From assembly GCA_003235325.1 (NCBI GenBank), contig QJWQ01000099.1, forward strand, positions 1 to 58,367: 58,367 bases of DNA. The letters are read 5' to 3'. Of this stretch, positions 1-58,367 are shown in pieces. Numbering within the stretch: the first letter of the stretch is position 1; each line of letters starts with the position of its first letter. A program made the position numbers and the translations under genes. The DNA comes from Gammaproteobacteria bacterium. Lineage in GTDB: Bacteria; Pseudomonadota; Gammaproteobacteria; Pseudomonadales; Porticoccaceae. The notes under the pieces are model-generated. The model was not told the DNA's origin. It saw only the letters and a list, made by a program, of their open reading frames with translations, and ran no database searches.

Positions 1-110
1 AAAAACTGATTTACACTCCAGTTATCGAGGCCATTATCCCGAGTTTTATGGACGTGAACAGAGAAAAGCTGGTCTGCAGCGCCTCTCAAAGATATTTTAA
101 AAATAGTCAT
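1..110 (-). CDS. Possible 5' end of an unidentified gene, cut by window edge
   Basis: An ATG at 110 on the minus strand opens a frame that stays open to the window edge (36 codons, beginning MTIFKISLRGAADQLF). It lies 69 bases beyond the symporter stop, on the same strand. A weak AGG-type ribosome site precedes the ATG. I do not recognise the protein, and an open frame this short could arise by chance, so this is a marker rather than a call. Confidence 0.2.
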   Translation of the reverse strand, partial: MTIFKISLRGAADQLFSVHVHKTRDNGLDNWSVNQF

Positions 111-178
111 TCTGACCTAATAACTACCTCTCCCTGGGTTGTCACCTGTTTTCGTCATGGCGTTAGGCTTAATTCAAA

Positions 179-1798
179 TCAAACGCCCTGCAACAAATAA
201 AGCACCGCCACCATCACCACAAACCACAGCAACAACAGCAGGTAGCGCGGCATCCAGTTGAGCCTGAAACCGAAATTCCGGTACTCCGCCCGGGTCCAGC
301 ATAAGCCTGTAATCAGTGACTGCACACGGGGTACGAAACGGCTGACGGCGATACCGACGCCAAAGGTGGCGAAAAAGCCGAGGGGATTCCACCACAACCA
401 GGAGACCTGGGGCAGGAACTTCCAGAAGCAGAGGTTGAGCAGGAAACCGGCCAGCAATCCGGCCACGGCGCCGGCGCCACTGGTGCGACGGGTAAGTAAA
501 CCGAGTGCAAACACCGCCGCCACCGGGCCGTTGACCAGGGAGCCGATCTTGTTGATGGATTCCAGTACCGTGCTGGCAATGTCGTCGACATGAAAGGCGA
601 GCCACAGGGTTACGCCACCCCAGAGCACCGTCAACAAACGGGACAGGTACAGTTCCTTGCGCTTCGACCAGGCGCCCCGGTAGAAGCGGTAGACGAAGTC
701 TTCCATGGTGGTGGCGCTGAGGGAATTGATGACCGAATCGAGGGAGGACATGGCCGCCGCGAACAGGGCCACCAGGGACAGGCCCACCAGACCGACGGGC
801 AGGTGCTCCAGCATGTAATGGGGCACGGCAAGGTTGTAGTTGGGCTCATCGCCGTTGAGGGGCAGTGACTGGACGAATTCGGGATTGGCAACCGCATAGG
901 CGGCGACGCCGACCCCCACCAGGCAGTAGAGCAGCACCAGGGGAAAGCGCATAAAGCCGTTGAACAGCAGTGACCGGTTGGCGTCGTCGACATTTTGGGC
1001 GCACAGTTCCCGCTGCACCTGACTCTGGTCACAGCCGTAATAGGAGACGTAGAGGAAAAATCCCCCCAGCAACATGGGCCAGAAGGCGAAGGTTTCGCCG
1101 TCGCCGAAACCGTGGGCGGCAAAATTCAGTGTCTGTTGCCGCTCGGCCGGCAGCGCCGCGAGCAGTCCGGAAATTCCCCCCAGTTCAAACAGCATCAGCC
1201 CCAGCAGTATGAGTAACAGCAATACCAGCACCAGCATCTGCAGCACGTCGCTGTAGATAACCCCGCGTACGCCGCCAAAGGCATCGTAGATTACGGTGAT
1301 CACACCGAGCAGCATCACCGACCAGAAAAAGGACAGCCCGGTGATCAGCTCGACTACCAGGGCAATGCTGTAGACGGTAACGGCGGTGGCGAAAGCGCGC
1401 ACGAACTGGAACAGGGCGCTGAGGGTCAGGCGTGTGCCAATGCCGAACCGGTGCTCCAGATATTCGTAAACGGAGATCAATTCCAGTTTGCGAAACATAG
1501 GCAGCATAAACACCATGATGGCGATCATGGCCAGTGGCACGGCCAGTTCGTACTGCAACCAGATCAGGCCGCCACCCGCGGCAAAGGCGACAAAAGCCGG
1601 CGCACCGAGAATGCTGTTGGTGGAACACTGGGTGGCCATGGTGGAGATGCCAATGGACAGGGCGCCGATATTGCGCCCGCCGACATAGTAGTCGTCGCGA
1701 TTGTGCTGGCCCCGGGAAAGCCAGGCGCCAAAAAGGATCAAGCCGATGAGATAGCAGCCGATAATCAGCCAGTCGAAGGTCTGGATAGCTTCATGCAC
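179..1798 (-). CDS. Sodium:solute symporter (SSS family)
   Basis: Inner-membrane secondary transporter of the SSS (SGLT/PutP-like) family, which couples Na+ entry to solute uptake. The 539-residue protein is almost entirely hydrophobic, with about 13-14 likely membrane helices. An early YYVGGRNIGALSIG stretch, a following STMATQCSTNS segment and a central AMSSLDSVINSLSATT segment match the family's sodium/substrate core. The substrate cannot be read from the sequence. The gene starts 55 bases downstream of the glmS stop on the same strand, so it probably shares the glmUS transcript. A sugar or amino-sugar substrate is therefore tempting but unproven. No terminator is evident after its stop. 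Confidence 0.85.
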   Translation of the reverse strand: MHEAIQTFDWLIIGCYLIGLILFGAWLSRGQHNRDDYYVGGRNIGALSIGISTMATQCSTNSILGAPAFVAFAAGGGLIWLQYELAVPLAMIAIMVFMLPMFRKLELISVYEYLEHRFGIGTRLTLSALFQFVRAFATAVTVYSIALVVELITGLSFFWSVMLLGVITVIYDAFGGVRGVIYSDVLQMLVLVLLLLILLGLMLFELGGISGLLAALPAERQQTLNFAAHGFGDGETFAFWPMLLGGFFLYVSYYGCDQSQVQRELCAQNVDDANRSLLFNGFMRFPLVLLYCLVGVGVAAYAVANPEFVQSLPLNGDEPNYNLAVPHYMLEHLPVGLVGLSLVALFAAAMSSLDSVINSLSATTMEDFVYRFYRGAWSKRKELYLSRLLTVLWGGVTLWLAFHVDDIASTVLESINKIGSLVNGPVAAVFALGLLTRRTSGAGAVAGLLAGFLLNLCFWKFLPQVSWLWWNPLGFFATFGVGIAVSRFVPRVQSLITGLCWTRAEYRNFGFRLNWMPRYLLLLLWFVVMVAVLYLLQGV

Positions 1799-1853
1799 TG
1801 TTCGCTCCGGGCCAGGGTTTCGAGTTCACCGAAGCAGTTAAGCCGTAATCGAC

Positions 1854-3683
1854 CTATTCCACGGTGACGGACTTGGCCAGGTTGCGGGGCTGATCGACGT
1901 CCGTACCCTTGAGAATGGCGACGTGATAGGCGAGCAACTGCAGTGGAATGGTATAGATGATCGGTTCCAGGCTCTTGGGCACATGGGGCAGGTTGATAAC
2001 GGTGACACTTTCCTGGTTGATAAACCCGGCATCGCTGTCGGCAAAAACAAACAATTTGCCGCCCCGTGCCTGGACTTCATGGAGGTTGGATTTCAGCTTT
2101 TCCAGCAATTCATTGTTGGGCGCCACCGCGACCACCGGCATATCGTCATCCACCAGCGCCAGCGGCCCGTGTTTCAGTTCTCCCGCCGGGTAGGCCTCGG
2201 CGTGAATGTAGGAAATTTCCTTGAGTTTGAGCGCCCCTTCAAGGGCAATGGGGTATTCCACCCCGCGACCCAGGAACAGGGCGTGATGCTTTTCGGCAAA
2301 ACTCTGAAAGGTCGCCTCGATTTCCCGATCCAGAGCCAGTACCTTGCGGCATACAGCCGGCAATTGGTGCAGGGCCTTGACCAGTTCATTCTCACGCTCT
2401 TCGGAAAGACCGTTGAACCTTGCCATGACGATGGCCAGCATTTGCAGGGCCGCCAACTGGGTGGTAAAGGCCTTGGTGGAGGCCACGCCGATTTCAGGTC
2501 CGGCTTCGGTCATGATGGCCAGACTCGATTCCCGCACCAGGGAGCTGTTGGGCACATTGCAGACGGTAAGGGAGGCCAGATAGCCCTGGTCTGCGCCGGA
2601 CCTCAATGCCGCCAGGGTATCGGCCGTTTCCCCTGACTGGGAAACGGAGACGAACAGGGTACTCGGCGCCACCACCACCTTGCGATAGCGGTACTCGCTG
2701 GCCACCTCCACCTGACAGGGAATACCGGCCCACTCCTCCAGCCAGTACCGGGCCACCAGTCCGGCATGGTAGCTGGTGCCACAGGCAATGATGTGAATAT
2801 TCCTTACCTTGCGCAGCAGTTCGACGGCATCCCGGCCAAAGGCTTCCGCCAGCACGTGTTTACCACTCAGGCGGCCGGACAGGGTGGCCTGAAGCACTTC
2901 CGGTTGTTCAAATATTTCCTTGAGCATGTAGTGACGGAACTTGCCCTTCTCCGCCTTGCCGGTATTGCCGCTGAGGCGGGTAGTACGCCGCTGTTGCCAG
3001 GTGCCATCGGCGCCCAGTATGCGGTAGGACCCGGACCGGATTTCCGCCAGGTCGCCTTCCTCGAGGTAGATAAAACGGTCGGTCACCTGTCGCAGTGCCA
3101 TCTGATCCGAGGCAATGAAGTTTTCCTCGATGCCAACGCCCACCACCAACGGGCTGCCACTGCGGGCCGCAATAAGAACATCCGGATGACTGGCACTGAT
3201 TATTCCCAGTGCATAGGCCCCTTCAAGGCGAGCAATGGCCGCCTGCACGGCTTCAAACAGGCTGGCCTTTTCTCGAATAAAGTAATTGACCAGGTGGGCG
3301 ACCACCTCGGTATCGGTCTGTGAAACGAACTGGTAACCCAGTTCACGCAATTCCCGGCGCAGGGCATCATGGTTTTCAATGATGCCATTGTGAACCACGG
3401 CAATGCCGTCAGAGGTATGAGGGTGAGCGTTTACTTCGTTGGGAACGCCATGAGTGGCCCACCGGGTATGGGCAATGCCGACATGGCCCCGGGTGGGTTC
3501 CTGTTCCAGTTTCGCCTCCAGCGCCGCGACCTTGCCGGCAGTTTTGCGACACAGAAGTTTGGCATCCGGGCCAAGCACGGCGACACCGGCGGAATCATAG
3601 CCCCGGTATTCCAGCCGCTTTAAGCCCTCCACCAGGATTCCCGTGACATTGCGCTGAGCAATTGCGCCGACGATACCGCACAT
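1854..3683 (-). CDS. glmS: Glutamine-fructose-6-phosphate aminotransferase (isomerizing)
   Basis: Makes glucosamine-6-phosphate from fructose-6-phosphate and glutamine, the first committed step of UDP-GlcNAc synthesis for peptidoglycan and LPS; cytoplasmic. The N-terminal glutaminase begins MCGIVGAI, where Cys2 becomes the N-terminal nucleophile after Met removal, with an [13 protein letters not shown] segment near residue 25. Two SIS sugar-phosphate isomerase domains follow ([17 protein letters not shown]), and the C-terminus is LAKSVTVE, as in the family. The 609-residue length is normal. The start has an AAAGGA ribosome site. It lies 23 bases after glmU, so the two form the usual glmU-glmS pair. 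I see no glmS ribozyme upstream. Confidence 0.97.
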
Positions 3684-3706
3684 AACCTGTTCCTTTTAGT
3701 GATCGT

Positions 3707-5083
3707 TTATTCTGTCACCGCCTTTTTCACCGGGCGTTTCCAGTTCTGCACCAGCCGCTGGGGACTTCGAGTCAGAGCCAGAGATCCCTCCGGCACGTCC
3801 TTGCTCAGTGTCGAGCCGGCGGCAACGGTGGCATTTTTCCCCACGGCGACCGGCGCCACCAGGGCGGTATTGGAACCGATGAAGGCTCCGTCCTCGATGT
3901 GGGTCTGGAACTTGTTGGCGCCGTCGTAATTGCAGGTGATCGTGCCGGCGCCAATATTGACGCCATCCCCAAGGGTGGCATCGCCGACATAACTGAGGTG
4001 ATTGACCTTGCTGCCCCTGCCAATAGTCGCTTTCTTGGTCTCGACGAAATTGCCTATTCTGGCCGCTTCCTGCAACTCGGTGCCGGGTCTCATTCGGGCG
4101 AAGGGTCCGATCACGCAATCCCGGCCAATCGTAACGGGGCCCTCAATGACGCTGTTGGCCCGGATGCTGACATTGTCGCCGATAACGGCATCAATGATCT
4201 GGCAATTGGGGCCGATGCTGACACCGGAGCCGAGACTGACTTTGCCTTCAAAGATGCAATTGATATCGATAAAACAATCCATGCCGGCATCAATTGTGCC
4301 GCGACAGTCGAACCGGTCCGGATCCCCCAGGGTAACCCCGGCGGTCATCAATTGCTGTGCCACCCGCCGCTGGTAATAGCGCTCCAGGCGGCTCAGCTGA
4401 TCGAGGCTGTTGACGCCCTCGGTTTCCTCCGGGTGTGTCGGGTGCAGGGTGGCTATGTGATAGCCGTTGTCAACGGCCATGGCGATCAGGTCGGTAAGAT
4501 AGTATTCCCCCTGGGCGTTGTTGTTGCCCAGTTTTGGCAGCCATCGGCGCAGGGCCCCGGAATCGACCGCCATGACGCCGGTGTTGACCTCGTTGATCTG
4601 CAACTGTGCCGTTGACGCGTCTTTCTGTTCGACAATGGCCGTTACCCTGCCGGCCTGATCGCGAACAATGCGTCCGTAGCCGCCGGGATTTTCCAGCTTG
4701 ACCGTCAGCAGGGCCAGATTATTTTCCGCCACCACGGCGAGCATGTCATCGATTGTCTGTTCACTGAGAAGGGGAACATCGCCGTAGAGAATCAGCACCT
4801 TGCTGTTCGCCTGCAGGTGCGGCACGGTCTGAAGCACTGCGTGTCCCGTGCCGAGTTGCCGACTCTGCTCCACCCAGCAAATGCTCCGGTTTGATATGGA
4901 CTTCCTGACCAGGTCCGAGCCATGGCCGGTAACCACGATTATATTGACACCCTGCACCGTACTGGCGGTGTCGACAACATGGGCCAGCAAGGGCTTGCCG
5001 GCCAGTCTGTGCACGACCTTGGGCAGCGACGATTTCATCCGGGTGCCCTTGCCAGCCGCAAGAATGACAATATCTGTGGCCAT
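3707..5083 (-). CDS. glmU: Bifunctional UDP-GlcNAc pyrophosphorylase / GlcN-1-P acetyltransferase
   Basis: Catalyses the last two steps to UDP-GlcNAc: acetylation of GlcN-1-P from acetyl-CoA (C-terminal domain), then uridylyl transfer (N-terminal domain). The nucleotidyltransferase signature LAAGKGTRMKSSLPKV starts near residue 8, and the C-terminal half shows the hexapeptide repeats of a left-handed beta helix (GDNVSIRANSVIEGPVTIG and similar). I chose the ATG at 5083 (MATDIVILAAGKG) because it gives 458 residues and the family N-terminus; an upstream ATG at 5107 would add eight atypical residues. First gene of the glmU-glmS-symporter run. Confidence 0.96.
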   Translation of the reverse strand: MATDIVILAAGKGTRMKSSLPKVVHRLAGKPLLAHVVDTASTVQGVNIIVVTGHGSDLVRKSISNRSICWVEQSRQLGTGHAVLQTVPHLQANSKVLILYGDVPLLSEQTIDDMLAVVAENNLALLTVKLENPGGYGRIVRDQAGRVTAIVEQKDASTAQLQINEVNTGVMAVDSGALRRWLPKLGNNNAQGEYYLTDLIAMAVDNGYHIATLHPTHPEETEGVNSLDQLSRLERYYQRRVAQQLMTAGVTLGDPDRFDCRGTIDAGMDCFIDINCIFEGKVSLGSGVSIGPNCQIIDAVIGDNVSIRANSVIEGPVTIGRDCVIGPFARMRPGTELQEAARIGNFVETKKATIGRGSKVNHLSYVGDATLGDGVNIGAGTITCNYDGANKFQTHIEDGAFIGSNTALVAPVAVGKNATVAAGSTLSKDVPEGSLALTRSPQRLVQNWKRPVKKAVTE

Positions 5084-5255
5084 GATTTTTACCCCTGTGA
5101 TCGGCACATTCTAGACGTTTGCCAGGTCAATGAGAACCTGAACAGAGCCAATCACTTATAGTTTGTTTTAAACCTGAACAGCTAACAGTCTGACGGTTTT
5201 TGCCGGGCAAAACTGCGACGTCGGTAAAACTTCGTCACCGAATATCTGCGCCCAT

Positions 5256-5285
5256 AAAAAAGAGCAGCCTGGGCTGCTCTTTTTT
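5256..5285 (-). terminator. Rho-independent terminator of the atp operon (bidirectional form)
   Basis: Perfect stem AGAGCAGC / GCTGCTCT around a CTGG loop, extended by A-T pairs and flanked by A5 and T6 tracts, about 50 bases after the atpC stop. Because A and T tracts lie on both sides, it would work in either direction, but only the atp operon reads into it here. Confidence 0.88.
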
Positions 5286-5333
5286 CCAGTCGGGATCAAC
5301 GAGTCTATTTCGGCATCATAAAGCCGGGGAGTA

Positions 5334-5765
5334 TCATTTGACCGCTCGAACCTTGCGCCTGATCTCCTCAATGGTACGCAGTTGGGCTGTGGCCTCCGCC
5401 AGTCGTGACATGGCCCGGGAGTAGTCGATCTCTCCGGTCTGGTTGTGCAGATTGTGTTCGGCCTCTTTCTTGGCCTCCAGCGCCGCAGCCTCATCAAGAT
5501 CACCGGCCCGCAAGGCGGTATCCGCCAGGATGGTAACGGTATGGGGCTGCACTTCTAGATAACCACCGGACAGATAGTAGATTTCCTCGTCGCCATTTTG
5601 CCTGACGATTCGCACCGGGCCGGGCTTGAGATCCGTCAGCAACGGTGCATGACCGAAATTTATCCCCAGTTCCCCTTCGGAACCGGTAGCGACCAACAAT
5701 TGCACCAGTCCGGAAAACAGGGACTCCTCGGCGCTGACTATGTCGCAGTGAATGGTCATGGCCAT
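5334..5765 (-). CDS. atpC: F1 ATP synthase epsilon subunit
   Basis: Epsilon subunit of the F1 central stalk; couples rotation to catalysis and inhibits ATP hydrolysis. The 143-residue protein begins [19 protein letters not shown], matching the E. coli N-terminus, and contains the beta-sandwich segment [19 protein letters not shown]. The C-terminal part is helical and charged ([17 protein letters not shown]), as expected for the helical hairpin. Last gene of atpIBEFHAGDC, 24 bases after atpD, followed by a hairpin terminator. Confidence 0.96.
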
Positions 5766-5789
5766 AATTCTAGTCTCTTCCCGGCATTT

Positions 5790-7226
<1,437 letters not shown>

Positions 7227-8087
7227 TCAGACCGCGGAAGCACCGCTGACAATTTCTGACAGCTCCTGGGTGATAGCCGCCTGCCGCGCCTTGTTGTAAA
7301 TCAACTGCAGCTCATCGATCAGATCGCCGGCATTATCGGTGGCATTTTTCATGGCAATCATTCGCGCCGCCTGTTCACAGGCCTTGTTCTCCATGACGCC
7401 CTGATAAACCTGGGACTCAATGTAGCGGGTGAGCAGGCCGTCCAGCAGATCCCGGGCTTCCGGTTCGTATATGTAATCCCAGTGGTGACCCAGTTTCTTG
7501 TCTTCTATGGGCGGCAGTGGCAACAATTGCTCGACCACGGGCTTCTGGGTCATGGTGTTGACAAATTCGTTGCTGACCAGATAAAGCCGGTCGATTTTGC
7601 CCTCGTCGTAAGCGTCGAGCATGACCTTGACGCTGCCAATCAGGCCGGCAGCAGAGGGTTCATCGCCGAGATCCCTGACCGTTGCCAGAATTCTGGCACC
7701 GACGCCGATAAAAAAAGTCGAGGCTTTGGCGCCAACGGCACAGACATCGATCTCTATATCCTGGTCGTTCCAGGTCTTCATGGTTTGAACAGCGGCCTTG
7801 AACAGGTTGATATTGAGGCCGCCGCAGAGACCGCGATCCGTTGACACGATAATAAAACCGACCCTTTTCACCTCTCGGGTTTCCAGGTAATGGTGGCGGT
7901 ATTCGGATTCGGCGTTAGCCAGATGACCTATCACCTCGCGCATGCGGATGGCGTAGGGCTTGCCCAGTGCCATGCGCTCCTGGGCTCGACGCATCTTGCT
8001 GGCGGCGACCAGCTCCATGGCGCTGGTGATCTTTTGCGTACTTTTGACGCTGCCGATCTTGGTCTTGATTTCTTTTCCGACTGCCAT
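7227..8087 (-). CDS. atpG: F1 ATP synthase gamma subunit
   Basis: Rotating shaft of F1. The 286-residue protein has the conserved N-terminal helix ([32 protein letters not shown]) and the C-terminal helix ending [19 protein letters not shown]; together these form the coiled-coil shaft. A central [16 protein letters not shown] segment matches the family's Rossmann-like part. Lies between atpA and atpD in the standard order. Confidence 0.97.
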
Positions 8088-8149
8088 AACCCTGCCTGTC
8101 TACCTTTTTAGGTTTCCAATTCGAGATTGCTTCCGGTTCCGGACGGCAA

Positions 8150-9694
8150 TTACCAGCTCTGGGTATCGACAAACTTGTCGAGAGCTGCCTTGAAACTGGT
8201 CTGGATATCGTCATTCCAGTTGCCGGTTTCATTGACCTGTCGAATCAGGTCACTGTGCTCGGCATGCATATAGGAGAGCAGGGCGGCTTCAAAATCACCT
8301 ACCTTGTTGACAGGGACTTTTTTCAGGTAGCCCTCGTTGGCGGCATAGAGCACCACCCCCATCTCGGCGATGCTGAGGGGCGAATACTGGGCCTGCTTCA
8401 TCAGTTCCGTGACGCGCTGACCGTGTTCCAGCTGGGAGCGGGTGGCTTCGTCCAGGTCCGAGGCGAACTGGGAAAACGCAGCCAGTTCCCGGTACTGGGC
8501 CAGGGACAAACGAATGCCGCCACCGAGCTTCTTGATAATCTTGGTCTGGGCTGAACCTCCAACCCGGGATACGGACAGGCCGGCATTCATTGCCGGCCGA
8601 ATACCGGCGTTGAACAGGTCGGACTCGACGAAAATCTGCCCGTCGGTAATGGAAATAACGTTGGTGGGAACGAAGGCCGATACGTCGCCCGCCTGGGTTT
8701 CGATGATGGGCAATGCTGTCAGTGAACCGGTTTTGCCCTTGACCTCGCCATTGGTAAATTTCTCCACATATTCGGCATTGACCCTGGCGGCACGTTCCAG
8801 CAGCCGGGAATGCAGGTAGAAAACATCACCCGGATAGGCTTCACGACCGGGGGGACGGCGCAGCAACAGGGAAATTTGTCGATAGGCCCAGGCCTGTTTG
8901 GTCAGGTCATCATAGATGATAAGTGCGTCCTGACCGCGGTCGCGATAGTATTCACCGATGCTGCAGCCGGTGTAGGGAGCCAGGAACTGCATGGCGGCCG
9001 GGTCCGACGCTGTTGCCGCTACCACCACGGTGTGCTCCATGGCGCCGTGCTCTTCCAGCTTGCGGACGATATTGGCTACAGTGGAATTTTTCTGGCCCAC
9101 GGCCACATAGACGCACTTAATGCCGGTGCCTTTCTGATTAATAATGGTATCGATGGCAATGGCGGTCTTTCCGATCTGCCGGTCGCCAATGATCAGTTCC
9201 CGCTGGCCACGACCGATGGGAACCATGGCGTCGATGGCCTTGAGCCCGGTCTGCACCGGCTGATCCACCGATTTGCGCTCGATGACCCCCGGCGCCACCT
9301 TTTCGATAAGGTCGGTCAGTTTGGCATTGATCGGACCCTTGCCATCGATGGGGCTGCCCAGGGCATCCACAACCCTGCCTTCCAGTTCCGGACCCACCGG
9401 AACCTCCAGAATACGACCCGTGCAACGGGCCTTCTTGCCTTCCACCAGAGACTTGTAGTCACCCAGAATCACGGCGCCGACTGAATCACGCTCCAGGTTA
9501 AGGGCGATGCCATAGAGGCCGCCGTCAAATTCAATCATCTCCCCGTACATGACGTCCCCGAGACCGTGGATGCGAACAATACCGTCCGATATGGAAACGA
9601 TGGTGCCCTCGTTCTGGGCTTCGGTGCTGATATCAAGACTGTCTATACGTTTCTTGATGATTTCACTGATTTCTGATGGATTCAGTTGTTGCAT
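8150..9694 (-). CDS. atpA: F1 ATP synthase alpha subunit
   Basis: Non-catalytic nucleotide-binding subunit of F1. The start [17 protein letters not shown] matches the family. The P-loop reads [13 protein letters not shown] near residues 169-181; the commoner form has Thr in place of the Ile, but the GxxxxGKT pattern is intact. [16 protein letters not shown] is the Walker B region, and the alpha-subunit signature [13 protein letters not shown] is present near 365. At 514 residues it is full length. Confidence 0.98.
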
Positions 9695-9710
9695 GGACGA
9701 TTCCTCGATC

Positions 9711-10247
9711 CTACGAATTTAATGCTTCGGCGAGCTTGACCAGTCTGCCGCGAATACTGCCATCGATGATGGTGTCGCCGGCTCGGATCAGGGCACCGCC
9801 CAACAGGGTTTTATCCAGAGTAACGGAGATTTTGACGCTGCGATCGAGGCGCTTGCTCAGGGCCTCGGCGAGGTTCTCCTGCTGCAACTGATCGATCGGA
9901 GATGCCGTTTTTACCTCGACATCAATACTTTTTTCGCGATTGGCTTTCATGACATCAAACTGCTCGCGAATAACCGGCAGCAATGGCAGACGACGGTTTT
10001 GCCCCAGTGCGGTCACCAGATTGGTCACCCCCCGGTTGAGTTGGCCTTCGGTCAAATCCAGCAGCAGCTTTACCTGCATGTCACTGGTGTAATTTGGTGA
10101 CTCCAGCAGCTGCCGGACCACCGGTTCCCGGGTCACGGCCGCCAGTGTAGCCAGCATTTCCGCCCACTGTGACAGTTCACCGGCTTCGGCCGCATATTCA
10201 AATGCCGCTTTGGCGTAGGGCCGGGCAAGGGTACTCAATTCAGCCAT
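9711..10247 (-). CDS. atpH: F1 ATP synthase delta subunit
   Basis: Peripheral-stalk subunit joining F1 to the b subunits. At 178 residues (E. coli 177) it begins [19 protein letters not shown], the family N-terminus, and ends with the conserved segment [25 protein letters not shown]. It lies 16 bases upstream of atpA and 11 bases after atpF. Confidence 0.97.
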
Positions 10248-10258
10248 ATCAAGCCCCG

Positions 10259-10729
10259 TTACAGCTGAGCCGCCAGTTTGTCGACAATGGCCCGATTGGC
10301 GCTTTCATCGATGGTGGATTCCAGTATTTTCTCGGCACCGGCCAGCGCCAGAGCCGCCACCTTGCCCCGCAGTTCCTCTCGTGCCCGATTGACATCCTGT
10401 TCAATTTCCGCCTTGGCAGCCAGTTTCAGGCGTTCCCCCTCGACTCGGGCAAGATTCTTGGCTTCCTCGATAATCTGGTTGGCACGCTTGTTAGCCTGTT
10501 CTACCAGCCGGGCAGCTTCCTGCTTGGCTTCCTTGAGCTGATCCGTGGCTCTGGTCTGCGCCAGTTCAAGATCCCGCATGGCGCGGTCGGCGGCATCGAG
10601 GCCGTCTGCTATCTTGTTCTTGCGTTCCTCCATGGCGTTGGTAAGGGCCGGCCAGACAAACTTCATGCAGAACCAGACAAAGACTGCAAAAGTCACCATC
10701 TGGCCGAACAGGGTCAGATTGATATTCAC
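10259..10729 (-). CDS. atpF: Fo ATP synthase b subunit
   Basis: Membrane-anchored peripheral-stalk subunit. The 156-residue protein has one N-terminal membrane helix (residues about 5-25, [19 protein letters not shown]) followed by a long charged, Ala-rich helix that forms the b-dimer coiled coil. Length equals that of the E. coli protein. Third Fo gene in the usual a-c-b order. Confidence 0.97.
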
Positions 10730-10790
10730 GCCATTAACCTCGCGATTTTGGTTTTGGGGTTGATGTGCTTTTGCCTGCTATGGCTGTAAA

Positions 10791-11039
<249 letters not shown>

Positions 11040-11083
11040 CTAGTTAGTGAGCGTTAAAACAAAGGTGTGATATGACATGCAAA

Positions 11084-11941
<858 letters not shown>

Positions 11942-12364
11942 TCAATTCACTTTTTCTTGTTGACCCTGTCTGAGCAACATGGCTGTTGCGTAGACATGTA
12001 TCAGTAACATCATGATATAGCCGCTGAAAAGGGTACTGATATCCAGTGGTTTCAGCAAGACAAACACCAATGCAAACTGTATCGCCGTCATGATGATCTT
12101 GCCGATCTCGCCCAAATACATGGACCGGACAATTTTCAGCGTCTGGCTGGCGCCGGTATATCGAAATGCCTGCCTGGTAAACCACCAGGCGGGTCCTATC
12201 TGGATCAGGGCGCCGGTGACAAATGATAAAACCGGGGTCTGACCAATTACCAATAGTGGCACGGCAATGGCAAACAAAATGCCAAGTTGGCACCACGTTA
12301 TTCTTTGCGCCACTGTCCGCCCGTTGAAGGCTGTGCTGCAATGAACTTTCGCTGCAGTTAGCAT
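11942..12364 (-). CDS. atpI: ATP synthase protein I (accessory assembly factor)
   Basis: Small membrane protein encoded first in atp operons; in other bacteria it aids c-ring assembly and is not part of the finished enzyme. The 140-residue product has four hydrophobic segments and the typical CQLGILFAIAV ... GPAWWFTRQAF pattern. The ATG at 12364 has a GGTGG-like ribosome site four bases upstream. An overlapping frame (11931-12374) is a shadow: its product is not hydrophobic. First gene of the operon, about 160 bases after its promoter. Confidence 0.85.
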   Translation of the reverse strand: MLTAAKVHCSTAFNGRTVAQRITWCQLGILFAIAVPLLVIGQTPVLSFVTGALIQIGPAWWFTRQAFRYTGASQTLKIVRSMYLGEIGKIIMTAIQFALVFVLLKPLDISTLFSGYIMMLLIHVYATAMLLRQGQQEKVN

Positions 12365-12527
12365 TTGCCACCAATGTCGGATATCCCTACAAAATCGGTA
12401 TATGCCGATTTAAAGTACTTATCCCCACCACCTGCGACTGAATTCAGTTCCTGAACTTTTTTCACGTCTTCACCGCTTTGCTCAGCCGCCGGCAACAAAT
12501 GCCGCCTTCCTTTTTTGAGGGCGGGCA

Positions 12528-12556
12528 ATTATAGGTAGTCAATCCTTTATATTCAA
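12528..12556 (-). promoter_or_regulatory. Sigma70-type promoter of the atp operon
   Basis: On the minus strand, -35 TTGAAT (12551-12556), a 17-base spacer, and a perfect -10 TATAAT (12528-12533). The predicted start is near 12521, leaving a leader of about 155 bases before atpI. The stretch CCTATAATTGCC covering the -10 is repeated exactly at the glyQ promoter. Confidence 0.75.
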
Positions 12557-12603
12557 CCTGTGCGGTGATTCTGATCTGCACAAAACAGGGTCGGGCTCAG
12601 GTG

Positions 12604-13515
12604 CTAGTTTTCAATATTCAGGTGATCGAGAATACCTTCCAGTTCATCGACACTGTTGTAACTTAGCACCAGTCGGCCCTTACCCCTGGCACTGTGCTGA
12701 ATACTGGCAGGAACTCCCACCTTTTCCGATATCCGGTCCTGCAGGCGCTTTATGTCTGGATCCATTCTTGCCGGGCGTACCTTTGGCTGGTTTTCCTGTT
12801 GCTGGAGCCTTCGAACCAGAGCCTCGGTTTGTCTCACGGTCATACCCCTGCCGACCACCTGGCGCGCGGCTTCGACCTGGCGCATTCCGGGCAAGCCGAG
12901 CAGGGCCCTGGCGTGGCCCATTTCCAGATCACCATGTTCCAGAAAGGTTCGCACTTCCTCTTCCAGGGAAATCAGCCGCATCAGGTTGGCTACTGTGGCC
13001 CGGGACTTGCCCACCGCCTGGGCGACCTGCTGCTGGGTCAGTTTGAATTCTTCCTGCAACCGCAGCATGGCATGGGCTTCCTCAATGGGATTCAGGTCCT
13101 CTCGCTGGATATTTTCAATCAGCGCCATGGCTATGGCGGCCTCGTCGGGCACATCCCTGATCAGGGCGGGCACCGTTTCCAGTCCCGCCATCTGGGCGGC
13201 CCGCCAGCGACGTTCGCCGGCGATGATCTCGAAGCGCTGTTCGTCCACAGCTCTGACGACGATGGGTTGCATGATGCCCTGAACGCGAATGGATTCGGCC
13301 AGTTCCTCCAGGGCCTCCGGGTGCATATCCCGCCGCGGCTGGTACTTGCCCCGTTGCAGATACTCTATGGGGATATTTTCGAGTTTGCCGTTCCTGCCGC
13401 CTGCATCTGACGAGTCGGTGGTTTCGTTATCGATGTCCGCAGGCCCCTGGTCCTCCTCGGTAAGTCCGAGCAGGGCGTCCAGCCCCCGACCGAGACCCTT
13501 GCGTTTTCCAGACAT
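12604..13515 (-). CDS. parB: Chromosome partitioning protein ParB (CTPase, parS-binding)
   Basis: Binds parS, spreads along DNA as a CTP-dependent clamp and, with ParA, segregates the origin. The 303-residue protein begins MSGKRKGLGRGLDALLG, the ParA-stimulating N-terminal patch. It contains the CTP-binding box IAGERRWRAAQMAG near residue 115 and the helix-turn-helix TQQQVAQAVGKSRATVANLMRL near 155-180. Its C-terminal dimerisation domain ends EGILDHLNIEN. It lies 3 bases after parA. Two perfect parS sites lie in recF about 11 kb away. Confidence 0.97.
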   Translation of the reverse strand: MSGKRKGLGRGLDALLGLTEEDQGPADIDNETTDSSDAGGRNGKLENIPIEYLQRGKYQPRRDMHPEALEELAESIRVQGIMQPIVVRAVDEQRFEIIAGERRWRAAQMAGLETVPALIRDVPDEAAIAMALIENIQREDLNPIEEAHAMLRLQEEFKLTQQQVAQAVGKSRATVANLMRLISLEEEVRTFLEHGDLEMGHARALLGLPGMRQVEAARQVVGRGMTVRQTEALVRRLQQQENQPKVRPARMDPDIKRLQDRISEKVGVPASIQHSARGKGRLVLSYNSVDELEGILDHLNIEN

Positions 13516-13518
13516 CGG

Positions 13519-14322
13519 TCAGGTACCCTCTACCTGGGTGGCAGCGGAGGCGAGCCCGCGTCTTTCCCGGCGAAGAATTTCACCGGCAAGTCCCAGATAG
13601 GCAATGCATCCCTTTGAGTGACGGTCGTAAATCATCGCCGGCTTGCCATAGCTGGGGGCCTCGGCCAGGCGAACATTGCGGGGAATCGCAATGCGATAAA
13701 CCTTTTCCCCGAAATAACTGTGCAATTGTGCGGTCACTTCATTGGTGAGGGAATTCCGGGGGTCGTACATGGTTCGCAATATCCCCTCGATTTTCAGTTG
13801 AGGATTCAACAGCTTGCCAATTTTTTGAATGGTGCCAACCAGGTCAGACAGTCCCTCGAGGGCGTAATACTCACATTGCATGGGAATGATGACACCGTCG
13901 CAGGCCACCAGGGCATTGACGGTGAGCATGCTCAACGAGGGTGGGCAATCGACAATAATGAAATCATAGTTGTAACGCTGATTGACCAGAACATGGCGAA
14001 GGCGGTTTTCCCGGTTTGGCAACTTCAGCAGTTCCACTTCTGCCGCGGTCAGATCCCTGTTGGCGGGCAGAACATCCAGTGCGGATTCCTCGCAATGTTG
14101 CACTGCCTGCTGAAAGGTGCCCTTGCCGGTAATAACGTCGTATATGGAATACTCCAGGCTGTTCTTGTCGATACCACAACCCATCGTGGCATTGCCCTGT
14201 GGGTCCATGTCCACCAGTAACACCCGCTTGGCATAACTGCCCAGGGAGGCGGCCAGATTGACACTGGTGGTGGTTTTACCCACGCCGCCTTTCTGGTTGG
14301 CAATGGTGAAAATACGACTCAA
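13519..14322 (-). CDS. parA: Chromosome partitioning ATPase ParA (Soj)
   Basis: Walker-type ATPase that binds the nucleoid and moves ParB-parS complexes. The deviant Walker A KGGVGKTTTSVN starts at residue 11, with the signature lysine before GVGKT; VDMDPQGNAT and IIVDCPPSLSML are the A' and B motifs. The 267-residue length fits small chromosomal ParA proteins without an N-terminal DNA-binding domain. The start overlaps the end of rsmG (ATG at 14322, rsmG stop at 14319), so they are translationally linked. Confidence 0.97.
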   Translation of the reverse strand: MSRIFTIANQKGGVGKTTTSVNLAASLGSYAKRVLLVDMDPQGNATMGCGIDKNSLEYSIYDVITGKGTFQQAVQHCEESALDVLPANRDLTAAEVELLKLPNRENRLRHVLVNQRYNYDFIIVDCPPSLSMLTVNALVACDGVIIPMQCEYYALEGLSDLVGTIQKIGKLLNPQLKIEGILRTMYDPRNSLTNEVTAQLHSYFGEKVYRIAIPRNVRLAEAPSYGKPAMIYDRHSKGCIAYLGLAGEILRRERRGLASAATQVEGT

Positions 14323-14960
14323 GGTGTTTTTCCGATTTCAATCAAATGGCGGTCTTCATCCAGGCCCGGTATTTGCAGCCGATGGGAAGTGCAGACATTA
14401 TAGGGTTTTACCAACTGGCTCAACTCCTGTTTCGGATAGCGGCCCTTCATGGCGTAAAAGCGCCCGCTGTCTGCCAGCAGGTGGTGGCAGCTGTCGACCA
14501 TGGTGGCCAGGGAGGCAAATGCCCGGCTGATGACCCCGTCGAAGTTCCGTTCGGGACGATAACTTTCTACCCTGGCCTGCACCTCCTGAATATTTGACAG
14601 GCCGAGGGCCAGACGGGCCTGAAACAGAAATCGGGTCTTCTTGCCATTGCTGTCCAGCAACACGAAAAACTTGCCGGGCAGGGCAATGGCAAGAGCGATA
14701 CCAGGCAATCCGGGTCCGGTGCCAACATCAATGAAATATTGCCCGCGCAGGTAGGGAGCAACCGCCAGGCAGTCCAGCAGATGTCTGTCCACAATGTCTG
14801 CGGCCTCGGTGACCGCAGTGAGATTGTAGGCTCTGTTCCAGCGCTCCAGCAGGCCTGCATAGGTCAACAGAAGGCCGACCTGGTGGTCGGTGACTTCCAG
14901 TTGCAAGCGTTGAAGCCCCTGGCGCAGACGTTGCTCCAGTAGAGGCCGGCCTGGAACCAT
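14319..14960 (-). CDS. rsmG: 16S rRNA (guanine-N7) methyltransferase RsmG
   Basis: Methylates G527 (E. coli numbering) in 16S rRNA using S-adenosylmethionine. The SAM-binding motif reads FIDVGTGPGLPGIALAIALP near residue 75, close to the family's DVGSGAGLPGI. Length 213 is normal. The start ATG lies at the mnmG stop (14960), the usual mnmG-rsmG-parA-parB order. Confidence 0.96.
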   Translation of the reverse strand: MVPGRPLLEQRLRQGLQRLQLEVTDHQVGLLLTYAGLLERWNRAYNLTAVTEAADIVDRHLLDCLAVAPYLRGQYFIDVGTGPGLPGIALAIALPGKFFVLLDSNGKKTRFLFQARLALGLSNIQEVQARVESYRPERNFDGVISRAFASLATMVDSCHHLLADSGRFYAMKGRYPKQELSQLVKPYNVCTSHRLQIPGLDEDRHLIEIGKTP

Positions 14961-16855
14961 CAGGCAATCTTGTTGGTGGCGGTGACCGCTGCCGATTTTT
15001 TCTTCAGATAGATCAGCAACAGGGACATTGCAGCCGGCGTCACGCCGGGGATTCGCGCGGCCCTGGCCAGGGTTTCCGGCCTGGCAGCAGTCAATTTCTG
15101 CACCACTTCGTTGGACAACCCCTTGACGATGCGATAGTCAAAATCCTCGGGGATACCGGTATTTTCCTGGCGCCGCATTCGATCTATTTCGTCCTGTTGC
15201 CGGTCGATGTAACCATGGTACCTGGCTTCGACTTCGATCTGCTCGGCGACACGGGGGTCCGGCACCGACTGGCCTTCAAGGGAACTGACGAACCAGTAGT
15301 CCAGTTCCGGCCGCTTCAGCAATTCGAACAGGCTGTATTCCCGGGACAGCGGATTGGCACTCAGGGCGTTGACCCTGCTGGCCGCGGTACTATCTGGCTG
15401 AATATAAGTGGCTTTGAGTCGCTGACGCTCCCGGCTAATGGCCTCCCGCTTGTCACAGAATGCGCGCCAGCGATGATCGTCCACCAGACCAAGCTCCCGC
15501 CCCTTTTCAGTCAAACGCAAATCTGCATTGTCTTCACGCAGGAGCAGGCGGTACTCCGCCCGGCTGGTAAACATTCGATAGGGCTCTTTGGTCCCCAGGC
15601 TGATCAAATCATCGGCCAATACGCCGAGATAGGCCTGATCCCGACGAGGACACCAGGGTTCCCGTTCAGCCACCATCAGCGCGGCATTGATACCCGCCAG
15701 CAGCCCCTGGGCTGCCGCCTCCTCGTATCCAGTGGTGCCGTTGATCTGGCCGGCAAAGAACAGGCCGTTGATAAACCGGTTTTCCAGGGAGTACTTGAGA
15801 TACCGGGGATCAAAAAAATCGTACTCGATGGCGTACCCGGGTCGCGTGATATGGGCGTTCTCAAAGCCCTTGATCGAACGCACCAGTTGCATCTGGATAT
15901 CGAAGGGCAAGCTGGTGGAAATACCGTTGGGATAGAGTTCCGACGTGTTAAGACCCTCGGGTTCGACAAATATCTGGTGGCTGCTCTTGTCGGCAAATCG
16001 GACCACCTTGTCTTCAATGGAGGGACAGTACCTGGGGCCGATACCCTCAATCACCCCGGTAAACATCGGAGACCGATCAAGACCGGATCGGATAATGTCG
16101 TGGGTATTTTCGGAGGTATGGGTAATCCAGCAGCAGGTCTGGCGTGGATGCTGATCAGCCGACCCCATGTACGACATGACCGGCAGGGGCTGATCGCCCC
16201 ACTGCTCGGCTAACTGGTCAAAATTAACAGTTTTGGCATCGATGCGGGGTGGAGTGCCTGTTTTCAACCTGTCGACCCGTAACGGCAGCTCTCGCAGACG
16301 TCGGGCCAGGGCGATAGAAGGCGGGTCCCCGGCACGGCCACCGGAATGGTTTTCCAGTCCAATATGGATTCTGCCACCGAGAAATGTACCGGCTGCCAGC
16401 ACCACCGCACGGGCAAAAAATTTCAGACCCATTTGAGTGACAACGCCGCGCACCGAATCCCCATCAACAATCAGGTCATCTACCGCCTGCTGAAAGATGG
16501 ACAGATTAGGCTGGTTTTCCACGATGTCCCGGATTGCTGCCTTGTACAGCACTCGATCCGCCTGGGCTCGAGTCGCCCGCACCGCCGGTCCCTTGCGTGA
16601 ATTCAGAACACGAAACTGGATACCGCCCAAATCCGTGGCTCGTGCCATGGCACCACCCAGCGCATCCACTTCCTTCACCAGATGGCTCTTGCCGATACCG
16701 CCAATGGCCGGATTGCAGGACATTTGCCCAAGCGTTTCGATGTTGTGGGTCAGCAGCAGGGTTCGGCAGCCCATGCGCGCGGCAGCCAGGCAAGCTTCGG
16801 TGCCGGCGTGACCTCCACCGATGACGATGACATCGAATCTGTCCGGGTAGTGCAC
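14960..16855 (-). CDS. mnmG: tRNA U34 carboxymethylaminomethyl synthesis enzyme MnmG (GidA)
   Basis: FAD enzyme that, with MnmE, modifies the wobble uridine of several tRNAs. The FAD-binding motif [17 protein letters not shown] starts at residue 13, and the family stretch [20 protein letters not shown] is intact near residues 44-62. At 631 residues it is full length. First gene of the mnmG-rsmG-parA-parB operon. Its partner mnmE lies across the origin-like region on the opposite strand. Confidence 0.98.
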
Positions 16856-16886
16856 GGTTGCTGTCCACAGGGTAAAAGGGGCAGGG

Positions 16887-16915
16887 ATTATACGCGAACC
16901 TCAGGAAAATTTGAC
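16887..16915 (-). promoter_or_regulatory. Likely promoter of the mnmG operon
   Basis: A perfect -10 TATAAT on the minus strand (16887-16892) lies 31 bases before the mnmG start. The -35 region (16910-16915 on plus reads TTTGAC) does not match well, so activation or an extended contact would be needed. Confidence 0.4.
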
Positions 16916-16929
16916 CACTGCGACACCAG

Positions 16930-17330
16930 TCTTTTTTTTTGGAGCGATTGTCTGCTTACAAAGAAATAATAATTAACATTCTTATATGTGCCTGTATAGG
17001 TAAAGATTAATGTAGATGCTATAGATAGGGAGACCGCCTTCTGTGGATAACCGCACTAAGCCCAGGTCAGCCGTTGAATTTCTGATGGGAACAAGGCCGG
17101 AATATCGCATTGGCAACCTGCTGGAGCCACCCCGTCCAACCTGTGGCTAAATACGCCTTTCTCCACAGGCTTGAATGTTGGGCATTTTTTTTGATCAATC
17201 TATCCCCAGTCTATTCCAACAATTCCATACCGCTTGTCCCCAGTTTTATCAACAGAATAGGCGGATTCGGCGGCCTGTGGATATATCTGTGGATATTGCT
17301 GTTAACAGCCCGCCTGATAAACACCGGCAT
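16930..17330. other. Origin-like intergenic region with DnaA-box cluster (candidate oriC)
   Basis: This 589-base gap between divergent mnmG and rpmH has no gene. It holds an A+T-rich stretch (about 16957-16990) that could unwind, next to one perfect DnaA box (TGTGGATAA, 17042-17050). One-mismatch boxes lie at 17142-17150, 17159-17167, 17276-17284 and 17288-17296, with looser matches at 17200-17208 and 17234-17242. It contains one GATC site, so E. coli-style Dam/SeqA control is not suggested. A gap at this position next to mnmG and rpmH is where gammaproteobacterial origins are often found. The call is an inference from motifs and position. Confidence 0.55.
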
Positions 17331-17344
17331 TTTTTTCAAATGCG

Positions 17345-17373
17345 TTGATAGCTGGGCTTTTTTTCTTTAAAAT
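17345..17373 (+). promoter_or_regulatory. Sigma70-type promoter of rpmH
   Basis: -35 TTGATA (17345-17350), 17-base spacer, -10 TAAAAT (17368-17373). The predicted start near 17380 gives a leader of about 65 bases before rpmH. Confidence 0.7.
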
Positions 17374-17444
17374 CCACCGCCCTTTAATGGCGCCTTCGAG
17401 GTCGCGTCATTAACCCACAGTAAATCAGCAGTGGATATTCGGTA

Positions 17445-17579
17445 ATGAAAAGAACATTTCAGCCCAGCGTTCTTAAAAGAGCACGTACTCACGGTTTTCG
17501 CGCTCGAATGGCAACCAAAAATGGTCGCCTGGTGATCAACCGTCGACGTGCAAAGGGTCGCAAGCGTCTGGCCGCCTGA
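17445..17579 (+). CDS. rpmH: 50S ribosomal protein L34
   Basis: The 44-residue basic protein [18 protein letters not shown]...GRKRLAA is a full-length L34, a component of the large ribosomal subunit near the exit tunnel. It starts the rpmH-rnpA-yidD-yidC-mnmE run, with rnpA beginning 27 bases later, as in most bacteria. Expression should be high and is probably driven by the promoter at 17345-17373. Confidence 0.98.
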
Positions 17580-17606
17580 GACCAGATCCCCGCCTGGGGC
17601 GTATCC

Positions 17607-18029
17607 ATGTCCGGAGCCCCGAGTGAGAACAGCAACACTACTGAAGGCAAATCGGTTAAGAGCGGTTTCGACAAAAGCAGGCGCCTGCTGAATGCCGGTG
17701 ATTTCAAAAATGTATTTGACGGCGCCAGCTTTAAACTGGGCAATGATAGCTTCCTTCTGCTTGCCAGACCCTCTTCCCTAGGCCATGCCCGGTTGGGGTT
17801 GGTGGTTGCCAAAAAAAATATCCGTCGCGCTGTCGATCGAAACCGCATCAAAAGAGTCGTTCGGGAAACGTTCCGTCAATATCAGGATCATCTTGATACC
17901 CTGGATATCGTCTTTCTGGCCAGACGGGGGCTACATATCTTGCCAAATTCTGATCAAACCCGGCTTGTTCGTGAAGGCTGGCGCCGCCTGGAAAAAAAAC
18001 TTGCCCACCAGGGAGGGCGCTCCCGGTGA
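17607..18029 (+). CDS. rnpA: Ribonuclease P protein component
   Basis: Protein subunit of RNase P, which matures the 5' ends of tRNAs with the rnpB RNA (not in this window). The RNR signature region NIRRAVDRNRIKRVVRETFRQ lies near residues 72-92. The 140-residue form carries about 20 extra polar residues before the usual KSRRLLNAGDFKNVF start of the fold. No better start codon exists downstream, so the tail is kept, but its translation is uncertain. The stop overlaps the yidD start. Confidence 0.94.
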   Translation: MSGAPSENSNTTEGKSVKSGFDKSRRLLNAGDFKNVFDGASFKLGNDSFLLLARPSSLGHARLGLVVAKKNIRRAVDRNRIKRVVRETFRQYQDHLDTLDIVFLARRGLHILPNSDQTRLVREGWRRLEKKLAHQGGRSR

Positions 18030-18268
18030 AATGGCTGCTGACCAGGATGATCAGGCTCTACCAGTATCTGCTCAGTCCGCTGTTGGGCAACAACTGTCGC
18101 TTTTACCCCAGTTGTTCCTGTTATGCTCAGCAGGCAATCAATGATCACGGAACCCTGAGAGGGGGTTACCTCAGTCTGCGTCGCGTTCTAAAATGCCACC
18201 CTTTTCATTCCGGTGGCTTTGATCCGGTTCCGGAACCCAAAAAATTTAAACCCCCAGAGTTGAATTAA
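18026..18268 (+). CDS. yidD: Membrane protein insertion efficiency factor YidD
   Basis: Small membrane-associated protein that aids YidC-dependent insertion. The 80-residue product has the family pattern NNCRFYPSCSCYAQQAI with its cysteines and the C-terminal KCHPFHSGGFDPVP motif. It starts with GTG overlapping the rnpA stop (GTGA), indicating coupled translation. yidC follows 2 bases after its stop. Confidence 0.96.
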   Translation: MKWLLTRMIRLYQYLLSPLLGNNCRFYPSCSCYAQQAINDHGTLRGGYLSLRRVLKCHPFHSGGFDPVPEPKKFKPPELN

Positions 18269-18270
18269 CT

Positions 18271-19941
18271 ATGGATTGGCAAAGAAATCTGTTGATCGCC
18301 GGGATTATTGCTGTCCTGGCCATACTGTTTGTCCGCTGGAATGAGTTCAAGGACGACCGTTCCAGCCTCCAGGAAAGTTTTGTCAAGGAAGCCGTCGTGG
18401 TACCTGATGCCGCCGTCGCGCCAGAGGCCAGCGGAGATACCACCGAAGCCATTCCGGACCCATCAACTGCAACCGATGCCAATGAACCGATAACCGGGAC
18501 ATCCTCTTCCTCCCGGCTGATTTCAGTGGTAACGGATGTTCTGGAAGTCACCATCGATACCTATGGCGGAGACATTGTTCGAATCGGCTTGCCTGAACAC
18601 CTGTCAGCCCTGTCAGAAAAATCTGATCCCTTTATCCTGCTTAACCGCACCAGTAGCCAAACCTATATTGCACAAAGCGGTCTAGTCGGCGCCAATGGAA
18701 CAGATACTCGTGAAGGCAGACCGCTGTTTCACGCCGATGCGACCGATTATCATCTGGAGCACGGCAGTGACTTGCTGGAGGTTGACCTGAAGCTGACCCA
18801 GGGTGATGTCAGTATCATCAAACGCTTCAGTTTTCGTCGCGGCGACTACCTGATGGGTGTGGACTACCTGATCGATAACAAGGGACCTGATACCTGGTCA
18901 GCAAGCCTGTTTGGGCAAATACAGCGCAATACCTTTTTGCCGGATGTCAAAAAAGGCATGGGTATGCAACCTTATGTGGGTGCCGCACTGACTACCCCGG
19001 AGGAAAACTACAAGAAGGTTAAATTCTCAGATCTGGATGAAAAGCCTTTCCGTATTGAAAAAATGGGCGGCTGGGTATCCATGGTGCAGCACTACTTTAT
19101 CAGTGCCTGGGTGCCGGACCAACAGCTGTTAAACAAGTTTAATTTAAGAAAGCTAGGCAATCGCGATCTCTATGTCCTGGGGTTTACTTCACCTGTGCTA
19201 CAGGTACCGGCGGGAGAAATCGGTAAAACCGGAGCCAGCTTCTATGCGGGCCCGAAGGACCAATACCGACTGGAGAAGATTTCTCCTTACCTGGATCTGA
19301 CCGTCGATTACGGCTGGCTATGGTGGGTGGCCAAACCCATTTTTTACACCCTGACCCTGATTCACGACCTGGTGGGGAACTGGGGCTGGTCCATTATTTT
19401 ATTGACGATACTTATCAAAGCCCTGTTCTTCAAGCTTTCGGCCACCAGCTACCGTTCCATGGCGAAAATGCGCAAATTGCAGCCGGAGATGGCAAGGCTC
19501 AAAGACCTTTACGGCGATGACCGTCAGAAGCTGTCCCAGGAAATGATGAATTTCTACAAGAAGGAAAAGGTCAATCCCATGGGCGGCTGTCTGCCCATGC
19601 TGATTCAAATGCCGGTGTTCATTGCGCTTTACTGGGTATTATTCGAAAGCGTTGAATTGCGCCACGCCCCCTGGATCCTGTGGATCAAGGACCTGTCGGT
19701 GCAGGATCCCTATTTCGTGCTACCGGTTCTCAACGGCATCAGCATGTTTTTAAGTACTCTGTTGCAGCCGGTGCCACCGGACCCGACCCAGGCCAAGGTA
19801 ATGAAAATCATGCCGGTTGCCTTTTCATTCCTTTTTGCCTTTTTTCCCGCGGGGCTGGTAATTTACTGGACGGTGAACAGCGTTCTCTCAATTCTTCAGC
19901 AATGGATAATAACGCGTCGTATTGAGGCCGGCTCCGGTTAA
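18271..19941 (+). CDS. yidC: Membrane protein insertase YidC
   Basis: Inserts and folds inner-membrane proteins, alone or with SecYEG; the Fo subunits encoded nearby are classic clients. The 556-residue protein has an N-terminal anchor (about residues 7-23) and a low-complexity Ala/Thr/Pro linker. A large periplasmic domain of about 280 residues follows, then the conserved C-terminal core with five helices (GNWGWSIILLTILIK, NPMGGCLPMLIQMPVFIALY). This is the Gram-negative architecture. Confidence 0.97.
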   Translation: MDWQRNLLIAGIIAVLAILFVRWNEFKDDRSSLQESFVKEAVVVPDAAVAPEASGDTTEAIPDPSTATDANEPITGTSSSSRLISVVTDVLEVTIDTYGGDIVRIGLPEHLSALSEKSDPFILLNRTSSQTYIAQSGLVGANGTDTREGRPLFHADATDYHLEHGSDLLEVDLKLTQGDVSIIKRFSFRRGDYLMGVDYLIDNKGPDTWSASLFGQIQRNTFLPDVKKGMGMQPYVGAALTTPEENYKKVKFSDLDEKPFRIEKMGGWVSMVQHYFISAWVPDQQLLNKFNLRKLGNRDLYVLGFTSPVLQVPAGEIGKTGASFYAGPKDQYRLEKISPYLDLTVDYGWLWWVAKPIFYTLTLIHDLVGNWGWSIILLTILIKALFFKLSATSYRSMAKMRKLQPEMARLKDLYGDDRQKLSQEMMNFYKKEKVNPMGGCLPMLIQMPVFIALYWVLFESVELRHAPWILWIKDLSVQDPYFVLPVLNGISMFLSTLLQPVPPDPTQAKVMKIMPVAFSFLFAFFPAGLVIYWTVNSVLSILQQWIITRRIEAGSG

Positions 19942-19969
19942 CAGCCTGTGAAAAGTGCCTGTTTCGTCA

Positions 19970-21334
19970 ATGCCGACTGGTGATCAAGACGTTATAGCGG
20001 CCATAGCCACTGCACCAGGTCGCGGTGGTATCGGTATTGTTCGCATATCGGGAAGTAACCTGTTAACCCTGGTCAGGAACCTGATTCAAACCGAGATCAG
20101 ACCCCGAATCGCCACTGTGGCCAATTTCCTCGATGCCGGTGGTCAGGTCATTGATCAGGGTATCGTTCTTTATTTTACTGCACCTCACTCCTTTACCGGG
20201 GAGGACGTGATCGAACTTCAGGGCCACGGCGGCGCCGTGGTCATGGATAGTCTTTTAGCCAGAGTCATACAGCTGGGGGCACGCCTTGCCCGTCCGGGAG
20301 AATTCTCTGAGCGTGCCTTCCTCAATGGCAAGATCGACCTGGCTCAGGCAGAGGCCATAGCTGATCTTATTGATGCCAGTTCCCGGCAGGCCGCCAGGTC
20401 TGCAATGCGTTCACTGCAGGGGGAATTCTCACGACAGATCCGGGAGTTGGTGGAATCACTGATTCAACTGAGAATCTATGTTGAAGCCGCTATCGACTTT
20501 CCGGAAGAAGATGTGTCATTTCTTAACGATGGTCGGGTGGCTGGTGAAATTCAGCTCTTGCTGTCGGCGTTGGCGTCCATAAAAGACAGGGCGAGGCAGG
20601 GTACCATTCTCCAGGAGGGAATGACTGTAGTCATTGCCGGTAAACCCAATGCGGGAAAATCGAGCCTGCTGAATGCACTGTCCGGGCGTGAGACTGCCAT
20701 TGTTACCGAAATCGCCGGTACCACGAGGGATGTTCTCCGGGAACGTATCGATATCGATGGAATGCCACTACATATCGTCGACACGGCTGGATTGCGTGAA
20801 AGCACCGATGCAGTGGAGCAGGAAGGAATTCGACGCGCCTGGGCTGAAATAGAAGCTGCCGATCAAGTATTGCTGATTATGGACAGTAATGAAGATAGTA
20901 TAAATTTCCCTAATAGCAGCTGGCCCGAGTATTTCCACCGATTTCCAGAAAAATCCAATATTACCCTGGTGCTCAACAAGATCGATTTATCTGACCAAAG
21001 TGACAGTATCGTTCATGGTGAATATACCAGTATTTTTCTTTCTGCCAAAACCGGTCAAGGATTGCCCCTGCTCAGGAATTACCTCAAAGGTTTAATGGGT
21101 TACAGCGGCAGCATCGAGGGTGGTTTCAGTGCACGTCGCAGGCACCTGGAAGCGCTGGAACGCGCTGAACAAAGCATTGAAAATGCCAGAATCCAGTTAA
21201 ATGTCGGAGGCAACGGTGAACTGGTAGCGGAAGACCTGCGCCATGCCCAGCAACAGTTAGGAGAAATTACCGGCGAGTTTACGGCCAATGATCTTCTAGG
21301 CCGGATATTCTCCAGTTTTTGCATCGGAAAGTGA
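19970..21334 (+). CDS. mnmE: tRNA modification GTPase MnmE (TrmE)
   Basis: GTPase partner of MnmG in wobble-uridine modification. It has an N-terminal formyl-folate-binding domain ([20 protein letters not shown]), a helical domain, the inserted G domain ([14 protein letters not shown] near residue 223; [12 protein letters not shown]) and the C-terminal zinc-free FCIGK motif with its conserved Cys. I prefer the ATG at 19970 (454 residues, as in E. coli) to a GTG at 19955. Last gene before the dnaA upstream region. Confidence 0.96.
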
Positions 21335-21666
21335 CTGCCCAGGCAATAACTGGTCACCTATTTAATTCCTTTTAATCGAGCTGAAAAAAATTCCCAAAAA
21401 TATTTTCCAAATACAGGAAGTACACTGCCAAGTTACAGTAAGTTCACAGGTTATCCACAGGAAGTGTTTAAAATATAGCCAATTATCATTGTCAATCCTG
21501 TGTAAAAACACAGCCCTATGTTTTGTGATAACATATTGAAATAAAAGGCGATTTTATATTTTGTTATCGCACAAAACCTAAAAAATTAGTGTGGATAACA
21601 GTGCCGATTCCGGATAGACTTTGTCCCCTTGGAAATACAACAACAATGTCATTGGGGAAGAAAATT
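21335..21666 (+). promoter_or_regulatory. dnaA upstream region with two perfect DnaA boxes and a small palindrome
   Basis: This gene-free stretch is A+T rich. Perfect DnaA boxes lie at 21451-21459 (TTATCCACA) and, inverted, at 21590-21598 (TGTGGATAA), 139 bases apart. The second sits 68 bases before the proposed dnaA start, a good place for DnaA to repress its own gene. The palindrome CTGTGT-AAAA-ACACAG spans 21498-21513. I could not find a convincing -35/-10 pair. This could be the dnaA promoter, part of the origin, or both. Confidence 0.55.
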
Positions 21667-23094
21667 TTGGCTGAATTGGTGTGGGAAAAATGCCTGGATC
21701 ATCTACAGGATGAATTACCGGCACAACAATTTAATACCTGGATACGACCTCTTCGCATAGAAGAAAAGCCGTCTTCTGATGCGGACAGAAAGCTGCATCT
21801 GATGGCCCCAAATCGCTTTGTACAGGATTGGGTATCAGACAAGTTTTTGGGAAGAATCGTGGAACTGTTTTCGGAGATGGCCGGGGTAAAGTACGATATT
21901 GTTATCAACTCTTCCGCAAGCAGGTCCCCTGCATACTTGCAAAACATTAACCATCGTGACCCGGTAGTACCTGCCAACCCGGCACCGCAAGTCAGTGCAG
22001 AACAGCCAGGAAAATTTAAGCAGACGCAAATTAGCACAGATCAATCCGCTGCTATTGAAGGGGGCTTGCGCCACGAAAGTAATCTGAATGGCACTTTTAC
22101 CTTTGACTCTTTTGTCGAGGGCAAATCAAACCAACTGGCAATGGCTGCCGCACGTCAGGTTGCTGAAAACCCGGGCGGAGCCTACAACCCTCTGTTTATC
22201 TACGGTGGTGTCGGATTGGGTAAAACTCACTTGATGCATGCAGTTGGCAATGCCCTGAGGCAGAAAAACCCAAATGCAAAAGTGGTATATCTGCACTCGG
22301 AACGCTTTGTTGCCGACATGGTCAAGGCTCTTCAGCTAAATGCCATCAATGACTTCAAACGTTTTTACCGTTCTGTTGATGCGCTCCTCATTGACGATAT
22401 TCAGTTTTTTGCCGGCAAGGAACGGTCACAGGAAGAATTTTTCCACACCTTTAATGCCCTTCTTGAAGGTGGTCAACAGATGATCCTTACCTGTGACCGC
22501 TATCCCAAGGAAATAAGGGGGCTTGAAGAGCGGTTAAAATCCCGTTTTGGCTGGGGCCTGACAGTGGCCGTGGAGCCGCCGGAACTGGAGACCAGGGTGG
22601 CGATTCTGATGAAGAAAGCTCAACAGGCCAATATGGAATTGCCCCACGATGTCGCTTTTTTTGTCGGTCAGCGTATTCGTTCAAATGTTCGGGAATTGGA
22701 GGGGGCATTGAAGCGGGTCATTGCCAGTGCCCACTTTACCGGCCGGCCCATTGATATTGAATTAATTCGCGATTCTCTTAAGGATTTATTGGCGCTACAG
22801 GATAAGCTGGTTACCATAGACAATATTCAGCGAACTGTCGCAGAGTACTTTAAGATAAAGATGTCTGATCTGCTATCTAAGAGGCGAAGTCGATCCATTG
22901 CACGTCCCAGGCAAGTAGCCATGGCGCTAGCCAAGGAGCTTACCAACCACAGTTTGCCAGAGATTGGGGAAGCCTTTGGCGGACGCGACCACACCACGGT
23001 GCTCCACGCCTGTCGCAAGGTCAAGGAACTCAGTGAAACCACCAGGGATATGCGTGAAGACATGAAAAACCTGATGCGCACCCTGACAACCTAA
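21667..23094 (+). CDS. dnaA: Chromosomal replication initiator protein DnaA
   Basis: AAA+ ATPase that binds DnaA boxes and melts the origin. Walker [15 protein letters not shown] and Walker [14 protein letters not shown] are intact. Domain IV carries the DNA-binding signature [15 protein letters not shown] near the C-terminus. I place the start at a TTG (21667) because GGGGAAG lies six bases upstream and because it leaves five residues before the conserved Trp ([10 protein letters not shown]), exactly as in E. coli. Alternatives are ATG 21646 and a GTG at 21589 that falls inside a DnaA box. A weak start would fit a tightly limited initiator. Confidence 0.97.
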
Positions 23095-23148
23095 ATTACC
23101 TGCCAACATTTCACCACGCCCAAAATAATTGTTTGGATGACAAAACCT

Positions 23149-24255
23149 ATGAAGTTCACTATCTTGCGGGAAGAATTTCTAAAGCCGCTGCAACTAGTCG
23201 TCGGTGTTGTTGAACGGCGTCAGACCCTGCCAATCCTTTCCCATGTGCTAATAAGTCTTGATGAACTCGGGCAACTGTCACTCACGGGCACTGATCTGGA
23301 GGTTGAAATCGTGGGTAAGGTGGCGTTGGATATGCACGATAATGAACCGGGTGAAATAACCGTGCCCGCACGAAAACTGATGGATATCTGCCGGTCGCTG
23401 CCGGAAGAGGCTGTTCTGGAAATTTCGAGCAAGGATGATCGTACAGTTCTCACCAGTAAAAGGAGCCGGTTTACTCTCTCCAGTTTGCCGGCCAGTGAAT
23501 TTCCCTCTGTAGATGACAGTCCTGGACAGGTGGAGTTTTCGATGCCTGCACAGGCACTGAAGCAACTTATTGACAGCACAGCCTTTGCAATGGCGCACCA
23601 GGATGTGCGTTATTATCTGAATGGCATGCTCTGGGAGGCAAACTCGGGCTCTCTAAATACTGTAGCAACTGACGGACATCGTTTGGCAATGTCTACCAGG
23701 GAAATGCCCGTTTCGGTACCCAATAAAGTCCAGATTATTATTCCGAGAAAAGGCGTCCTTGAATTGTCGAAAATGCTCATCGACGGCAAGGAAGTTACGG
23801 TCGTTTTGGGGAGTAATCACGTTCGAGTACTGGGTCCTGACTTTCGCTTTACATCAAAACTGGTGGATGGCGCCTACCCGGACTATGAGAGAGTGCTGCC
23901 CAGGGGTGGAACTAAAATTGTTGCGGCGGACCGGGAGTCACTACGCCAGGCATTTGTACGTACAGCTATTCTCTCGAACGAAAAATACCGGGGCGTTCGA
24001 CTTCTTCTCGAGAACGGATCTCTTAAAATGGTGGCCAACAATCCTGAGCAGGAACAAGCTGAAGAGGAAGTCAGCGTTGAATACCACGGAGACAGTCTGG
24101 AAATTGGTTTCAATGTTAGCTATATCCTCGACGTTTTAAATGTCCTCAAGGGCGATACCATTCGTTTTGTTCTCTCCGACGCTAACAGTAGTGCACTAAT
24201 TGAAGACCCCCGGAATTCAGAATCTGTTTACGTGATAATGCCCATGCGGCTTTGA
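23149..24255 (+). CDS. dnaN: DNA polymerase III beta subunit (sliding clamp)
   Basis: Ring-shaped clamp that holds polymerase III on DNA. The 368-residue protein starts MKFTILREEFLKPLQLVVGVVERRQTLPILSHVL and ends VYVIMPMRL, both standard. I chose ATG 23149 on family grounds; ATG 23137 would add four residues. It lies 54 bases after dnaA and 22 before recF, so one dnaA-dnaN-recF-gyrB operon is likely. Confidence 0.98.
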   Translation: MKFTILREEFLKPLQLVVGVVERRQTLPILSHVLISLDELGQLSLTGTDLEVEIVGKVALDMHDNEPGEITVPARKLMDICRSLPEEAVLEISSKDDRTVLTSKRSRFTLSSLPASEFPSVDDSPGQVEFSMPAQALKQLIDSTAFAMAHQDVRYYLNGMLWEANSGSLNTVATDGHRLAMSTREMPVSVPNKVQIIIPRKGVLELSKMLIDGKEVTVVLGSNHVRVLGPDFRFTSKLVDGAYPDYERVLPRGGTKIVAADRESLRQAFVRTAILSNEKYRGVRLLLENGSLKMVANNPEQEQAEEEVSVEYHGDSLEIGFNVSYILDVLNVLKGDTIRFVLSDANSSALIEDPRNSESVYVIMPMRL

Positions 24256-24277
24256 TTATTCAAAGCCAGAGCAACAG

Positions 24278-25402
24278 ATGTATCTGAAGCAGCTGTCGGT
24301 GCACGGGCTGCGAAATTTAATCCACAGTCAGCTGAATCTTTCTCCCGGAGCAAACTTGCTCTATGGCGCCAATGGCAGCGGCAAGACCAGTGTCCTGGAA
24401 GCTATATATCTGCTGGGACGAGGTCGATCTTTTCGTACACGAAATTTGCGTTCTGTCATTAATCACCAGGCTGACCAGTGTACTGTTTATGGCATCATCG
24501 CAAATCCTGAAAATTCCAAAGTTGCCGATATCCCAATCGGTGTTTCAAGGTCCAGGGGTGGGCAATTCAAATTTAAAATTTCCGGTGAGCCTGTACATAA
24601 CGCCTCAAGGTTGATAGATCAATTGCCTTTGCAGTTAATGAATGCAGAAAGCTTTCAGTTGTTAGAAGGCTCTCCCCAAAATCGAAGACGTTTGATTGAT
24701 TGGGGCGTGTTCCACGTGGAACATCGCTATCGTGACCTCTGGTCCAGGTATCAACGTAGTCTGAAGCAACGGAATTCCCTGTTGCGCCATGCTAAAATAG
24801 ACCGGTTACATCTGGCTGTCTGGGATAGGGAGTTCTCAGATCTGGCTGAAAATATTACGGCTTTTCGACAGCAATACCTCGACACCTACCTGCCATTGGT
24901 GAAAAAAATTGCATCGGAATTTGAAATATTTCCCGAGCCTGAATTGCGCTTTTATCCAGGGTGGGATACCCGATTTCAATACCCGGATGTATTGAGTGAA
25001 AATTTTGATCGAGACCGGGCAGCCGGCCGTACCAGTGCAGGCCCTCACAGAGCCGATCTTCAAGTAATATTGAACGGTAAGCCTGCTACTGAGGTGCTCT
25101 CCAGGGGCCAAACCAAGGTCATGGTATCTCTGTTGTTGATTGCACAGGGCTATGCTTTTCGCCAAAGTACGGGCCAAAACTGTGTTTATTTGCTCGATGA
25201 TTTGCCTGCTGAACTTGATCGGCGTAATCGAATAAAAACAGGGGAATTATTGGAATCACTCCATTCACAGGTTTTTATCACCGGGGTTGAAGAAGACAAC
25301 CTGAAGAATACTTGGCCCTCGAGAAATATGGATGGTGGTGATGTAGAAGCCAGGATGTTCCACGTGGAACATGGAAAAATCATCCAAGTAGCGGGTAATT
25401 AA
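24278..25402 (+). CDS. recF: DNA replication/repair protein RecF (carries two parS sites)
   Basis: ABC/SMC-like ATPase acting with RecO and RecR to load RecA at gaps. Walker A YGANGSGKTSVLEAI begins near residue 29, the signature TSAGPHRADLQV lies near 250, and the D-loop region LLDDLPAELD follows. At 374 residues it is longer than the E. coli protein (357); the extra tail encodes a parS palindrome as MFHVEH (360-365). A second parS is encoded as VFHVEH (144-149). The protein sequence at both places therefore appears tied to ParB binding. Confidence 0.96.
   Translation: MYLKQLSVHGLRNLIHSQLNLSPGANLLYGANGSGKTSVLEAIYLLGRGRSFRTRNLRSVINHQADQCTVYGIIANPENSKVADIPIGVSRSRGGQFKFKISGEPVHNASRLIDQLPLQLMNAESFQLLEGSPQNRRRLIDWGVFHVEHRYRDLWSRYQRSLKQRNSLLRHAKIDRLHLAVWDREFSDLAENITAFRQQYLDTYLPLVKKIASEFEIFPEPELRFYPGWDTRFQYPDVLSENFDRDRAAGRTSAGPHRADLQVILNGKPATEVLSRGQTKVMVSLLLIAQGYAFRQSTGQNCVYLLDDLPAELDRRNRIKTGELLESLHSQVFITGVEEDNLKNTWPSRNMDGGDVEARMFHVEHGKIIQVAGN
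24708..24723. promoter_or_regulatory. parS site 1 (ParB-binding palindrome) inside recF
   Basis: TGTTCCACGTGGAACA is a perfect 16-base palindrome of the bacterial parS type, with the GTTCCACGTGGAAC core used by Pseudomonas-type ParB. It is read in the RecF frame as VFHVEH. A parB gene is in the same window. Confidence 0.9.
25356..25371. promoter_or_regulatory. parS site 2 (ParB-binding palindrome) at the recF 3' end
   Basis: An identical perfect 16-base palindrome, 648 bases after site 1 and 31 bases before the recF stop codon ends. It is read in the same phase as site 1, as MFHVEH, in a RecF tail beyond the usual end of the family. Confidence 0.9.
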
Positions 25403-25417
25403 AATGAGATGGTATAA

Positions 25418-27847
<2,430 letters not shown>

Positions 27848-27941
27848 TTCAAACGAAGAACTAAACTGATTTGAGCAAAACAAAGGTTGTCCAACTGTGT
27901 TGAACAGAATAGAAAATGACTTTTTTTGATGGTGGTTGACG

Positions 27942-28121
27942 TCAGAGTTCGTGCAAACGCCAGATATTGTTTTTTAAATCCCCTTTTCGTCGCCCCGGAT
28001 CTTTGCGTCGATCTTCCTTGTCTGGTTCAAAGCGAATATCGTTGCGCCTATCAGCTTTGACTCGCCGAATTTCCCGGCGCTGATCCGGACCGGTGTAAGG
28101 TGGTTCCTGCTTGTCTGACAT
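27942..28121 (-). CDS. Small highly charged protein, function unknown
   Basis: A 59-residue protein rich in Arg, Asp and Lys with repeated DRR/RRK motifs (ADRRNDIRFEPDKEDRRKDPG) and a hydrophobic end (NNIWRLHEL). ATG 28121 follows AAGGGG by six bases, a good ribosome site, which supports real translation. It is convergent with gyrB, with about 95 bases between stops. No known domain is visible and I assign no function. It could bind nucleic acid or be intrinsically disordered. Confidence 0.6.
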   Translation of the reverse strand: MSDKQEPPYTGPDQRREIRRVKADRRNDIRFEPDKEDRRKDPGRRKGDLKNNIWRLHEL

Positions 28122-28176
28122 GTGCAACCCCTTTTGTCCAAATACCAGTTATTTGTTATCTGCAATCAAGTGTAGC

Positions 28177-28893
28177 TTATCCGATTTCCTTTTGGCGGGC
28201 TTCGATCCATTCCTGAACTTGCGCAGTGAGAACCTTGCTGTCTTGGCCCTTTGTGGCAATGGCTTCTCCAATTACCACTGAAATTGTACCGGGGTACTTT
28301 ATAAATTTCCGTGCTGGCCAACACGTTCCAGCATTGTGGGCGATGGGCAAAATGGGCACACTGGAGGCGATAGCGAGAGCGGCGCCGCTTCGGCCATAGT
28401 TTCCAACCTGACCGGGGTCGGTGCGAGTTCCCTCCGGGTAAATCACCACATTATTACCTTCACTTATTCGATTTTGGCCCTGTTGCATGACCTGCCTCAA
28501 GGCTTCCCTTGGATTACTGCGGTCTATAGCGATTGGACGCATGGCAGCCAGACCCCAGCCGAAAAAAGGATAACGCAACAGTTCCTTTTTCAGAATGGTA
28601 CAGACTGGCCTCAGTACGGCCTGGAGATAATAGGTTTCCCAGCCTGACTGGTGCTTGCTGAGAGCGACAAAAGGACCCGTAGGAATATTCTTTAGTCCGG
28701 TAACCTGTACTTTGACGCCACAACTGAGGCCAAACCAGCCAAGCATCATATAGTTACCCAGAGCGACGATATTTTGTCGCCATTTAAAGGGAAGGAGCCA
28801 GCCCAGAGTGCCACTGAAGAGACCGAAAAAACCTACCAGCGGAATGTAAATCAGGTAAAAAAGGAGGCTGCGTACCACATATACAACTTTCAT
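28177..28893 (-). CDS. 1-acyl-glycerol-3-phosphate acyltransferase (PlsC-like)
   Basis: Probably acylates lysophosphatidic acid to phosphatidic acid at the inner membrane. The 238-residue protein has an N-terminal hydrophobic region (residues 5-50), the acyltransferase HX4E motif in SKHQSGWETYYLQ (the family usually has HX4D; here Glu) and the VVIYPEGTRTDPG motif near 148. ATG overlaps the gmhB stop (ATGA), so the two are co-translated, suggesting envelope-lipid work. Whether it is the sole PlsC of the cell cannot be told. Confidence 0.85.
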   Translation of the reverse strand: MKVVYVVRSLLFYLIYIPLVGFFGLFSGTLGWLLPFKWRQNIVALGNYMMLGWFGLSCGVKVQVTGLKNIPTGPFVALSKHQSGWETYYLQAVLRPVCTILKKELLRYPFFGWGLAAMRPIAIDRSNPREALRQVMQQGQNRISEGNNVVIYPEGTRTDPGQVGNYGRSGAALAIASSVPILPIAHNAGTCWPARKFIKYPGTISVVIGEAIATKGQDSKVLTAQVQEWIEARQKEIG

Positions 28894-29459
28894 GGTGATT
28901 TTTCTCCGGCCTGGTCGAGTAGAAAGTCGATCGCTGCGGACAGGTTATCGAAAACCCTGACGCTTTGTAATCCGGCATCGGAGGATAAGAGCAGTTTCGC
29001 CTCTGTTGACATGCCTTTGCCCGTGCGCACCAGAATAGGGATACAGCCTCTTTTCAAGCCAACCTCCAGGTCTTTGAGACTGTCGCCGATGAAGGGAACA
29101 TCATGTAGATCACAGCCGAACTCCCTGGCGATCGCGTCAAGAAGACCAGGAGCGGGCTTGCGGCATTGGCATTGATCCTCGGGCGTATGTGGGCAGTAAA
29201 AGATTCCGGCAATGGCACCACCGGCCTCTTCCACCAATGACACAAATTTAGCGTGCATCTGCTCCAGGGCATCAAGATCAAACAGGCCACGGCCCAGACC
29301 GGACTGGTTGGTGGCCACAACTACGGTATATCCGGCACGGTGCAGACGGGCAATTGCGTCAATACTTCCCTCGAGGGGAATCCATTCCTCGACTGATCTT
29401 ATGTACTGGTCCGAATCCTCATTGATGACACCGTCACGGTCGAGAATAACGAGTTTCAT
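28890..29459 (-). CDS. gmhB: D-glycero-beta-D-manno-heptose-1,7-bisphosphate 7-phosphatase
   Basis: HAD phosphatase in ADP-heptose synthesis for the LPS core. The 189-residue protein begins MKLVILDRDGVINEDS, with the nucleophile Asp and the acid/base Asp in DRDGV, then TNQSGLGRG near 53. The zinc-binding cluster CPHTPEDQCQCRKPAPGLL lies near 93-111, typical of GmhB. It follows glyS by 1 base and overlaps plsC, the common glyQ-glyS-gmhB-plsC order in gammaproteobacteria. Confidence 0.95.
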   Translation of the reverse strand: MKLVILDRDGVINEDSDQYIRSVEEWIPLEGSIDAIARLHRAGYTVVVATNQSGLGRGLFDLDALEQMHAKFVSLVEEAGGAIAGIFYCPHTPEDQCQCRKPAPGLLDAIAREFGCDLHDVPFIGDSLKDLEVGLKRGCIPILVRTGKGMSTEAKLLLSSDAGLQSVRVFDNLSAAIDFLLDQAGEKSP

Positions 29460-29460
29460 C

Positions 29461-31551
29461 TCACCTGACCTGGACCAGAAGAGAGATGTCGGCTACTTGC
29501 AGAAACAGGTTTCTCAATTTGGACAGCAGTGTCAGACGGTTTTTGCGGATTTCCACCTCCTCGACATTGACCATCACCTGGTCAAAGAACACATCCACGG
29601 GGTCCCTCAGTGTGGCCATTGTTCTCAGGGCTTCAGTGTAGTTTCGGGCTTCGATAAGGGGTAAAACCGCGACTGTAACTGTCGTCAGAGCTTCGGCCAG
29701 GGCTTTCTCCTGATCAGAGATCAGACAAGTCCGATCAACTTGGTCAAACAGTTGATCATCAGCCTTGGCCAGTATATTGGAAACCCGCTTATTGGCAGCC
29801 GCGAGTTGAGGTGCTTCCGGAAGCTGACTGAATTCATTAACGGCGCTGACCCGTTGATGGATATCCAGAGGGTTGGTCAGTTGCCTGGCGGCCACGGCGT
29901 AAAACACCTCAACCGGGATCTCTTCGTCCTCATACCAAGCTTTGAAGCGGTCTATAAGGTAAGTAAGTATTCGCTCTTCTAGCCCGTTACGATGGCGGAG
30001 GTCGTCGTATTGGGCCGCCGATTTTTCCAATACTTGTTGCAGATCAAGGTCGATCTCCCTTTCGACGAGTATGCGCAGTATACCGAGACTGGCGCGACGG
30101 AGAGCAAAGGGATCCCGGGAACCGGACGGTTGCTGACCGATACCGAAAATGCCCACGAGAGTATCAATTCGATCCGCCAGGGCCACAGCGGTACCGGTGG
30201 GGGCTCGCGGCAGGCGATCCCCGGAAAAGGCCGGTAGGTAGTGCTCTTTCATGGCTTCGGCCACGTCCGGGTGCTCGCCGTCGTTCTCGGCGTAATAACG
30301 ACCCATTACTCCCTGAAGATCGTCAAACTCACCGACCATGTTGCTGACCAGATCAGATTTACATAGTTGTCCGGCACGTCGGGCCAGGTCCGGATCGCCT
30401 CCGACCGTGACAGCGAGGTAGCTGGCAAGATTCGCCACCCGTTCTGTCTTGTCGAACAGGGTGCCCAGTTGCTGTTGAAAGACAATGGACTTGAGTTGTT
30501 CCCTGCGCTCCACCTGTGTGGTTTTGCAGTCAGTCTGGTAAAAAAAGGCTGCATCGGCCAGTCGCGGCCGAATCACACGTTCATTACCAACAACCACCGA
30601 GACTGGATCGCTACTGTCGATGTTGGCTACCGTGACAAAAAGAGGCATCAAATGGCCGCTGTCATCCACCATATGAAAATATTTCTGGTGTGCTTTCATA
30701 GAAGAGATCAGGGCTTCGGGAGGCACCGCCAGGAAGCGATCCTCAAACCGGCCCACCAAGGGAACTGGCCACTCGTTAAGAGCGGTGACCTCATTGAGAA
30801 GCTCCTCGTCTATGACGGCAGTGCCACCCGCCGCTGTAGCGGCGGCAACTACACCGTCACGGATCAGGTTGGTACGCCGCTGAAAATCAGCAATGACAAA
30901 ACCCTGATTCAAATCCCATTCATAGGAGGCAGGGGAGTGAATAACGATATCGCCGGAACCATGAAACCGGTGGCCGCGGCTGGTTCGGCCGGCCTTGATC
31001 CCGAGAACAGTGGTGTTACAAACACTGCCATTGAAAAGCATTACCACCCAGTGGACCGGTCGGACGAACTCCTGTCGCCTGGTACCCCAGCGCATTCGCC
31101 TGGGAATGGGTAAGGCATCCAGTGCGGTCTCCACCAGAGATTGCACCAGATCTGCGGTTGCCTGACCTTGTTTGATTTCGGTGTAGGCGAGCTTCGGGCC
31201 CTTATCTGTCTCAATGGTCTCAAGCGCATCAACCTCGACGCCAAAGCGTGAGGCAAAACCCAGGGCCGCTCTGGTCGGATTGCCTTCTCCGTCAAATGCG
31301 GCAGCGACCGGTGGTCCTGCAGTCTGAGTGTGAATATTGGCCTGGTGGGTGGCCAGCGTCGTTCGAAGTGCCAGTCGTCGAGGAGTGGCAAAGACCTCAA
31401 TTTCCTCTCCATGGGCAACGCCGGCTTTCAGGCAGGCGCCACCGAATTCATGCTGAAATGCCTGGGCAAGGGGCAGAAGTGCCCTGGGAGGTAACTCCTC
31501 GGTACCAATCTCCACCAGAAAGTCTGCCTGTGCCACCGGGGCGTCGGTCAT
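29461..31551 (-). CDS. glyS: Glycyl-tRNA synthetase beta subunit
   Basis: Beta chain of the alpha2beta2 glycyl-tRNA synthetase; provides the tRNA-binding and HD-like parts. The 696-residue protein begins with the family signature [23 protein letters not shown], has [24 protein letters not shown] near 175 and a C-terminal anticodon-binding helical domain. Its ATG overlaps the glyQ stop (31548-31551). Confidence 0.97.
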
Positions 31552-32501
31552 TTTTCATTCTCCAGCGCCTGATGTTTGACCTCTTCCGCCAGTGCCCTGG
31601 GAGCCAATGGAAAGTCGAGAGCCAGGCGCGAATTAAAATAGGCCTGAGCCACAGAGCGGGCCAGAGTCCTCACCCGCAGGATAAATCGCTGTCTTTCGGT
31701 AACGGAAATGGCATGCCGCGCATCCAGCAGATTGAAGGCGTGGGAGGCCTTCATCACCATTTCGTAGGCGGGAAGGGGAAGATCGCTGGCCATCAGTTTC
31801 AGGCTTTCCTGCTCATAGGCATCAAAGCTGTAAAACAGAAAGTCGGTGTTGGCTTCCTGAAAGTTAAACCGGGACATTTCCACTTCATTCTGGTGAAAGA
31901 CATCGCCATAACTGACCTTGTTGCCGTCTGGACCTCGAGTCCAGGTCAAATCGTAAATACAATCCACAGCCTGAAGATACATGGCAATCCGCTCCAGACC
32001 GTAGGTAATTTCTCCTGTAACCGGGTAGCATTCCAGACCACCGACTTGCTGGAAGTAGGTGAACTGGGTGACTTCCATACCGTTGAGCCAGACTTCCCAG
32101 CCAAGGCCCCAGGCGCCAAGCGTGGGAGATTCCCAGTTGTCCTCGACAAAGCGAATATCGTGAACCAGTGGATCGATTCCAAGCATTCTCAGGGAATCGA
32201 GATAGAGATCCTGAATATTGTCAGGTGAGGGTTTTAGTACCACCTGGAACTGGTAATAGTGCTGAAGCCGGTTTGGATTTTCACCATAGCGGCCATCTGT
32301 GGGGCGACGGCAGGGTTGCACGTAGGCGCTGTTCCAGGTTTCCGGTCCAATAGCGCGAAGGAAGGTAGCAGGGTGAAAGGTCCCCGCACCGACTTCCATG
32401 TCGAGGGGTTGAAGAATGACACAGCCGTTGCTGGCCCAATACTGCTGCAGGGCGAGAATAAGACCCTGGAAAGTGGAGACGTCCGGTGTGCTATTGGCCA
32501 C
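31548..32501 (-). CDS. glyQ: Glycyl-tRNA synthetase alpha subunit
   Basis: Class II catalytic chain that activates glycine. The core [46 protein letters not shown] is fully conserved at the N-terminus. I chose the GTG at 32501 ([13 protein letters not shown], 317 residues) because AAAGAG lies eight bases upstream; a GTG at 32510 would overlap that ribosome site. First gene of glyQ-glyS-gmhB-plsC. Confidence 0.96.
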
Positions 32502-32531
32502 TACTTGCACTCTTTGTTATTGAAGCCGGCA

Positions 32532-32537
32532 ATTATA
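32532..32537 (-). promoter_or_regulatory. -10 element of the glyQS operon promoter
   Basis: Perfect TATAAT on the minus strand, embedded in CCTATAATTGCC, the same 12-mer found at the atp promoter. The predicted start near 32525 gives a leader of only about 24 bases. No strong -35 is seen. Confidence 0.5.
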
Positions 32538-32697
32538 GGGACATCGATGCCGGAAGTCATGATAGCGATGGCGGTGTTCAGCAAGCGATTCAGTATCCCC
32601 GTCTTTTCCGGTATTCTGCACCCGGGACCTTTTGATTAGTACGTGATCTGCCTGGGAGCGCTGTCTTTATGGTCTGATTTTTCCGGGATTTACAAGA

Positions 32698-33600
32698 ATG
32701 AAAAAATCAACAATAACATCGATACCCTTGAAAAACAGAATCCTGCGGGGCTTGATCCGTCTGCTCTCCAGATTGCCCTTGGGCACGGCCCGCGGGTTGG
32801 GCTGGCTGGTGGGAGAAATGGCCTGGATGTTGAAAACCCGCGGCACGAAAACCGCCCTGATTAATCTCGAATTCTGTTTTTCCGAAATGCCGGAAAAAGA
32901 GAGAATGCAACTTTGTCGGGACAGTATGCGCCAGTGGGGACAGACATTGATGGAAGTCCCGGTAATCTGGCGGATGGGAGAGAAATGTCTCAACCGTATT
33001 CTCTCGATAGAAGGTGAAAACTACTATGACGAGGCCCTCGGTGCCGGTAAAGGTCTTCTTCTTGTGGCTCCACATCTGGGCAACTGGGAGATACTGGGCT
33101 ATTGGATGTCAACCAAAGGCAGCTGCAACATGCTCTACCAGCCGCCTCGCGAACCTGGTCTCGAAGATATTATTCTCCAGGGGCGCAAGGCCCTGGGTGC
33201 GAAGCTGGTAGCCACGGACCTGCGGGGGGTATCTTCCCTGATCAAAGCCCTGAAAAATGGCGAGGTGGCCGGCATATTGCCGGATATGGAGCCGGAACCC
33301 GCTAATGGCGAGTTTGCCCCTTTCTTTGGCCGGCCAGCCATGACCATTACTCTGGTCAATCGCCTGCAGCAGAAATCAGGCGCCCCGATAGTCTTTGCCT
33401 TTGCCAAAAGGGTAAAAAAAGGCTTTGAGTTGACCATCATCAAGCCGGATCCGGCCATCTACTCGGAGAACGATGGGGAGGCACTGTCAGCTGTCAATCG
33501 GGGTGTCGAAAAACTGGTCAGGATGGCTCCTGCCCAGTACCAGTGGGAATACAAGAGATTCAAGCGGCGGCCGAATGGCGAAGCCAGAATATATCCCTAA
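32698..33600 (+). CDS. Lysophospholipid/lipid A acyltransferase (LpxL/HtrB-like)
   Basis: Member of the lipid A late-acyltransferase family, which adds a secondary acyl chain to Kdo2-lipid A at the inner membrane. The 300-residue protein has a hydrophobic N-terminus (residues about 15-50) and the HX4E active-site motif in APHLGNWEILGYWM near 120. Later segments GILPDMEPEP and FGRPAMTITLVNRL are typical of LpxL/M proteins. Which acyl chain it transfers cannot be read. It is divergent from glyQ and is followed by the DUF2959 gene after 15 bases. Confidence 0.85.
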   Translation: MKKSTITSIPLKNRILRGLIRLLSRLPLGTARGLGWLVGEMAWMLKTRGTKTALINLEFCFSEMPEKERMQLCRDSMRQWGQTLMEVPVIWRMGEKCLNRILSIEGENYYDEALGAGKGLLLVAPHLGNWEILGYWMSTKGSCNMLYQPPREPGLEDIILQGRKALGAKLVATDLRGVSSLIKALKNGEVAGILPDMEPEPANGEFAPFFGRPAMTITLVNRLQQKSGAPIVFAFAKRVKKGFELTIIKPDPAIYSENDGEALSAVNRGVEKLVRMAPAQYQWEYKRFKRRPNGEARIYP

Positions 33601-33615
33601 TACCAGGATGATGCT

Positions 33616-34263
33616 ATGAAAAAAATTGCTCTTTTGACTCTCACCACTGTCTTGAGCCTGCTTCTCAGTAGTTGCCAGACAGCCTATTACAGCGCAATGG
33701 AAAAGGTCGGCATTGAAAAGCGGGATATCCTGATCGACCGGATTGAAGACGCCCGGGAAGCCCAGCAGGACACTCAGGAACAGTTCAAGGATGCCCTTGA
33801 GCAGTATCGGGCTGTAGTGAACTTTAATGGTGGCGATCTGGAAAAACTCTACAATCGGCTGAGCAGCGAGTATGAAGACAGCAGCGAAGCCGCCGAGGAA
33901 ATTGCTGCACGGATTCGAAAGGTCGAAGATGTCGCCGAAGACCTATTCGATGAATGGCAAAAAGAACTGGATCTGATTGGCAATGACAGATTGCGTCGAG
34001 ACAGTGCCAACCAGTTGCGGGACACCCGGTACCAGTACAAGCAGCTGATCAGCACCATGTGGCAGGCGGAGAAAAGTGTTCACCCGGTCCTGGATACACT
34101 ACGAGACCAGGTCTACTACCTGAAACACAATCTCAATGCCCGGGCCATTTCTTCGCTGAAAGGTGAGTTGCGCACCATCGATGCCGATGTCAATCGACTG
34201 GTACAGCAAATGCAACGGGCCATCGACGAGGCTAATAACTTTATCAAAAATATGAAACAGTGA
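33616..34263 (+). CDS. DUF2959 family lipoprotein
   Basis: A 215-residue protein with a lipoprotein signal: [22 protein letters not shown], lipobox LLSSC with Cys at residue 19. The mature part is almost entirely charged helix ([17 protein letters not shown]-type heptads), so a coiled coil is expected. It matches what I know of DUF2959, a proteobacterial family of unknown function. It lies 15 bases after the acyltransferase and 19 before cysK, so an operon is possible. Probably periplasmic and anchored to the outer membrane. Confidence 0.82.
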
Positions 34264-34282
34264 TAGAAAAGGAAGTGACAGC

Positions 34283-35200
34283 ATGAAATTTGACAATGTC
34301 CTGGAGACAATAGGCAACTCTCCCCACATTCGTTTGAATAAACTTTTTCGGGAAGATCTGGAAGTCTGGATGAAAGCCGAGCGCTCCAATCCCGGAGGCA
34401 GCATCAAGGATCGTATAGGCCTGTCCATGATAGAGGATGCCGAAAATAAGGGCCTGATTGATGCCGATACAGTGATCATTGAGCCCACTTCCGGTAATAC
34501 CGGCATTGCCCTGGCCATGGTATGTGCGGTACGGGGTTATCGTTTGATCCTTACCATGCCGGAATCCATGTCCATCGAACGCCGAAAGTACATGAAGGCC
34601 TTTGGCGCCGAACTGGTGTTAACTCCCCGGGAACTGGGAATGGGCGGTTGCATTGAAAAAGCCATGGCACTGATGGCAGAGCACAGTAAGAGCTGGATGC
34701 CGATGCAGTTTGAAAATGCCGCCAATACCGAGGCCCACCGGCAGACTACCGCCAGGGAAATCGTCGACGATTTCCCGGAGGGTCTGGATTACCTGATTAC
34801 CGGCGTCGGCACCGGCGGCCATATCACCGGTTGCGCGGAAGTGCTCAAGGAAAAATTTCCGGGACTGAAAGTACTGGCGGTGGAACCTGAAAAATCGGCG
34901 GTAATCAGCGGTGGCCAAAAAGGTCTGCATCGCATCCAGGGCATTGGTGCCGGCTTTATTCCGGCGATACTGAATCGTGAGATTCTAGACGGCACCCTGA
35001 AGGTCAGCGAGGAGGACAGTTTTGAGATGACCCGGCGATCAGCCCTGGAAGAGGGCATAATGGTGGGGATTTCCTCCGGCGCCAGCCTTGCGGCTCTGAA
35101 ACAGATTCAGAATGAGATTCCGGCGGGTAGCCGGGTTATGGTTTTCAGCTATGACTCCGGAGAACGCTACCTCTCCATTGAGGATCTGTTCATTTCATAG
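34283..35200 (+). CDS. cysK: Cysteine synthase (O-acetylserine sulfhydrylase)
   Basis: PLP enzyme making cysteine from O-acetylserine and sulfide. The PLP lysine is in [12 protein letters not shown] near residue 40, followed by [27 protein letters not shown] and [14 protein letters not shown], all standard. At 305 residues it is full length. CysK or CysM type cannot be settled by eye, but the overall pattern favours CysK. AAGGAAG ribosome site upstream. Confidence 0.92.
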
Positions 35201-35430
35201 CCGGACTGCAGCCATAATGGCAGCTGGCAGGATAGTAAATGCTCACTTGCCAAGACCCAAAAAGGCTGCCATCGCATGAACGTTAAGCGCCCATCGAGGC
35301 ATTATTGCAAGGCTGTCGCCGGGTCGATAGTGGCGGGCAATCGACCAATGTACAAAAGTCACGAATGTCTTCGATGGGGGTGGTCCGGAACCTGATCTTT
35401 TCTGATTTACAGACAGGAATTTTTCTTATT

Positions 35431-35916
35431 CTAGTCATTTTCCTGTTCGGGCTTTTCATCGAGACAGCCCTGCATGATCCAGTTGCTGAGGGTATTGCAT
35501 TCCTCGTCACTCAATCGATCGGGAATGGAACTACCGATATGAAAACTGTTTTTGGGGTCGCAGGCATTAACAAAGGGCATGGACTTGTTGAGTGACCGCT
35601 TGGTAACCAGCGGGTATTTACCGTAGGTAAGCTGAATATGGGTAGTGCAGCGGTGACGTCGATCCGGATCGGTAATTGACCGGCAGGGGGCATATTTTTC
35701 TTCCTGGGGTTCCCGGTCCAGGGACCAGGCCGCGGCCGCGGGTCCTCCCTCCACATGACAGCCACTGCAATTAGTCTGAAGGATGGGATAAACCTCGGCA
35801 AATGTAGTGACCTGGCCGCCATGTAAACTTCGAAGCAACTGGGGACGGTAGGAACAGGCGGACAAGCCTATGGCCAGGGTGAGACAGAAACTGATCACTA
35901 GTGCCGGTTTTACCAT
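35431..35916 (-). CDS. Haem-binding (cytochrome c-like) lipoprotein
   Basis: The 161-residue protein begins MVKPALVISFCLTLAIGLSACSYR, a lipoprotein signal with lipobox GLSAC; I chose this ATG (35916) over one 16 codons upstream for that reason. A single c-type haem motif CSGCH lies near residue 53, and SLNKSMPFVNAC could supply a distal Met. Further cysteines (APCRS, HRC, NAC, EEC, QGC) suggest disulfides. It resembles small cytochrome-c-like domains of marine bacteria. It stands alone, so the redox partner is unknown. Confidence 0.75.
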   Translation of the reverse strand: MVKPALVISFCLTLAIGLSACSYRPQLLRSLHGGQVTTFAEVYPILQTNCSGCHVEGGPAAAAWSLDREPQEEKYAPCRSITDPDRRHRCTTHIQLTYGKYPLVTKRSLNKSMPFVNACDPKNSFHIGSSIPDRLSDEECNTLSNWIMQGCLDEKPEQEND

Positions 35917-36304
35917 GAGCTGACTCGTGCAAATAATAATTATCGGAAGCCCTGCTCCCTGCATTAGCTTTCAGGGTCTACAGTTTGCAAAACAACCGTG
36001 GCGATAATCAAGCCCAATATTCCGATGGTGAATAACTTTCAACCGAAATAGCGGCCATTTTCTCGAAATTGTGCTCTGCCGGTTCTTGTTTTTGCGGTTG
36101 CAACGGATGCCAGCAGAAGTTGCGCCAGGGGCTTCAGTCCCCGGTCCCGGTTCAGAATTTTCCATGCCAGGTATACCCTGGATAACGGGTGGCGGCATTT
36201 TGTTCCCGGATGCGGTTATCGCCCGCAGGGACTAAGATGGACTATGAGCAGCAGATCACAGTGAGAAATTATCGGCTGGCTACGGCCAGCAGCGGAGAAT
36301 GGCA
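35917..36304. other. Intergenic region between divergent lipoprotein and pirin genes
   Basis: No convincing gene is present; a 75-codon minus-strand frame here is Pro/Arg rich and lacks a ribosome site. A small hairpin GCTGGC-TACG-GCCAGC (36275-36290) sits just before the GGAG ribosome site of the pirin gene and could modulate its translation. Confidence 0.5.
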
Positions 36305-37141
36305 ATGAAAAGTAATCGCCTTGAACGTATCGTCAATTCTGTTCCCAGTCGCGATGGCGACGGGGTAAAAATTCAACGGATCGCCGGGCGGAATCTGAAC
36401 AGCTGGCTGGACCCGTTCCTGCTTCTTGATGAAATACGCTCCGATGACGCCGCCGATTATATTGGCGGCTTTCCGCCCCACCCGCACCGGGGTTTTGAAA
36501 CCATCACCTACATGATTACCGGCCGCATGCGACATCGGGATCACATGGGCAATGAAGGTGTAATCGAGACTGGCGATGTCCAGTGGATGACAGCCGGTCG
36601 GGGCGTTATTCACTCCGAAATGCCGGAACAGCAGGAGGGGCGGTTGCACGGTGTACAGATCTGGTTAAACCTGCCCGCTGCCGAGAAGATGAAACCGGCG
36701 GCTTACCGGGACATAGTCAGCAAAAGCATACCGGAGAGAATAATGGATGACGGCAGTCGCGTGCGAATAATCGCCGGCGAGGTCGTCCTCAATGGCCAGC
36801 CCCTCCGCGGTCCCATCATTGGTCTTTTTACCGAGCCGGTATACCTCGATCTGGACCTGCAACCCCGGGGTCATATAGCGGTGAATCTTCCGGGGGAGCA
36901 CCGGGTACTGGTCTATATCATCGAGGGTGGGACCGAAGAGCTCGAAGCCCAACAACTCGGTGTCTATGGTAATGGAGAAGTCCTGGAACTTCAGGCCGGT
37001 AATAGTCAAACCCGCCTGTTGCTGCTGGCAGGTAAGCCGTTGGGTGAACCGGTAGTGCAACACGGCCCCTTCGTCATGAACAGTGCCGAGCAAATCAACC
37101 AGGCCATCGAAGATTACCAGCGGGGCACGCTTACCGGTTGA
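36305..37141 (+). CDS. Pirin family protein
   Basis: Cupin-fold protein; bacterial pirins have been described as quercetinases or redox-sensing regulators, and the role here is unknown. Metal-binding residues occur in PHPHRGFETITYMITG (His pair) and in RGVIHSEMPEQQEG (His, Glu). An N-terminal cupin and the C-terminal pirin domain (RGHIAVNLPGEHRVLVYIIEGG) are both present. I chose ATG 36305, seven bases after GGAG; ATG 36299 is too close to it. About 278 residues, normal length. Confidence 0.93.
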   Translation: MKSNRLERIVNSVPSRDGDGVKIQRIAGRNLNSWLDPFLLLDEIRSDDAADYIGGFPPHPHRGFETITYMITGRMRHRDHMGNEGVIETGDVQWMTAGRGVIHSEMPEQQEGRLHGVQIWLNLPAAEKMKPAAYRDIVSKSIPERIMDDGSRVRIIAGEVVLNGQPLRGPIIGLFTEPVYLDLDLQPRGHIAVNLPGEHRVLVYIIEGGTEELEAQQLGVYGNGEVLELQAGNSQTRLLLLAGKPLGEPVVQHGPFVMNSAEQINQAIEDYQRGTLTG

Positions 37142-37209
37142 TCGGGGCTGGCCGGGGCGTCGAAGACGAGTAGAATACCCGGCCAAAGAGAAACCTGTCC
37201 GGAGGGCAG

Positions 37210-38361
37210 ATGCCCAGGATCAACGACGTCTTTACCGGCACGGTGCGTGATCTCTCCAGTGAGGGCAATGGTATTGTCGAACATGAAAGCGGCCGTGTAT
37301 TTTTTGTGCCCGGCGTCTGGGTCGGTGAGACTGCCAGCTTCAGGATTACCGGGCTGAAAAGCCGGTACGGCTTTGCCCGGCTCGAACAATTGCATCAAGC
37401 CTCTGCACACCGGGTTGTGCCACCCTGCCCTCATCAGGGATTTGGCGCGGGTCAATGCGGTGGCTGTCCCTGGCAATTCATTGATTACCCGGCGCAACTG
37501 CAGGCCAAGGAGCAGCGTCTGCGCCGCAGCCTCGGCAGGTACGCCCTGGATCACTGCATTCGTCCCATCTGGCCGTCCTCGAGGCCATTCGGTTACCGGA
37601 CCCGGGCGCGTCTGAAGACCGACGGTGTTCATCTTGGTTTTGTCAGTGCCGGTTCAAAGTCCCTGGCACCCATTCTTGACTGTTTAATATTGACCGATAA
37701 AAACCGGGACACCCTTGCCGATTTGCTGACCCGCCTGCCGGACACCAGGTTCAAGGCGGGAAAAGGCCATGACTGGACAACGCTTGATATCGACGAGGAC
37801 ATCCGGGCGGAGGATGTTGTCAGCAATCAGCGTCGTCCCTTTCGGCAGGCCAATGCCGGGCAAAATGAAAAAATGCGGCTATGGCTGTCGCAACACCTGG
37901 AAAACCTGTATCGACGCAACGGGCGTGCAGGTGTCATCGAGTTGTTTTGCGGCTCCGGCAATTTCACCGAGGTGATTGCCCGGGCAGGGTTTGTCGATAT
38001 TCTCGCCGTCGAGGCGGTTGACGATGCCCTCAATGTGCTGACAGGGAAAAGGCTGTCGGGAGTACAGACCCTGGCCTGTAACCTGTTCCTACCGGACAGT
38101 GTGAAACAGCTGCGGCGGATAAAACCGGACGCCAAAATTCTGGTACTTGATCCACCGCGAGAGGGCTTTAAAAACGTCGAATACCTGTTGGGGAAATCAT
38201 CGAAAATCAGCCAGATTTTTCATATATCATGCGATCCGGCGACTTTTTCCAGAGAGCTGGGGCAATACATTGAGCGTGGATTTCGAGTGCTGGAAATTCA
38301 ACCCCTGGACCCGCTTCCCCAGACCCCGCACCTGGAAATACTTGCTCATCTCGAAAGATAA
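37210..38361 (+). CDS. RNA (uracil-5)-methyltransferase-like protein, RlmD/TrmA family
   Basis: SAM-dependent RNA methyltransferase. The N-terminal TRAM-like beta barrel (residues 1-60, FTGTVRDLSSEGNGIVEHESG) is followed by a cysteine cluster, PPCPHQGFGAGQCGGCPW near 74-91 plus Cys in APILDC, typical of the RlmD [4Fe-4S] site. SAM motif VIELFCGSGNFTEVIA, substrate motif LVLDPPREG, and catalytic Cys in HISCDPATFSREL near 340. At 383 residues it is shorter than RlmD (about 433) and lies near, but is not clearly, an RlmD. Which uridine it methylates is unknown. Confidence 0.87.
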   Translation: MPRINDVFTGTVRDLSSEGNGIVEHESGRVFFVPGVWVGETASFRITGLKSRYGFARLEQLHQASAHRVVPPCPHQGFGAGQCGGCPWQFIDYPAQLQAKEQRLRRSLGRYALDHCIRPIWPSSRPFGYRTRARLKTDGVHLGFVSAGSKSLAPILDCLILTDKNRDTLADLLTRLPDTRFKAGKGHDWTTLDIDEDIRAEDVVSNQRRPFRQANAGQNEKMRLWLSQHLENLYRRNGRAGVIELFCGSGNFTEVIARAGFVDILAVEAVDDALNVLTGKRLSGVQTLACNLFLPDSVKQLRRIKPDAKILVLDPPREGFKNVEYLLGKSSKISQIFHISCDPATFSRELGQYIERGFRVLEIQPLDPLPQTPHLEILAHLER

Positions 38362-38386
38362 AGAGCCGATCAGCCGCGGCTGATGA

Positions 38387-38731
38387 TCATTTCGATGGCA
38401 GTGACCCTGTGTAATCCAGAGCCAGCTGAACCCAGTACTGCAAGTCCCGGTCAGATTCATAGCCTGCAGGGGCGACATAGTCAAAACCCCTGAGGGGTTT
38501 GCCGGTGAAATCCATGGGCCGGGTATGAGGATGTTGCAGGGCAAAATCATACTGGTCCAAGCCGACACGAACCATCAGGTTGTGTCTTTCGACGCCGCAA
38601 CACATGTGGCCCCCGACCATGAAAGCCAGGCCGCCAAACATTTTCTTCTCAACCATATTCCTCGCGGCGACAGTCGCATTTTCAGCCAGCACGTCTCGAA
38701 GCCTTGCGGCCAACCCCCGGTCATAGGCCAT
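38387..38731 (-). CDS. TfoX/Sxy N-terminal-domain protein
   Basis: A 114-residue protein with the TfoX N-terminal domain pattern: AARNMVEKKMFGGLAFMVGGHMCCGV and a Trp near the C-terminus (LQYWVQLALDY). TfoX/Sxy proteins help switch on competence in some gammaproteobacteria, but short single-domain relatives are widespread and mostly uncharacterised. I therefore do not assign a competence role. The Cys-Cys pair at about 45 is notable. Confidence 0.8.
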   Translation of the reverse strand: MAYDRGLAARLRDVLAENATVAARNMVEKKMFGGLAFMVGGHMCCGVERHNLMVRVGLDQYDFALQHPHTRPMDFTGKPLRGFDYVAPAGYESDRDLQYWVQLALDYTGSLPSK

Positions 38732-38926
38732 GCCTCGCCTCCGAATTAGCTGAAATGGTGTTTGTCATGGTTGTCCAGTCTTTGCCTTGACAGAAAACAG
38801 ATTTGGGCTCATCAATCGATAGTGTCTGGCAATTGAATATATATCGACAATTAACTGTAGCTCTAGCATAGCGGCCTTTAACATGCACCCATTGACAGGT
38901 CGAACATAGCAGCGGAGAAGATGACC

Positions 38927-39172
38927 ATGACACCTTTCACGATTTTTGGCAGGCCCGGTTGCGGTTATTGCGTTCAGGCAAAACAGGTCCTGGGTAACAA
39001 GGGTATCGCCTACAGATACGTTGACATCCACGCCGAAGGCATCTCGCCAGAAGCCCTCGCGGAAACCGTGGGTCGTCCGGTAAGAACCGTGCCCCAGATC
39101 TTTCACGGCAAGAACTATGTCGGCGGGTACCACGAGCTGAATCAGTACCTGAAAACCATGGAGGCAGCCTGA
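38927..39172 (+). CDS. Glutaredoxin
   Basis: An 81-residue thioredoxin-fold protein with the active site GCGYC near residue 10-14 (CGYC rather than the usual CPYC), the cis-Pro in TVPQIF and the glutathione-binding GGYHELNQYL. It is a GrxA/GrxC-sized dithiol glutaredoxin. The ATG at 38927 has GGAGAAG six bases upstream. It is convergent with a persulfide dioxygenase/rhodanese gene, a pairing that suggests thiol and sulfide handling. Confidence 0.88.
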   Translation: MTPFTIFGRPGCGYCVQAKQVLGNKGIAYRYVDIHAEGISPEALAETVGRPVRTVPQIFHGKNYVGGYHELNQYLKTMEAA

Positions 39173-39238
39173 ACCTCCGTTGCTAACCGACTCGAAGCGA
39201 CCAGGGGTATCCCTGGTGATGATGCCGAATCAGTGCCG

Positions 39239-40270
39239 TCAGGTTTCCACCGGATAGCTTGCCTCTATCCATTCAGGCATACCGCCATGGCTGACACAAT
39301 CGACATTATCAATACCGTGGATGGCCAGGGTCGTCGTGGCCGTCTGGGCCCGGCGGCCGGAGCGACAGTAGATATAGATGTGGTCGAACTGGCGCAGGTA
39401 GTCGACAGCATTGATTTCCGTGCCAAAGGGAATATTGTGGCTTCCGGGTACGTGCCCCTCGGCATATTCCTCCTCGGAGCGATTGTCGATAATCAACTGA
39501 CCTTTTGACAACTGCTGCCATTGCTGGTGCAGGTCCGACATGGAAAATTCCAGTCTTGGCTTTCTGTTTTCGACCCCAACCTGGGTATTGGCGGGAACAG
39601 CCTCATTGATTTTCTTGGGCAGCGCGAGGTTCAGGTTTGACATGATTTCAGTGAAGCGGGCGCTGGTGGTGCCGATTCGAACCCGGGGATTCCAGCTTTT
39701 TTCCTCGCCGATGGTGGACATGGTCTGGCCCCTATAATCGTGGGCTGGAAAGACACGGGTGTGGTCCGGCAGTGAGTACAGGATTTCCGTGATGCTGTGG
39801 TAAAGTCGGGTTGAACTGCCTTGTTGAAAGTCGGTTCGGCCGCAGCCACGGATCAGCAGGCAGTCACCGGTAAACACGGCATCGCCGATAACATAACTCA
39901 GACAGCCATTGGTATGACCCGGCGTTGACAGCACACGAATGGCGTGCGTTCCCAGTGGCAGGGTGTCGCCGTGCCCGAGCAGATGATCGACACCCCTGAC
40001 CCCGGCAGCGGCACCACAGCCGATGGCGGCCCCGGTGGAGAGGTGAATTTTTCCGGCCGAGGTGATGTGGTCGGCGTGGACATGGGTTTCCAGGGTGTAG
40101 AGTAGTTCCAGGCCCAGTTCCTCGATCAACTGGAAATCCCGTTCGTACTGTTCCAGCACGGGGTCTATCAGGGCGGCCAGTCGCGTCTCCGGATCAAAGA
40201 TCAGGTAACTATAGGTATAGGAATCCCGATCGATCATCTGCCGCACTATGAGGTCTTGTTTGTCAGTCAT
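39239..40270 (-). CDS. Persulfide dioxygenase-rhodanese fusion (MBL fold)
   Basis: The N-terminal metallo-beta-lactamase domain (1-235) has the iron-binding motif THVHADHITS near 62-71, TPGHT, the ETHE1-type signature CGRTDFQQGSS and FPAHDYRG. The C-terminal rhodanese domain has its active Cys in YCRSGRRAQT near 308. Similar fusions oxidise glutathione persulfide to sulfite and move sulfane sulfur, detoxifying sulfide. A separate hydrolase role cannot be excluded without assay. It stands alone on the minus strand between glutaredoxin and a thioesterase. Confidence 0.88.
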   Translation of the reverse strand: MTDKQDLIVRQMIDRDSYTYSYLIFDPETRLAALIDPVLEQYERDFQLIEELGLELLYTLETHVHADHITSAGKIHLSTGAAIGCGAAAGVRGVDHLLGHGDTLPLGTHAIRVLSTPGHTNGCLSYVIGDAVFTGDCLLIRGCGRTDFQQGSSTRLYHSITEILYSLPDHTRVFPAHDYRGQTMSTIGEEKSWNPRVRIGTTSARFTEIMSNLNLALPKKINEAVPANTQVGVENRKPRLEFSMSDLHQQWQQLSKGQLIIDNRSEEEYAEGHVPGSHNIPFGTEINAVDYLRQFDHIYIYCRSGRRAQTATTTLAIHGIDNVDCVSHGGMPEWIEASYPVET

Positions 40271-40380
40271 GGTGATGGTTGGTTCGCAGTCTTTGTGGGT
40301 ATTGTAGAAGATGGCTAGGCGACTTGCCCTCCTGTCGTACCTTCACGCATAGCTGACCGGGCCGCGGCAACCTGCAACCA

Positions 40381-40776
40381 TCAGTCCCCATCCAGCGCCC
40401 TGGTTTTGCCATCGCCGGAGATGGCGACGTAGACGAATTCACCCTCCGTGACCTTGGCCGATTCATTGGTAATGGGGTTATTGATCCAGACTTCCACATT
40501 GATCCGCATGGAACTGCGGCCAGCCTCCAGCAATTCGGCATGACAGCTGACGATGGCGCCGACGGGGACGGGCCTGAGGAATGACATGCCACTGATAGCG
40601 ACTGTGGCAATTTTGCCCCGGGCAATACGGAATGCCAGAATGCTGCCGGCCAGATCCATTTGTGACAACAGCCAACCGCCGAAAATATCACCGTTGATAT
40701 TGGTATCCTTGGGCATGGCCACGGTTTGCAGGGTCAGTTCTCCCATGGGGCGCGGGGGTTGGTTGATGGTGGACAT
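40381..40776 (-). CDS. Acyl-CoA thioesterase (YciA-like hotdog fold)
   Basis: The 131-residue hotdog-fold protein matches YciA-type acyl-CoA thioesterases: the TLQTVAMPKDTNINGDIFGGWLLSQMDLAGS stretch holds the active-site Asn/Asp region, with later SFLRPVPVGAIVSCHAEL. It hydrolyses medium/short acyl-CoA to free CoA. Cytoplasmic. A GGAG-type ribosome site is present upstream. The preferred substrate is unknown. Confidence 0.9.
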   Translation of the reverse strand: MSTINQPPRPMGELTLQTVAMPKDTNINGDIFGGWLLSQMDLAGSILAFRIARGKIATVAISGMSFLRPVPVGAIVSCHAELLEAGRSSMRINVEVWINNPITNESAKVTEGEFVYVAISGDGKTRALDGD

Positions 40777-40879
40777 GACAATCTCCTGCTGATTCCGGAA
40801 CGGCCTGGGTGACAGATCCGGCGGTAATTATTGTTGTTATCTTTCGCTGGGAGGGACTGAATGGCTTTAGCCCCGGTCA

Positions 40880-42244
40880 CTAGAATAACTGTTTCGGCAA
40901 CCATGTGGCCAGTGCCGGAAACAGGGCCAGTAACAGCAGCAACAGCAGTTGTATCAGTATAAAGGGCACGACGCCTCGATAAATATCCCCGGTACGCACA
41001 CTTGGCGGCGCTACTCCCCGCAGGTAGAACAGGGCAAAGCCGAACGGTGGGGTCAGGAACGAGGTCTGCAGATTAATGGCGATCATGATGCCAAGCCACA
41101 CCGGGTCGATTCCCATGGTCAGCAGCACCGGACCGACGATCGGCACCACCACAAAGGTGATCTCGATAAAATCGAGAATGAAGCCAAGAAAGAAAATGAC
41201 CACCATCACCAGCAGCATGGCGCCAAAGGTGCCGCCCGGTAACTGCTGGAAAATGTCGGTGACCAGTTCCTCGCCGCCAAATCCGCGGAAAACCAGAGAA
41301 AATATTGCGGCCCCAACCAGAATCAGAAACACCATGGCGGTGATTTCCGTGGTGACGACCATGACTTCCCGCAGCCTTGACATGCCGAGTTGACCCTTGG
41401 TCACCGCCAGCAGGGTGGCACCGAGAGCGCCGACGCCGGCGGCCTCGGTGGGCGTCGCGGCTCCGGAAAGTATGGAGCCCAGGACTGCCGTGATCAGCAG
41501 TATCGGCGGTAAAAGGCCGGGCAAAATCGACAAAAAACCGGTGTCGGTTTCAGGCGCGGCAACCGGGGCCACCAGCGGTCTCAGCCGGGCGAGGGTGTAA
41601 ATATAGGCGATATAAAGCACGACCAGCAGTAAACCCGGAACAATCGCGCCGATAAACAGATCGCCTATGGAGACGGTCTCCGGGGTAAAGATGCCCATGG
41701 CCAGTTGCGCCTGCTGGTAGGCTGTCGACAATATATCCCCCAATAGCACCAGGGCAATGGAGGGAGGAATTATCTGGCCGAGGGTGCCGGTGGCGCAGAT
41801 TGATCCCGCTGCCAGTGCCGGGCTGTAACCCCGACCGAGCATGGTCGGCAGTGACATAAGGCCCATGGTCACCACCGTGGCGCCGACGATGCCGGTGCTC
41901 GCGGCGAGCAACATGCCGACAATGACCACGGATATACCCAGACCACCGCGCATGCTGCCACACAAGCGCGCCATGTTAGTCAGCAGGTCCTCCGCCAGCC
42001 GGGATTTTTCCAGCATCACGCCCATGAGCACAAACAGCGGCACCGCCACCAGGGTGGTGTTGGTCATAATGCCGTAGAGACGGTTGGGCAGGGCATGAAG
42101 AAAGGCCATGTCGAAGTAACCGGTGGCCGCACCGACTCCGGCAAACAGCAGAGCAACCCCGCCGAGGGAGAACGCCACCGGGTAACCCAGCAACAACAGC
42201 AGGCAAGCTGTGGCAAACATCACCAGGGGTATCATTTCCGCCAT
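40880..42244 (-). CDS. TRAP transporter large permease (DctM type)
   Basis: The 454-residue protein has about 12 membrane helices and the DctM-type pattern (GYPVAFSLGGVALLF, GIVGATVVTMGLMSLPTML, ATGTLGQIIPPSIALVLLGD). In TRAP systems it forms the transport channel with a small permease and a periplasmic binding protein, driven by Na+ or H+. The ATG overlaps the small-permease stop (42244). No binding protein gene is found in this window, so its substrate is unknown. Confidence 0.93.
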   Translation of the reverse strand: MAEMIPLVMFATACLLLLLGYPVAFSLGGVALLFAGVGAATGYFDMAFLHALPNRLYGIMTNTTLVAVPLFVLMGVMLEKSRLAEDLLTNMARLCGSMRGGLGISVVIVGMLLAASTGIVGATVVTMGLMSLPTMLGRGYSPALAAGSICATGTLGQIIPPSIALVLLGDILSTAYQQAQLAMGIFTPETVSIGDLFIGAIVPGLLLVVLYIAYIYTLARLRPLVAPVAAPETDTGFLSILPGLLPPILLITAVLGSILSGAATPTEAAGVGALGATLLAVTKGQLGMSRLREVMVVTTEITAMVFLILVGAAIFSLVFRGFGGEELVTDIFQQLPGGTFGAMLLVMVVIFFLGFILDFIEITFVVVPIVGPVLLTMGIDPVWLGIMIAINLQTSFLTPPFGFALFYLRGVAPPSVRTGDIYRGVVPFILIQLLLLLLLALFPALATWLPKQLF

Positions 42245-42843
42245 CAGACAGTCTCTACCTTTTCGGCGGCATGTGCTCCGTCAGGCCCAAGAACGAACAA
42301 CAGATTTTTAATGATCTCGGCGACCCCCTGGAACAGCAGAGTGACGGGCATGATCAGCAACAGGGTTTTCAGCAGGTAGACAAACGGCAATCCGCTGCCC
42401 TCGCTGGAAGCCTCACTGATGGCCCAACTGTTGCCCACGTAATCCCAGCACAGCCATAGGATCAACGCGCAAACGGGGACCAGAAATACCAGGCCCCCGA
42501 TGATATCCACCAGAGCCTGGCCCCGCGCCGACATTCGCCGGTAAAAAATATCGACCCGAACATGACCGCCCCGTTTCAGGGTGAAGGCAGCACCGAGCAT
42601 GAACAGGGACGCGTGAAGGTAGGTGATGGATTCCTGCAGGGCAATGGAACCGGTGGACAGAAAGTAGCGCATAACCACCACCACACAGGTGACCACCATC
42701 AGTGCCAGGCTGAACCAGGCTATGAGTTTGCCGCAAAACTCGGTTATGCTGTCGATGATCTGGGTGCACCGGTACAGGGCAACCGTGGCGCCGGCGCCGT
42801 TATTTGACCGGCCAGATGGTATCGGGGTGGATTTGTGTTGCAC
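42244..42843 (-). CDS. TRAP transporter small permease (DctQ type)
   Basis: I use a GTG at 42843 (199 residues). Earlier in-frame starts would give a 283-residue form with an unusual non-hydrophobic N-terminus upstream of the -10 element. The body has four helices (WFSLALMVVTCVVVVM, ALQESITYLHASLFMLGAAF, and two more) and the DctQ motif FTLKRGGHVRVDIFYRRMS. The ribosome site before the GTG is weak, so the exact start is uncertain. It is translationally linked to the large permease. Confidence 0.82.
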   Translation of the reverse strand: MQHKSTPIPSGRSNNGAGATVALYRCTQIIDSITEFCGKLIAWFSLALMVVTCVVVVMRYFLSTGSIALQESITYLHASLFMLGAAFTLKRGGHVRVDIFYRRMSARGQALVDIIGGLVFLVPVCALILWLCWDYVGNSWAISEASSEGSGLPFVYLLKTLLLIMPVTLLFQGVAEIIKNLLFVLGPDGAHAAEKVETV

Positions 42844-42885
42844 CGGCTTGCCTGCCCGACGATTCCTGGAAATTGCAAGGCTGGC

Positions 42886-42914
42886 ATTATAGGGTCGAAG
42901 CAGGCAATTCCAAA
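42886..42914 (-). promoter_or_regulatory. Candidate promoter of the TRAP dctQM genes
   Basis: A perfect -10 TATAAT (42886-42891) with a 17-base spacer and a weak -35 TTTGGA. Predicted start near 42879, 36 bases before the chosen GTG. This is part of why I place the dctQ start downstream of it. Confidence 0.5.
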
Positions 42915-43043
42915 GATCGTTGTGACCTGAGGCATTTTGCCCTTGAGTCGGTAAGCAGATTCCCGTACCGGGCCCCAGGATCCGTCGCCAAACATTAGAA
43001 TAAAAGCAAGCTGGTGGAGTAAATGACCTGAACAACTTCTGTC

Positions 43044-43077
43044 CTGTCACAAAATTGTCATAAAATGCCCCTATTCT
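43044..43077 (+). promoter_or_regulatory. Pho box and promoter of the pst operon
   Basis: CTGTCAC-AAAA-TTGTCAT (43044-43061) is a near-perfect PhoB box: two 7-base half-sites separated by 4 A/T bases. A -10 element TATTCT lies at 43072-43077, ten bases downstream, the usual PhoB-activated layout in which the box replaces the -35. Expect induction by low phosphate. The gap 42844-43131 contains no other gene. Confidence 0.85.
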
Positions 43078-43131
43078 TGCCGACACAATATCCACTTTCA
43101 GAAAATTACAAATAACTTATTGGAGGCAAAA

Positions 43132-44193
43132 GTGAAAAGTACTATTAAATCGGCATTGACCGGCCTGACAGCCGTGGCAATCCTCAGCGGCAGCCAGGCA
43201 TTTGCAGCCGGCCGGGATTACATCTCCATTGTCGGATCCTCGACGGTGTATCCGTTTTCTACTGTGGTTGCCGAGCGCTTCGGCAAGGCCACCGGCAAGC
43301 CGACACCTAAAATCGAGTCCACCGGTACCGGTGGCGGCATGAAATTATTCTGTTCCGGCGTCGGTGCAGTGCATCCCGATATCACCAATGCATCGCGTCG
43401 AATAAAGAAATCTGAATTTGAGCTGTGCCAGAAAAATGGCGTCACCGATATTATCGAAGTCCTGATCGGCTATGACGGCATCGTCCTGGCCAATTCGGTT
43501 GAGTCGGAGCAAATGGATATCAGTCGCAGGGATATATTCCTGGCTCTGGCCAAGAATGTTCCCAACCCGGACGGCTCCGAAACTCTGGTGCCCAATCCTT
43601 ACAACTCCTGGCAGGATGTCAATCCGTCGCTGCCGGCGGTCAGAATTGAGGTGTTGGGACCGCCGCCGACTTCAGGCACTCGCGATGCCTTTGCCGAACT
43701 GGCCCTGGAGGGAGGGTGCAAGACCTTTCCTTTTATCAAGCACATGGAAGAAACCGACAAGAATGGCTACAAAGCCACCTGTTACACTATCCGTGAAGAC
43801 GGCCACTATATCGAAGCCGGCGAGAACGACAACCTTATCGTGCAGAAACTGGCTGCGAACCCCAGCGCCTTCGGTGTCTTTGGTTTCAGTTTTCTGGAGC
43901 AGAACAGCGACAAGGTTCAGGGTTCCCTGATCGAGGGCCACCCGCCAACATTTGAATCCATTGCCGAAAAGAGCTACCCGGTATCCAGGCCCCTGTACTT
44001 CTACGTCAAGAAGGCCCACATTGGCGTGGTACCCGGTATTGAGGGCTACCTGGCTGAGTTCACCAGTGAAAAGGCCTGGGGCGAAGAGGGTTACCTGGCC
44101 GACAAGGGCATGATTCCCCTGGGCGACGACCTGCGGACCGAGTATGGCGATGCTGCCAGGGAGCAAAAGGTTATGAGTGGCAAAGGGTTATAA
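43132..44193 (+). CDS. pstS: Phosphate ABC transporter substrate-binding protein
   Basis: Periplasmic phosphate receptor. Start is GTG 43132, five bases after GGAGG; an earlier TTG overlaps that ribosome site. A signal peptide runs MKSTIKSALTGLTAVAILSG to about QAFAA, residues 1-25. The mature protein has the phosphate-binding segments VGSSTVYPFST, ESTGTGGGMKLFCSG and ASRRIKKSE. At 353 residues it resembles the longer SphX-like PstS. Preceded by a Pho box and followed by a strong hairpin, so it is likely made in excess over the membrane parts. Confidence 0.93.
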   Translation: MKSTIKSALTGLTAVAILSGSQAFAAGRDYISIVGSSTVYPFSTVVAERFGKATGKPTPKIESTGTGGGMKLFCSGVGAVHPDITNASRRIKKSEFELCQKNGVTDIIEVLIGYDGIVLANSVESEQMDISRRDIFLALAKNVPNPDGSETLVPNPYNSWQDVNPSLPAVRIEVLGPPPTSGTRDAFAELALEGGCKTFPFIKHMEETDKNGYKATCYTIREDGHYIEAGENDNLIVQKLAANPSAFGVFGFSFLEQNSDKVQGSLIEGHPPTFESIAEKSYPVSRPLYFYVKKAHIGVVPGIEGYLAEFTSEKAWGEEGYLADKGMIPLGDDLRTEYGDAAREQKVMSGKGL

Positions 44194-44228
44194 CTTGTCG
44201 CCACAAACAGTATCCTGGCAACAAACAG

Positions 44229-44265
44229 AAGCAGGCCCGGTATAGACTACCGGGCCTGCTTTTCT
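44229..44265 (+). terminator. Strong hairpin between pstS and pstC (partial terminator or mRNA stabiliser)
   Basis: A perfect 14-bp stem AAGCAGGCCCGGTA / TACCGGGCCTGCTT with loop TAGAC (44229-44261), followed by a short TTCT tract. Being inside the operon, it probably lets some transcripts stop or protects the pstS message, giving more PstS than PstC. The short U tract makes termination incomplete. Confidence 0.7.
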
Positions 44266-44308
44266 GTCCAGTTTGCCTGAATTTGCGGTGACATAAAGGT
44301 AGATAACA

Positions 44309-45697
44309 ATGACAACTGCCAACCTGCTCCTGGTCATTTTCCTGCTGATTGGTATCGCCTATTACCTGGGCTTTGACCGTTCCAGAAATCTGGCCCGACC
44401 CCTTGGCGGCATCCGCCATTTGCATTCCCTGCCGGTGTATTACGGTATGCGTGCAGCCATCTGGAGCGGTGTTCCGGCCCTTGCCCTGCTGATTCTGTGG
44501 GTGATATTTGATGATGCGCTGATTCTCAGCGCCCTTTTGTCCGGTTTGCCTGAGCAATTGCAGCCCCATACCCTCTCGGAAAAAAACCTGCTGATCAACA
44601 GTATCGAGAATCTGGCATCGGGAGCCCTGTCCACGGAAGGCGTCGATCCGGCCATGATTGTCGCTTCGGAACGGCTTACTGAGCTGCGCCGCAACGGCGC
44701 CAGCCTGGTGACAGCGGTGGCCCTGAGTACTGCCGTGTTGGGAGCATTCTGGGGCTGGCTCAAAATTTCACCCCAGTTGCGCGCCCGGCAGGAAGTGGAA
44801 CGGGTTTTTCGCATCGCTCTACTGGCCTGTGCCTGTGTCGCCATTTTTACTACAGTCGGCATTCTGCTGTCGGTATTGTTTGAATCCCTGAGATTTTTTC
44901 ATTCGGTGCCGGTGACGGATTTCCTGTTTGGCCTGGAGTGGAGTCCACAGACGGCGATCCGTGCCGATCAGATCGGGTCCTCCGGCAGTTTCGGCGCGGT
45001 GCCACTGTTTCTTGGCACCCTGCTGATTTCACTGATCGCCATGACCGTGGCGGTCCCGGTTGGATTGATGTCCGCCATTTACCTGGCTGAATATGCCAAC
45101 GCCACCGTGCGCAATTACGCCAAGCCGGCACTGGAAATTCTTGCCGGCATCCCGACGGTGGTGTACGGATTTTTTGCTGCCCTGACGGTGGCGCCCTTTC
45201 TGCGCAACGCCGGAGAGGGTGTCGGGCTCACCGTGTCCTCGGAGAGCGCTCTGGCGGCAGGGCTGGTCATGGGCGTGATGATCATTCCCTTCGTCTCATC
45301 TCTGGCCGACGACGTGATCAACGCGGTGCCGCAAAGTTTGCGGGATGGTTCTCTGGGGCTGGGAGCCACCCAGTCGGAAACCATCAAGAAAGTCATTTTT
45401 CCGGCCGCGTTGCCGGGTATTGTCGGCGGTGTGCTGCTGGCGGTTTCCAGGGCTATTGGTGAAACCATGATTGTGGTCATGGCCGCCGGACTGACGGCCA
45501 AACTCACGGCCAATCCCCTGGATGCGGTGACCACCATCACCGTACAAATCGTGACCCTGCTGGTTGGTGATCAGGAATTTGACAGTCCGAAAACACTGGC
45601 CGCATTTGCTCTGGGGCTGATGCTGTTCATGGTCACCCTGGCACTGAACTTTGTCGCTCTCCACGTGGTGAAAAAATACCGGGAACAATATGACTGA
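44309..45697 (+). CDS. pstC: Phosphate ABC transporter permease PstC (long form)
   Basis: Inner-membrane channel subunit. The C-terminal half (from about residue 235) is the usual permease with the EAA-type loop DGSLGLGATQSETIKKVIFPAALPGI. The 462-residue form carries about 150-200 extra N-terminal residues with three or more hydrophobic segments, absent from the 319-residue E. coli protein. This fits the PstC N-terminal extension seen in many marine gammaproteobacteria (DUF3708 in Pfam, from memory). The stop overlaps the pstA start. Confidence 0.9.
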   Translation: MTTANLLLVIFLLIGIAYYLGFDRSRNLARPLGGIRHLHSLPVYYGMRAAIWSGVPALALLILWVIFDDALILSALLSGLPEQLQPHTLSEKNLLINSIENLASGALSTEGVDPAMIVASERLTELRRNGASLVTAVALSTAVLGAFWGWLKISPQLRARQEVERVFRIALLACACVAIFTTVGILLSVLFESLRFFHSVPVTDFLFGLEWSPQTAIRADQIGSSGSFGAVPLFLGTLLISLIAMTVAVPVGLMSAIYLAEYANATVRNYAKPALEILAGIPTVVYGFFAALTVAPFLRNAGEGVGLTVSSESALAAGLVMGVMIIPFVSSLADDVINAVPQSLRDGSLGLGATQSETIKKVIFPAALPGIVGGVLLAVSRAIGETMIVVMAAGLTAKLTANPLDAVTTITVQIVTLLVGDQEFDSPKTLAAFALGLMLFMVTLALNFVALHVVKKYREQYD

Positions 45698-46970
45698 CAA
45701 TCGTAAGAACCTTGCGCTGGTCCAGAAGGGCCTGCGCCGGCGCTATCGGGCAGAGCGACGTTTTCGACTCTACGGCATTCTTTCCATCAGTTTTGGCCTG
45801 CTCTGCGTCCTGCTCCTGTTTGCCGACATCATCAGCAAGGGCCACTCCGCTTTCCTGCAGACCTATATCCAGCTCGAGGTCACCTACGACTCCGGAATTC
45901 TCGACATAGATGATGTCAGTGATTCCGGGCAGGTTGCCTTGGGCAACTTTGATGGCATCGTTCGCGCAGCCCTGCTGGAGCAATTTCCGCAGGTCAGTTC
46001 CCGCCGGGATAAAAAGGAGCTGTATCAACTGGTCAGCAGCGGCGAGGGTTTTGAATTGCGGGACCGGCTGGTGGCCAACCCGGCCCTGCTGGGCAAAACG
46101 GAAACACTGTGGCTGGTAGCAGATGACGATATCGATACCTATTTCAAAACCCTGGATGACGACCAGGTTTTTGCCGGCATGGTTTCCGAACGGCAACAGG
46201 CCTGGGTTCAGGCCCTGGTTGACGCTGACCGCATAAAGCTGAAACTGAACACAAACTTTTTCACACGGGGAGATTCCCGGGAACCGGAACAGGCGGGTAT
46301 CTGGGGCGCCGCTGTCGGCTCTTTCTTCACCTTGCTGGTCACCCTGGTGCTGTCCTTTCCGATTGGCGTTGCCGCCGCCATCTATCTGGAGGAATTTGCC
46401 GAAAAAGGCCGCTGGACAGACCTGATCGAGGTCAATATCAACAACCTGGCCGCTGTGCCCTCCATCATTTTCGGCTTGCTCGGGCTGGCGATTTTTATTA
46501 ATTTTTTCAACGTACCCCGCTCGGTGCCGGTTGTCGGTGGGCTGGTGTTGACCCTGATGACCCTGCCCACCATCATCATTTCCAGCCGGGCGGCCATCAA
46601 GTCGGTGCCACCCTCGATTCGCCAGGCGGCGATTGGCATCGGTGCCTCGCCGATGCAGGTGGTACTGCATCATGTCCTGCCGCTGGCGATGCCCGGCATG
46701 CTCACCGGCGCCATTATCGGCATGGCCCAGGCCCTGGGGGAGACGGCGCCGTTGCTGATGATTGGCATGGTGGCTTTCATCGTCGACATACCGAGTGGGC
46801 CCCTGGACCCGGCCACGGTGTTGCCGGTGCAGATATTCCTATGGGCGGACAGTCCGGAACGGGCCTTCGTGGAAAAGACATCCGCAGCAATAATGGTGCT
46901 GCTTACTTTCCTGATACTGATGAATACGGCCGCCGTGATACTGCGCAAGCGGCTTGAACGGCGCTGGTAA
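45690..46970 (+). CDS. pstA: Phosphate ABC transporter permease PstA (long form)
   Basis: Second channel subunit. The C-terminal permease domain has QAAIGIGASPMQVVLHHVLPLAMPGML. The N-terminal 200 residues contain one membrane helix (about 27-48) and a large soluble, charged domain, as in the DUF3333-type PstA (Pfam, from memory), making 426 residues against 296 in E. coli. The start overlaps the last 8 bases of pstC. The extra domain's role is unknown. Confidence 0.9.
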   Translation: MTDNRKNLALVQKGLRRRYRAERRFRLYGILSISFGLLCVLLLFADIISKGHSAFLQTYIQLEVTYDSGILDIDDVSDSGQVALGNFDGIVRAALLEQFPQVSSRRDKKELYQLVSSGEGFELRDRLVANPALLGKTETLWLVADDDIDTYFKTLDDDQVFAGMVSERQQAWVQALVDADRIKLKLNTNFFTRGDSREPEQAGIWGAAVGSFFTLLVTLVLSFPIGVAAAIYLEEFAEKGRWTDLIEVNINNLAAVPSIIFGLLGLAIFINFFNVPRSVPVVGGLVLTLMTLPTIIISSRAAIKSVPPSIRQAAIGIGASPMQVVLHHVLPLAMPGMLTGAIIGMAQALGETAPLLMIGMVAFIVDIPSGPLDPATVLPVQIFLWADSPERAFVEKTSAAIMVLLTFLILMNTAAVILRKRLERRW

Positions 46971-47006
46971 GTCGAGGCCGGATACCAGGGCTCTGATGAG
47001 ATTGCG

Positions 47007-47885
47007 ATGGGGACGATAACTGTGGAAGATGTTAATCTGAGGGCCGGTAACGGGCAGGATATTACGGACAGGGCAAACGTGGAACAGACTGCGGAAACCT
47101 ATAAAACCAGGGGCAAGCCCTTTGTCAAAGACCCGAAAATGACGATGCGCAGTGTCAATATTTTCTATGGTGACAAACAGGCCATTTTCGATGTCAATAT
47201 CGATGTCGGCAAGAACCAGGTCATTGCCATGATCGGCCCTTCGGGCTGCGGCAAATCCACCTTTTTGCGGGCTCTCAACCGCATGAATGACACCATCGAG
47301 GGTTGCCGGATTACGGGTGAACTGAAACTGGAAGATCAGGATATCTACGATCCGAAAATGGACGTTGTGGCCCTGCGTGCTCAGGTGGGCATGGTGTTCC
47401 AGAAACCCAATCCCTTTCCCAAGTCCATCTACGACAACGTTGCCTACGGCCCGAAACTGCATGGTCTGGCGAGTCATCGCACGGAACTCGACGAGATTGT
47501 CGAGAGCAGTCTGCGCCGGGCCAGCCTCTGGGAAGAGGTCAAGGACAGGCTGCACCAGCCAGGTACCGGTCTTTCCGGTGGCCAGCAGCAGCGACTGTGC
47601 ATAGCCAGGGCCATTGCCATCAGCCCGGAAGTGATCCTGATGGACGAACCCTGCTCGGCACTGGACCCCATCGCCACGGCCAGAATCGAGGAACTGATTG
47701 CCGAGTTGTCAGAAAATTACACCATCGCCATCGTTACTCATTCGATGCAGCAGGCAGCGCGGGTGTCCCAGCGCACCGCCTATTTCCACCTGGGCAAACT
47801 GATCGAGGTCAATGGTACCGAGCAAGTTTTTACATCGCCGCAACATGACCTGACAGAAGCCTACATTACCGGCCGATTCGGCTAA
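47007..47885 (+). CDS. pstB: Phosphate ABC transporter ATP-binding protein PstB
   Basis: ATPase of the phosphate importer. Walker [20 protein letters not shown] near residue 77, signature [15 protein letters not shown] near 189, Walker [17 protein letters not shown]-loop [12 protein letters not shown]. The family core begins at about residue 45; the upstream 40 residues are polar and their start codon is not firmly set, since no clear ribosome site precedes 47007. phoU follows after 10 bases. Confidence 0.95.
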
Positions 47886-47895
47886 GGAGCCAGCC

Positions 47896-48603
47896 ATGGA
47901 CAAGTTACATCTTGATCAACACATATCCCGCCAGTTCAATGAGGACCTGGAGCAGATTAAAACCCAGATGCTGGAAATGGGCGGTCTGGTGGAAAAGCAG
48001 GTCAACGATGCAGTCACCGCCATTGAAAATTCCGACAGCGGCCTTGCCGAGCATGTGCTGGAAGTCGAAGTCAACATTGATGAGATGGAGATGGAAATCG
48101 ACGAGGCCTGTACCTCCCTGATTGCCCTGCGCCAGCCGGCGGCATCGGACCTGCGCATGGTGCTGGCTGTCAGCAAGACCATTCGCGACCTGGAGCGTAT
48201 CGGCGATGAGGCCCAGAAAATAGCCAAGATGTCCATCTCCCTGACGGAATCCGGTGGCGCTCCCAAGGGTTATGTCGAGATTCGCCATATCGCCAACGGC
48301 GTGCGCAAGATGCTTAACGATGCCCTGGATGCCTTTACCCGCTTTGATGTCGAGGCGGCCCTGGATACCCGCAAGGCCGACAAACAGATCGACCTGGACT
48401 ACAAATCGGCCCTGCGGGAACTGATGACTTACATGATGGAAGACCCGCGCAGCATCACCCGGGTAATGAATATTCTGTGGACCCTCCGCTCCCTGGAGCG
48501 GGTGGGGGATCATGCCAAGAATATCTGTGAACACCTGGTCTATCTGGTCAGGGGCAAGGATATTCGCCATGGGCACAAGGGCGACCTGGAGAAATCTGAC
48601 TAG
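47896..48603 (+). CDS. phoU: Phosphate signalling protein PhoU
   Basis: Negative regulator linking Pst transport to PhoR-PhoB signalling. The 235-residue all-helical protein has the two repeat segments EVEVNIDEMEMEIDEACTS and DLDYKSALRELMTYMMEDP with family metal-site acidic residues, and LRSLERVGDHAKNICEHLV near the C-terminus. AAGGAG precedes the ATG. No phoB or phoR gene is next to it in this window. Confidence 0.96.
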   Translation: MDKLHLDQHISRQFNEDLEQIKTQMLEMGGLVEKQVNDAVTAIENSDSGLAEHVLEVEVNIDEMEMEIDEACTSLIALRQPAASDLRMVLAVSKTIRDLERIGDEAQKIAKMSISLTESGGAPKGYVEIRHIANGVRKMLNDALDAFTRFDVEAALDTRKADKQIDLDYKSALRELMTYMMEDPRSITRVMNILWTLRSLERVGDHAKNICEHLVYLVRGKDIRHGHKGDLEKSD

Positions 48604-48605
48604 TG

Positions 48606-48633
48606 TTGACAGGCTTCGTTAGAATTTTCTAAT
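48606..48633 (+). promoter_or_regulatory. Candidate promoter of the carbonic anhydrase gene
   Basis: Perfect -35 TTGACA (48606-48611), 16-base spacer and -10 TCTAAT (48628-48633), giving a leader of about 64 bases before the can start. It suggests that can is transcribed on its own, not only by read-through from phoU. Confidence 0.6.
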
Positions 48634-48703
48634 TTGGTACTGACGTCTGGGCCACACCAGTGTATTTTTAGCGGTTCAATCCTGACTCGCAATGGGATAT
48701 TGA

Positions 48704-49336
48704 ATGAAAAAGTTATTTGAATTCAATCGCGCCTGGTCGGAAAAAATCATTCGTGAAATTCCCGATTATTTTGAAAAGCTGTCCCTGCAGCAGAACCCCA
48801 ACTATCTGTGGATCGGTTGTTCCGACAGCCGGGTGCCCGCCAACCAGATTACCGGCCTGCAGCCGGGACAGGTTTTTGTCCATCGCAATGTCGCCAACGT
48901 CGTGGTCCACTCCGACCTCAATTGCCTTTCGGTGATGCAATACGCAGTTGAGTACCTCCGGGTGAAGGACATCATCGTCTGCGGTCACTACGGTTGCGGC
49001 GGGGTCAAGTCAGCAGTCTGCAACGATAAACTCGGCCTCATCGACAACTGGTTGCGCCATGTTCAGGATGCACAGAACAAATATCTGGACCGCCTGCCAG
49101 CGGACCCCGTAGCTCGCCATGAAAAGGTCTGCGAAATCAATGTCGTCGAGCAGGCCCTGAATGTCTGCCAAACCACGGTGGTACAGGACGCCTGGGACAA
49201 AGGCCAGGATCTGACGGTACACGGCTTGATTTACGGTCTCAGTGATGGTCTGCTGAAAGACCTGCAGATGAATGTTTCAGGTGCCGACCAGATTGCCAGA
49301 GCCCATCAGTCAGCAATTGCCGCCCTGTTTGAGTAA
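48704..49336 (+). CDS. can: Beta-carbonic anhydrase
   Basis: Interconverts CO2 and bicarbonate. Zinc ligands are Cys39 (in GCSDSR), His95 and Cys98 (in CGHYGCGG), with the catalytic dyad Asp41-Arg43. At 210 residues it matches the E. coli Can length. It follows phoU by 100 bases and has its own promoter. Confidence 0.96.
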   Translation: MKKLFEFNRAWSEKIIREIPDYFEKLSLQQNPNYLWIGCSDSRVPANQITGLQPGQVFVHRNVANVVVHSDLNCLSVMQYAVEYLRVKDIIVCGHYGCGGVKSAVCNDKLGLIDNWLRHVQDAQNKYLDRLPADPVARHEKVCEINVVEQALNVCQTTVVQDAWDKGQDLTVHGLIYGLSDGLLKDLQMNVSGADQIARAHQSAIAALFE

Positions 49337-49449
49337 TCCAGTACTGACATAACCGGATTCCCGACTCAGCGGTTAACTTGTCGGCCCCGGGACGGCTGGC
49401 AATCCGCTTGGACGGGCCGGTTTTACCCCGGCAGCCCATTGGAGATGAA

Positions 49450-49761
49450 ATGAGCAAGTTTACCGACGTCAGCGTTTTCAAGGCGGCTAATATCTACTAC
49501 GGCGGCAACGTCAACAGCCGTACCCTCGAATTCGCCGACGGGTCGGTAAAGACACTGGGCATCATGCTTCCCGGGGATTACCGCTTTAACACCAGCGCTC
49601 CTGAACTGGTGGAAGTCACCAGTGGCTTCGCCCTGGTGCAGTTGCCCGGTTCGGAACAGTGGGAAGAAGTTCGCGACGGCGATACCTTTCAGGTGCCTGC
49701 AAATACCTCCTTTCGTATCTCTGTACAGCATCTGCTGGACTATATCTGCACCTATCTTTAG
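49450..49761 (+). CDS. ppnP: Pyrimidine/purine nucleoside phosphorylase (DUF1255)
   Basis: A 103-residue cupin-type protein of the PpnP family, which phosphorolyses nucleosides to base and ribose-1-phosphate. The conserved core NSRTLEFADGSVKTLGIMLPG and FQVPANTSFRI are present. ATG 49450 is the right start, with TTGGAGAT upstream. It uses phosphate as a co-substrate, which is interesting beside a phosphate locus, though the link is only by position. Confidence 0.92.
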   Translation: MSKFTDVSVFKAANIYYGGNVNSRTLEFADGSVKTLGIMLPGDYRFNTSAPELVEVTSGFALVQLPGSEQWEEVRDGDTFQVPANTSFRISVQHLLDYICTYL

Positions 49762-49788
49762 GGCCTTTCGACGACCAGTGCTGAAAAA

Positions 49789-50295
49789 TCAAGGGGTGTC
49801 CGTTGGCTTGATGGCTTTGTTGCGGTAGGAAAATCCCAGCAACAAGGCTGCCACCAACAACCCGAACCAGTAGTCGATCGGGGCGCCCCACAACCAGTGA
49901 ATGTGCCAGGGTACATTTCCGGCATTGAACTGGGCCAACCCGTAAGCGGGATTGAGAACAAACCACAACCAGTCCTCCAGGATCCAGAAAAGTATAAAGC
50001 AGGCCAGCGCCCGTGCCTCCAGCCGCCAGGACCATTGCAGCACGAAAACCAGCGGCAGGTGGAAAAACAGGCCGACGAAAGGAAACACCCAGGCGTGGTA
50101 GCCGGTCATTGGCCGACCGCCCCAGAAGATATCCAGTAGCCAGTGGTGTTCGATCCGCCATGTGGGCAGGTTTGCCGCCCAGCCTGCCGCTCCTTCGATC
50201 TGGATTTCCACGTTGGCGAAGAAAAAGGCCAGCAACAGCACCCAGGTCAACAGCAAAACGATTGCGAGCAGACTATTCGCTCTGTCTCCATGCAT
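49789..50295 (-). CDS. Predicted membrane protein, unknown function
   Basis: A 168-residue hydrophobic protein with about four membrane helices, a cluster of Trp/His residues (LPTWRIEHHWLLDIFWGGRP, WHIHWLWGAPIDYWFG) and a basic C-terminus. No family is recognised. It starts 3 bases after the glycosyltransferase stop on the same strand, so the two form a tight operon. A lipid-related role alongside the glycosyltransferase is an inference only. Confidence 0.7.
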   Translation of the reverse strand: MHGDRANSLLAIVLLLTWVLLLAFFFANVEIQIEGAAGWAANLPTWRIEHHWLLDIFWGGRPMTGYHAWVFPFVGLFFHLPLVFVLQWSWRLEARALACFILFWILEDWLWFVLNPAYGLAQFNAGNVPWHIHWLWGAPIDYWFGLLVAALLLGFSYRNKAIKPTDTP

Positions 50296-50298
50296 TTC

Positions 50299-51426
50299 TC
50301 AGGACTGACCCAGTACCCGGTCGAGCACGCGGCGTGCCGCATCGGGCCGGCCCAGAGCCATGGCCCTGTCCCGCATATCGGCCAGCTTGGCGGGATTTTC
50401 CAGCAGATAGCGGACGCGGTATTCGAGGGTAACGGCATCAAAAGCCTTGAGGGCGACGCCCTGTTCCAGCAGGAAGTCGGCATTTCGTTCCTCCTGGCCG
50501 GGTATCGGCGAGTTGACAATCATCGGCAGGCCCATGGCCAGGCACTCGGACGTGGTCAGTCCGCCGGGCTTGGTGATGACCAGATCGGCACAGGACATGA
50601 ACCGCTCGATCTGGTGGGTGAAGCCCTGAGGCACCAGCCGTCCGGGATAGCGTTCCGCCAGTGCCTGCAAGGCTGCCAGTGCCCTGGGGTTTTTACCCGC
50701 AAGAACGATCAGCTGAAACTGGCTGTCGAGGCCCAGCAGACGTTCGGCGACGGCATCCAGCGTACCGAGGGCGGCACCGCTGCCAATCAGCAGGACGGTG
50801 GTGCGTTGTGGGTCGAGACCAGATTCCCGGGCACAGGCGGCGCGGTCCAGGGGGCGGGCGAAAGCCGGCATAATGGGAATGCCGGTCACGGCAATGGCGC
50901 TATCGGCGATGCCTTGAGCCTTCATCCGGTATGCCACTTCATCATTGGCGGCAAAATAACCGGTCATCCGCTTTTGCACCCACAGTCGGTGCAGATCAAA
51001 ATCGGTGACCTGTACCCAGACCGGACAGCTCAGGGCCTTTTTGCGCAGCATGCGCGACAACAGTTCGGCGGGCATGAAATGGGTACAGATAATCGCATCC
51101 GGATTAAAGGACCTGATCTCCTTCAGCAGCGACTTGGTGCTCAGGCGCTCGATGCCCCGGCGAAATCTTTCCAACGTGCTGTCGGACTCGGCATCGTGTG
51201 AGACCTGATACAAATAACCCCACAGCTTGGGGGCCCTGCTCACCAGCTTGTCGTAGAAATCGGTGTAGACCTTGCGAAAGGTCCCCGAGACGAAATCCAT
51301 GACGTCAAGATGCCTGGCCTCGGCCCCGTACGACGGCATTTCGGCATAGGCCAGCAGCGCATCGGCGGCGCGTTTGTGTCCCGAACCGGCGGATACGCTT
51401 AACAGGAGAATTCGCTTTTGTGACAT
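50299..51426 (-). CDS. MGDG-synthase-like glycosyltransferase (diacylglycerol glycosyltransferase)
   Basis: GT28-type protein of the MGDG synthase/UgtP group, which adds a sugar from UDP-sugar to diacylglycerol. The N-terminal motif SVSAGSGHKRAADALL (residues 8-23) and the C-terminal nucleotide-binding motif ITKPGGLTTSECLAMGLPMI are both clear. The 375-residue length is normal. Many marine bacteria use such enzymes to replace phospholipids when phosphate is low, which fits the nearby Pho-controlled pst operon. The sugar and lipid are not proven, and no phospholipase (PlcP) gene is nearby. Confidence 0.82.
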   Translation of the reverse strand: MSQKRILLLSVSAGSGHKRAADALLAYAEMPSYGAEARHLDVMDFVSGTFRKVYTDFYDKLVSRAPKLWGYLYQVSHDAESDSTLERFRRGIERLSTKSLLKEIRSFNPDAIICTHFMPAELLSRMLRKKALSCPVWVQVTDFDLHRLWVQKRMTGYFAANDEVAYRMKAQGIADSAIAVTGIPIMPAFARPLDRAACARESGLDPQRTTVLLIGSGAALGTLDAVAERLLGLDSQFQLIVLAGKNPRALAALQALAERYPGRLVPQGFTHQIERFMSCADLVITKPGGLTTSECLAMGLPMIVNSPIPGQEERNADFLLEQGVALKAFDAVTLEYRVRYLLENPAKLADMRDRAMALGRPDAARRVLDRVLGQS

Positions 51427-51764
51427 GGACGTTTTCTTATTTTTAATTGATGGAAGCTGGCAAGATTAACATTTCTGTTGTCGGTTTTTGCCCGTTTTGT
51501 CGAATTTTAAGTCACAACAACGGCCATCCAGAGTGAGTTAACCGGTGTGAGCCGTATCTGCAGTGAGTGAACAGCCGCAATCAGGTAACCAGCGCTATGG
51601 GGCCCTCCCCTTTCGGCCTGGTCTCAGCTTCTCATCCGATTCGGACCGGATCACCCCGGTAAATCTGGTAAGCGACAGGGAGCCAAAAAAAAGCCGGGAT
51701 TGCCCCGGCCAACATCGTTGGAATGCTCAGAGATCAAAGGTAATCCATACCTGTTGTTATCTGC
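51427..51764 (-). terminator. Gap with a strong terminator (51685-51710) for the upstream lipoprotein gene
   Basis: On the minus strand, stem GCCGGG / CCCGGC with loop GCAAT is followed by eight T residues, about 55 bases after the lipoprotein stop. It separates that gene from the glycosyltransferase, which must have its own promoter in 51427-51600. I found no clear Pho box or -35/-10 there. No gene is supported in this gap. Confidence 0.88.
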
Positions 51765-54272
51765 TCACTGGGGGAGAATCTTGCCCAGGTTGATCAGCCG
51801 GGTTTCACCGCTGTTGTCATCAACACCGTCATTGTCATTGACGATATAAACGTCGCCGCTGGCCATCAGGGCCATGCCTTCCAGTTTTTCCGGGGTCAGA
51901 CCGCCTGTTGTGGCTAGATCGCCCTCGTCCAGCATGTCCCGCACCAGGGTCTTGGCAAGAGTATCGCCGTCGGCGGCGGTACTGATATCGACGCTGTAGA
52001 TACGCTTGATGGCGGCGTCCGGGCCACTCTGGTTGTCACGCTCCAGTACCAGCAGGGTGCCATCACCGACGGCGGTGATGTCGGATAACCCGACCCAGCC
52101 ACCGTTCTGGGATTCGACGGTGTCAAGCGGGTAGAACAGGAAGCTCCATTCGCCCGAACCGGTGTTGTAGACACCGATGCGAACATTGTCGTCGTCAGCC
52201 CAGACCCGCTGAAAAGTGACATAGGCGCTGCCATTCCAGGCGGTTACGCCTTCAAAGCCAAAGCGAAGCTGGTTGGCGTTGACGGCGTCCGGCAGGGTGA
52301 CCACCTGTTCGATTACGGCGTTCTGGTCGAGCTTGAACAGAAAGTTCAGGCTGTTGACCGGGCGCCCGGGATCACCGACGGTGCCATTGCCCTCGGAAAC
52401 CAACCAGAAGCCGCCATCGGCAACCCTGACCAGGCCTTCCGGATCAAGGTTGACCGTTTTGTCGTCATTGATCATGGCGTCCAGATCCGACTGGGTGAAC
52501 TGGTTGTCATCGTCACCCGTTTGCACCGTCACGCCGGCAAAAACATCATTGCTGTCCATGATCTTCATGGCGCTGGAGAGCAGGGCCGGTTTCTGGCTGA
52601 CATCGATTTTGAAAATGCGACTGGACTGGTAATAGCTGTCTTCCAGTGACCAGAGGGTGTCACGTTCCATCGGATCTGCGGACAGCCCTGACAACGCACT
52701 CCAGGCAATCGGAGTACCGTCCGGGTTATTGGCGGAGGCGATGCTCGGGTAGGTCGGATAGTCGGCAGAGTAACGGTAGATATTCAGGGCGCTGCGAAAG
52801 CCGTCATCCCGGCTGTCCTCTTCGCTGGCGGCAATCAGCAGGTTGCGGGAGGGAATCGCCAGTACCCCTTCCGGGCCCAGGGCCGCAGGCAGGGTCTGAA
52901 CGTAATGCGGGTTCGCGGGATCATTGACATTGTGGACGAAGACCAGACTGGACCGCTCCGAGGCGAGAAACAGGTAATTGTCGTCGCCGAAACGACCGTA
53001 CTCCGCGTTCTCCGTCTCGTTACCCTTGTTACCGGAGCGGCTATCCGGGTAGTTGCCAATGCGCACGGCCAGGTGATCCAGGGTGTTGCCGGAACTGAAG
53101 ACGACGTCGCCATCGGTATTGAAGACGGTAAAACCGCGGCTGCCGCCGTTCAGATCGCCCTCGTCAGCGGTGGCAAACAGGGCCTCGGTCAACCAGGTCA
53201 CACCATCCGGTTCCCGGGGGATATTGGTCAGGGATTCCGTCAGGGAGATCAGTGCCGGGTCCTCCTCGGTGGCGTCGATCTGGTCCAGATCGACGGTGCC
53301 CGCCGAGAAGTCATTGACTATCGAACCGTCACTCAGATCCACCAGGACGATATGGTTGTTCTCCTGGAGGGTGACCACGGCAATGTTTTTGCTATTGATA
53401 TCCACATATTCGGGCTCGGGGTCGCCGGAATAGAGATCGGCGACACCGGTCAGGTCGACTGTTCTGGTGGCCCAGGCGGCCGGGGCGCCCACCAGATCGA
53501 CGATCACCAGGGTGCCGGGCGGCAGTTGCGGCGGCGCGCCGTCGCCCAGATCCTCATCCCGTTCGTTCTCGATGACTACCGCTGCATAACGACCATCCGG
53601 GCTGACGGCGACGGAGTCCGGCTGGCCACCGACATCGATGCTGTGCACGATAGATTGGGTGTTGATGTCGACCACTTCCAACTGACCGCTGACATTGACG
53701 AAGTCAGCGGAAGTATTGACACCTACCAGGGCATAGCCGTCCCTGACGGCGACGGAGGTGGGCTCGCCGGCCAGAGCCAGGGTGCCGTCGGCCACCGGCG
53801 CAGCCGGATCGGTTATATCGACGAAACCCAGTTGTTCAGCGGGGCTGTCGGTGTAAATCAGGGTCAGGCCGTCTTCTGATACAGCGGCAATCTCGGCGGC
53901 TGTTTCGGTGTCTGTGTCGCAGGTGGCATTGATTTGCTGACAGACCGGCAGGGTGGCAATGCGCTCAAAGTAGCGACCATCGGCAACACCGCAAAGAAAG
54001 GAAGTGTCAGAGATTTCGGCGGTATCAAGCATACCGTTGCCGTTGTCGTCGGCACCGGAATCAAGGCGAACGCCACCGGCGGTACAGTTGGCATTGCCCG
54101 GCATCAACAGGGTCTGGACAATCAGGCTGTTCAAGCCGTCGCTGCCCGGGGCTCCCGCAGCCCCTGCAGCACCCGGAGCGCCATCATCACCGTCGTCTAC
54201 ACTGCAGGCTGCCAGTAACAGGGCCATGGCGCCAGCCATGGACAGGGCCAGCGGTTTCATTATCGAAGGCAT
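51765..54272 (-). CDS. Collagen-repeat lipoprotein with beta-propeller and phytase-like C-terminus
   Basis: An 835-residue secreted lipoprotein. Lipobox LLAACS lies at residue about 22, followed by acidic residues and a short collagen-like GAPGAAGAAGAPGSDG stretch. A DUF7151-like domain follows (LIVQTLLMPGNANCTAGGVRLDSG, from memory). The middle has YVTN-type propeller repeats (GQPDSVAVSPDGRYAAVV). The C-terminal 250 residues resemble esterase/phytase-like propellers (GFEGVTAWNGSAYVTFQRV, GLSDITAVGDGTLLVLERD). The GAGGAG ribosome site supports ATG 54272. Likely on the cell surface; a phosphate-releasing role is a hypothesis. Confidence 0.75.
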   Translation of the reverse strand: MPSIMKPLALSMAGAMALLLAACSVDDGDDGAPGAAGAAGAPGSDGLNSLIVQTLLMPGNANCTAGGVRLDSGADDNGNGMLDTAEISDTSFLCGVADGRYFERIATLPVCQQINATCDTDTETAAEIAAVSEDGLTLIYTDSPAEQLGFVDITDPAAPVADGTLALAGEPTSVAVRDGYALVGVNTSADFVNVSGQLEVVDINTQSIVHSIDVGGQPDSVAVSPDGRYAAVVIENERDEDLGDGAPPQLPPGTLVIVDLVGAPAAWATRTVDLTGVADLYSGDPEPEYVDINSKNIAVVTLQENNHIVLVDLSDGSIVNDFSAGTVDLDQIDATEEDPALISLTESLTNIPREPDGVTWLTEALFATADEGDLNGGSRGFTVFNTDGDVVFSSGNTLDHLAVRIGNYPDSRSGNKGNETENAEYGRFGDDNYLFLASERSSLVFVHNVNDPANPHYVQTLPAALGPEGVLAIPSRNLLIAASEEDSRDDGFRSALNIYRYSADYPTYPSIASANNPDGTPIAWSALSGLSADPMERDTLWSLEDSYYQSSRIFKIDVSQKPALLSSAMKIMDSNDVFAGVTVQTGDDDNQFTQSDLDAMINDDKTVNLDPEGLVRVADGGFWLVSEGNGTVGDPGRPVNSLNFLFKLDQNAVIEQVVTLPDAVNANQLRFGFEGVTAWNGSAYVTFQRVWADDDNVRIGVYNTGSGEWSFLFYPLDTVESQNGGWVGLSDITAVGDGTLLVLERDNQSGPDAAIKRIYSVDISTAADGDTLAKTLVRDMLDEGDLATTGGLTPEKLEGMALMASGDVYIVNDNDGVDDNSGETRLINLGKILPQ

Positions 54273-54582
54273 TGATCTGCTCCTCTGGATTGATGGAAAG
54301 TGGCTGGTAACCGGTTGCTTCTATGCAAGAGCCCTGGGCTTGGGAAGCAGGGCTAATATTAAAGGAGAGGATTGTTGCGAATTGATGACAGTTTTATGGC
54401 AGCAATTTCCGGATCGAGTGATCGAAGCCTGTCGGAAGCAGGCGAAACCCGCCGGTGCAGGCATATTCTCGGGGCAATATGATGCCGCTGACTTGAAGTC
54501 TGAGGCACTATTCGCTACCGGCTATTTTGCTTCAGACTTTTCCCATTCAATGGCTGTTGGATTGGCCGCCAAAGCTGCCAAA
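54273..54582. other. Intergenic region between the lipoprotein and M48 genes
   Basis: No gene is supported; the plus-strand frames reading through here are antisense to the lipoprotein and lack ribosome sites. Two small inverted repeats are visible, GCCTG-CAGGC and AGCCCTG-CAGGGCT, of unknown meaning. Confidence 0.35.
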
Positions 54583-56166
54583 TCAGGGTGCCGGTGTGGC
54601 GGCTATGACCTGCGAGCGGAATCGACTGGCGGCGCCGGCGTCCTGAAACGGGCCGAGACCGGTGCTGATCACTGCCCTGGCACCGGCTGCAAGCAGGTCC
54701 GGTCCCCGCAGTTCCATGGTTCTGCCGGCAACCAGGGCATTGTTCAGTTCAGTCAATTGCACCCTGATACCGCGGACGCCAATACCGCTGGTGTTCTGTA
54801 CCAGAATTTTCAGATCGCCGTCATCGCCGACAAAGACGCGACTGGGAATGTACTTTTGAGGCGCCTGCTGCAGTTCCAGTGACACCAGTCTCGACCGGGC
54901 CTGCTTGCCCAGATCTCCACTGGACTGGGCTGCCAGCTGAAAATAGGCTATGGCCTGGTCGTTGTCGCCGCTACTGCTGTTAAGTTCCCCCAGGTAGTAG
55001 CTGGCCGTCGGTGTCGGCAACAGATCGAAACTTTTTTTCAGGTCGGCACGGGACTGGTCCCGATCGCCCTGCCGATAGCGCAGGACACCGCGACCCAGGT
55101 ACGGACCAAAATAATCGGGATTCTTGTCGATGGCGGTGGTGAAGGCCTGCTCGGCTTTTTTCGGCTCATCCAGCATGCGCCAGGCATGGCCCCGCAATTC
55201 CCAGGTGTAACTGTCCCGTGGTTGCAGCGACTTGGCCTGATCCAGGTGGACCATGGCAGCCTTGGGGTCTTTGGCATTCAGTGCCTTGATCGCGGCCTGC
55301 TGGGCCTCGTAGGCGGGAGCATCTTTTTTCAGTTGCGCAATGCGGCGCTGGTACAGATCGCGGTTTCGCAAGCCGCCCCTGGGCAGCGACCGGGCTTTTT
55401 CACGGTTGCGTTCGACCCGCTCGGCCGACGGTGGGTGGCTGGCAAACAGGCCGCTGAGAAAATCCTGCTGCCGGTCGTTGAACAGCCGGACAAAGGTCTC
55501 CTGGAGCTCGACTGCTGCCTCCGGGTCGTAGCCGGCCCGCACCATGTAATCCATGCCGTACTGATCCGACTCCAGTTCGTCCTCGCGGCCATAGCGGGCC
55601 ATCCAGGCGGCGGCACCAAGCTGGGCGACGGAGCCCAGGTCGCCAAAGCCCGCATTCTGGGCTGCCAGGCCTGCCACCTGGGTGCCCAGATTGATCAGTG
55701 TGCCCCGGGACATTTGCGCGGCGCCGTGCCGAGCGGCGGCGTGGACAATTTCATGGCTCAATACCGCAGCCAGCTGGGCCTCGTCCTCAAGATGCAGCAA
55801 CAGGCCACTATTGATGGCAATCTTGCCCCCCGGCAGCGCCCAGGCATTGGGCACCGGATTGCTCAGCACCGTGAATTCGTAGGGCAATCCCGGTCGGTCA
55901 CTGACTGCCGCGAGCTTACTGCCGACTGCGGCGACGTAGACCTGAAGCTCCGGGTCAAGATAGTAGCGGCCGCCCTGGGCCTGTTGTGACGGCCCGTAAT
56001 TGCTGGCGCCAATGGCCACTTCCTGCTGTGCCGATACCAGTGACAACTCCCGTTCCCCGGTAACCGGGTTAACGGCACAACCGGCCAGTGATAACGTGAC
56101 AACGAGTGCAACGCCGAGCAATGCAGGTCGACGGCAGGCGAAGGCTCCAGCGCGTTTGGTTGACAC
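54583..56166 (-). CDS. M48 family metalloprotease with C-terminal TPR repeats
   Basis: Zinc peptidase of the BepA/LoiP-like type. I use the GTG at 56166 because TAAGGAG lies seven bases upstream; an ATG at 56172 is too close, and the longer open frame is not translated. A lipoprotein signal (LSLAGCAVNP) follows. The HExxH site is in LSHEIVHAAARHG, with the third zinc ligand in EDELESDQYGMDYM. TPR-like helical repeats (TWELRGHAWRMLDEPKKAEQAF, GVLRYRQGDRDQSRADL) follow. In E. coli, BepA assembles or degrades LptD in the outer membrane; a similar quality-control role is likely. Confidence 0.9.
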   Translation of the reverse strand: MSTKRAGAFACRRPALLGVALVVTLSLAGCAVNPVTGERELSLVSAQQEVAIGASNYGPSQQAQGGRYYLDPELQVYVAAVGSKLAAVSDRPGLPYEFTVLSNPVPNAWALPGGKIAINSGLLLHLEDEAQLAAVLSHEIVHAAARHGAAQMSRGTLINLGTQVAGLAAQNAGFGDLGSVAQLGAAAWMARYGREDELESDQYGMDYMVRAGYDPEAAVELQETFVRLFNDRQQDFLSGLFASHPPSAERVERNREKARSLPRGGLRNRDLYQRRIAQLKKDAPAYEAQQAAIKALNAKDPKAAMVHLDQAKSLQPRDSYTWELRGHAWRMLDEPKKAEQAFTTAIDKNPDYFGPYLGRGVLRYRQGDRDQSRADLKKSFDLLPTPTASYYLGELNSSSGDNDQAIAYFQLAAQSSGDLGKQARSRLVSLELQQAPQKYIPSRVFVGDDGDLKILVQNTSGIGVRGIRVQLTELNNALVAGRTMELRGPDLLAAGARAVISTGLGPFQDAGAASRFRSQVIAATPAP

Positions 56167-56205
56167 GAACATACTCCTTATACCTGTGTATCGGGGACGA
56201 ATCAG

Positions 56206-56211
56206 TATAAT
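56206..56211 (+). promoter_or_regulatory. -10 element of the yaaA promoter (divergent with the M48 gene)
   Basis: TATAAT on the plus strand, with the overlapping minus-strand TATACT serving the M48 gene. The leader before the yaaA ATG is about 39 bases. The two genes therefore share an unusually tight divergent promoter. Confidence 0.45.
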
Positions 56212-56256
56212 GGCCCATTGCCCACTGTAAATGTTTACGGCCCGGAAGACCGTTAC

Positions 56257-57033
56257 ATGATTACCCTGATTTCGCCTGCCAAGACCCTGGACTTTGAATC
56301 CCCGGTGGCAACCCGTCGCCACAGCCAGCCGCTTTTTCTCGACGACGCCCAGGTGTTGATCGAGCAGTTGCAACGATTATCGCCCCCGGAGGTTTCGAGA
56401 CTGATGGCTATCAGTGACAGTCTGGGCAATCTGAATTTCCACCGCTATTTCAACTGGCACCGGCCCTTTACTCTCAACAACGCCCGCCAGGCACTGCTGG
56501 CCTTCAAGGGTGATGTCTACCGTGGCCTGGAGGCTGACAGGCTCGACGAGGACGACCTGTGTTGGGCCCAGGAGCGTGTGCGCATCCTGTCCGGACTCTA
56601 TGGCCTGCTTAAGCCCCTGGACCTGATACAGCCCTACCGACTGGAAATGTCCACCAGATTGGCCACGGACCGCGGTGACAACCTCTACCGTTTCTGGAAT
56701 AACCGAATCACTGACAGCCTCAATCGGCAACTTCCGGCCAGCGCACCGACGGTGATCAACCTGGCCTCGGTTGAATATTTTCGAGCGGTCAATTCGAAGC
56801 GATTGCAGGCCAGAGTCATTACCCCCGTTTTCAGGGACTGGAACAACGGTCAGTACAAGACCATCAGTTTTTATGCCAAGAAAGCCCGGGGCATGATGGC
56901 GGCCTATCAGATTCAACACCGGATTGACGATCCGGAAGCACTAAAGGACTTTGATCGGGACGGCTATCGCTACGATCCCGGTCGATCCACAGCCAGCGAG
57001 TGGGTGTTCACTCGCAAGTTAAATGGCCAATGA
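56257..57033 (+). CDS. yaaA: Peroxide stress protein YaaA
   Basis: Limits free iron during hydrogen peroxide stress in E. coli. The ATG at 56257 (MITLISPAKTLDFESP) is chosen because the family begins there; upstream codons lie in the promoter area. The 258-residue length is normal, with the family motifs FKGDVYRGLEAD, ILSGLYGLLKPLDLIQPYRLEM and FYAKKARGMMAAY. The stop overlaps or abuts the next gene. Confidence 0.95.
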   Translation: MITLISPAKTLDFESPVATRRHSQPLFLDDAQVLIEQLQRLSPPEVSRLMAISDSLGNLNFHRYFNWHRPFTLNNARQALLAFKGDVYRGLEADRLDEDDLCWAQERVRILSGLYGLLKPLDLIQPYRLEMSTRLATDRGDNLYRFWNNRITDSLNRQLPASAPTVINLASVEYFRAVNSKRLQARVITPVFRDWNNGQYKTISFYAKKARGMMAAYQIQHRIDDPEALKDFDRDGYRYDPGRSTASEWVFTRKLNGQ

Positions 57034-57035
57034 TC

Positions 57036-57638
57036 ATGGATAAACCTTTTTCCCAGGCCTGTGAAAACAACAAGAGGCCCATTCTGGAGAAACTCATCCC
57101 GGCGCTGGCTGGCAGCCGACAACTGCTGGAAATTGGCAGCGGTACCGGGCAGCACGCGGTATTTTTTGCGCCGCGGCTGCCACATTTGCATTGGCACACC
57201 AGCGACCTGCTTCAAAACCATGCCGGGATCAATCGCTGGATCGATGCATTTCCGGCGGCGAACCTGCACCGCCCCCTGGCCCTGGATGTCAATCAGTGTC
57301 CCTGGTCTGTCTCCGTCGTCGACGCCGTTTTTACCGCCAATACCTGCCATATCATGCCCTGGTCGGCGGTCGAGGCCATGTTTGCCGGCCTGAAGAAAAT
57401 TCTCGCGCCCCGGGCGGTGGTGGTGATTTATGGCCCGTTCAAATACCGGGGCCGTTTTACCACAGAGAGCAATGCCAGATTCGATCAGTGGCTGAAGGCC
57501 GGCGCCAGTCACCAGGGCATACGGGATATTGAAGCAGTAACCGAACTGGCGTGCGCTGTCGGCCTGGACCTGGTAGCCGACCACAGTATGCCGGCCAACA
57601 ACCAGCTGCTGGTTTTCAATAGAGCCCTCAGCGAATAG
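57036..57638 (+). CDS. DUF938 SAM-dependent methyltransferase
   Basis: About 200 residues, with the SAM motif LLEIGSGTGQHAVFFAPRLP near residue 35 and the family core HIMPWSAVEAMFAGLKKIL. Starts MDKPFSQACENNKRPIL; the ATG at 57036 lies 3 bases after the yaaA stop, so co-translation is likely. Substrate unknown. Its last codons (RALSE then TAG) lie within the first copy of a 20-base tandem repeat. Confidence 0.9.
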   Translation: MDKPFSQACENNKRPILEKLIPALAGSRQLLEIGSGTGQHAVFFAPRLPHLHWHTSDLLQNHAGINRWIDAFPAANLHRPLALDVNQCPWSVSVVDAVFTANTCHIMPWSAVEAMFAGLKKILAPRAVVVIYGPFKYRGRFTTESNARFDQWLKAGASHQGIRDIEAVTELACAVGLDLVADHSMPANNQLLVFNRALSE

Positions 57639-57720
57639 AGAGAGCCCTCAGCGAATAGAGAGAGCCCTCAGCGAATAGAGAGAGCCCTCAGCGATTAGAG
57701 AGAGCCCTAAGGGAGTAAAA
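57621..57720. repeat. 20-bp tandem repeat made from the end of the DUF938 gene
   Basis: Units of AGAGCCCTCAGCGAATAGAG: three identical copies (57621-57680), a fourth with one change (57681-57700) and a degraded fifth (57701-57720). The first copy contains the last five codons and stop of the gene; the rest follow the stop. The 20-base length is not a multiple of three, so copies fall in different frames. Confidence 0.95.
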
Positions 57721-57936
57721 ATCGCTTCACCGGCAATCAGAAGCCGGTCCCTGTCATAACGCACTACCGAAAATTGCCAACGGTGTAAACCGAATACCCG
57801 CTCAAGCGTTTTGATAACTGAAACCAGTGGATCGAGAAACGGCCTGTCAGCCGCCATGGTAACAGCACCGGGCACGATGCAGCTTTCGAGCATGGCCATT
57901 TCCGGCCACGAGAGTGCAGGCATTTCGGAGAAGACG
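57721..57936. other. Gap with no firmly supported gene
   Basis: A 91-codon minus-strand frame (57648-57923, MPALSWPEMAMLESCIVPG) runs through the tandem repeat. It shows no family, no clear ribosome site, and its C-terminus is repeat-derived. It may be a decayed gene or noise. I do not annotate it as a gene. Confidence 0.3.
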
Positions 57937-58367
57937 ATGCAATCAAAATTACTGATTTATTTGACACTGATAGCCGGCCTGGCCGCGCTGTCGACTGAGT
58001 CCCTGGCGGACCGCGATGATCGGGACAACCGCCAGTTTGTACCCGGCCATCATTCCAGGGACATTCTCGATGGGAACAGGGCTGACAGGAGCAGGCTTGA
58101 CAGTAACAGGGATTCGAAACCCTGGTCCCAAAAGAAAAGTGATTCCAGCAAGCCGGACCGCAGTTCCAAATATGCCGGCGGCGACCGGGGCAGGCAGAGC
58201 CGGAAGCAGGCGTACCCCAACAGCGCTGGCCCCGGGAACCAGGAGCCAAGACGCATCGGCCCCAATAACTATAGTTCCCAGAGCAAGAGTTCCCAAGGTA
58301 AGAGTTCCCACAGCAAGCCGCCGAAGCAATTTGGTGCCGTCCGGCATGAGGGTGACAAGTATCGCGA
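57937..58367 (+). CDS. Secreted low-complexity protein, 3' end cut by window
   Basis: ATG 57937 has GGAG six bases upstream and opens a frame running off the window (143 codons). It begins MQSKLLIYLTLIAGLAALSTESLADRDD, a clear signal peptide with cleavage likely after SLA. The rest is very polar (Arg, Asp, Ser, Lys, Gly) with a Ser-rich tandem stretch SSQSK-SSQGK-SSHSK. It has no known domain, is likely periplasmic or secreted, and may bind polyanions. Incomplete at the 3' end. Confidence 0.75.
   Translation, partial: MQSKLLIYLTLIAGLAALSTESLADRDDRDNRQFVPGHHSRDILDGNRADRSRLDSNRDSKPWSQKKSDSSKPDRSSKYAGGDRGRQSRKQAYPNSAGPGNQEPRRIGPNNYSSQSKSSQGKSSHSKPPKQFGAVRHEGDKYR

Follow-up and report, generated by a model that had tools for sequence, protein, structure and literature searches.

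The recF gene in a 58,367-nucleotide stretch of DNA (the window) from an uncultured member of the Porticoccaceae carries two identical 16-bp palindromes. These are most probably parS sites (we put the probability at about 0.94), that is, loading sites of the chromosomal ParB encoded 10–12 kb away, inherited inside recF since early Gammaproteobacteria and fixing codons and restricting residues of the host protein. ParB of ParABS systems is a CTP-dependent clamp that loads at the parS to which it binds, then spreads and is moved by ParA. Gene comparison shows here that selection keeps a ParB-type palindrome intact at both places in recF; that the ParB of this uncultured organism binds the two sites we infer by analogy with Pseudomonas aeruginosa.

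Two palindromes within recF, close to the origin

The palindrome TGTTCCACGTGGAACA occurs at 24708–24723 (site 1) and at 25356–25371 (site 2), 648 bp apart from start to start. Both copies lie in the recF frame and are split as TG-TTC-CAC-GTG-GAA-CA, giving V-FHVEH at RecF residues 144–149 and M-FHVEH at residues 360–365. Coordinates and translation agree with the original prediction, which had described an identical 16-base palindrome twice in the RecF frame as FHVEH. Both copies match the parS consensus TGTTYCACGTGRAACA exactly, and they occupy the positions of P. aeruginosa parS1 and parS2, respectively (PMC5098823, PMC5521831). At up to three mismatches the window holds three matches, versus 0.25 expected by chance. 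The two exact copies are the only ones in the whole assembly (3.26 Mb), both in recF; the assembly has no further copy at 0–1 mismatch, and its next best match has two mismatches and a different centre. Completeness of this draft genome is 94.5%, so another parS could have escaped the assembly.

The host gene (24278–25402, plus strand, 374 aa) is recF by its TIGR00611 score (341.6 bits against a cut-off of 172), by alignment to E. coli K-12 RecF and by its neighbours, dnaN upstream and gyrB downstream. Site 2 had been placed in an extra C-terminal tail that might exist only to host parS. Residue 360 does lie beyond the 357 residues of E. coli RecF, yet site 2 aligns with E. coli residues 347–352 (MFTVEK), and MFHVEHGKIIQ of the window stands over MFTVEKGKITD, the last 11 residues of the E. 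coli protein. The 17 surplus residues are made up of ∼ 13 residues in internal insertions, most of them just before site 2, and four terminal residues; across the class, 0–28 residues (mostly 6–8) follow site 2. The alignment thus rules out the extra tail: site 2 sits in the ancestral RecF end shared with E. coli, so no tail was made here as a home for parS. Elsewhere, one genome (L118) does have a parS, read in a different frame as CSTWN, over the last residues of RecF, and in four more (L177, L187, L059 and L076) a parS lies within a few bases after the recF stop codon.

The sites are embedded in the block dnaA (21589–23094, TIGR00362), dnaN (23137–24255, TIGR00663), recF and gyrB (25424–27847, TIGR01059), all on the plus strand. 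The AT-rich gap before dnaA (21335–21588) is a candidate oriC; it has a DnaA box, TTATCCACA, at 21451–21459, with another box at 21590–21598, and lies ∼ 3.1 kb from site 1. Both palindromes are presumably read by the product of parB (12604–13515, minus strand; TIGR00180 and Pfam PF02195, PF17762 and PF23552), which has the N-terminal (ParB_N), helix–turn–helix (HTH_ParB) and C-terminal dimerization (ParB_C) domains. The gene adjoins parA (13519–14322, minus strand), which encodes the partition ATPase. The parAB operon that the original prediction placed 10–11 kb away is present, with parB and parA at ∼ 10–12 kb from the sites.

The gene order next to dnaA deserves separate mention. The genes parB-parA-rsmG-mnmG are on the minus strand, and rpmH-rnpA-yidC-mnmE (17445–21334) lies directly upstream of dnaA on the plus strand, the strand of dnaA-dnaN-recF-gyrB, and is divergent from mnmG-rsmG-parA-parB. 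In Pseudomonas, the rpmH-rnpA-yidC-mnmE block is on the strand opposite to dnaA. Misassembly was ruled out, since the order is identical in all seven family relatives with both flanks readable, which indicates a stable rearrangement. As a consequence there are two candidate oriC gaps, the one before dnaA and an alternative before rpmH (16856–17445); the GC skew changes sign at ∼ 20 kb of the window.

Inheritance of the pair and its loss with ParB

We surveyed 58 family and order relatives, the genome itself included. A parS within one mismatch is present in 50 of the 58, usually two per genome, and all 75 positions within one mismatch, among the matches listed, are inside recF. Almost every family member has the pair intact. 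The survey was widened with two sets of RecF genes, 194 over the class and 80 from named genomes, with few in both. In these ∼ 270 RecFs of Gammaproteobacteria, the positions of sites 1 and 2 are usually parS or one-mismatch parS, and carriers at both include Pseudomonas, Halopseudomonas, Stutzerimonas, Haliea, Microbulbifer, Idiomarina and Pseudoalteromonas; in Haliea and Microbulbifer both sites are exact. Other Pseudomonas species have the parS1 and parS2 sequences in their recF at the positions that align with sites 1 and 2. In 24 RecFs taken from the phylum's other classes, neither position carries the motif; site 1 there is, for example, DWLVFSRRR or DRLVLAxDP. Judged by this pattern of presence and absence, the pair probably arose close to the root of the Gammaproteobacteria (in the GTDB sense).

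The sites can move. In three members of a sister genus within the family (g12; L026, L029 and L039) the usual site 1 is lost and reads LFHTHP, VFHTVP and LFHTAS, and a perfect TGTTTCACGTGAAACA is found at RecF residue ∼ 88 in another frame, where it is read as VSRET. In another genome (L117) a relocated parS lies at RecF residue ∼ 293. Relocated sites were taken from individually re-examined matches alone, since the identical 18-mers of sites 1 and 2 can make site 2 count twice.

Two further observations concern copy number. Six genomes, five mainly of Halomonas type (L206, L219, L228, L229 and L240) and one of the Aeromonadaceae (L230), have an extra parS close to where gyrB ends, ∼ 2.45 kb past the stop of recF. 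Genome G001 has two recF copies, on contigs C6 and C7, with two perfect parS in each; stops interrupt the tblastn pieces of the C7 copy, so that it may be a pseudogene, a duplication or contamination.

Maintenance of the sites follows the presence of ParB. ParB was called by similarity score, with chromosomal-type ParB scored as absent at no match or at an E-value of 7e-14 or weaker (the other 24 tested gave 2e-77 or stronger); in incomplete genomes, absence may equal missing data. The exact recF site is kept in none of 16 named ParB-less genomes, which are Enterobacterales and Orbaceae such as Klebsiella, Yersinia, Proteus, Pantoea and Gilliamella; they read mostly CFHNEP at site 1 and MF[R/T/S/N]VE[K/Q/H] at site 2. 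When six ParB-less genomes from the class set are added, both sites are within one mismatch in 105 of 151 genomes with ParB versus 0 of 22 without (P = 1e-10), a count of non-independent genomes whose ParB-less set is mostly Enterobacterales. The contrast remains in the class genomes alone (P = 5e-4). One clade dominates this comparison of genomes; the better-controlled test is the parsimony count given below, which allows for shared descent. Within a single genus (g61), the ParB-carrying member has its sites at 1 and 0 mismatches, and of the two ParB-less members one has 3 and 2 mismatches and the other 3 and 1.

Three ParB-less genomes (L262, L264 and L270; Pantoea, Brenneria and Yersinia) have TGTTCCGCGTGGAACA at site 2, one mismatch from parS with His changed to Arg, which is a probable fossil parS in RecF.

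These data bear on whether the palindromes are degenerate relics, with the working centromere elsewhere in the genome. Such a reading would be helped by the draft state of the assembly and by ParB-carrying lineages, for example Vibrio and Marinomonas, that lack intact recF sites; we nevertheless rate it as very improbable, given that both sites are perfect palindromes, that the assembly has no other copy at 0–1 mismatch and that almost every member of the family has both intact. One or both recF sites have been lost in ParB-carrying Vibrio, Shewanella, Marinomonas and Salinicola, so the recF location is not obligatory; these genera presumably use parS elsewhere. In four Vibrio genomes (L233, L238, L244 and L246) and one Shewanella (L254), site 1 is destroyed and site 2 is TGTTYCATGTGGAACA, with a CATGTG centre. 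This sequence recurs at site 2 in several species of ParB-carrying genera and is either a relic or a variant site.

Codons and residues follow the palindrome

For codon analysis, sites were chosen by peptide (.FH[VM][EK].), never by codon, giving 332 sites. The named set had been retrieved partly by a pattern with FHVE[HQ] and is biased for peptide, though not for codons; codon statistics were taken from the 194. His is encoded by CAC at 321 core sites and by CAT at 11, Val by GTG at 319 and by GTA at 4 (n = 323), and Lys by AAA at 54 and by AAG at 1. Glu is GAA at all 277 sites, with no GAG, versus 55% GAA gene-wide. With the average codon use of the same genes (CAC 48%, GTG 41%, GAA 55%), nearly nine in ten sites would be expected to be broken. 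FHVEH retained with palindrome-breaking codons, the pattern named in the original prediction as speaking against it, is thus rare: the palindrome is broken in 15 of 323 FHV[EK] sites.

The strongest codon biases fall on seven of the 120 testable RecF columns, namely V144, H146, V147, E148, H362, V363 and E364. A parsimony count on a RecF tree from which the site residues had been left out finds the fewest synonymous changes at codons 144, 146–148 and 362–364 (0.007–0.058 per sequence), versus at least 0.194 per sequence at the remaining 113 columns.

The amino acids themselves also follow the DNA. The codon before Phe ends in G at 331 of the 332 sites, the exception being one Ile (ATA), and the residue it encodes is of ten kinds (V, L, M, R, A, T, K, W, S and Q). 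The last codon begins with C at every one of the 332 sites and encodes H, Q, P or R, which, Leu excepted, are the residues with C-initial codons. Position 5 is Glu (GAA) or Lys (AAA), and Lys pairs with TTT, as in TGTTTCACGTGAAACA compared with TGTTCCACGTGGAACA. The covariation of Glu/Lys with the silent TTC/TTT choice has an odds ratio of 12.8 (P = 8e-14; P = 7e-12 after GC3 correction), versus an odds ratio of 1.6 (P = 0.19) for the same link elsewhere in RecF. The paired change restores the palindrome at the cost of a charge reversal.

Could the FHVEH peptide instead be what matters to RecF, the palindrome arising secondarily from conserved protein sequence and preferred codons? F145, H146 and E148 are common to the RecF of E. 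coli, a host without ParB, and F361, V363 and G366 are general RecF residues. Such an origin would not explain why synonymous positions are near-frozen at these codons only, why Glu-to-Lys reversals and V, L, M, R, T, K, Q, W, A or S before Phe are tolerated only with the DNA motif kept, or why parS shifts to another frame. Moreover, once ParB is gone, H146 is retained in nearly all RecFs and its codon drifts (14 CAT, 8 CAC). The codon and covariation tests rule the peptide out as the primary cause, and we give this explanation very little weight. Protein constraint nevertheless acts on part of the motif, since ParB-less Enterobacterales still have F145 and H146 and, in many cases, E148; the persistence of F145 and H146 without ParB implies a separate protein-level value. 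The proposal that RecF sequence has been kept or shaped by ParB binding is supported in the main, though overstated for F145 and H146. The broader claim that one DNA stretch carries both protein and centromere information is borne out by the near-frozen synonymous positions, the residues that follow the palindrome, the disappearance of the pair from ParB-less lineages and the change of frame.

Least probable of all is that the palindrome is another DNA or RNA element (a regulator operator, a CACGTG modification target or an RNA hairpin) to which ParB is irrelevant: it is a perfect inverted repeat within a transcribed operon and CACGTG motifs do have other uses, but all 16 positions fit parS, asymmetric variants (TTCCAC/GTGAAA) included, site loss tracks ParB loss, ParB is found on these sites in P. 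aeruginosa, and an operator would not be confined to two copies in recF.

Known systems and biological meaning

The universal chromosomal parS/ParABS system of B. subtilis and C. crescentus resembles the present one: its palindrome is likewise of 16 bp, centred on CACGTG and close to oriC, and parAB is in the vicinity. In those two organisms the parS sites are scattered over several genes and intergenic gaps, whereas common descent has confined the present ones to a single gene. In Xanthomonas citri a parS, TGTTCCACGTGGAACG, has been reported at the 3′ end of dnaN (PMC3937727); it is similarly located in or at the end of a dnaA-operon gene, although the reported gene differs (dnaN rather than recF). 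The closest parallel is P. aeruginosa, whose parS1 and parS2, stated to be the parS sites nearest oriC, are within recF (PMC5521831; PMC3909081). In PAO1 the gene and the 16-bp motif are the same, and ChIP-seq shows in vivo ParB occupancy at parS1 (TGTTCCACGTGGAACC) and parS2 (TGTTCCACGTGGAACA) (PMC5098823). Two differences are apparent: site 1 here ends in CA (His) and PAO1 parS1 in CC (Pro), and PAO1 has two more in vivo sites outside recF (parS3 and parS4), whereas every site found here is in recF. One of the four suffices in P. aeruginosa, and loss of all four yields ∼ 25% anucleate cells (PMC5098823); protein-neutral mutations served to inactivate the intragenic sites (PMC4368675). These ChIP-seq and mutant data support ParB action at the recF pair (PMC5098823; PMC4368675).

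Since the recF parS sites of P. aeruginosa are already published and ParB-bound, the object itself is known. Our search of the literature on recF and parS returned only the P. aeruginosa statements. The papers it covered describe neither the orthology of the sites across the class nor the measurement at codon level, the rule for amino acids or the relocation; for the class-wide pattern the parS survey of Livny et al. (2007) may be a precedent.

By this reading of the palindromes as parS, ParB would bind the recF pair, load as a clamp and spread over the origin region, and ParA would move the ParB-covered region to the daughter cell. The pair would have been inherited within recF since early in the class (GTDB sense), with selection on the DNA motif fixing codons and limiting amino acids at RecF 144–149 and 360–365. 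Most of the FHV[E/K][H/Q/P/R] signature would then be a centromere by-product within segments that RecF has anyway.

We also considered whether residence in recF is itself used, ParB loading on the transcribed dnaA-dnaN-recF-gyrB block coupling segregation to the expression of replication genes. This would account for the persistence of the pair in a single gene through most of the class and for the occasional replacement of lost sites in recF or just past its stop. Excess ParB reduces expression of this region in P. aeruginosa (PMC5521831), but genes adjoining the intragenic parS1/2 were unresponsive to ParB loss at native levels. We regard such coupling as doubtful.

The recF pair offers a clean natural case of a centromere inside a protein-coding gene, in which a DNA function overrides codon choice and, in part, amino-acid choice class-wide, with the ParB-less lineages as a matched control. 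Conserved residues in an alignment can thus reflect DNA binding rather than protein function, and mutational work on RecF FHVEH should tell DNA from protein roles. For uncultured gammaproteobacteria the finding supplies a simple rule for locating the centromere: look in recF.
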